Positions 1 to 33,915 of a DNA stretch of 33,915 nucleotides are shown one piece after another (the stretch's first letter is position 1; the number at the start of each line of letters is the position of its first letter). The stretch is from Chloroflexota bacterium (GTDB taxonomy: Bacteria > Chloroflexota > Dehalococcoidia > Lucifugimonadales > UBA3495). The notes under the pieces were generated by a model. The model was not told the origin of the DNA and did no database searches. It saw nothing but the letters and a program-made list of their open reading frames with translations. Location: the NCBI GenBank assembly GCA_028875055.1, contig JAPPGG010000061.1, positions 1 through 33,915 of the forward strand. The letters are read 5' to 3'. The position numbers and the translations under genes are program-made.

Positions 1-90
1 ATGCCAACACCTTAACTTGGTGTTGCACTTCGTTTGTGAGTTTAGCGAATCCAGCGAGCCTTACGGTGAATACAGGTCAAGCACAGAAAG

Positions 91-124
91 GAATCCACCT
101 ACCGGCTTTCGCCGGTATGACGGG
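91..124. repeat. REP-like intergenic hairpin element
   Basis: A short palindrome, ACCGGC-TTTC-GCCGGT at 101-116, sits in the phrase 'ggaatccacct...tatgacgg'. This resembles dispersed intergenic elements of the 'ggaatcca..ccggctttcgccgg..atgacgg' type found in many GC-rich bacteria. No supportable gene lies in positions 1-373; the reading frame open upstream of 374 has no coding character. Confidence 0.45.
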
Positions 125-373
125 GCTGGCGGGCCGGAAAACCTCCACCAACCCTGAACTGTTACGGAAGGGTTCCATTGTCCATTTTAGGTGGTATTGC
201 ACAGGGAGAACGGTTGTGAAGCACCAGGGCGGGTTTCAAACCCGCCTCCACCTGCCAAAAACCACCTGAATCGCAACGCTGGCAACACTTCCGTAAGAGT
301 TGGCAGCGGCTGGCCGGTTCCACCCTGTGCTAACATCTCCTCTTACGAAAACGGCAGGAAGGAGAAACAGACC

Positions 374-2320
374 ATGGTTACGGTTGCCCCCTATGGTTCC
401 TGGAAATCGCCTATTACTTCGGAATCCATCGTGGCCGAGGCCGTTGGCTTCGGCGGCGTCGCCCTGGACGGCGACGACATCTACTGGCTGGAGTCCCGCC
501 CCTCGGAAGGGGGCCGCCGGGTCATTGTCCGGCGCACCCCCGACGGCGACGCCGAGGACATGACGCCCCGCCCCTTCAACGTCCGCACCCGGGTCCACGA
601 GTACGGCGAGGGAGACTTCGCCGTCGTTGGCGGGGTCATCTACTTTACCAACTTCGAGGACCAGCGGCTGTACCGCCAGCCGGTGGGCGGGGAGCCCCGC
701 CCGGTTACCGCCGAGTCCGACCCGCCCGGCGGCCTCCGCTACGCCGATTTCGTGGTGGACGGCCCCCGCAACCGGCTGGTGTGCATCCACGAAGACCATA
801 CAACGGGAGAACCCGAGCCAGTCAACACCGTGGCGGCGGTCTCCCTGGCCGACGGCGCCATCACTACCCTGGTTTCGGGCAGCGACTTCTACGCCGCCCC
901 GCGCCTCAGCCCCGACGGGTCCCAGCTGGCCTGGATTTCCTGGGACCACCCCAACATGCCCTGGGACGGCGTGGAATTGTGGGTCGCGCCGGTATCCGGT
1001 GACGGCTCTCTCGGCGCCGCCAGCCTGGTGGCCGGCGGTCCTGCCGAGTCCATCCTGCAGCCCGAATGGGCCCCGGACGGAAGGCTCTATTTCGTTTCCG
1101 ACCGGACCAATTGGTGGAACCTGTACCGGCGTAACGGCGACGGCCGGGTGGAGCCGGTAACCGCTCCCCTGGACAAGGAGTTCGGCAAACCCCACTGGGT
1201 TTTCGGAATGGCGACCTACGGCTTCGCCTCCGAGGGCCGGATCATCTGCGGCGTCAACGACAGGGGAAGCTGGAGCATCTGCTCCCTGGACACCGGGACC
1301 GGGCAACTGGAAGACCTGGGCCTGGCTCACACGGAACTGGGCCGCACCGACCTGAAGGTGTCTGCCGGGCAGGCGGTCTTTGCCGCCGGCTCTCCGGCAC
1401 GGCCCGTGTCCATCCAGCGCCTGGACCTGGCCGACAATTCGACGGTCAGCCTGCGGCGGGCTTCGTCTGCTTCAGTGGATGCCGGCTACCTCTCCACGCC
1501 CCGTGCCATCGAGTTCCCTACGGAAAAGGGCCTCACCGCCCACGCCTTTTACTACCCGCCCCGCAACCGGGACTACGCGGCCCCGGAGGGCGAAAGGCCG
1601 CCCCTGCTGGTCAAGAGCCACGGCGGCCCCACGGCGGCCACCTCGGTGTCCCTGAGCCTGTCCATCCAGTACTGGACCAGCCGGGGCATCGGGGTGCTGG
1701 ACGTGAACTACGGCGGCAGCACCGGCTACGGGCGGGAGTACCGGGACCGGCTCAAGGGCCGGTGGGGCATCGTGGACGTGGACGACTGCATCAACGGGGC
1801 CCTCTACCTGGTGGAGCAGGGCGAGGCGGACGGCAGCCGGCTGGCCATCGACGGCGGCAGCGCCGGCGGTTACACCACCCTGGCCGCCCTGGCCTTCCGG
1901 GACGTCTTCCAGGCCGGCGCCAGCCACTATGGCGTCAGCGACCTGGGAGCCCTGGCCGAGGACACTCACAAGTTCGAGTCCCGCTACCTGGACAGCCTGA
2001 TCGGCCCATATCCGGAGCGAAAAGACCTGTACGACGAGCGCTCGCCGATAAACCACACCGACGACCTGTCCTGTCCCCTGATCCTGTTCCAGGGGCTGGA
2101 AGACCGGATAGTGCCCGCCAGCCAGGCGGAGCTGATGTTCGAGGCAGTGCGGGCCAAGGGCTTGCCCTGCGCCTACATTCCCTTCGAGGGAGAGCAGCAC
2201 GGCTTCCGGCGCGCCGAGAACATCCGCTGTTCCCTGGACGGCGAGCTCTACTTCTACTCCCGCGTCTTCAGCTTTGACCTGGCCGAACCGGTGGAGCCGG
2301 TGCTGATTGAGAACCTCTAG
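374..2320 (+). CDS. S9-family serine peptidase (prolyl oligopeptidase type)
   Basis: This 648-aa protein fits the S9 family of cytoplasmic acylaminoacyl- or dipeptidyl-peptidases. The N-terminal 400 or so residues look like a beta-propeller, with repeated '[12 protein letters not shown]'- and '[12 protein letters not shown]'-type blades. An alpha/beta-hydrolase catalytic domain follows. The nucleophile elbow GGSAGGY places Ser496, Asp577 lies in 'GLEDRIVP' and His609 in 'GEQHGF', giving a complete triad in the right order. The start is ATG 374, because a GGAAGGAG Shine-Dalgarno lies about 10 nt upstream; the frame is open back to 191 but that stretch is low-complexity and non-coding. No signal peptide is seen. 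It likely trims short peptides; substrate specificity cannot be read from the sequence. No operon partner is evident, since the next gene starts more than 300 nt away. Confidence 0.93.
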
Positions 2321-2394
2321 CCGTCAATCCACGAATGGACCCTGTTGATCGCCGAAATTGGGCGGTTAGACCGGGCAATCGCGCTTTAATTGAA

Positions 2395-2515
2395 TGTCAT
2401 GCTGAGCGAAGCCGAAGCATCTAAAATCTATCCCTGGAACCAACTTCACTACCCGAAACCGCGCTGAAGAGAAGGACTTTAGGCCCTTCGGCAGGCTCAG
2501 GGCGGCATGACTTTT
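2395..2515. repeat. dispersed intergenic repeat remnants
   Basis: The 316-nt gap between the peptidase and nudC contains no gene. It holds 'tcatgctgagcgaagccgaag' near 2398 and 'cccttcggcaggctcaggg' near 2486, an imperfect inverted pair bracketing about 100 nt. The sequence resembles short non-coding mobile or REP-type elements scattered through some Chloroflexota and other GC-rich genomes. Family membership is from memory and is inference. Confidence 0.4.
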
Positions 2516-2636
2516 GCCTACCGAATTTGTGCCCCCTCTAGCCAGAATCTATAACGCGATTGCCCTGGGCGATTAGAACATTCCCGTCCATTCGTGTATA
2601 TTCGTGGATGAATTTACGCCATAGGGGGCCCTGTTC

Positions 2637-3575
2637 ATGGACTTCTATCAGCATGTTTTTGCCGGCAACCCACTGGACCGGGGCGAGGTGGAGCGCCGCG
2701 ATGAAGACTGGATTGCCGCCAGGGCCACCGACCCGGACAGCCGATTTCTGCCCATGCGCGGCCCCCACGTCCTGGTGAATACGGCGGCCACGGGCAACGG
2801 CGAGCCGGCCCTGGGCTGGGTGGGCTGGAAGGACCTGGAGCCCCACGTCACCAACCCATCGCCCCTGCTGCTGGGCATGCTGGACGGCACAACCTACTTT
2901 GCCATCGACCTGGGCAGGGACGAACCGGCCGCCGTCGCCGTGGAGGCCATGGGCGGCTATCGCTTTGAAGAGGCCCGCGCCGCCGCCGAAACCGTGCTCA
3001 GCGCCACCGAGGCCGGCATCATGGCCCAGGGGCGGGCCCAGGTAAACTGGCACAACCGCCACGGCTTCTGCTCCGTCTGCGGTCACGCCACCGAGATCAG
3101 GCGGGGCGGCCAGAAACGGGAGTGCCCAGTCTGCAAGGCCGAGCATTTCCCCAGGACCGACCCCGTGATCATCATGCTGGTCTCCGATGGCGACCGCTGC
3201 CTGCTGGGCCAGTCCCGGGGACGCCTCCAGGCCATGAACCGCTACTCTGCCCTGGCCGGCTTTATGGACCAGGGCGAGGCCATCGAGGAGGCGGTGGCCC
3301 GGGAGGTAATGGAGGAGGCCGGCATCCGGGTCAAGAGGGTGCGGTACCACTCGTCCCAGCCTTGGCCCTTTCCATCGTCCCTGATGATCGGCTGCCACGC
3401 CGAGGCCGACAGCACCAGCATCAACATGGACGACGAGGAGATGACCGACGTCCAGTGGTTCGACCGCTCCGAGGTGCTGCTGGCGCTGCAGGAAAAGAGC
3501 GAAAAGCTCCGGCTCCCCGGCCCCATCGCCATTGCCCATCACCTGATCCGGGCCTGGGCTCACCAGGAGGTTTAG
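2637..3575 (+). CDS. nudC: NADH pyrophosphatase NudC (Nudix hydrolase)
   Basis: The 312-aa product hydrolyses NAD(H) to NMN(H) and AMP, and NudC family members can also remove NAD caps from RNA. A four-cysteine zinc ribbon is formed by Cys145, Cys148, Cys163 and Cys166. The Nudix box runs from Gly208 to Ile230, with the REVMEEAG core at 222-229 carrying the metal-binding glutamates. The NudC signature SQPWPFP follows at 240-246, which separates NudC from other Nudix enzymes. Length matches the longer NudC form with its N-terminal domain. AGGGGG at 2623-2628 lies 8 nt before the ATG and fixes the start. It is read in the same direction as the next hydrolase gene, but a 133-nt gap makes co-transcription uncertain. 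Confidence 0.95.
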   Translation: MDFYQHVFAGNPLDRGEVERRDEDWIAARATDPDSRFLPMRGPHVLVNTAATGNGEPALGWVGWKDLEPHVTNPSPLLLGMLDGTTYFAIDLGRDEPAAVAVEAMGGYRFEEARAAAETVLSATEAGIMAQGRAQVNWHNRHGFCSVCGHATEIRRGGQKRECPVCKAEHFPRTDPVIIMLVSDGDRCLLGQSRGRLQAMNRYSALAGFMDQGEAIEEAVAREVMEEAGIRVKRVRYHSSQPWPFPSSLMIGCHAEADSTSINMDDEEMTDVQWFDRSEVLLALQEKSEKLRLPGPIAIAHHLIRAWAHQEV

Positions 3576-3708
3576 CCCGGTTCGGGCCTGGCTGGACCGG
3601 AGAGACGGGACTTAGCCGGTTCCCCGGCGCGGCTTCCTCTCCCCGGCCAATCGGCCCCAATCCTGTTCACCCCGACTGCCCTTGCAACTTGAAGCTGGTG
3701 AGCGAACT

Positions 3709-4476
3709 ATGACGAATACCGACTACTCGGCCCTTGACCGGCCCGAAATTTCCATGAACTCCTTCTATCCCCGCCGCAACCGGACGCCCACACCCACAGG
3801 AGCCCAGGACTTTGCCATTCCCGTTACCGACGATATCAGCCTTTCCTGCCGCTTCTTTCCCGTCGCCCAGGGCCAGCCCACTATCCTCTTTTTCTACGGC
3901 AACTGGGAAACGGCGGCGGACTACGACAACATCGCCCCGATTTATAACCAGGTGGGGATCAACTTTTTCGTGGCCGACTACCGGGGCTACGGCAACAGCG
4001 GCGGCCTGCCCACCTTCAGTTCCATGCTGGCCGACGCCCACAAGGTACGGGAGGAGGTTGGCCGCATCCTGGAAGCCGGGCAGTTCACCGGCCACCTGTT
4101 CGTCATGGGCCGCTCCATGGGACGCCACGCCGCCTTTGAGCTGGCCACCGGCAGCCCCGAAGGCGCGCTGCAGGGCGTAATCATCGAAAGCGGCCGTCCC
4201 ATCCTCGGCAACTTCTGCTACGGGGTGGACCCGGCCACGGCAGAGTCCCTGGAAGCCGGATACCGGGCCAAGGTCGCCTCCATCAGCATGCCCGCCCTGG
4301 TGATTCACGGTGAAGTGGACACCCTGGCGCCGGTGGACCAGGCCCGGGAGATGTACGAGAGCTTCGCTTCTCAACAGAAGAACATCCTCACCATCCCCGG
4401 GGCCGGCCACAACGACCTGCTCTACCGGGGCATCAATGAGTACTTCACGGCGGTAAGGGACTTCGTGGGAGCCTGA
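3709..4476 (+). CDS. alpha/beta hydrolase
   Basis: A 255-aa cytoplasmic alpha/beta-hydrolase of the small serine-hydrolase (BEM46/Abhd-like) type. The nucleophile elbow GRSMG holds Ser136, Asp204 lies in 'HGEVDTLAP' and His234 in 'GAGHND', completing a catalytic triad. 'FFYGNWE' near residue 62 takes the place of the usual HGxG-type oxyanion-hole strand, and 'DYRGYGNSGG' is the typical loop after strand 4. The start is ATG 3709, with GGTGAG about 6 nt upstream; a TTG at 3682 in the same frame is less likely. There is no signal peptide. The physiological substrate is unknown (ester, thioester or amide). Confidence 0.88.
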   Translation: MTNTDYSALDRPEISMNSFYPRRNRTPTPTGAQDFAIPVTDDISLSCRFFPVAQGQPTILFFYGNWETAADYDNIAPIYNQVGINFFVADYRGYGNSGGLPTFSSMLADAHKVREEVGRILEAGQFTGHLFVMGRSMGRHAAFELATGSPEGALQGVIIESGRPILGNFCYGVDPATAESLEAGYRAKVASISMPALVIHGEVDTLAPVDQAREMYESFASQQKNILTIPGAGHNDLLYRGINEYFTAVRDFVGA

Positions 4477-4539
4477 AAAGGGAAAAGGGGTGGTGGAACA
4501 GACCGGGCAGGTACCCATAGCAGCCGGTCAACCGTTTGG

Positions 4540-4995
4540 TCAAAATCGGTCGGCGACGATGTTCAGGGAGACACCATGCTCAAGGTATGCCTTGGCTGCC
4601 GCAAGAACGAGAGCGAAGCCGCCCGTCGAATCTACAACTTGGTCGATCACGTCATTGGCGTCACTATCGAAGCCGCTATGGACGACACTGACATACGTCC
4701 CGTCGGCCCCACGGTCTTCGAAAGTCCACTCAACTCGCGATGGATTTTCCGATTCAACATCCCATTCAATGTAGATCCGCTTGTCTTGCTCCAATGCCAA
4801 CACGCGGACCGTCGTCGATGCTTCGTACAGATCCCAGAACCATTTCACCGAGCCGTCAGCTACCAACGGCCCGGAGGTACGGTTGAACCAAAACTTCGTA
4901 ATCACATCTGGATTCACGAAGGCGTCAAACACTTGCGCCACGGGTCGCCGGATGAGCAACTCGATTTTCGCAACGATTTGGTCGTCCAGGGGCAT
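4540..4995 (-). CDS. SRPBCC/AHSA1-type START-fold protein
   Basis: The 151-aa protein matches the activator-of-Hsp90-like SRPBCC fold. 'IELLIRRPVAQVFDAFVNPDVITKFWF' is the classic N-terminal strand-helix entry, followed by a run of antiparallel strands ('GSVKWFWDLYEASTTVRVLALEQDKRIYIEW', 'RVEWTFEDRGADGTYVSVVHSGF') and a C-terminal helix ('GGFALVLAAAKAYLEHG'). Family members bind hydrophobic ligands in a deep cavity, and many are uncharacterised stress or polyketide-related proteins. The gene is convergent with the alpha/beta hydrolase. Its base composition is more AT-rich than the upstream genes, which fits its position at the edge of an accessory region. Confidence 0.85.
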   Translation of the reverse strand: MPLDDQIVAKIELLIRRPVAQVFDAFVNPDVITKFWFNRTSGPLVADGSVKWFWDLYEASTTVRVLALEQDKRIYIEWDVESENPSRVEWTFEDRGADGTYVSVVHSGFDSDANDVIDQVVDSTGGFALVLAAAKAYLEHGVSLNIVADRF

Positions 4996-5083
4996 CTGCT
5001 TATGGGTCCCTAGTTCGGTATCCGGTGATCTGAAGCATGCTAATGCCTGAGCATCTTAGATACTTGCGCGGCACTGTCAATCG

Positions 5084-6664
5084 TTAACGTGGTGGGCCGG
5101 ACTGGACAAAATCGAGAACTGATGCCGATTCCCGCGTCACACCATCCTGCGGCATGGGGATAGTATAGGTCAGCGTCGCCTCGTCGTCCACGATCTCGAT
5201 TCCCTTCACGAAGTTGCGGATCAGCGCCTTCCGCTCCGGGAACGTCCCTTCCATCAGAAACTCCCGGAAGTCTGCCACGTACCCCTTGATCTCCCTGGAC
5301 GTGGGCACGTCCGCCCGCCGCCGCTCCAACTGGTCCTCGGCCTCCTCCCGCGCCGCCACCAACTGGTCCTGCCGCGCCTTCAATGACAGGATGCGGGGCG
5401 ACAGCGCCTCGATGGGCAACTGCCTGGTCTCAAGGGCCTGGTAGAGGTTCTCCAACCGGGTCTCCACGTCGGCAAGCTCGGCGTCGATGGCCTTCAGCCG
5501 GCCATTCACCTCACCGGCCAGGGCGTCAATCTCCTCAGCTACCAGGGTCACCAACTCGGTGATGGTCTCCTCGGTGAGAATGCGCTTCCGCACCTTCTCG
5601 ATGATGTAGTCCTCCACCCGCTCGGCGTTCAGGTAGCGGCCCGTGCAGCTTCCCGAGCCCTCCCTGAGCAGGCTGGCGCAGACGTAGTAGGCGAACTTGC
5701 CGCTCTTGGCCGCCTGGCCGGAGTAGGGCTTGCCGCAAACCCCGCAGCGGAGAAGACCACTCAGAAGGTACTGGCTGCCCACCCGCGCGGGCCTCTGCTG
5801 CGCCGGCGCCCGCTCGTGCATCCCGTTCTGCACCGCGTCGAAGGTCTCACGGGACACCAGGGCGGGCCAGGCGTTCTCGACCCTTACCGGATCACCCGCC
5901 TTGTCGTCCTTGCTCTTCACACCCCAAACCGCCGTTCCGGTGTAGGCTTCGTTGGTCAGCATGTTGTGTACCGTGCTCTTCTGCCACCGCTTGCCCCGGA
6001 TGGTGATGCCCCGGCCGTTCAACTCCTTGCAGATTTCCTTCAAGCCGTTGCCCCGGCGGGAACTCTCGAAGATTTCCTGTACGATGGGCGCGGCGTCCGG
6101 GTCGATCTCCAGGGTGGGCCGGTCCTTCACCCCGTCGCTGACCTTGATGCGGTTGTAGCCGAAGGGAGCGCGGGAGGCCAGGAAGTAGCCTCTTGACGCC
6201 GCTTCCCGCATTCCCCGCACAACCTCCTGGGCCAGATTCTCGCTGTAGAACTCGTCCACGCTCTCAATGATGGCTTCCATCAGCTTGCCGGTGGGTGAGT
6301 CGTCGGCGTGCTCGGTGATGGAGACCACGCGGATGCCCTTGCGCCTGAGCATGGACTTGAAGGCCACGGCGTGCTCCCGTTTTCTGGTAAAGCGCGAGAA
6401 CTTCCAGACCAAGATCACCTGGAAGGGAGCGGTGGCCTTGCCGCCCTCTTCAATCATCTTCCTGAACTGGGGCCGGTCGGCGATGCGTCCGCTCTCGGCC
6501 TCGTCGATGTACTCCCGGGCGATGGCGTAGCCGTTCTTCTCGGCGTAGTCCCTGAGCGCCCGCATTTGGGCGGCCACGGACAGGTCCACGTCCTGGCGGT
6601 CGCTGGAGACCCGGGCGTAGAGGGCCGCCGGGGTGAGGGATTGGAACTGCTGCTTTTTCGTCAT
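5084..6664 (-). CDS. large serine recombinase (site-specific integrase)
   Basis: A 526-aa large serine recombinase. The N-terminal resolvase domain (about 13-155) starts 'ALYARVSSDRQ', with catalytic Ser20, and contains 'WKFSRFTRKREH'. The 'Recombinase' domain ('APFGYNRI' to 'NMLTNEAYTGTAVWG', about 165-250) follows. A zinc ribbon uses Cys307, Cys310, Cys329 and Cys340, and a long coiled coil (about 375-470) would mediate synapsis and directionality. All parts look intact. Such enzymes integrate or excise phages, ICEs and islands between short non-identical att sites. The promoter side faces a more AT-rich accessory segment beginning at 6.7 kb. GGAAG upstream of ATG 6664 supports the start. 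No recombination directionality factor was recognised nearby. Confidence 0.94.
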   Translation of the reverse strand: MTKKQQFQSLTPAALYARVSSDRQDVDLSVAAQMRALRDYAEKNGYAIAREYIDEAESGRIADRPQFRKMIEEGGKATAPFQVILVWKFSRFTRKREHAVAFKSMLRRKGIRVVSITEHADDSPTGKLMEAIIESVDEFYSENLAQEVVRGMREAASRGYFLASRAPFGYNRIKVSDGVKDRPTLEIDPDAAPIVQEIFESSRRGNGLKEICKELNGRGITIRGKRWQKSTVHNMLTNEAYTGTAVWGVKSKDDKAGDPVRVENAWPALVSRETFDAVQNGMHERAPAQQRPARVGSQYLLSGLLRCGVCGKPYSGQAAKSGKFAYYVCASLLREGSGSCTGRYLNAERVEDYIIEKVRKRILTEETITELVTLVAEEIDALAGEVNGRLKAIDAELADVETRLENLYQALETRQLPIEALSPRILSLKARQDQLVAAREEAEDQLERRRADVPTSREIKGYVADFREFLMEGTFPERKALIRNFVKGIEIVDDEATLTYTIPMPQDGVTRESASVLDFVQSGPPR

Positions 6665-6687
6665 ATGTGCTTCCCTTTTTGTCGTGG

Positions 6688-6718
6688 AGTATAATTACCC
6701 AGTCTTACTCAGTATAAT
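6688..6718. promoter_or_regulatory. duplicated AGTATAAT boxes upstream of recombinase
   Basis: AGTATAAT occurs at 6688-6695 and again at 6711-6718, a 23-bp period, in an AT-rich stretch just upstream of the minus-strand recombinase start. On the minus strand these read ATTATACT, resembling -10 hexamers. On the plus strand TATAAT is itself a consensus -10. They could be overlapping promoters or a two-site operator. No clear -35 at the right distance was found. Confidence 0.35.
6695..6710. repeat. left copy of 16-bp direct repeat (possible att site)
   Basis: TTACCCAGTCTTACTC here is repeated with a single mismatch at 10788-10803 (TTATCCAGTCTTACTC) in the same orientation, 4093 bp away. It lies immediately upstream of the serine recombinase, between the duplicated AGTATAAT boxes. 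It may be an attachment-site core or a shared regulatory sequence, since both copies lie just upstream of minus-strand genes. Confidence 0.35.
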
Positions 6719-6912
6719 GAAACATTCGAGCGGTATCTGTCAAGGAGCTAGTGTCAGCGGTTGGTGTCCCCTCTCCGGGCCAACTCCTCGTAGGCCTGTT
6801 CCTGGGTCGAGATTCAGGCATGAGAGGCATACGCCGGATAATTGCCCGGCTGTGCGCAATGATTTACGCTAGTACAGAAATCTGAAAACAAATCGGGAGG
6901 GAGGTGTCGGGA

Positions 6913-7908
6913 TTGACAGGAGCCAATGACGATTTTGCAAACGTGGAAGCGTTCGAGCTGGAGAAACTGGGTACTCCCGTCCTGCATGGCAGCGGCGACA
7001 AGGTGAGTGAGACTATCGAGGCAATGACCGACCTCCAAATGGTTATCGAAGGATGCGTCTCCCTAATATCAGCAGGGGGAAAGGGGGACGTTGTCGAAAC
7101 TTTAGCCAGGCATTGCTCAATCTTTCTCAGGAAGACGGCACTTGGCGATTCGCGCAATCCTCGCCTCCTCGACAATGAAACTTGTAGGGAAGCTGGGCTG
7201 TTTTTGGGTAGGATCAACAAACCCCCATCCCAAATCGAGACCCTGGAGGCTGCCAGCCTCATGGTCAAGGAAAGCACTACGCGGTTAACTCACACGCATT
7301 CGGAAACAAGCAAAGTCACGGACAGGTCATTTCATGCTGGCCCTTGGAGCTTTAGCGTCAAAGTCGATTGGCCTCTGCCTGGTGTATTGGATTGGCCCAG
7401 CCATCTAACTCCAGACAGCAGGTTGTCATTCGACCCATGTGCGATGTTCGGTGACCGTGACTTGCCCAGTTGCGACCAATGGGCGGGTCAGCAGCTCTTA
7501 ATCTGTGATGGAATTGCTGTATCCCTGGCTGACGTGATCCGCTCTACGGTCAACACGGATGGAGCCCACGCTCCCGTCACTTTTCCTAGCGATCCGTTCC
7601 ACGGCGGACGGCAGCCTTCGGCCAAGAGAAGCAAGGACGATGCGATGTTGATTCTGCGCGGAATCCAAGTATGTGCGTTTCGGTACATGCACCTCATCAC
7701 AGTTTTTGCAGGACTGTATCTTTACCTCGCCTTAATCAACAGCAAGATCGGCGAGGGCCTGAATCGAATGGTCGGGATTCCGACCTTTGAGTTCTCTCTT
7801 TCGGATATGCCAGACCTTGATCGCTGCACGGTATTTTTTGACGCTCACATACCGATGCCTATAACAGGTTCAGGGAATATTGTTCACGCAATAAGGAATG
7901 TCAGTTAG
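6913..7908 (+). CDS. hypothetical protein, unrecognised family
   Basis: A 331-aa protein that I do not recognise. The start chosen is TTG 6913, because GGGAGG at 6899-6904 is 8 nt upstream; GTG 6904 overlaps that Shine-Dalgarno. The N-terminal third ('LEKLGTPVLHGSGDKVSETIEAMTDLQMVIEGCVSLISAGGKGDVVETLARHC') looks helical. The middle has scattered cysteines, and 'YMHLITVFAGLYLYLALI' near residue 265 is hydrophobic enough for one membrane segment or a buried helix. Codon use is less GC-biased than in the flanking housekeeping genes. It lies alone between the recombinase and the IS-split gene, so it is probably island cargo. No function should be inferred. Confidence 0.6.
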   Translation: MTGANDDFANVEAFELEKLGTPVLHGSGDKVSETIEAMTDLQMVIEGCVSLISAGGKGDVVETLARHCSIFLRKTALGDSRNPRLLDNETCREAGLFLGRINKPPSQIETLEAASLMVKESTTRLTHTHSETSKVTDRSFHAGPWSFSVKVDWPLPGVLDWPSHLTPDSRLSFDPCAMFGDRDLPSCDQWAGQQLLICDGIAVSLADVIRSTVNTDGAHAPVTFPSDPFHGGRQPSAKRSKDDAMLILRGIQVCAFRYMHLITVFAGLYLYLALINSKIGEGLNRMVGIPTFEFSLSDMPDLDRCTVFFDAHIPMPITGSGNIVHAIRNVS

Positions 7909-8296
7909 GCACCACGCTGAAATCAATATTGGGGGAGTTGGCGAATCCGGATGTTCTTGGTATAGGAAGACGGAAACGATGAAGCCAGGCAAGCGGACAG
8001 TCGTTATGAGAGTCAGCTCACTCACAGTCTTAGTCGTCCCAAAGGGTCGGTGCGACAGCCCGTAGTTTCACTAAAGATCTGAAGGCTACAACTGTGCACA
8101 GCAAGGGCTTGCGACCAGGCTTATCCAACAACGAATATATCGACGCGGTTTTTGGGGCCGGGCCAGACTGTGTGGGACTACCAGATCGCGTTCAGAGGAT
8201 TGTCGGAAACGGCGGTGGGCAGTAAATGCACCGTTAGCCGACTCAGGTTGTACGCCTATTAGAGGAATTCGGGCGGAATTCCAAGGAAGGAAAATT
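7909..8296 (+). other. 388-nt gap without a supported gene
   Basis: No convincing gene is present. A frame from about 8113 to 8264 is open and ends in TAG but has no start or Shine-Dalgarno. A GGAATTC-gggc-GGAATTC motif (8263-8280) and the Shine-Dalgarno AAGGAAGG (8283-8290) of the IS-split gene lie at the right end. Confidence 0.5.
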
Positions 8297-8330
8297 ATGC
8301 GCCTTATCGAACAAATTGCTGCGCTGTCTA

Positions 8331-9173
8331 TGGGGTGTCGTCAAAACTATGAGAGGGTGATAGATTGTTGGAAACAGGGAGATGTAGAAGGTGGGGAGTA
8401 TGGCGGCAGTACACCGGCGCCACGATATGACCGATGCGGTTTGGGAGCGCCTGAAGCCACATTTGCCCGGAGGAGAGGGCAGGAGGGGCCGACCGGCCCA
8501 CGACAACCGGCAGTTTATCGACGCCGTGTCCTGGATTTTGCGCACTGGCGCTCCTTGGCGAGACCTGCCCCCGGACTACGGAGACTGGAAGAACACCCAC
8601 CGGCGCTTCTGCCGCTGGCGGGACCGGGGTGTCTGGGCCGGACTGTTGGAGGACGTGATAGATGACCCTGATTTCGAGTGGCTGATGATAGACGCCAGCT
8701 ATATCAAGGCCCACCCTCACAGCGCCGGGGCCCGGGGCGGCAACCAGGCCATTGCCCGTACTAAAGGGGGCTGAACAGCAAGCTGCACTTGGCGGTGGAC
8801 TCTCACGGAATGCCGGTACGGCTGGCGGTGACCGAGGGCACGGTTGCTGACTGCACCCAAGCCCTGCCTCTGATTGAGGGTATAGAGGCCCAGTGCCTGC
8901 TGGCGGACAAAGCCTACGACACCAATGAAATCATAGCTGCGGCCACGGAGTTGGGTATGGACCCGGTGATACCACCCAAAAGCAACCGGAAGGAACAGCG
9001 GGACTATGACCGGGCACTGTACAAGTTGCGTCACCTGGTAGAGAACGGGTTCCTAGAGTTCAAGCAGTGGCGCGGGATAGCAACCCGTTATGCCAAGAGG
9101 ACAGCGTCATACCTGGCCGCCTGTCAACTCCGGGCAGTGATGATCTGGAGCAAACTATTTTGACGGCACCCCG
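8331..9173 (+). mobile_element. IS5-family (IS427-group-like) insertion sequence
   Basis: The 843-bp element has terminal inverted repeats: ggggtgtcgtcaaaa at 8332-8346 matches the reverse complement of 9158-9172 with one mismatch. It is flanked by TA (8329-8330 and 9174-9175), the 2-bp target duplication usual for the IS427 group. It contains two overlapping transposase frames. The outermost base at each end is not complementary, so the exact boundary could shift by 1 bp. Confidence 0.85.
8400..9163 (+). CDS. IS5-family DDE transposase, two frames joined by -1 shift
   Basis: The first frame (8400-8774) encodes the N-terminal domain 'DAVWERLKPHLPGG...' and the first catalytic Asp in 'WLMIDASYIKAH', ending in TGA at 8772-8774. 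A -1 shift at AAAGGGGG (8763-8770) continues into 'LNSKLHLAVDSHGMPVRLAVTEGTVADC', the usual IS427 sequence. The second Asp is in 'LLADKAYDTNEI' and the Glu in 'RHLVENGF', with the stop at 9161-9163. Two-frame organisation with a slippery run is normal for this group, so the element may be active rather than decayed. The alternative is a 1-nt mutation in the G run. Confidence 0.88.
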
Positions 9174-10070
9174 TAGGAAAATCGACCAGATTGACGGTAA
9201 TTTCGGTTTAGGAACCCAACCGAGCGAATACCTCATAGCCGAGGCTGCTTTTTGGGCGCGAGCGGTTCTAGATATCGTCGGGCCAGTTAATCTGCGCCAA
9301 TACGGTCATAACGTCAGGAAAACCCTGCACACTACCCGGTCCGTGGCCGACCCCGAACACCCAGATAGTGCCAAAGCCGTCCTCGACGGCGATACCATCG
9401 GACTGGAGAAATTCCTAGGGGCCATAATCCACTTCCGCTACTTCGCCTATATTCCCCACGCAGACGGCAATCATTGCCTGGACGTCAAGAGCGACGAAAC
9501 ACCCATGACAAGCGTGTATTATTCGGAGTTCATTCGCACGTTGAGGTCAGTCGCCCTTCCGCACCGATTCGCGGCCTTGGCTTTGTGTGATCTTGTTGAA
9601 CGCGACCTTGGTCGTAGGGATAGGGGCCTTTGGCGTCCAGAAGACGACTGGATATTCCCCGGCATCACCTTGTTTTCCTTGCTCTATGACCACATAAGAA
9701 ACGACGTGGATCTGAAAAAACAAATCTTGCAACAGATATTTGGGATTCAGGACGTGCCTGAAAATGCCCTCTCCGGTCTATTCTTTGCCGAAAGTCGGTC
9801 AGGCCCCGGCAAGGAGATGGTCATCAGTTTTGGACCTCCGTGGGAAGCAGGGCAGGATAGGCTTTCCCCGCCGTTTAACCGCTCCCTGCTTTTTGGTCTT
9901 ATCAGGGACTTCTACAGGGTTGTGTGACTCAGCCTCCGTTGCCATCCTTCTTGTCATATGGCCATGTCCCTATTGTTGTCCTTGCCAGTGCCTTTGGTAC
10001 GCGCTATCACCACCGACACCTGAAGCCGTATTTGAGATGGACTTCCCCAGCGTTAGTCTCTAGAGGGGAA

Positions 10071-10520
10071 CTACTTTCTGTCAGCGATTGGGGCCGCCCG
10101 CCTATCGTCTACCGGAACTTCCGTCAGTAACGACAGGAAACGCGGCGCGTTGACGATTATTGTGCCCCGGTGTTCCCCCAGGGGCAGCAGGTGCCGCCGG
10201 TCGCCGGTTACCAGGTAGTCAGCGCGGACGGCCACCGCGCACTCCAGCACTCGGTTGTCGGCGTGGCCACCCTCGATCACTCCCTCCAGGCGCGGCGGCT
10301 CGATCACGGTGGCGGCGTTCTCCAGAGTCCATACCACCCGGGCTGTGCGCTCCTCGTCCCAGCCGAACTTTCGCGTCAGCACCCCAGCCACCTCTCCCAG
10401 GATGAAGATCGATAGGAAGAACTCGAACCGGCCCCGCAGGGCCAGCTCCAGCACCAGTCGCTCGTTGCCGGGGAAGTTCAGGGCCGAGATGATCACGTTG
10501 GTGTCCAGGGCCACCTTCAT
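10071..10520 (-). CDS. PIN-domain toxin (VapC-like RNase)
   Basis: A 149-aa single-domain PIN protein of the 'putative toxin, PIN family' class. The acidic active site is visible: Asp6 in 'ALDTNVIISAL', Glu43 in 'ILGEVAGVL', Asp88 in 'HADNRVLE' and Asp107 in 'VTGDRRHLL'. These residues bind Mg2+/Mn2+ and cleave RNA in the family. Its start codon overlaps the stop of the upstream ribbon-helix-helix gene (ATGA, 10517-10520), the standard antitoxin-then-toxin order with translational coupling. It ends about 140 nt from the IS-split gene in convergent orientation. The RNA target cannot be predicted. Confidence 0.93.
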   Translation of the reverse strand: MKVALDTNVIISALNFPGNERLVLELALRGRFEFFLSIFILGEVAGVLTRKFGWDEERTARVVWTLENAATVIEPPRLEGVIEGGHADNRVLECAVAVRADYLVTGDRRHLLPLGEHRGTIIVNAPRFLSLLTEVPVDDRRAAPIADRK

Positions 10521-10774
10521 GGCTGGGACCGGCTCGCCTCGGCCCGGTATTCTTCCACCAGGTCGGCCACGTCCTCCGGCCCGATGCCCCGCTCCCTAGC
10601 CCGCTCCTCCCCGTACCGGAGCAGCTGACGCCACTCGCACTCCTCGATGTAGCGCAGCACCGCCTCCCGCAGGAACTCGCTCCGGGACCGGCCCTGCCCC
10701 TGCATCGCTTCATCCAGCCGCTCCACCATTTCCGGCGGTAACGAGAAGGTGATCGTCTTGGTTGTTCTCGGCAT
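10517..10774 (-). CDS. ribbon-helix-helix antitoxin
   Basis: An 85-aa CopG/ParD-like antitoxin. 'TKTITFSLPPEMVERLDEAMQGQGRSRSEFLREAVLRYIEE' is the beta-strand/helix/helix DNA-binding dimer module (about 4-45). The charged C-terminal tail ('YGEERARERGIGPEDVADLVEEYRAEASRSQP') would wrap and inhibit the PIN toxin. The pair is expected to autorepress through a site near 10775-10810. AGGTAA precedes the ATG by about 5 nt. Confidence 0.92.
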   Translation of the reverse strand: MPRTTKTITFSLPPEMVERLDEAMQGQGRSRSEFLREAVLRYIEECEWRQLLRYGEERARERGIGPEDVADLVEEYRAEASRSQP

Positions 10775-10787
10775 GATTTACCTCTTG

Positions 10788-10803
10788 TTATCCAGTCTTA
10801 CTC
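10788..10803. repeat. right copy of 16-bp direct repeat
   Basis: TTATCCAGTCTTACTC, one mismatch from 6695-6710. It lies 14 nt upstream of the antitoxin start, so it could equally be part of the toxin-antitoxin operator or an island end. Confidence 0.35.
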
Positions 10804-10956
10804 CGATGGTGGGCCACCCACCCCGCCTTGTCAACTCTCTCACGCCCCCCAAACCGGCGGCAGGGGGCGGGATGGTGACGCCGGCGTCACCCCTTATAAG
10901 GCATGGCGTTTGGACAGGCCGCTGTGGTGTCATACCCGTGTACAGGGATTTGCAGT

Positions 10957-11160
10957 TGGTGGACAGTTGTCCAATTCTGTCCGGTTGAACCTGAAAGCGG
11001 GGGAAACTGCCCCCTATCGGACGGTTGCAGCGAACACTTCGGTTCCAGGGCAGCTTCCAGCGGTGGCGGACAGCCGCACGTAGGAAATCGGACAGTGCGC
11101 CGTCGGCATTGGCGGGAGACTTTGGACAGCGCCACGTTGGAAATCGGACAGTTGTCCAGC
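10957..11160 (+). promoter_or_regulatory. array of GGACA/TGTCC repeats upstream of HTH gene
   Basis: The dyad GGACAGTTGTCC (GGACA arms, 2-nt centre) occurs at 10961-10972 and again at 11146-11157. A 20-bp near-identical direct repeat, CACGTAGGAAATCGGACAGT (11077-11096) and CACGTTGGAAATCGGACAGT (11133-11152), overlaps the second. Additional half-sites (TGTCCGG at 10978-10984, TCGGACGG at 11017-11024, GCGGACAG near 11066, TGGACAG near 11123) fill the interval. Regular spacing ahead of a DNA-binding protein gene suggests cooperative autoregulation. Confidence 0.5.
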
Positions 11161-11175
11161 GAGGAGGGCATGACG

Positions 11176-12006
11176 ATGGGAGAGAGCGAGAGTTACCCGG
11201 AGAGCACCCGGAGCCTGGACAGCCTGCGGGAGCTGCGGCTGACGGCCCTGCTGGGAGACCTGATCGGGCAGCAGGGCAAGACCCAGGCGGCGGAGACCCT
11301 GGGGGTCAGCCCCCGGACGTTGACGCGGTACGAGGAGTCGCGGCGGCTGACGCCCACGCTGGCCGGGGCGCTGGAAAGGCACCTATTGGAGGGTGGCGGG
11401 TCGGCGGCGGCCACCCAGCGGCACCGTCAGGGGCTGCTGGAGGACGGCTTGACGGAGTTGGAGCGATTGCTGCGGGAGGGGCTGGCGGCGTTGCGCCAGG
11501 AGGGGCAGAGCGCCGTTGGGGAGCAGGCCAGGGAGTTGGCGGAGTTGGCGCGGCGGGTGTCGGCGTTGGAGGCGGCAGGGAACGGCGCGGCTCAGGCCAA
11601 TGCCGGCACACTGGCGGGCAGTCCGGCGCCGGCGGCAGCGCCCCCGGTCGGCAGGCCCCGGCGGGTGTATCCCGACCTGGTTACGGCGGAGGCGGAACCC
11701 GGCGAGGATCTGGTGTACGGCGACGCGGCCACGGCGGTGATTGTTCAGTGGCGGGAGGCCCGGGACGCCTTTGGCGCGGCGACTGATGCGCTGGACGTGC
11801 TGAACGCCCGGGAGCGGCGGCTGGGGCTGGAGGTCGAGTTGATTGAAACGCACGAGCTCACCCTGCCCCCGGCGACGCGGCCCTGGGACCTGGGCGACCG
11901 CTGGCAGGAGGTCAAGCGGCGGAACGAGATGCTGTACGAGGTGAACGTGGACCGCAAGATGCTCCGGCTGCGGCGCTTCCTCACGCTGGGACTGTGGCGG
12001 AAGTAG
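11176..12006 (+). CDS. HTH DNA-binding protein with coiled coil, unknown family
   Basis: A 276-aa protein. ATG 11176 is preferred to ATG 11170 because GGAGG at 11163-11167 is 8 nt upstream. An N-terminal HTH of the Fis/XRE kind ('GKTQAAETLGVSPRTLTRYEESRRL', about 34-58) is followed by a long heptad-like helix (about 85-135, 'LTELERLLREGLAALRQEG...ARELAELARRVSALEAAG'). An Ala/Pro/Gly linker then leads to a C-terminal helical domain with 'DLVYGDAATAVIVQWREARDAFGAATDALDVLNARERRLGLEVELIETHELTLPP'. I do not recognise the C-terminal domain. The gene follows an array of dyad repeats it may bind. Likely an oligomeric transcription regulator; the target is unknown beyond probable autoregulation. Confidence 0.75.
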   Translation: MGESESYPESTRSLDSLRELRLTALLGDLIGQQGKTQAAETLGVSPRTLTRYEESRRLTPTLAGALERHLLEGGGSAAATQRHRQGLLEDGLTELERLLREGLAALRQEGQSAVGEQARELAELARRVSALEAAGNGAAQANAGTLAGSPAPAAAPPVGRPRRVYPDLVTAEAEPGEDLVYGDAATAVIVQWREARDAFGAATDALDVLNARERRLGLEVELIETHELTLPPATRPWDLGDRWQEVKRRNEMLYEVNVDRKMLRLRRFLTLGLWRK

Positions 12007-12822
12007 GGCACCGGGGACGTTGGTGGAGATAACGGTGGAACGGCCATTCGATTTCTGCGGGACGGCAGAAAACAATTGGCGTGGGCGGAGGTAAACGAGA
12101 GGTTTTCGGGGTTCCGTTGGCTCATGGGTTCGTGAATAATTGATTGCATTGTCTGGCTTTTTCCAGTGTTTCCAGCCCAGAAAACTGGAGGGTCCATCCC
12201 CGACCCGGTTTGTTCGCCTGGGATCGAGCCCTGCTCTCCCGGCGGCGACCTCAAACAGGGATAAGCGCCCGCCCGCTGCGTGATGCGGAACCGGGGTCGA
12301 GCTCTGCTCCTCCGGCGACCGGTTCGATGCGGGACACCACACCACGCTGGCGCCGTTTGTCAGCACCGCCAACGTCGTCCAGGAGGTGGCAGACAGGAAC
12401 AGGAACCCGGCCAGGAACTCCGGCCCTTTCATCCTCACTCGCGGAGCGGCCGACCCGCTTCGCCCTCTTCTCACGTTGCGGTTGATGCGCTGACGGCGCC
12501 TCGGCCGCTTCCTCACGCCTGCGGCCAGTTGGATAGGACTGGTTCGCGGCCTCACTGACGGCGCGACGGCTGGCGACACTCTCGTCGGCTGGCCGCGCCC
12601 GTTCCCTTGCGCAGCCCCCCAGGTCGTAAACAAGTACCTGGGCCGGGCTGCGTCTTCTTTTACTCCCCCCTCAATCGCTCCGTTTCCCGCGCCAGGCATC
12701 CGGCCCGGGGGCGGAGTCCGTCTTTCCCAATCTTTCATTGCAATCAGCACGGCCCGCGCTCCCCGGATGCCGCGTGGGTCAAGCCCGCAAACGTCAATCA
12801 CAGAAAAACAAAGGAGGCGAAC
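12007..12822 (+). other. 816-nt region without a supported gene
   Basis: Both strands contain long GC-driven open frames, but none has a convincing start and composition. An imperfect direct repeat is visible: gggatcgagccctgctctcc from 12220 and ggggtcgagctctgctcctc from 12293. The 12.1-12.2 kb part is AT-richer. A minus-strand frame from 12432 encodes a hydrophobic start ('MKGPEFLAGFLFLSATSWTTLAVL') but its continuation is unconvincing. Confidence 0.4.
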
Positions 12823-13068
12823 ATGACAAGCGTGATACGGGCAATTTCCCTGGCGGCCAATCTCGGCCGGTTCCTCTGGCGGCACAAGCGGCTGACCCTG
12901 GCGCTGGCGGTGGGCCTGCTCGTCGTGGCACCGTTGTTGACTGGCAGCGGCTTCGGGACCTTTTTCCTCAACCTCATCGGCCTGGGCATCGCCGCCCTGG
13001 TGGTGCGGCGCATTGTACAGGCGGGGAACCGGCGCCAAGCAACGAAAGCACGAAACACCGGACGCTGA
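12823..13068 (+). CDS. small two-TM membrane protein
   Basis: An 81-aa protein with a strong Shine-Dalgarno (AGGAGG at 12812-12817, 5 nt before ATG). A short amphipathic, basic N-terminus ('SVIRAISLAANLGRFLWRHKR') precedes two hydrophobic stretches, about 24-46 ('LTLALAVGLLVVAPLLTG') and 47-62 ('FGTFFLNLIGLGIAALVV'). A basic tail ('RRIVQAGNRRQATKARNTGR') would sit in the cytoplasm. No family recognised. The strong Shine-Dalgarno and the terminator just downstream argue for a real monocistronic gene. Holin-like or small regulatory membrane protein are possible roles but unproven. Confidence 0.7.
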   Translation: MTSVIRAISLAANLGRFLWRHKRLTLALAVGLLVVAPLLTGSGFGTFFLNLIGLGIAALVVRRIVQAGNRRQATKARNTGR

Positions 13069-13110
13069 CCACGGGGCCTCCGGGCCTCCCAGGACCATCC
13101 CAATCCAATA

Positions 13111-13137
13111 GGGCCGCTCTCCTTCGGGAGGCGGCCC
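13111..13137 (+). terminator. hairpin terminator after small membrane protein
   Basis: GGGCCGCTCTCC (13111-13122), a TTCG tetraloop, then GGAGGCGGCCC (13127-13137) and the pyrimidine-rich tail TTCTCTATT. One base is bulged. It lies 42 nt after the stop of the small membrane protein gene. Confidence 0.7.
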
Positions 13138-13172
13138 TTCTCTATTGCCCCTGACCGGGCACCGGCGGCTCA

Positions 13173-13239
13173 GGGCCGCCCGGACGACCTCAAATACCTA
13201 CGCCATATCAAGCGGGGTCGTCTTCGGGCGGCCCCGCTT
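13173..13239 (+). promoter_or_regulatory. attenuator-like leader of triple-XRE gene
   Basis: Two mutually exclusive RNA structures can be drawn. A terminator-like hairpin pairs AAGCGGGG (13210-13217) with CCCCGCTT (13232-13239) and ends in TTTCT. Alternatively 13173-13188 (GGGCCGCCCG plus GACGAC) pairs with 13217-13234 (GTCGTC..CGGGCGGCCC), 16 bp with a 2-nt bulge, which would disrupt the first. The gene's start follows 22 nt later. No known riboswitch aptamer or leader peptide was recognised. Confidence 0.4.
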
Positions 13240-13261
13240 TCTGCGTTTCGGAGGAAGCGAC

Positions 13262-14194
13262 ATGACGCCAACTACCAGCATCGAACAGCCGACGGCAACC
13301 CAGCCGACCACGACATCGGCATCGAACAAAGCCCAGGGCAAACCCGAGACCGAACTCCGCGCCGCCGCCCGGCGCCACGGCCTCACCATGCAGGAACTGG
13401 CGGACCGGATGGGCGTCTCGACCCGCTACCTGTCCATGCTCTCCACCGGGAAAGTGTCCTGGTCCCAAGCCATGAAGGAGAAGGCCATGGCCGTCCTGGG
13501 CGAGGTCCCCGGCCAGGGGGTGGTCTATCGCCAGGGCGGCCTGGTCAGTGGCGAAAGTACCTGCATCCGGGAGCGGGCCCGGGAGATGGGAATGAGCATG
13601 AACCAACTGGCGGAGAAGGCGGGCGTGTCCAGCGGCTACCTGTCCGACGTGTCCCGGGGCCGCCGCAACATGGGGGTGAAGGTGCAGCAGCGGGTGGAGG
13701 CGTTGTTGCAGGCTCCGGCCCAGGCCGCCCCCGCCCAGAAGCCCAGGGTCGATTGCCGCGCCCTGTGGGACCGCATGGACGCCCACGGCATCAGCCAGAA
13801 CGAGGCGGCGCGGCGGGCCGGCATCAGCGCCGGCCACCTTTCCCTGGTAATGTCCGGCCGGCGCACCCCGTCGGGGGACGTGCTGCGGCGGCTGCACGAG
13901 GTCCTGTTCGCGCCGTCGCCGGCGGAGCGGGTGATGCCCGTCAATCTGAAGGTGCTGGCCTGGAAGAAGGGTAAGCGCAACGGCGTGGTGGTCAAGGGCG
14001 CTGGCGGGCCACGGAGCGATGGCAAGCCCGGCGATGGCACCATCCGGGTCGGGGGCCGGGCGCCCTGGGGAGCGGAGGTGCAGTTCGCCTACGCCACCGG
14101 CTACGACGGCCACGGCCGGGTGTTCGTCAACCACCTGGTGCGCGAGTCTGGATGTTTCGCCCTATTGGAGAAACCGGAGGCCGCCGACGCGTAG
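13262..14194 (+). CDS. triple XRE-domain DNA-binding protein
   Basis: A 310-aa protein with GGAGG 7 nt before ATG 13262. After a Thr/Gln-rich N-terminus come three helix-turn-helix units of the XRE/Cro type: about 30-78 ('HGLTMQELADRMGVSTRYLSMLSTGK'), 101-150 ('MGMSMNQLAEKAGVSSGYLSDVSRGRR') and 164-216 ('HGISQNEAARRAGISAGHLSLVMSGRRTPS'). A basic, Gly-rich C-terminal domain (about 225-294, 'PVNLKVLAWKKGKRNGVVVKGAGG...RAPWGAEVQFAYATGYDGHGRVFVNH') looks like a small beta fold and is not recognised. One chain with three recognition helices could bind an extended or repeated operator as a monomer. Its 3' portion is duplicated almost exactly at 15.9-16.3 kb, and its third HTH resembles the small XRE protein at 27.8-28.1 kb. 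Confidence 0.8.
   Translation: MTPTTSIEQPTATQPTTTSASNKAQGKPETELRAAARRHGLTMQELADRMGVSTRYLSMLSTGKVSWSQAMKEKAMAVLGEVPGQGVVYRQGGLVSGESTCIRERAREMGMSMNQLAEKAGVSSGYLSDVSRGRRNMGVKVQQRVEALLQAPAQAAPAQKPRVDCRALWDRMDAHGISQNEAARRAGISAGHLSLVMSGRRTPSGDVLRRLHEVLFAPSPAERVMPVNLKVLAWKKGKRNGVVVKGAGGPRSDGKPGDGTIRVGGRAPWGAEVQFAYATGYDGHGRVFVNHLVRESGCFALLEKPEAADA
13811..14146. repeat. 336-bp direct repeat, copy 1
   Basis: This stretch recurs at 15924-16259 with a constant 2113-bp offset. From the ATG at 13850 to about 14133 the two copies differ at a single base; mismatches cluster at both edges. The repeat covers the third HTH and most of the C-terminal domain of the triple-XRE gene. Confidence 0.9.
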
Positions 14195-14490
14195 CTTGCC
14201 TCCGTTACCCTCAGAACGAACTGTGTTAAGGACGGGACTGCCCCACACCCTTGCTATCGGCCTTCCGTCCTCGAAGCGACGCAGACGGCCCGCACCGGGC
14301 CGCAGCCATGTCCTGCTGAGCGCCGCGAATCCCGGCCTATACGAACTGCTCTACGGACGAAGCCGCTCCACGATGGCAGTCGCCGAGGCCCGACGGGAAA
14401 GGACTCCGTCTAGCCGCTCAGCGGGGTCCGAAGCCGCCCTGGCCGACCCGAACGAAGTACGCCGCATCAGCGGCAGGAAAGAGGTAGCGA
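14195..14490 (+). other. 296-nt spacer without a supported gene
   Basis: A plus-strand frame from ATG 14373 runs to 14534 ('MAVAEARRERTPSSRSAG...') but has no Shine-Dalgarno and overlaps the better supported small gene at 14491. Nothing else was seen. Confidence 0.4.
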
Positions 14491-14601
14491 ATGCAACACG
14501 GCACCGGCTGCTTGCACCCAATGCCCCGGGCTAACGCCCACTGCTCGAACGTGCTCTGCACGTACCCATTCAACAGCACCACCGAAGGAGGTAGACCATG
14601 A
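14491..14601 (+). CDS. 36-aa cysteine-containing leader or mini-protein
   Basis: A short frame encodes MQHGTGCLHPMPRANAHCSN followed by 16 more residues, with three cysteines and two early histidines. AAGAGGT lies 5 nt before the ATG. Its stop overlaps the start of the zinc-ribbon gene (CCATGA, 14598-14601), the geometry of translational coupling. It could be a small zinc-binding protein or a leader controlling the next gene. Support is only the Shine-Dalgarno, the overlap and the Cys/His content. Confidence 0.4.
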   Translation: MQHGTGCLHPMPRANAHCSNVLCTYPFNSTTEGGRP

Positions 14602-15383
14602 CCGTAGAACGCGCCGGACAGCAGCCCGACCTCGGCCTCCGTTGCGGAGGCTGCGGCCATTGGCTCCAGGCCGACAGGAGCTACTGCATCGCAGAATCTT
14701 GCTCCTGCGAATGCAGCGACTTCGACTTCATTGAGATGGCACGCCCGGACACATACATGCGGGACATTGCGGATGCCGTGTTCGCGAAGCTCACCGAGCT
14801 GGAGTACGACGCGCCAGGAGCACCCTGGCACGCACGTGTAGCCGCCGCTGCCTGCCGCAACGATGCTCACGGCCTCGTCGAGGCTCTCCTCGAGGCCGCC
14901 ATTCACAAACACGAAGGAGGGAAGCCAGCCATGAACAGCATCACGAAGGCACCTGGCCACGCCCAGGTACGCTGCGAGATCTGCCTCGTCCACGACCAGG
15001 ACGGAGGACTCCGCCCCGTCAGCTACAGCACGTCTGAGCGCCCGAACGGCCGCATCGGGGTCTGCGCGGTGTGCGAGCTCTTCATCTCGAAGGGCCGCAT
15101 TACGCTCACCACGGAGACCCTTACGGTCATCCGCCACATCCGGGCCCGCCACCATTGGATGGTACATATCCGCCACGGCGCCGGCGTCTCGCCCTGCAGC
15201 GACCCAGGCTGCGTGAACGAGTGGCACTACCACGCCGGCGGCGGGAACCCACGGCTGAACGGCAGGCCATGGAAGGTCTGCACCACCGAAGGCTGCGACC
15301 ACGTCTACGCCATCGAGTCGGAGCACCGGCTGAAGCTGCCGGGAGACGTTTGCTGGGACTGCCACCAGCGACGCCGAGCGTAG
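14598..15383 (+). CDS. multi-zinc-ribbon protein, unknown family (probably truncated by amber codon)
   Basis: The 261-aa product has GAAGGAGG before ATG 14598. It contains many metal-ligand pairs in order: 'RCGGCGHW' with 'YCIAESCSCEC' (about 16-39), 'RCEICLVHD' and 'VCAVCEL' (about 124-155), 'PCSDPGCVNEWHYH', then 'VCTTEGCDHVY' and 'VCWDCHQRRRA' at the end. A helical segment ('YMRDIADAVFAKLTELEYD...VEALLEAAIHKHEGG') separates the first and second clusters. A second in-frame ATG at 14931 also has a strong GAAGGAGG about 10 nt upstream, so a shorter product (150 aa) with only the distal ribbons may be made. The last ribbon lacks its partner cysteines, which lie just after the TAG stop. Cys/His pairing and two Shine-Dalgarno sites favour this strand over the long antisense frame. 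Confidence 0.65.
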   Translation: MTVERAGQQPDLGLRCGGCGHWLQADRSYCIAESCSCECSDFDFIEMARPDTYMRDIADAVFAKLTELEYDAPGAPWHARVAAAACRNDAHGLVEALLEAAIHKHEGGKPAMNSITKAPGHAQVRCEICLVHDQDGGLRPVSYSTSERPNGRIGVCAVCELFISKGRITLTTETLTVIRHIRARHHWMVHIRHGAGVSPCSDPGCVNEWHYHAGGGNPRLNGRPWKVCTTEGCDHVYAIESEHRLKLPGDVCWDCHQRRRA

Positions 15384-15701
15384 GACAGCTATCTCTGCGA
15401 GAGCTGCTCCAAACCGAAGGCGATGGACCACTACGACAACGGCCATGACCTGTTCAGCGTCGGGCCGACGGTTGAGTTGGCGCCGGGCGACGGGCACGCG
15501 CCCGCCCCGGTTAACGGCAACGGCTGCCACGGTGACGAGGCCCAGGAGCATCAGCAGTCATTGTTCTCCTGGGCCGAGTTCATGGCGGAACCCGTCAAGC
15601 CGAAGCGCCGCAACGGGAAGCCACAGCCCGCCACCAGGTCCATGTTCGAGTGGGCGATGGAGCAAGAGCGCGAGGCCGAGCCGGTCGGCGCGGGACGCTA
15701 G
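15384..15701 (+). pseudogene. in-frame continuation of zinc-ribbon gene past amber stop
   Basis: Immediately after TAG 15381-15383 the same frame continues 'DSYLCESCSKPKAMDHYDNGHDLFSVG...' to a stop at 15699-15701. CESC would complete the ribbon begun by CWDC just before the stop, yet it lies upstream of the first available ATG (15423). So the parent gene was probably one frame of 367 sense codons, now split by a nonsense change or read through. If translated alone from ATG 15423 it gives 92 aa, with a weak GAAGG upstream. The C-terminal part has two related short motifs, 'QSLFSWAEFMAE' and 'RSMFEWAMEQER', possibly peptide-interaction motifs. Confidence 0.55.
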
Positions 15702-15713
15702 GCCGGAGCCTGC

Positions 15714-15748
15714 GGGGAGAGGACGCCGCATGTCGGCATCCTCTCCCC
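15714..15748 (+). terminator. strong hairpin after zinc-ribbon module
   Basis: GGGGAGAGGA (15714-15723) pairs perfectly with TCCTCTCCCC (15739-15748). An inner GCCG/CGGC pairing extends the stem. It begins 12 nt after the stop at 15701. No T-run follows, so the efficiency is uncertain. Confidence 0.65.
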
Positions 15749-15923
15749 CTCCGCCAATGTATGTCGCCTTTTTTGCGTTTCCGGCCCCTCTGCTCCCGCC
15801 GCCCGCCTCCTCAGCGCTTCTCCGCCTCCTTGATGGCGTCCTGCCTGTCCTCCCGGACCGATCGGCCCGCTTTCTAGTCCACGGTGGTAACCACTTCGTA
15901 GCTCCACGGGCCGAACCAGTGAG

Positions 15924-16259
15924 CGGCGGGCCGGCATCAGCGTCGGCTACCTCTCCCTGGTAATGTCCGGCCAGCGCACCCCGTCGGGGGACGTGCTGCG
16001 GCGGCTGCACGAGGTCCTGTTCGCGCCGTCGCCGGCGGAGCGGGTGATGCCCGTCAATCTGAAGGTGCTGGCCTGGAAGAAGGGTAAGCGCAACGGCGTG
16101 GTGGTCAAGGGCGCTGGCGGGCCACGGAGCGATGGCAAGCCCGGCGATGGCACCATCCGGGTCGGGGGCCGGGCGCCCTGGGGAGCGGAGGTGCAGTTCG
16201 CCTACGCCACCGGCTACGACGGCCACGGCCGGGTGTTCGTCAACCATCAAGTGCGCGAG
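15924..16259. repeat. 336-bp direct repeat, copy 2
   Basis: This is the second copy of 13811-14146, in the same orientation, offset by 2113 bp. The two copies bracket the zinc-ribbon module. Confidence 0.9.
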
Positions 16260-16307
16260 CCCGGCTGCTCCGCCCTGTTGGCGCAGCCGGAGCCAGACAG
16301 CCCTTAG
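15924..16307 (+). pseudogene. 5'-truncated copy of triple-XRE gene
   Basis: The frame reads 'RRAGISVGYLSLVMSGQRTPSGDVLRRLHEVL...' and then the same C-terminal domain as the full-length gene, ending with a diverged tail ('HQVREPGCSALLAQPEPDSP'). HTH1, HTH2 and the start of HTH3 are missing. The frame is closed upstream by TAA at 15888 and has no start codon until the internal ATG 15963. If expressed from there it would give a 114-aa C-terminal domain without a full HTH, conceivably a dominant-negative partner, but decay after duplication is simpler. Confidence 0.75.
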
Positions 16308-16582
16308 CGCAAGGAAGACCACGCCAACAGCCTGCCCTTACTGGATACGGGCGCGGCGGACAAGCCGCTGGGCCGGCTGGAGTCTTTGCCGACCTCTGAA
16401 AGCACGAAGCCGGTCTTCACCGGAGAACAGTTAGGTAGGAGGCGCGCCGTGGGATTGCCACGCTAACCACGGTTGCGCCACGAGCCCAGGCACACATAAA
16501 GGCTCGGGTTTCTTCCGAGACCTTGCGGGGCGCCGGTGTCCGCCCTCCGTCTACCGTCACCGAATGCAACGGGCGGACCGCC
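16308..16582. terminator. intergenic spacer with possible terminator
   Basis: No gene is seen. CGAGCC (16481-16486) and GGCTCG (16501-16506), followed by GGTTTCTT, can form a weak plus-strand terminator. GGGCGGACCGCCC near 16570 is a tight dyad just downstream of the minus-strand helicase stop and could serve that strand. Confidence 0.35.
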
Positions 16583-19500
16583 CTAGGGACGGGAAGGCAG
16601 CACTACCTGGTAACAGACCACGCCCAAATCATCTTCTGTAATTGGCTCAGGAGCTTTTGGAAACTCGACGACGCGCAAGCCAAACTGCGCGACGACATCT
16701 ATGATTCTACGGGCGCAGTCGGCCACGCTCATCCCACTGTCTTCGTATTCCCGTCGCAGTTCGGACAACTGACGCCTGACCAGGTTGTTCCGGCCAACCG
16801 AAAGGGCTTGGTCTCCTTCGTCGTATTCATCCCCGGGCGGAGCGTCCGGCGAGCGTAATACGTCTAACGCCCACCGCTGGCTGGCAGGAAGGGAAGCAAA
16901 CCTGGTTTCAGGGTCCAGCAGCGCATTATGTTCCCGGCAGATGTCGTCGGCTGCAACCGCAAACAGATGCTCCAGGTCGATACCAGTAGGGATGGGTATA
17001 CCGGGGTGTTGCTGGGGATCTATCAGCCGGAGCATGGGCAGGTCATCCCGGTGCAGAATTTCACCCGACTGGGACACCATACGCCAATGGCGCTCATCCC
17101 TGCGGGTCCGGCAGGCAAAGAACACCGCAGGCTCCGCCAGTGTCGGGGACCTCTGTACGAAAGCGGCCCCGATGCCCCAGGGCAGGCTCCGAAGCCGGTC
17201 TACTTCCCCTTCCTCTGCGGCGCGCCGCAGATAGGATCGGAACAGTTCACCCGCAAATGCTGAGCCACTTTCCCCACTGCTCTCCTGCTCGTCCAGCAGG
17301 GTCGTGTCTCCACTGGCAAGACGTTCCACAAAGGTGTTCAAGTCCGCGTACACCTGGGACTCGGTTTCCACGTCGGCCAATACCGGCGTTTCCATGCCTA
17401 CCGAGGCGTTGGCCGCCATAATCTTGGCTTGGAGCTTAGCCTCCAACCTTAGCAGGCGGTCCAGATCGCCCTGCTCGGGCAGCAGGGTGTAGAGGTACGC
17501 CGTGTCATGGGGGCTGCGCAGGCGGATGATGCGGCCATTGCGCTGCACCACGCGCTGAGGGTTCCAGGGCATATCAAAAGAGAGCACGGCTTGGGCTTGT
17601 TGCAGGTTTTGCCCCTCGGAGAGGATGTCAGTGCTGATGATAACGTCCACCTCGCCGTTTTCGGGCACAAAGCTGGGATCGTCCGTCACCGACTCCGGGC
17701 AGAACCGTTCAAGTTCCCTGGTACGGGCGTCGGCGCTGGTTTCGGAACCAATTACCACCGTCCAACTGCGGTTTCCCAACACTTCCGGCTGGTCCTCGAT
17801 TTGCTCCTTGAGATAGGCCGCCGTGTCCTGGAAGGCGGTAAAGACAGCGACCTTCTGCGACGGCGTTGCCGACATCACCTCTTTGAGCGTATCCAGCTTG
17901 GGGTCGGGGCCGTCAGTCAAGTTCGACAACTGCGTAGACATGGCTGCCAGAGCATCCCGGTCTTTCTGCAGGTCGATCAAGAACTGGTCGTTGAACTTGT
18001 CGGCGGAAATCCCGCCCTCCGAGTCGGCCAATGCCTCGTCAATCAGGTCGGTACTGAAGAAAGTGTCGTCTTCGCTGGCATCTCCAACCAGGTCCCTGAT
18101 GACCTCCGGCGGCGGCACTACTCCCCGCTCAGCTATGGCACGGAGTATCACGTTGTTGCCGTCCCGCATCCTGCTCACGGTTTGCAGCGCCGCATACCAG
18201 GACGACTCGAAGCGTTTCAGCAATTGGGACTGTATCAAACCGGCCAGCGCTTCCTCCGACGCCGATTCTTCTTGCTTGTCTACCCTATAGGCCGATAGAC
18301 GATAACGCGCCATTGTCAGCCCGTCTATCCCGTCGTAAATGGACTGCACGATGCCGGGGTGCGCACTGTCCAGATCGTAGCGGCGCTCATGCAACTCCGG
18401 CTCTGGAAACCTCACCGGTGTCCCATCGATAAATCGCTCGTTCCGGTAACGGTCCTTGATAAAGGCCCGGTCCCTTCGTACTGTCAGAGCGTCGATCAGA
18501 GGGAAGAGCTTTGCCTCGGAAAGGTTTTCGGTCCTGGATGCTCCGGCGTCGGCGAAGAACTTCCGCAGGCTGGAAATCCTCAATGGTTCTCCGCTAAAGG
18601 CACTGTCGTGGCGTCCGAAGAGCAAGAAGAGGTTGTGCAGGTCCCACAGGGAGTTGTTGACTGGTGTGGCAGTCAACAGCAGTAGCTTCTTGGACGTTCC
18701 ACCCATGAGCCGGTCTAGGGCCGCGTACCAGGTGTTATCGACGTTGCGGTAGGCGTGGGCTTCGTCGATGATGACAAATCGGTACACGTCCTTGTTTACC
18801 GGTAACACCCTGCGGTCGCCACGGGGAGACAATTGCCGGTCCTGGGCCAACTGCTGGTAGGAGACTACGGTCCCCGGCAGATTCTCTTCAGCCAAACGCT
18901 GCTGCCAGAGACGGTCCCGGAGTTGGGCCGGGGAAATGACCAGTATGTGCTGTCCCAAGTCCCGGGTGTGCTCCCGAATAAACTGGACACCTATCTCGGT
19001 CTTGCCCATGCCCACGCCGTCGGCGTAAAGGACTCCGCCGTGTTCGTCGAGTATTCGCTTGGCCCGCGCCAAGCCATCCCGCTGGAACGAGGTTAGGGTA
19101 TGCAGCTCGGGGAGGTCAGCCCCATCATCGTCCAAGTCACTCTCGTAGAGTTCCAGCAACGCCCGCAGGAACACGGTTTGCGGATCGCTCTCAAGCGAAG
19201 GAGGCCGCAGCAGTTCCAGCAACTCTTCCCGGAAGTCCAGGGCGTCATCCCACAAGCGCTGATACCAGTCCAACGCCATCGCCACCACGTTGGGCTGGTA
19301 GTGAACCATGCCCAGTTCCCGGTTGGACACCAAACCGCCGAAGGTGAGGTTGGCCGAAGAAACTAGGGCCGCGCCGGTCCCGGTGGTCCTGCCGTCGAAC
19401 TCGCCGAAGATGTACGCCTTTCCGTGCAGAAAGCCCCTTGCGTACCGCCTCACCTCCACGTTCCCGGCATCGATAAAACCTGTAACCCGCTCCAGGACAG

Positions 19501-19840
19501 CCCGGCGGGCGGCGGGGAAAGCGGAAAAGTCCCGCTGACGGCCCAGCGCAATCACCGATTGTTCAAACCGCCCGGTTACAGTCTCACCTACCGGGCCGGT
19601 CAAGCTCTCGGAAAGGGGAGTTGCCCCGATAAGCAATCTACCTCCCCCGACCCGGTTGCTTACTATCTTCGCCAGCGCGTCCAGTCCTTCCAGGCTGACA
19701 TATCCGGTAGCGACATTGAGAGGATCGACATAGGTGTTCGCCAGCCACTCCAGCGCCTGTTCGTGAGACCCGAAGACGTCGTTATCGACCAGCTCGTAAG
19801 AACTGCCGAGGGGAGTAAATCGGGGATGGCGTGCAGTCAT
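16583..19840 (-). CDS. PLD-nuclease/SNF2-type helicase fusion (defence)
   Basis: A 1085-aa protein. The N-terminal phospholipase-D-like domain (about 20-205) has 'HGKAYIF' (His139, Lys141) and 'SSANLTFGG' (Ser161, Ser162, Asn164), the nuclease signature seen in BfiI/NgoAVII-type enzymes; the usual Asp at +5 after Lys is Gly146, so the motif is degenerate. A SF2/SNF2 helicase follows: Walker A 'DGVGMGKTEIG' (Lys280), 'DEAH' at 359-362, 'LLTATPVNN', then 'QRVVQRNGRIIRLRS' in the C-terminal RecA lobe. An accessory C-terminal region ends the chain. The start follows the methyltransferase stop by 1 nt with no clear Shine-Dalgarno, implying translational coupling. It probably translocates on DNA and cleaves it when the partner methylation mark is absent. 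It resembles DISARM DrmD plus DrmC fused, but DrmA/DrmB are absent. Confidence 0.85.
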   Translation of the reverse strand: MTARHPRFTPLGSSYELVDNDVFGSHEQALEWLANTYVDPLNVATGYVSLEGLDALAKIVSNRVGGGRLLIGATPLSESLTGPVGETVTGRFEQSVIALGRQRDFSAFPAARRAVLERVTGFIDAGNVEVRRYARGFLHGKAYIFGEFDGRTTGTGAALVSSANLTFGGLVSNRELGMVHYQPNVVAMALDWYQRLWDDALDFREELLELLRPPSLESDPQTVFLRALLELYESDLDDDGADLPELHTLTSFQRDGLARAKRILDEHGGVLYADGVGMGKTEIGVQFIREHTRDLGQHILVISPAQLRDRLWQQRLAEENLPGTVVSYQQLAQDRQLSPRGDRRVLPVNKDVYRFVIIDEAHAYRNVDNTWYAALDRLMGGTSKKLLLLTATPVNNSLWDLHNLFLLFGRHDSAFSGEPLRISSLRKFFADAGASRTENLSEAKLFPLIDALTVRRDRAFIKDRYRNERFIDGTPVRFPEPELHERRYDLDSAHPGIVQSIYDGIDGLTMARYRLSAYRVDKQEESASEEALAGLIQSQLLKRFESSWYAALQTVSRMRDGNNVILRAIAERGVVPPPEVIRDLVGDASEDDTFFSTDLIDEALADSEGGISADKFNDQFLIDLQKDRDALAAMSTQLSNLTDGPDPKLDTLKEVMSATPSQKVAVFTAFQDTAAYLKEQIEDQPEVLGNRSWTVVIGSETSADARTRELERFCPESVTDDPSFVPENGEVDVIISTDILSEGQNLQQAQAVLSFDMPWNPQRVVQRNGRIIRLRSPHDTAYLYTLLPEQGDLDRLLRLEAKLQAKIMAANASVGMETPVLADVETESQVYADLNTFVERLASGDTTLLDEQESSGESGSAFAGELFRSYLRRAAEEGEVDRLRSLPWGIGAAFVQRSPTLAEPAVFFACRTRRDERHWRMVSQSGEILHRDDLPMLRLIDPQQHPGIPIPTGIDLEHLFAVAADDICREHNALLDPETRFASLPASQRWALDVLRSPDAPPGDEYDEGDQALSVGRNNLVRRQLSELRREYEDSGMSVADCARRIIDVVAQFGLRVVEFPKAPEPITEDDLGVVCYQVVLPSRP

Positions 19841-19841
19841 A

Positions 19842-22800
19842 TTACAATCGCTCGAACCATTCCAGGACTTTCTCCCGGTAGGCAGGAGTTACAGCATTCT
19901 CGGTGAAGTCAGTAAATATGAAACGCAGTTCGTCCTCGGTCAGCCCATAGGCATGGGCCACCAGTGCGTCAATCTCCGCCCGTTTGTCGCTGCGCTCGGC
20001 GTCGGTCAGAGGCCCGCATTCCACGCCTGACTCCGCCGCAAAGTCGGCAAACCGCTGGTCCACGCAGGACAGCCGCGCCGCCAATGCTCCGATTCGCTGC
20101 CAGGGAGTGTTGCCCGGTTGTGGGAAGGTGAGCATGTCAAGGATAAAGTAGTTCAAGTTTGTTTCTACGTACCTTCGCGCTACCCAGTCAAAAGGAATGC
20201 TGTTCATTGCACCCAAGATACTTGCTTGAAAGAGAGACCCCCAGCCAGGAAACAAAAGGTATGGGGCTTTGTTCGTCAATGGCGTCCGTGGAGGAACTAG
20301 GCATGTGATCACCGTCCGGGAGTTAGTCCTGTTAGTCACATCGCGAAACGCAATACGGCAGTGGTTCATTGGGTGGGAGCTGGGGTCGGCAAGGACTTCG
20401 GCAGAAAATAGCCGCTTGAAGACGGGAGAGCGCTTGCGCCTGTTGTGGACATAGGCAAGAACCTCGTCCCATTTCGCATAACCAGCAGGCTCATTACCAT
20501 GAGGTTCGTACTGGTCAAAGGACCGACCCTTCCACACTGGCAAACCCCTGGAATGAGAGAAAAGGGCGCGCTGCTGTGTCTCATCTAGCTCCCTATACGG
20601 AATTGCATGAGACACAGCAGCGCGCCCTTTTGAAATTTTTTGATTTTCAGGGTTTCGAAGCGAATCAAACTGTACGCCGCCACGCAACCTCGCCAACACA
20701 TCAGCGTGCATCTGGCTTGGCAACAGTGGAACTACTCGGGCGCCTCCCAAGGAGGGCGCCTGAATACTTACGCCCTGACTGCGTGCCGCATGATGGAACT
20801 CTTTGAGATTTGCGGAAGGCCCCGTCACTTGGAAGGCGGCTTGTTCAGTCGGTACCTTGCGCTGACCGGTCATTAGAGCAATCGTGTATTGAGGATGAAT
20901 GGTAAAGGCCCAGCCCCTGTTGTTGAGAAGGAGGTCAAGGCGTCGCAGACTGTTGTGGGCAAACAGCCACTCCCTGAACCCCTTGGCGCCTTGTGCCAAG
21001 AATGCAGAACGAGGCAACACTACGCCCAGCCGTCCATCCTGCCTGACGAGATGGCTGTATCGCTCGCAAAAGAGTTGGCACAAGTCTCTGTCTCCCACAC
21101 CTTGAAGCTGGTATCCTCCGCTCACTGAGAAAAATCCCCGGACGACAGATAACTGCTGTTGCTGGGCCTCAAATTCCCCTCGCCATTCAGGGTTCTGTTT
21201 GTCGAGTTGTGCAATGCGCTTTCTTCTATCGGCCAGATTGGGCAATCCACGCAGACCTGGCTCACGCAGTGCGTAAAAGGCCAGTTCCTCGATGGTTATT
21301 TCGTTCCACGGCGGGTTGCCCACAACCACGTCGAATCCTGCACGTTCCCGGTGAAAAACGTTGGGAAACTCTAGGGGCCAGTGGAAAAAGCGGTACTGGT
21401 TGGCGATACGCGATGCCTCATCCCTTGCATCCATAACTTCGGCATCCAGTTCTTTGCCTGCTTCAACGATGGAATCGGCGTGGGTCTCCAACGTATGCCG
21501 GGCACCGTCCAATCCCAAAGGCTCCGCTGTCCACAGGTCAAAGGCTGAGCTCAGTCCGGCGGTGGCTTCCTCCCGACGGGAACCCAATTCCTCGGAGCGT
21601 TTGACCTCCTCCGGGGTACGGTCTGGGATGGCCGCCTGCTCCCGTTGCAACTTCGCAGCTTGCTCCATCGCATTACGCACGTTCTGGCCGGTGAACATGG
21701 GGCTGTCGCTGGCGCCGACGACGGACGGGTCGGCCACGCCAATGAGGGCATCACCACACTTGAGATTGCTGCCTAAGTAGGAGAGGGCCAGGCCGGGAAC
21801 GAAGGATGCCAGCCACAGCGTAACGTTGGCGACTTCCACCGCCATCGGGGAAAGGTCCACGCCGTAGATGCAGCGTTTCAGGATCAACCTTCGTAGCAGG
21901 TCGCCGTCCTCCGGTTGTTGTGAAATCGCTCCGTTGTCCTGGCTCAACTCGCTGAGCTGTTGGGCGATTCCGGGCAAGCCGCCAACCTCAGCCAGGAAAA
22001 TCTCAATGCGGTCGGCCATCATGTCCAGGGCCGCCGTCAGGAAGTGGGCACTGCCCATCGCCGGGTCCACCACCGAAAAATCAAAGATCCTCTGTGCGGC
22101 TTCAGTGGGGTTCCGGTCCGCCGATTTCCTGACTTCGGCCAAGTGGTCGTCAAGGGCGGGCAACAGAGAATGGTTGAGCAAGTGGTCTACGAATTCGTGG
22201 CGAGTGTAGAACACACCTCCCGCCTTCCGCCCACCGGCCTCGGCTTGGTAATAGAGCTGCGCTTTGGTTACTTCCGGTTGCTCCCCGGCACGGACAGGCC
22301 GGAACACATCGCCCCTAGCGTCGTAGGCCAAGTCTTCAGGAGCACGGGTTAGCCGCAAGGTCAGCAAGGCTTCATAGATGGCTCCCAAGTGGCCGATTTG
22401 CAGGCCGGCATAGTCCAACCCTGGAGCATCGGCCTTATCGGTTTCATAGGCGATGGACACCAGGGCGGGGGCCAGGTAAACGTCGGCAATCTCGGCCCGT
22501 TCCAGCACGGCGCTTCCAGGGAAGCCGTCGGCGGCGAACAGGCTGCCGTTGTAGGCGGGGACGCCGGCGGAGCGGTCCCCGGTGCGGACCATCCGCACGA
22601 GAGTCCGCAAGCGGTCCCACCGTTGGGTGGCTTTTCGGCTGAGAGAAGACCCGGCGAGGCGGGAATCCTCGGACAGTTGACGGGCGCTGTGGGGCCGGTA
22701 AGCCGCCGAGCCGATAGGGAGGTAGCCTCGTGCTTCGGTGTGAAGCAGGAACATAAAGCGGAACACTAAGGTCAGCGCAGCCTCTTCAATCTGCCGAAGT

Positions 22801-23825
22801 TGCTCCCCGTCACTCAGGTCGGCGCCCTGTGATTCAAGATACTCACCCAGACCCCGGGCGATGTTGGGCAGCGCATCCTTGATCAAGCGCTCTTCCAAGC
22901 CCCTACGCAACTCTTCGCCAAAGTCCTTAGCTTCCGCAACCCACTCGGTCAGCCAGCCTTCTTCCTTCAAAGATTCCGGCGCAAGCAGGCCGAGATAAAA
23001 ACGGTCTTTCCGTTCCAACTCAGCCGTATCTATTTCCAAGTGCTGCCCGGTAGCCGGGCCGACCGGGGGGCGCCGCTGAAAGAGCCGGTAGCGGCCGGAT
23101 GCCGCTAGGACGCCCCACTGAGCGCCGTACTGCCCGCAGTCGGCCAGCACCATTCCCTCTGGGAGTTCCCCGTTGTCCGTGAGTCGGCTGAAGTTGGCCG
23201 GATCACGGTGAGGATGCACTACGGCAACCGGGGCATTGTCGTACCGGAGCAGGTAGCCGCGGTGCGGAAGTTGCTCCACTTGGTAACCCATTTCCTGGAA
23301 CAGCGAGCGCCATGCCATGCTGCCAGTGCGTCCCCTGCCTTCAACTGCGCCGGACAATCGCCCCTGGTTCACGGGCCAGCGCATCCGCTCCCGCAGGAAA
23401 TGAGGTGTGAGCAGGTCCTTGACCCGCAGGCCGGGAACCACGGCCTCCTCAAGGCGGCTAAACTCCCGCGCCAGGAACGATGCCGCTTCGCGGGCCGCCA
23501 TACCGCGGCTGGTTTCCAGCAAGTCGATCACCCGGCTGGCCGGCAACTCCCGCACCGGGCGGGCGTCCTGCGGCCCGGCGACCTGGACTTTCCCTGCATC
23601 GCTCGACGGGGCCAGCAGGACCACAGGATAGGCTTGGCGACCCTTTCGCGCCTCCCACAATCTGCGGACTTCACCTTCGACGGTTGCATCATCCGCCCAT
23701 AGCAAATGATAGGCGGCCAACTCCCAAGCCGTTGCGGTAGAACCAGCCTGAGAAGTCCATTTCCGGCCGGTTCCGAAGGTGGACTCAAGGCGCAAGGGTG
23801 TTGGGTTGGCAGTGGATGTTGTCAC
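19842..23825 (-). CDS. Eco57I-like N6-adenine DNA methyltransferase
   Basis: A 1327-aa protein starting at GTG 23825, with AGAGGGA upstream. It belongs to the large Eco57I/PglX-like methylases. Motif I is 'VVDPAMGSAHFL' (Asp587 to Leu596) and the catalytic motif IV is 'GNPPW' (Asn837-Trp840), typical of N6-adenine methylation. The helical N-terminal 500 residues and a C-terminal target-recognition region (about 1000-1327) complete it. 'MAVEVANVTLWLASFVPGL' after motif I is also characteristic. It lies 26 nt after the E2-like gene and 1 nt before the helicase. It likely marks self DNA for the helicase-nuclease. A perfect 25-bp inverted repeat lies inside the coding region (20560-20631). BREX PglX and DISARM DrmMI are distant relatives, but their other core genes are missing. 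Confidence 0.88.
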   Translation of the reverse strand: MTTSTANPTPLRLESTFGTGRKWTSQAGSTATAWELAAYHLLWADDATVEGEVRRLWEARKGRQAYPVVLLAPSSDAGKVQVAGPQDARPVRELPASRVIDLLETSRGMAAREAASFLAREFSRLEEAVVPGLRVKDLLTPHFLRERMRWPVNQGRLSGAVEGRGRTGSMAWRSLFQEMGYQVEQLPHRGYLLRYDNAPVAVVHPHRDPANFSRLTDNGELPEGMVLADCGQYGAQWGVLAASGRYRLFQRRPPVGPATGQHLEIDTAELERKDRFYLGLLAPESLKEEGWLTEWVAEAKDFGEELRRGLEERLIKDALPNIARGLGEYLESQGADLSDGEQLRQIEEAALTLVFRFMFLLHTEARGYLPIGSAAYRPHSARQLSEDSRLAGSSLSRKATQRWDRLRTLVRMVRTGDRSAGVPAYNGSLFAADGFPGSAVLERAEIADVYLAPALVSIAYETDKADAPGLDYAGLQIGHLGAIYEALLTLRLTRAPEDLAYDARGDVFRPVRAGEQPEVTKAQLYYQAEAGGRKAGGVFYTRHEFVDHLLNHSLLPALDDHLAEVRKSADRNPTEAAQRIFDFSVVDPAMGSAHFLTAALDMMADRIEIFLAEVGGLPGIAQQLSELSQDNGAISQQPEDGDLLRRLILKRCIYGVDLSPMAVEVANVTLWLASFVPGLALSYLGSNLKCGDALIGVADPSVVGASDSPMFTGQNVRNAMEQAAKLQREQAAIPDRTPEEVKRSEELGSRREEATAGLSSAFDLWTAEPLGLDGARHTLETHADSIVEAGKELDAEVMDARDEASRIANQYRFFHWPLEFPNVFHRERAGFDVVVGNPPWNEITIEELAFYALREPGLRGLPNLADRRKRIAQLDKQNPEWRGEFEAQQQQLSVVRGFFSVSGGYQLQGVGDRDLCQLFCERYSHLVRQDGRLGVVLPRSAFLAQGAKGFREWLFAHNSLRRLDLLLNNRGWAFTIHPQYTIALMTGQRKVPTEQAAFQVTGPSANLKEFHHAARSQGVSIQAPSLGGARVVPLLPSQMHADVLARLRGGVQFDSLRNPENQKISKGRAAVSHAIPYRELDETQQRALFSHSRGLPVWKGRSFDQYEPHGNEPAGYAKWDEVLAYVHNRRKRSPVFKRLFSAEVLADPSSHPMNHCRIAFRDVTNRTNSRTVITCLVPPRTPLTNKAPYLLFPGWGSLFQASILGAMNSIPFDWVARRYVETNLNYFILDMLTFPQPGNTPWQRIGALAARLSCVDQRFADFAAESGVECGPLTDAERSDKRAEIDALVAHAYGLTEDELRFIFTDFTENAVTPAYREKVLEWFERL
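20560..20631. repeat. perfect 25-bp inverted repeat within methyltransferase gene
   Basis: The left arm 20560-20584 (begins AAAAGGGCGCGC, ends TGTCTCAT) is the exact reverse complement of the right arm 20607-20631, with a 22-nt loop that is itself about half self-complementary. On the plus strand the right arm is followed by TGAAATTTTTTG, giving a terminator-like structure. Both strands encode related peptides here ('PYRELDETQQRAL' on the gene strand, 'PYTELHETQQRAL' on the other). Confidence 0.92.
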
Positions 23826-23851
23826 GGTCGTCCCTCTCTATCGGACGCTCA

Positions 23852-24484
23852 CTAACGCAACCGACGGCGTTTAATCGCTTCTACTTCGTCCAAGTGGCAT
23901 CTCTTGTATTTTAACCCACTCCCGCATGGGCAGGGCCGGTTTCTGCCGGGTTTGTTTCCGACAAGTTGGAGAATCTCGTCCTGGTACTCAATCTCGCCGG
24001 CAACTCCGTGAGGATACTCTCCCCACAGGTCATCCTTGGCCGCGGTCAAACCATAGCGGTCGGTGTAAGCCAGCCGGTAAAAGAAGGGGACCACCAGTTC
24101 TAGTATGAATCGTTGCAGGGTCAGATCCTTTTCAGGGGCGTATTTCAGGCTCAGGCAGCAAGCTCCGTCCTCGAAAAAATGGAGGTCCACCATGGCGCAT
24201 TGGTTCTGTTCCGCAATGTCGAAGCGCCGTCCGCCGGCCTCATAGACCGTGGGCCACCCGTTGTTTCCCAGGCGGCCCAACTCGATCCTGACTTTGAACT
24301 CATCGCACAGAAAAGTGCCCATGGCCCGATGCTCGCCGGTGTCTCCCAGTTCCAGTTGGCCCGAGCTCCGGTCGAACGCAGCGCAGAGGCGGAGTTCTCC
24401 ATCAATCCGCTGGTCCGCCGGCGCATAAGCCAATTCGGGAAAGTTGGACGCCAGCCATTCCAGGTCAGTGTCTCGCGGGTTCAT
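23852..24484 (-). CDS. stand-alone E2-like CBASS protein with C-terminal SEC-C motif
   Basis: A 210-aa protein whose start overlaps the cyclase stop by 4 nt (ATGA). Residues about 60-160 fit an E2-conjugase-like core: 'FKVRIELGRLGNNGWPTVYEAGGR', then 'DLHFFEDGACCLSL' with His102 and Cys109/Cys110, matching the H..x..G.xCL active-site pattern, then 'LQRFILELVVPFFYRLAYTDRYG' and 'WGEYPHG'. The C-terminus 'NRPCPCGSGLKYKRCH' (Cys185, Cys187, Cys196, His197) is a SEC-C zinc motif. Short type II CBASS operons carry an E2 without E1 or JAB protease; there the E2 acts on the cyclase. No Cap2 E1 domain or Cap3 is present here. The E2 assignment rests on motif and context, SEC-C on a clear motif. Confidence 0.75.
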   Translation of the reverse strand: MNPRDTDLEWLASNFPELAYAPADQRIDGELRLCAAFDRSSGQLELGDTGEHRAMGTFLCDEFKVRIELGRLGNNGWPTVYEAGGRRFDIAEQNQCAMVDLHFFEDGACCLSLKYAPEKDLTLQRFILELVVPFFYRLAYTDRYGLTAAKDDLWGEYPHGVAGEIEYQDEILQLVGNKPGRNRPCPCGSGLKYKRCHLDEVEAIKRRRLR

Positions 24485-25440
24485 CTGGCGTAAGGCTTCC
24501 TCGGCGTTACGGTCGCGGCGGCCATCGCGGCGGTCCCGGACGCTCCGTTGTTCTTGGACTTCGCCTTACCGAAGTCCTCGCCGAACAGCTTCTGCCATTT
24601 CTGGACGCTCTTCTGCGGGTCGGTTTCATCAAAGGCGTCGTTCACCTGGTCGTTGTAAATCTCGAACTTGTCCCGGAAATTCCGGTACTTGTTCTGGTCC
24701 CAATGCCGCGTGAAGGTTTCCTGGGGCAGTACGGGATTGCGGATTTCCGGCTGGTTGGGATTGGCCTGCAAGAAAGCGTTGATGCGGTTGCAGACGGTCT
24801 TCAACGTGTCGGGGACGGTCTTGAACTTGGCGTCGCCCTCGTTGTTCTGAACGCTCATCCCGATGAGGGTCGTGAGGAGGATCGAAGGGGCGGTGAAATT
24901 GCCCTTGTGGTCCCTCATGTACTTCAGCAACCGGGTAGCTCGCTTGAGATTGCCGTTGGTGATTCTCGTCTTGTCGTTGAACCAGTCCCGATAGCCGGTT
25001 CCGTCCGTGATCTCGAACTCGTCGGTCTTGTTGTTGCAGACGTAGCGTTGGCCGTTGATCTCGACGCAGGGAACGATGTCCAGGTGGAAGTCGCCGGCGT
25101 AATCGACCATTACGCACCGGGTCCGTCTGTGCACCATGTCCTTGTAGGTGCCGTGCTGCCGGAGGCAATTGTAGGCGTCGTTGATGTACTCGGCCGGTTT
25201 CTTGCCCTTCTGATACTTCATGAAGAGCAGGATGTCGGCGTCGTACTCCTTGTTTTCCTTTGGCTTGATGATCGTCCGCAGGGCGTAGGAACCCTGGCGT
25301 TCCACCTTCTCGAATGATTCCAGATGGCGGCTCAAGTGTGTTGTCACCGCCGCCACGTGGTCGTTCAGCTTGTCCAGCCGATTTTGGTTGATGTTCACGT
25401 GGTCGGCCAGGAATTCGTTGAAGTCTTCTACCCGCTTCAT
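24481..25440 (-). CDS. CD-NTase (CBASS cyclic-oligonucleotide synthase)
   Basis: A 319-aa nucleotidyltransferase of the cGAS/DncV-like family. The active site reads 'ERQGSYALRT' (Gly50-Ser51), then 'EYDADILLF' with Asp67 and Asp69, then 'FHLDIVPC' with Asp121, the three-carboxylate metal site. A helical C-terminal domain follows, then a flexible Ala/Gly/Lys tail ('KNNGASGTAAMAAATVTPRKPYAR'). On phage infection such enzymes make a cyclic di- or trinucleotide that activates the co-encoded effector. ATG 25440 has AAGGAGA 7-8 nt upstream and overlaps the phospholipase stop by 4 nt. The nucleotide product cannot be predicted from sequence alone. Confidence 0.92.
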   Translation of the reverse strand: MKRVEDFNEFLADHVNINQNRLDKLNDHVAAVTTHLSRHLESFEKVERQGSYALRTIIKPKENKEYDADILLFMKYQKGKKPAEYINDAYNCLRQHGTYKDMVHRRTRCVMVDYAGDFHLDIVPCVEINGQRYVCNNKTDEFEITDGTGYRDWFNDKTRITNGNLKRATRLLKYMRDHKGNFTAPSILLTTLIGMSVQNNEGDAKFKTVPDTLKTVCNRINAFLQANPNQPEIRNPVLPQETFTRHWDQNKYRNFRDKFEIYNDQVNDAFDETDPQKSVQKWQKLFGEDFGKAKSKNNGASGTAAMAAATVTPRKPYAR

Positions 25441-26417
25441 TCGGTGTGTCTCCTTATGTGGCTCAAGATGGCTTTGGATTGGTAGGTGAAATCCCTCTCG
25501 GCAAGGGCTTTGAGGTTGGTCAGGTGCTCGGTGTCGTCCAACTCCCAAGTGTCAATTTCGGGGTCCAGGCGGAAGTACCGGTCATTCAGGATCAGCTTCG
25601 CCATATTGGTCGAAGCCTGGGACTGAAGCCCCAACGTGTATGAGACCAGCTTATTGCCTCCCCACCCGGTTAACAGGCCCCAGGACCCCCTTTCTGCGTA
25701 CATGGTTGTCGTGTGTCCGGTGCCTATGGAAAATACCTTTACTTCCTCCACCCCCTTCTTGAATTTGGATACTGCCTCGGTCAACGCGATGATTGACGGA
25801 TTGTTGGCCCAGAGGCCGCCATCCGTCAGCAGATACGGTCCGACTGCTTTGGGATCGAAATAAGTCGGTGCCGCACAGGAAGCGAGAATTGCATCCCTGA
25901 GCGACACGTCCCCATCTCTTTCATAGGGTTCTCCCAGGTCCCCCAAATAGCGGGACTTGAAGACGTGGACCCCGCCCGTCGATATATCGGCGCTCGTTAT
26001 CATCAACGGAGTTGATATATCCCGAAGGACGGTTTGGGGCAGATATTCTTCCAGCACCCTTTCGAGGGGCGCCCTGGAATATCGGCTCCGCAAGAGCGCC
26101 GAGATCAGCGTAGGAAGTCGCGATTTCCTAAATATGTGCGGCGACTCCTTCTCGAACAAGCCGACCACTTCACCTAATGGAATTCCCGCCGCCGCGGCTC
26201 CTACGATGATGGACCCCGTGCTCGTCCCGGCCAGCAGGTCGAAGCATTCTCTGACCGGCTGCCCCAGAGCCTCCTCGGCCCTGGCGAGGATTTGGGCGGC
26301 GTAAATCCCTCTGGTGCCACCGCCATCCACCGCCAGGATGCTGAAGCTCCCCTCTGGGACCGTTGGTAGCCCTGCCCGGTCGAAGCTAGACACGACTGGC
26401 TCTCCGCTCGGCACCAT
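25437..26417 (-). CDS. capV: patatin-like phospholipase, CBASS effector
   Basis: A 326-aa patatin. 'VDGGGTRGIYA' (oxyanion loop, 31-37), 'GTSTGS' with nucleophile Ser66, and 'TDGGLWANNP' with Asp199 form the Ser-Asp dyad. In CBASS, CapV is switched on by the cyclic nucleotide and degrades membrane phospholipids, killing the infected cell. It is first in the minus-strand operon and overlaps the cyclase start by 4 nt. The start is uncertain: ATG 26417 has only a distant AGGAA, while GTG 26393 has GGAGAG 6 nt upstream, which would remove eight residues. The divergent neighbours (HTH plus metallopeptidase) share its promoter region. Confidence 0.92.
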   Translation of the reverse strand: MVPSGEPVVSSFDRAGLPTVPEGSFSILAVDGGGTRGIYAAQILARAEEALGQPVRECFDLLAGTSTGSIIVGAAAAGIPLGEVVGLFEKESPHIFRKSRLPTLISALLRSRYSRAPLERVLEEYLPQTVLRDISTPLMITSADISTGGVHVFKSRYLGDLGEPYERDGDVSLRDAILASCAAPTYFDPKAVGPYLLTDGGLWANNPSIIALTEAVSKFKKGVEEVKVFSIGTGHTTTMYAERGSWGLLTGWGGNKLVSYTLGLQSQASTNMAKLILNDRYFRLDPEIDTWELDDTEHLTNLKALAERDFTYQSKAILSHIRRHTE

Positions 26418-26471
26418 TGACCACGGCTTGGTTCCTGATTATCATCCAATCACCACGAGTGAAACAGAGTT

Positions 26472-26526
26472 TTGACAGAGTTACGTATAGGCTAACCCAA
26501 CTATTGTTACACTGTCTTGACAGTGT
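26472..26526. promoter_or_regulatory. divergent promoter region with perfect palindrome (candidate CapH operator)
   Basis: ACACTGTC-TT-GACAGTGT (26509-26526) is a perfect 8+8 dyad. A related half-site, TTGACAGAGTTAC, starts at 26472; TTGACAG is common to both and also matches a -35 box. The dyad lies 24 nt before the repressor gene start and about 92 nt before the phospholipase start, so one repressor dimer could control both directions. Confidence 0.6.
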
Positions 26527-26550
26527 TTCACTACCGGAACGGGAGGCGCT

Positions 26551-26925
26551 GTGGTTAAGGTCACGTTACAGAACCTAGGAACCATTGTCCGTGAAAAGCG
26601 GGGTTCTCGGGGGCTCAGGACGGTGGCGAGCGAAATTGGCACCAGCGCGCCGACGCTCTCTCGCATTGAGTCGGGCAAAATGCCCGACCTCCAAACCTTC
26701 GGGAAACTGTGTCGCTGGCTTGGGGTTGACCCTGGCGCCCTCCTGGACGTTACGCCCCAATCAACGGAAACAACCACTACCCATGTCGCTGCTGCGCATT
26801 TGAAGGCGCAACGCGAGATCGACCCGAACACGGCAGGCGCTCTGGCTAACGCAATTCTCAGGGCGCAGTTGATGTTGCATGATGCGCCTGGCAAGGTGGG
26901 AGAGGTGGATGGAGAGGGGCTTTAA
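26551..26925 (+). CDS. XRE-family repressor (CapH-like)
   Basis: A 124-aa protein with GGGAGG 4 nt before GTG 26551. The XRE HTH covers about 8-65 ('LGTIVREKRGSRGLRTVASEIGTSAPTLSRIESGKMPDLQTFGKLCRWLGVDP'). A Thr-rich linker ('TPQSTETTTTHV') leads to a short helical C-terminus. Divergent from a CBASS operon and followed by an overlapping ImmA/IrrE-type peptidase gene, it fits CapH, the repressor cleaved by CapP when ssDNA accumulates. Orthology with CapH is by context; generic XRE/ImmA pairs also occur in phages and toxin-antitoxin loci. Confidence 0.82.
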   Translation: MVKVTLQNLGTIVREKRGSRGLRTVASEIGTSAPTLSRIESGKMPDLQTFGKLCRWLGVDPGALLDVTPQSTETTTTHVAAAHLKAQREIDPNTAGALANAILRAQLMLHDAPGKVGEVDGEGL

Positions 26926-27481
26926 ATCTCGCTGTGAGGAGATGTCCCGCTCACTACGAGCGGAGTTAGGCCTGGATCCGGCTGCCCCCTTACCGGCAGA
27001 ACAACTCGCGTCGTATTTGGGAGTATATCTTTGGTCAGTCGAAGACCTCGGATTGGATCCTGCCGACGTGAGGCAATTGGTGCATAACGACCCGGACTCC
27101 TGGTCCGCAATAACCGTATCGGCGGCAGGCTTGGATGCCATAATCCTGAATCCGAATCACCGACGGGGCCGCTATTCCAGCGATGTCATGCACGAATTGG
27201 CTCACCTGCTGCTGGGCCACGAACCAAGTACCGTGTTCTTCGCCGGACAGGAGAGCCTGGCGTTGCGCGGGTTCAACAAGTCTGCCGAAGACGAGGCCAA
27301 TTGGTTGGCGGGCGCTCTGCTGCTGCCCAGGGATGCCCTTGTAAAGCTGCGTGCAAAACGCTGTCCGAAGGAAGTGGCGTGCGACGAATTTGGAGTGAGT
27401 CGGCAAATGCTCGACTTCCGAATGCGGGTCACCGGGGTGGAGCGCCAGTTTTCAAGGAGAAGGAAGGCCATCTCCAAATAA
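26909..27481 (+). CDS. ImmA/IrrE-family zinc metallopeptidase (CapP-like)
   Basis: A 190-aa protein. ATG 26909 follows AGGTGGG by 8 nt and overlaps the end of the HTH gene by 17 nt. The zinc site is 'HELAH' (His95, Glu96, His99) with the third ligand in 'AEDEANWLAGALLLP' (about 127-129). The C-terminal part ('CPKEVACDEFGVSRQMLDFRM') is the usual helical tail of the family. In the CapH/CapP scheme the peptidase is activated by single-stranded DNA, cuts the repressor and derepresses the CBASS operon. The overlap guarantees co-production with its substrate. Confidence 0.88.
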   Translation: MERGFKSRCEEMSRSLRAELGLDPAAPLPAEQLASYLGVYLWSVEDLGLDPADVRQLVHNDPDSWSAITVSAAGLDAIILNPNHRRGRYSSDVMHELAHLLLGHEPSTVFFAGQESLALRGFNKSAEDEANWLAGALLLPRDALVKLRAKRCPKEVACDEFGVSRQMLDFRMRVTGVERQFSRRRKAISK

Positions 27482-27755
27482 TGGTCCCACCGACCATCTG
27501 CTCCCGGCGTCGCACACCCGACCACGCCGACAATCTTCGCAAAGTGTGTATCCCAAAAAAGAAGTACCCCTTGCCGTGTCAATCGGGCCTCTCATTAGTT
27601 CGACTGTTCCAAGAAGTCACCACCGGCGGACGTTTTCGGGAGCGACATTGTTGAGCAGGTCCGCTTCCAGGTCAACCGTGTCGGGGCCGCTCCACGGGAG
27701 TTGCGTCTGAACGATGGTAGAAATGCGGTGGGAACCGGCCCGCCGGTCTGGTGAA

Positions 27756-28067
27756 CTACCCCGATTGCCCCAGTGTGCCGCGCTTTTTGCGTTTGGGGTC
27801 AGCGGCCCTCCCTGCGCTACCGCCAGCGGCAGCCGGACGCTCCATGATGAACAGGGCGTGAAAGTCGTCCACGCCCAGGGCTTTCATCAACCGCCGCCGG
27901 ACGGCGGGGGCCGGGCTGCGCTTTCCGTTCATCAGCAGAGAGAGGTGGCCGGGGGAGATGCCCGCCAAGCGGGCCAGTTGGTTCTGGGAGAGGTCGAGCC
28001 GGTCCAGCAACTCCCACACGGCGACGGGGTTGAGCCACACCCGGGGCGCGACGGGGCCGGTGTTCAT
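27756..28067 (-). CDS. small XRE-family DNA-binding protein
   Basis: A 103-aa protein. ATG 28067 has AAGGAGA about 5 nt upstream, so it is preferred to the in-frame start at 28085. The HTH covers about 12-60 ('NPVAVWELLDRLDLSQNQLARLAGISPGHLSLLMNGKRSPAPAVRRRLMKALG'), followed by 'DDFHALFIMERP' and a basic Gly/Lys tail ('DPKRKKRGTLGQSG'). The HTH resembles the third HTH of the triple-XRE protein ('GISAGHLSLVMSGRRTPS'), so the two are likely paralogues. It is convergent with the metallopeptidase gene; the 274-nt spacer between them holds only a small ATGGTC..GACCAT dyad at 27481-27497. Confidence 0.78.
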   Translation of the reverse strand: MNTGPVAPRVWLNPVAVWELLDRLDLSQNQLARLAGISPGHLSLLMNGKRSPAPAVRRRLMKALGVDDFHALFIMERPAAAGGSAGRAADPKRKKRGTLGQSG

Positions 28068-28162
28068 GCGGGTCTCCTTGGACACGGGTCCTGCCGGGCA
28101 GGTCCTCCGTGGGGTGCGCCGGAGCCTGGCGAGGCCGCCGTCGCGCCGTTGGGCAATAGGGA

Positions 28163-28191
28163 AACGGCTCCGCGACCAGCGCGGAGCCGTT
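28163..28191 (-). terminator. strong terminator after the giant surface protein gene
   Basis: A perfect 12-bp stem, AACGGCTCCGCG (28163-28174) and CGCGGAGCCGTT (28180-28191), with a 5-nt loop begins 10 nt downstream of the minus-strand stop at 28202. Pyrimidines (TCCCTATT) follow on that strand. Confidence 0.85.
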
Positions 28192-28201
28192 CATGCCGGG
28201 G

Positions 28202-31200
28202 TCAGGAGCCCGCGCCTCCATCGTCCGATTGCTGCCAGTCCACCTTGTGACCGGAATCGTGGGCCAGCCCCGCGTGGGAGAGGTCGGCGGCCACGGAACC
28301 GGAGGCCGACTGAATGCTGCCTCCGTTGAGGGCCAGGGTGTCCGCCAGGACGGCGATGCCCTGGGTGGAGAGGTTGGGTTCCGCGACCTTGTGGGTGAAG
28401 GTCAGGGTGGTCGTGCCGCTGCCGCTGTGGTAGGCGGCGAGCTTCTTGCCCCAGTCCGCCGGGTCCATGTCGATGGCGATGCGGGGAGCGCCGGTCACGT
28501 CCACCGCCTGGTCGAAGGTGACGCTGATGGTGATGGTGTCGCCGTCGCCGTAGGTGTCATCGTCGCCGGGGTCGGAGGTGATTGACACGGCGGTGACCTC
28601 CGGCGGCCGGGCCGCCACTGCGGCGGTGGCCGCGCTGGTCAGGGTCTCCTCGTGGCCCGCGTCGTCGGTGAAGGACACCCGCACCTTGGCGGCCTTGCCC
28701 ACGTCGGCACCCGCCAGGGTGTAGGCGCTGCCCGTGGCCCCGGATATGTCGGCGTCGTCGGCCAGCCACTGGTAGGCGAAGACGGCGCCGGTCAGGCCGT
28801 CGGTGTCGGAGATGCCCGAGGTGTCCGCCGTCAGGGTCTCGCCCACTTGGGCGGCGCCGGTGACGGTGGGCGCGCCCGTGGCCGGGTTGTTGGCCGGCGG
28901 CGACTGCTGCCAGTCCACCTTGTGCCCGGCGTCGTGGGCCAGGCCGTCCTGGGACAGGTCCGCGTCGGCGCCCGTGGCCGCCGACTGGATGGTGCCTCCG
29001 TTCAGTCTCAGGCTGCCCGCCAGGACGGCGATGCCCTGGGTGGAGATGTTGGGTTCCACGACGGTGTGGGTGAAGATCAGCGTCGCCGTGCCGCTGCCGT
29101 CGGAGTAGAAGACGCGCTTGCCGCCGTAGTCCGGGTCCATCTTGATGCGCAGCCGGGGCGCGCCGGTGACATTGACCGCCTGGTCGAAGGTGACGCTGAT
29201 GGTGATGGCGTCGCCGTCGCCGTAGGTGTCGTCGTCGCCGGGGTCGGAGGTGATTGACACGGCGGTTACCTCCGGCGGCCGGGCCGCCACTGGGGCGGTG
29301 GCCGCGCTGGTCAGGGTCTCCCCGTGCCCCGCGTCGTCGGTGAAGGACACCCGCACCTTGACCGCCTTGCCGATGTCGGCGTCGGCCAGGGTGTAGGCGC
29401 TGCCGGTGGCCCCGGCCAGGTCGGCGTCGTCGGCCAGCCACTGGTAGCCGAAGGCGGCGCCGGTCAGGCCGTCAGCGTCGGAGATGCCGGAGGTGTCCGC
29501 CGTCAGGGTCTCGCCCACTTGGGCGGCGCCGGTGACGGTGGGCGCGCCCGTGGCCGGGTTGTTGGCCGGAGACGGCGACTGCTGCCAGTCCACCTTGTGC
29601 CCGGCGTCGTGGGCCAGGCCGGTGTGGGACAGGTCGGCGGCGGCGGAGCCGGCGGCCGAGACGATGGTCCCGCCGTTGAGCTCCAGCGTGTCCGCCAGGA
29701 CGGCGATGCCCTGGGTGGATACGTTGGGTTCCGCCACGGTGTGGGTGAAGGTCAGGGTGGCCGTGCCGCTGCCGCCCGCGAAGGCGGCCTGCTTCTCGCC
29801 GTAGTCCGGGTCCATCTTGATGGTCAACTGCGGCGCGCCGGTGACGTCCACCGCCGCGTCGAAGGTTACGCTGACGGTGATGGCGTCGCCGTCGCCGTAG
29901 GTGTCGTCGTCGCCGGGGTCCGAGGTGATTGCCACGGCGGTTACCTGCGGCGGTTCGCCGGGGCCGGTGGTCCCGCCGGGGCCGCTCTCCGTGTCGCTCT
30001 CCACCTGCCAGTCCACCTTGTGGTTGGCGTCGTGGGCCAGGCCGTCATGGGCCAGGTCCGCGTCCGCGCCGCCGGCGGTGATGGCGCCGCCGTTGAGCGC
30101 CAGCGTGTCGGCCAGGACGGCGATGCCCTGGGTGGATACGTTGGGTTCCGCCACGGTGTGGGTGAAGGTCAGGGTGGCCGTGCCGCTGCCGCCCGCGAAG
30201 GCGGCCTGCTTCTCGCCGTAGTCCGGGTCCATCTTGATGGTCAACTGCGGCGCGCCGGTGACGTCCACCGCCGCGTCGAAGGTTACGCTGACGGTGATGG
30301 CGTCGCCGTCGCCGTAGGTGTCGTCGTCGCCGGGGTCCGAGGTGATTGCCACGGCGGTTACCTGCGGCGGTTCGCCGGGGCCGGTGGTCCCGCCGGGGCC
30401 GCTCTCCGTGTCGCTCTCCACCTGCCAGTCCACCTTGTGGTTGGCGTCGTGGGCCAGGCCGTCGTGGGACAGGTCCGCGTCCGCGCCGCCGGCGGTGATG
30501 GCGCCGCCGTTGAGCACCAGCGTGTCGGCCAGGACGGCGATGCCCTGGGTGGAGAGGTTGGGTTCGACGACGGTGTGGACGAAGGTCAGGCTGCTCGTGC
30601 CGCCGCCGCCGTCGTAGGCCGCCCACTTCTCGCCGTAGTCCGGGTCCATCTTGATCTTGAGCCGGGGCGTGCCCGTGACGTCCACCGGGCCGTCGAAGGT
30701 CACCCGCACCCGGATGGTGTCGCCGTCGCCGTAGGTCCGGTCCGCGCCCGCGTCCGAGACCACCGACACGCCGGTCACCGACGCGGGCTCGGTTCCGCCG
30801 CTATTCCCGCCGGCGCCGCCGCCGCCGGTCGTCAGGCGGAGCTGGACCTTCTGACCGTTCGTCCAAGTGAAGCCGGGGTTGTTCCAAGTCGCGGTCTGGT
30901 CGCTATTGGAAAGGGTCGCGTCCGCGACGGGCAACCGACGGTCGCCGACATGCAGCGTCCAGTCCCGGGGAATCTCCTTGTCCAAACCCAGAACTAAGAT
31001 AGGAGTGGAAACAAGGCCAACAAACGTTACGCCACGACTGACCTGCGAGACCTGATAACTTGTACCCCCCGCTCTGAAGGAATCTTCGTCAAGAGCGCTA
31101 GTGCATTCTGTTGTAAACCCATTCTGGCAACCCCGCGTGGCCGTATATAGCGCCCCCACCGTCAGCGTGGCCGACCAGAGGGTTTCCAGCGGCGGTGCGG

Positions 31201-33793
31201 ATGGCGCCGCAGCCGTGGGCAGGGCGTGTCCGCCGGAGCCGCCGCAGCTCCACGGGGCACCGGCGGGAGGCGCTGTCAGCTTCAACGAAACACCGGTTCC
31301 CTCAACCCAATTCAGGTCCCCGCTGGAGTTCCAGGCCACTGCGCGCCCGTCCGAGGAGCGGTCGCCGCTCTCGACGCAGAACGCGCGGTCGCCGACGTGC
31401 AGCGTCCAGTCGCCGGGAACTTCCCGGTCGAGGTTCATCTTCAATTCCCAAGCGCCGTTCCACGACTGGTGGTTGAAGACCTCATAGAAGCTGTACCTGG
31501 TTCCAGCGTGGGTGAAGGCGGTTTCGGGCTCTAGCCTGCCCTCCTGCCAGCACGCCGCGCTGCCGCCGCTGTAGTCACAGCCGATGAAGTAGTGATTCCC
31601 GCTGTTCTTGTTCGGGTTCCCGAACTTCTTGGGGTCCAGCGTGGCCGTCCAGACGGTTTCGTCCGCGCGCCCGTCCACTTGGTGATTACGGTCGAAGGAA
31701 GTCCCCGGATGCCTGGACAGGTCGGCGCCGTGAGACGGGTAGTTCCAGTAGGACGCAATGTTCCCGCCGTTCCGCTCCAGGCTGTTGGCGCTCACAATGA
31801 TGCCCCGCGCCCCCGAGTAGTCCCCCTCCCCCACGGTGTAGGCGAAGGTTAGGGTCTGCGTACCGCTGCCGCCCTCGTAATGCGCCCATTTCCCGGCGCC
31901 CACGCCCAGCCCGGAGGCGGACTGGCCGAGGAAGAGTCTGAGCCGCGGGCCGCCGCTCACGACCACCCGCTCGCTGAAGGTCACCTGCACCCGGACCTTC
32001 TCGCCCCGCTCGTAGATGTCGTCATCGCCGGGGTCCGAGGACACCGACACCGATGTGACGGTGGGCGGCTGCCCGTTGTTCACCGGCTTGCCGCTAAAGC
32101 TCTCCAGCAGGTTGCCAGTCAGGTCGCGCAGGCCGTTGGCGGAGGGCTTGGCGTAGCTCACCGTCACGGCCTGGCCGTCGGGTATGTCCTGGCTGAGCCG
32201 GACCCCCGCTTTGCCCCAACTGTCGAAGGCCAGATCGCCCGTCGCCGCGATGGTGCGGCCCGCCCTCACGGTGAAGGCGCTGGCGTCGGGCGTGAAGGAC
32301 TCGTCCAACTTCTCGCTGAATTCCATCCAAAGCCAGGTCTCCGGATCGTCCAGCGGAGTGAAGCGTCTGACACCATCTATGTCCTCATAGCTGTACTTGC
32401 GCAGCTTGATTCCCGCACTGGTCAACACCGGCGGCGCGTCCGGGGTCCGGACTGCCACGGCTATGATGTTCCAGGCATTGTGGCCGAACGCCCTGGCGTC
32501 ATGGCCCGCCGGATTCCGGATCGGGTTGGACGACGGCACGGTATATTGGAACGCGCCATCGGGGTGATTCGGGCGATACTCGAAGGTGCCGTACTTGACG
32601 TCCACCCCAGCGCCGTGGGGAACGGGGTGCTCCAGGATAAGGGTCACGGTCCTGCCGGAGACCGACACGTCCGTCACCCGCAGCCGGCAGTTTCGGCACG
32701 GGGGGATTCCCTCGCCGCCTCCGTGCCGGGCATGGATGGAGAAGCCATCGCCCGCCGGAACCGAGCTCCCGTCCAGGGCCTGGTCGTAGGTCAGCGTCAG
32801 CACGTTGCCGTTCACCGCCGCACCGGCCAGCAGGGGCCACCGGTTGGTCACCGCCACGCCGGAGAAGCTATTGACCTCGACCCCGTTGACTGCGAGCTTC
32901 GTCCCTCCGTAGTAGAGGGCGTAACTCTTGTCGTAGGCCAGGGAAACGTAATCGAACTGTCCCGCCAGGGCCAGCCCCTGGCGAGCCCTCGTGAGCCAGA
33001 CTCTCATTGAACGGGCAGTGCATTGGTCGGCGTACGCCGACCGGAGGTTCTCGCCGTCACTGTGCCTGACGACCCAGGCTAGACCCGAGGGGCAGCCGGT
33101 AACATCCCGGTCGAAGGTGACATACAAGTATTCGTCGGCCACAATGGCGCTGCCTACCGGCACCTCTTGGCCGTGGATGGCTAATACGAAGGGATTGCTG
33201 ACAGCCCACGCCCCGGTGCTGCTTTTGGACCGAGATCTGCCCAAGTTCGAGATGCTCCAGCCCGAAGCGGCGCCGGGATCCACTACGCCACCCGAATGGC
33301 GCCAAGAGGTGTTGGGAGTCCCTGCGCTGACGTCGAGCACCACCCAGTAGGTCGTGTCGGCCGTTAGGGCGACGCCGCTGCCGGGCGCAGTGAACTGGAA
33401 CAAGGAGGGTGTGGAGCTGATGGGAATGGAGGAGGGGTTTGTCAGCGTGGCCAAGAGGCTTCCCGGTCTGCCGGACGAGTCCGAGTGGATGCTCACGCTG
33501 TAGGTTGGCTGCGGGCCGAAATGGTGCCTGAGCATCAGGTCCACCCGGGTCAGCGTGGAGTCGGCCCGGCCGGTCGTGAAAGCCTGTGCTATATCGGAAT
33601 TGAAGGTTCGTCCAGAAGCCCTTGGATTCTCCGTGGTGCCGATCAGCTTGGGGTCCGAGGTCTGGGCCTGGGCGGTACCGGGGGCCGACACCATTACCAG
33701 GGCGGCTACCAGGGCGGCCAGGGCCAGCAGCACGATGGCCAAACCGGACGGCCACCAGCGGCCCACGAAGGTGGAAGAAGCAGGGAGTCTCAT
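28202..33793 (-). CDS. giant secreted repeat protein (adhesin-like)
   Basis: A 1863-aa protein with GGAGGT 6 nt before ATG 33793. A Sec signal peptide (hydrophobic 17-36, cleavage likely after Ala43, 'TAQA-Q') begins it. A beta-rich N-terminal domain resembling 'choice-of-anchor' domains comes next ('AQAFTTGRADSTLTRVDLMLR'), then SwmB-like Ig modules ('VNGNVLTLTYDQALDGSSVPAGDGFSI'). Six modules opening with 'VTxVxxxSDPGDDDTYGDGDxIxVxVTF' and two 'PATGAPTVTGAAQVGETLTADTSG' modules form the C-terminal half. The Asp-rich openings could bind Ca2+. Four short cysteine-bearing loops occur in the middle. No C-terminal anchor is visible ('DWQQSDDGGAGS'), so it may be released or held by an unknown route. 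Probably a surface or matrix protein. Confidence 0.85.
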   Translation of the reverse strand: MRLPASSTFVGRWWPSGLAIVLLALAALVAALVMVSAPGTAQAQTSDPKLIGTTENPRASGRTFNSDIAQAFTTGRADSTLTRVDLMLRHHFGPQPTYSVSIHSDSSGRPGSLLATLTNPSSIPISSTPSLFQFTAPGSGVALTADTTYWVVLDVSAGTPNTSWRHSGGVVDPGAASGWSISNLGRSRSKSSTGAWAVSNPFVLAIHGQEVPVGSAIVADEYLYVTFDRDVTGCPSGLAWVVRHSDGENLRSAYADQCTARSMRVWLTRARQGLALAGQFDYVSLAYDKSYALYYGGTKLAVNGVEVNSFSGVAVTNRWPLLAGAAVNGNVLTLTYDQALDGSSVPAGDGFSIHARHGGGEGIPPCRNCRLRVTDVSVSGRTVTLILEHPVPHGAGVDVKYGTFEYRPNHPDGAFQYTVPSSNPIRNPAGHDARAFGHNAWNIIAVAVRTPDAPPVLTSAGIKLRKYSYEDIDGVRRFTPLDDPETWLWMEFSEKLDESFTPDASAFTVRAGRTIAATGDLAFDSWGKAGVRLSQDIPDGQAVTVSYAKPSANGLRDLTGNLLESFSGKPVNNGQPPTVTSVSVSSDPGDDDIYERGEKVRVQVTFSERVVVSGGPRLRLFLGQSASGLGVGAGKWAHYEGGSGTQTLTFAYTVGEGDYSGARGIIVSANSLERNGGNIASYWNYPSHGADLSRHPGTSFDRNHQVDGRADETVWTATLDPKKFGNPNKNSGNHYFIGCDYSGGSAACWQEGRLEPETAFTHAGTRYSFYEVFNHQSWNGAWELKMNLDREVPGDWTLHVGDRAFCVESGDRSSDGRAVAWNSSGDLNWVEGTGVSLKLTAPPAGAPWSCGGSGGHALPTAAAPSAPPLETLWSATLTVGALYTATRGCQNGFTTECTSALDEDSFRAGGTSYQVSQVSRGVTFVGLVSTPILVLGLDKEIPRDWTLHVGDRRLPVADATLSNSDQTATWNNPGFTWTNGQKVQLRLTTGGGGAGGNSGGTEPASVTGVSVVSDAGADRTYGDGDTIRVRVTFDGPVDVTGTPRLKIKMDPDYGEKWAAYDGGGGTSSLTFVHTVVEPNLSTQGIAVLADTLVLNGGAITAGGADADLSHDGLAHDANHKVDWQVESDTESGPGGTTGPGEPPQVTAVAITSDPGDDDTYGDGDAITVSVTFDAAVDVTGAPQLTIKMDPDYGEKQAAFAGGSGTATLTFTHTVAEPNVSTQGIAVLADTLALNGGAITAGGADADLAHDGLAHDANHKVDWQVESDTESGPGGTTGPGEPPQVTAVAITSDPGDDDTYGDGDAITVSVTFDAAVDVTGAPQLTIKMDPDYGEKQAAFAGGSGTATLTFTHTVAEPNVSTQGIAVLADTLELNGGTIVSAAGSAAADLSHTGLAHDAGHKVDWQQSPSPANNPATGAPTVTGAAQVGETLTADTSGISDADGLTGAAFGYQWLADDADLAGATGSAYTLADADIGKAVKVRVSFTDDAGHGETLTSAATAPVAARPPEVTAVSITSDPGDDDTYGDGDAITISVTFDQAVNVTGAPRLRIKMDPDYGGKRVFYSDGSGTATLIFTHTVVEPNISTQGIAVLAGSLRLNGGTIQSAATGADADLSQDGLAHDAGHKVDWQQSPPANNPATGAPTVTGAAQVGETLTADTSGISDTDGLTGAVFAYQWLADDADISGATGSAYTLAGADVGKAAKVRVSFTDDAGHEETLTSAATAAVAARPPEVTAVSITSDPGDDDTYGDGDTITISVTFDQAVDVTGAPRIAIDMDPADWGKKLAAYHSGSGTTTLTFTHKVAEPNLSTQGIAVLADTLALNGGSIQSASGSVAADLSHAGLAHDSGHKVDWQQSDDGGAGS
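29694..30527. repeat. 417-bp tandem duplication in the surface protein gene
   Basis: 29694-30110 and 30111-30527 are consecutive, nearly identical 417-bp (139-codon) units that differ at only a handful of positions (for example catgggcc versus cgtgggac near 30050/30467). A looser 672-bp periodicity (224 codons, Ig module plus PATGAP module) covers 28.2-29.6 kb. Confidence 0.9.
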
Positions 33794-33915
33794 GCCGTCA
33801 CCTCCCGCAGGAGATGGGCACGAGGCTCCGTGAGGTTGGGTTTAGGGCAGGAAAAGTCGGGGGCTGAAAGGGGTATGTAACTGCTCAAATTGGCCCTGAA
33901 TGAACCTTGGGAAGG
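33794..33915. other. upstream region of surface protein gene, window edge
   Basis: 122 nt containing the Shine-Dalgarno of the minus-strand gene near the left end. No further gene or clear promoter was seen. Confidence 0.4.

Follow-up and report, generated by a model that had tools for sequence, protein, structure and literature searches.

Why does a bacterial protein-coding gene carry a perfect inverted repeat, and what does the repeat do to the encoded enzyme? The locus that raises this question lies in the window, the whole stretch of 33,915 nucleotides analysed here (contig JAPPGG010000061.1 of a Chloroflexota bacterium). The genome assembly it belongs to amounts to 3.75 Mb in 75 contigs. 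Two questions follow. First, what keeps the two arms of the repeat complementary? Second, what becomes of the protein when the segment between the arms is turned around? The features concerned are collected in Table 1.

Table 1. Features of the methyltransferase hairpin and its surroundings (positions in the window).
Feature	Position	Strand	Remarks
Right (3') arm, coding strand	20560..20584	-	codes, together with the final base of the loop, for (D/H)-E-T-Q-Q-R-A-L-F (conserved motif H-x-T-x-x-x-x-x-F)
Invertible 22-nt loop	20585..20606	-	coding strand GCAATTCCGTATAGGGAGCTAG is the 'plus' form, R..D; its exact reverse complement, in L002 and L048, is the 'minus' form, T..H
Left (5') arm, coding strand	20607..20631	-	encodes K-G-R-A-A-V-S-H
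A-rich tract directly before the left arm	20632..20646	-	9/15 A when read in the coding direction; the antisense strand is T-rich past the stem
R1078 codon (swapped pair, first residue)	20592..20594	-	T or A when inverted; coordinate computed from the ORF
D1081 codon (swapped pair, second residue)	20583..20585	-	H when inverted; first base is the last loop base; coordinate computed from the ORF
Host gene: Type IIG/DrmMI-like adenine methyltransferase, 1327 aa	19842..23825	-	motif IV NPPW at residues 837-840
PLD + SNF2-type helicase gene, downstream	16583..19840	-	beside the methyltransferase in L027 and L028 too
CBASS-like genes, upstream: SEC-C/E2-like protein, SMODS nucleotide cyclase, patatin phospholipase	23852..26417	-	same order in L027; none found beside L028

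The best profiles of the host protein are those of Type IIG restriction-methyltransferases and DrmMI. The match to profile PDLC03620 (1.2e-108) runs across residues 47-1310 and an Eco57I domain is present; the full-length profile match, the NPPW motif and a methyltransferase plus target-recognition domain (TRD) fold are all those of a Type IIG/DrmMI methyltransferase. The nearest named relative of the gene comes from an uncultured Dehalococcoidia bacterium.

The initial annotation had placed a 25/25 inverted repeat with a 22-nt loop inside this gene and had judged a chance origin in coding DNA very unlikely, and both statements were borne out. The arms pair at 25 of 25 positions (20560-20631), forming by far the longest short-range inverted repeat of the window (13 pairs of at least 16 nt are listed there) and its sole perfect stem of at least 13 bp with a loop of at most 150 nt. 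The coding-strand RNA folds at -62.3 kcal/mol (z -9.0), with none of 200 shuffled sequences being equally stable. When the same peptide was encoded by random synonymous codons, 25/25 pairing was reached in none of 20,000 draws (mean 12.2, maximum 21). Therefore, the palindrome is not forced by protein constraint.

Among first-subfamily relatives, 28 loci matched the gene and 26 of them cover the hairpin site. A perfect stem of 19-26 bp with a 22-nt loop is present in 13 of the 26, and 11 have no hairpin; L041 has a 24-bp stem with one inner mismatch, and L043 (2218-2315) has a 23-bp stem around a 52-nt loop, inside which 30 extra nucleotides (10 codons) keep the frame. With repeated sequences removed (L037/L028, L051/L029 and L052/L030), there are 14 distinct carriers of the 22-nt loop, namely the window and 13 homologues (L041 counted), which are 47-79% identical in the hairpin region and hold a 19-26 bp stem at the same codons. 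Across the 14 carriers, 332 of 336 stem cells are Watson-Crick pairs and 2 are G-U pairs, 18 of the 24 stem pairs have changed on both sides, and the pairing ends past pair 25; a register slid by 1-3 gives just 49-134 Watson-Crick cells. The arms, as this comparison indicates, drift in sequence, but in concert, so that the homogenisation of both arms expected of a template-switch (quasipalindrome) inverted repeat is found. Third positions are more conserved in the arms (10-18 of 18) than elsewhere in the C-terminal part (34-59%), which in our reading fits the codon phase, because no base falls on a third codon position in both arms. Of the 19 distinct members of the close family, four have no hairpin (L029, L030, L040 and L042). 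Most close relatives thus carry the palindrome, and the refuting condition first proposed, arms conserved purely by protein constraint in relatives without it, does not overturn the observation.

Could the hairpin be selected as a nucleic-acid structure for expression control, either in the mRNA or as an antisense intrinsic terminator, as had been suggested at first? The fold is very stable, and a T-rich tract follows the stem on the antisense strand, with 12 of 14 carriers having 7 or more T among its 15 nt. The A-rich coding tract before the left arm is enriched in carriers of both subfamilies (the second is described below): first-subfamily carriers have a mean of 8.1/15 A versus 3.0 in hairpin-less rows, and second-subfamily carriers have 10, 8 and 10 A versus a mean of 4.7 and a maximum of 10. 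Against this, G-U pairs are as scarce as stated above though RNA would permit them, the loop length of 11 or 22 nt and the inversion of the loop are left unexplained, and A-rich codons may merely encode a hydrophilic linker. As for the terminator-like flank originally noted, the T-rich stretch does follow the stem on the plus (antisense) strand, but the 22-nt loop exceeds those of ordinary terminators and a consensus scan, which covers loops of 3-8 nt only, reports no site there; an Rfam scan of the window gave no match. Selection for such a regulatory hairpin is improbable.

The most informative comparison is that with the nearest relative, L002. The 72-nt element of the window is identical to that of L002 at 72 of 72 positions on the opposite strand (DNA search), with the third positions elsewhere in the C-terminal part agreeing at 267 of 453. 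The initial annotation was therefore correct that PY(R/T)EL(D/H)ETQQRAL is encoded on both strands, the other strand of the window being, letter for letter, the coding sequence of its nearest relative. L004 and L047 hold the window loop letter for letter, and near-copies of one or the other orientation occur in L003, L005, L028, L038, L041, L049 and L050. On a tree of 22 proteins with the hairpin columns removed, the 12 sequences scored for loop orientation require at least 4 changes, and the 21 scored for the H/D state require at least 5. L036 and L039 were kept in the stem count and left out of the orientation count (12 rows). Their loops are apparent hybrids, with the outer part in one orientation and the centre in the other, perhaps from a smaller inner inversion. 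Each of the genome assemblies holds one orientation. Inversion in place, along with homogenisation, is evident from comparing the relatives, and templated quasi-palindrome correction, one of the explanations first proposed, is well supported by arms that homogenise in concert and a loop that inverts.

We consider it rather probable that this locus is a recombinase-free specificity switch, with template switching both maintaining identical arms and turning the loop around. The hairpin would be a self-maintaining one in coding DNA: the replicating polymerase would now and then switch template between the arms, and one arm would be copied onto the other, which would keep the complementarity perfect despite sequence drift. 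The same template switch could invert the loop in place. Such a flip would keep P-Y-x-E-L-x and exchange R1078/D1081 for T (or A)/H; the flipped pair would in turn probably change one base pair of the methylated sequence, and also of the attacked sequence if methylation is coupled to restriction. Comparison of the relatives supplies the two orientations, the concerted arms, the repeated flips, the R..D to T,A..H swap in two subfamilies and the covariation of the pair in hairpin-less proteins, and what we infer is that template switching is the agent, that DNA specificity is affected and that living populations switch. The enrichment of the A-rich/T-rich tract counts against this explanation, because template switching does not predict it; the tract might ease opening of the DNA, act as an antisense terminator or simply code for a hydrophilic linker.

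Both halves of the proposed process have precedents. Arm homogenisation together with spacer inversion is given as the signature of template switching in coding inverted repeats of yeast (PMC8604942), and template switching is described as creating and maintaining hairpins in RNA genes (PMC8794818). The present hairpin shares with the yeast repeats homogenised arms, an inverted spacer, reversible flips and amino-acid changes; the yeast cases presented have spacer inversions of 2-5 bp, arms of about 10-16 bp and events between strains (PMC8604942), unlike the loops of 11 and 22 nt, the arms of 19-26 bp, the phylum-wide retention and the likely specificity pair of a defence enzyme that are found here. 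With the RNA hairpins it shares perfect stems, compensatory changes and loops inverted by one copying event, but that account concerns RNA genes rather than a protein-coding one, and the loop inversions it presents are rare, mostly 4 nt in rRNA and up to 7-8 nt at the longest (PMC8794818). A 22-nt inversion would be unusually long compared with the published spacer inversions. As in phase-variable Type I hsdS genes (PMC4948785, PMC11709252), DNA inversion alters the specificity region of a methyltransferase; the hsdS inversions reported take place between genes and are driven by the invertase PsrA (PMC11709252), whereas here 11-22 bp flip in place with no recombinase evident. A search of open-licence papers found no hairpin-loop switch in a methyltransferase.

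A programmed site-specific inversion by a recombinase, as in hsdS inversions or invertons, would also yield a segment seen in both orientations between inverted repeats of 20-26 bp, and the window does contain a large serine recombinase gene (5084-6664). In intragenic invertons, an inversion within a gene recodes the protein, as the methyltransferase loop flip does from inside its gene; the examples are longer and are thought to be recombinase-driven. Here, the arm sequences vary between species yet stay self-complementary, with no fixed shared sequence, and a scan of ORFs up to about 7 kb from the gene in L027 and L028 found no site-specific recombinase, the one related find being a DDE transposase. 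For these two reasons a site-specific recombinase is very unlikely. The spacing of 22 or 11 bp between the would-be recombination sites is, moreover, very short for synapsis.

A small inserted element had been suggested as well. Rickettsia palindromic elements are mobile palindromes that stand in frame, and a palindromic element of this sort would be in keeping with the first-subfamily linker that holds the left arm, which is about 11 residues longer than in the hairpin-less L042, L054 and L058 (alignment counted by eye). That much of the suggestion stands. No other genomic copy was found, the hairpin being a single locus in the window genome and in four matching relatives (DNA search) where a mobile element would be multi-copy; its codon position is identical in all carriers, and no length difference is visible in the second subfamily. 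Insertion of a mobile element hardly comes into consideration.

Hairpins of this kind are also scarce elsewhere in the carriers. In 400 kb each of G019, G016 and G044 there are 1, 4 and 1 stems of at least 18 bp with a loop of at least 8 nt; the methyltransferase hairpin is the only such stem in G019 and G044, and the other three in G016 lie outside long frames. Since there are so few such stems per 400 kb, the methyltransferase hairpin is not a general feature of these genomes. Among viral contigs, single-protein queries (the window enzyme and L012) found no relative, and an alignment query found 11 loci, with the hairpin in none of the 11. Among plasmids, 101 records matched, and the hairpin is in none of the 11 loci inspected (L120-L130).

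Many of the source genomes are metagenome-assembled, and in the G572 homologue the gene is split over two contigs (the end of L057 and the start of L053), the break falling exactly within the right arm; the loop that can be seen is in the plus (R..D) form. This contig break could be a trace of mixed orientations, or merely the effect of a hairpin that is hard to sequence. A sequencing or assembly artefact as the origin of the hairpin itself is refuted by its recurrence in independent species, including the single-contig assemblies G016, G044 and G426, with frames open on both sides; the chance left to it is minimal.

What, then, does the flip do to the protein? The plus loop encodes A-I-P-Y-R-E-L-D and the minus loop L-A-P-Y-T-E-L-H, and the frame is open both ways. 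Because of this, and because the loop is almost symmetric except for a few codons, P-Y-x-E-L-x is kept and the pair is swapped; between the window and L002, the residues P, Y, E and L are unchanged by the inversion. The swapped residues are three apart, R..D (PYRELD) versus T/A..H (PYTELH), and the 14 carriers are divided into seven with R..D and seven with T or A..H. As in a phase-variable switch, each form gives an intact but different protein.

Hairpin-less relatives hold the same motif as fixed alternatives, such as T-M-F-H-M-T-N-D-S, R-M-F-D-M-T-N-D-S and Q-G-L-F-N-M-T-S-D-S. In 41 of them, R stands with D in 16 of 16 cases, and with H or N in 2 of 25. The tree of hairpin-less relatives implies 15 or more changes of the R..D/T..H state; of its 11 independent contrasts, 10-11 agree with covariation of the pair and none disagrees (p about 0.001); three hairpin rows were excluded from this count, and L107 and L125 were scored T/H from the alignment. 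The hairpin is thus not needed for the pair to change, since relatives without it switch between R..D and T..H too. Judged by these alignments, the swapped pair behaves as a natural, coupled, specificity-like pair.

The predicted structure of residues 500-1327 (AlphaFold, pLDDT 83.8) matches the DNA complexes of CamA (Z 26.7), BrxX (Z 24.8) and MmeI (Z 20.9), on the strength of which the C-terminal part is assigned as the target-recognition domain; sequence searches against solved structures gave weak matches. The R1078/D1081 motif sits near the start of this predicted DNA-recognition domain, at its entry. In BrxX, K681 and D684 are reported to read base pair 2, Salmonella BrxX having A/S at those two positions and, as stated there, a different base pair; in MmeI, Y642 and K645 read base pair 2, and altering them alters the base (PMC4833311, PMC11842806, PMC11341690). 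Residues 681-688 of E. coli HS BrxX are K-G-L-D-T-N-G-S (sequence checked), and x-M-F-x-M-T-N-D-S-x-L-F fits, by eye, the PglX pattern x-G-L-x-T-G-D-N-x-x-F. The hhalign comparison with BrxX did not confirm the by-eye register, placing the region about 11 residues off and without local confidence; because the profile alignment left the residue register unfixed, the equivalence with BrxX K681/D684 is given as a motif match. The likeness to MmeI and BrxX/PglX lies in two residues, three positions apart and close to where the recognition domain starts, which in those enzymes decide base pair 2 and whose swaps change the recognized motif. Unlike the present case, the pair changes described in those enzymes are engineered or fixed between species, and the accounts cited describe no hairpin. 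With a pair so close to the target-recognition domain's entry, and coupled in the way of specificity residues, a flip probably changes one base pair of the methylated sequence.

A second subfamily offers another view of the same site. Its carriers are distant methyltransferases, 27-28% identical to the window protein, from three genomes that belong to the same family as the window; they have a hairpin of their own at this motif, the stems measuring 26, 20 and 22 bp (L068, L069 and L070, respectively) and the loop 11 nt. The loop of L069 is the exact reverse complement of that of L070 (11/11), so inversion in place is seen here as well as in the first subfamily. The motif reads A-L-A-H-M-T-N-D-S in two and R-Q-S-D-M-T-N-D-S in one, which is the same swap (ALAH/RQSD). 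In both subfamilies the right arm begins at base 2 of the H/D codon and ends at or near the F that comes next. The left arm has a different codon phase in each, from which we read a probable separate origin of the two hairpins. In a fourth genome, G046, the second-subfamily hairpin is present in decayed form. Among the 63 loci L068-L130, a perfect stem of at least 13 bp occurs in 10, comprising the 3 of the second subfamily, 5 first-subfamily members fetched again and 2 unrelated stems; second-subfamily members at about 50% identity and below have no hairpin in this set. Separately, second-subfamily genes in G042 (L076, L086 and L088) and G046 (L071 and L084) are broken or frame-shifted at the hairpin site, and look as if hairpin errors had destroyed them. 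In L095 (1232-1278), a repeat-like palindrome (ATTCCCGCGC...) is read in frame within the methyltransferase ORF of a relative.

All of the mutational evidence above would be the same if the hairpin were neutral, that is, a fold-back palindrome in a tolerant linker whose arms are equalised and whose loop is flipped by mutation bias, with the protein tolerating both forms and no switching being selected. The yeast study argues that such changes require no adaptive cause (PMC8604942), and part of the left arm (residues 1063-1069) is a low-confidence loop of the model (pLDDT <50). It is harder to see why neutral hairpins would arise in two subfamilies, differently phased, over the same motif and with the same residue swap, why the swapped residues would be a naturally covarying pair, and why repeats with long stems and wide loops would be rare elsewhere in these genomes. 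We regard a neutral hairpin as clearly less likely, though not remote.

If the template-switching explanation is carried to its functional end, the locus would be a recombinase-free contingency locus at the scale of codons. Selection would twice have placed a self-correcting hairpin, whose opening the A-rich flank may aid, over the entry motif of the recognition domain; ordinary replication errors would turn 11 or 22 bases around and so exchange the whole specificity pair in one step, and cells would alternate between two methylation or defence specificities. This fuller interpretation we put forward tentatively, at a little under an even chance. If it is true, one replication slip swaps two coupled DNA-recognition residues in a bacterium with no recombinase, which would join quasipalindrome mutagenesis and phase-variable restriction-modification, two fields usually kept apart. 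It would also be a natural case, in coding DNA, of loop inversions and compensatory stem changes far longer than those presented for yeast and RNA genes (PMC8604942, PMC8794818), and would provide a search rule for more switches in defence genes, namely short perfect hairpins over specificity motifs.

Several minor observations concern the neighbourhood of the gene. In L028 (7001-18002), the methyltransferase-helicase pair is flanked by housekeeping-like genes; no CBASS gene was found there, and the reading frame of the methyltransferase is broken into two ORFs. The serine recombinase of the window, with Resolvase, Recombinase and zinc-ribbon domains, lies 14 kb away and is possibly the integrase of the defence island. 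The cyclase ORF as listed (24481-26417, TTG start) shares 112 nt with the patatin gene; its start is probably mis-set, because L027 has an ATG start 36 residues further in. Just 5' of the patatin gene that opens the CBASS-like operon there is an imperfect inverted repeat (26458-26532; 27-nt arms, 74%, 21 nt apart), a possible operator or promoter region.
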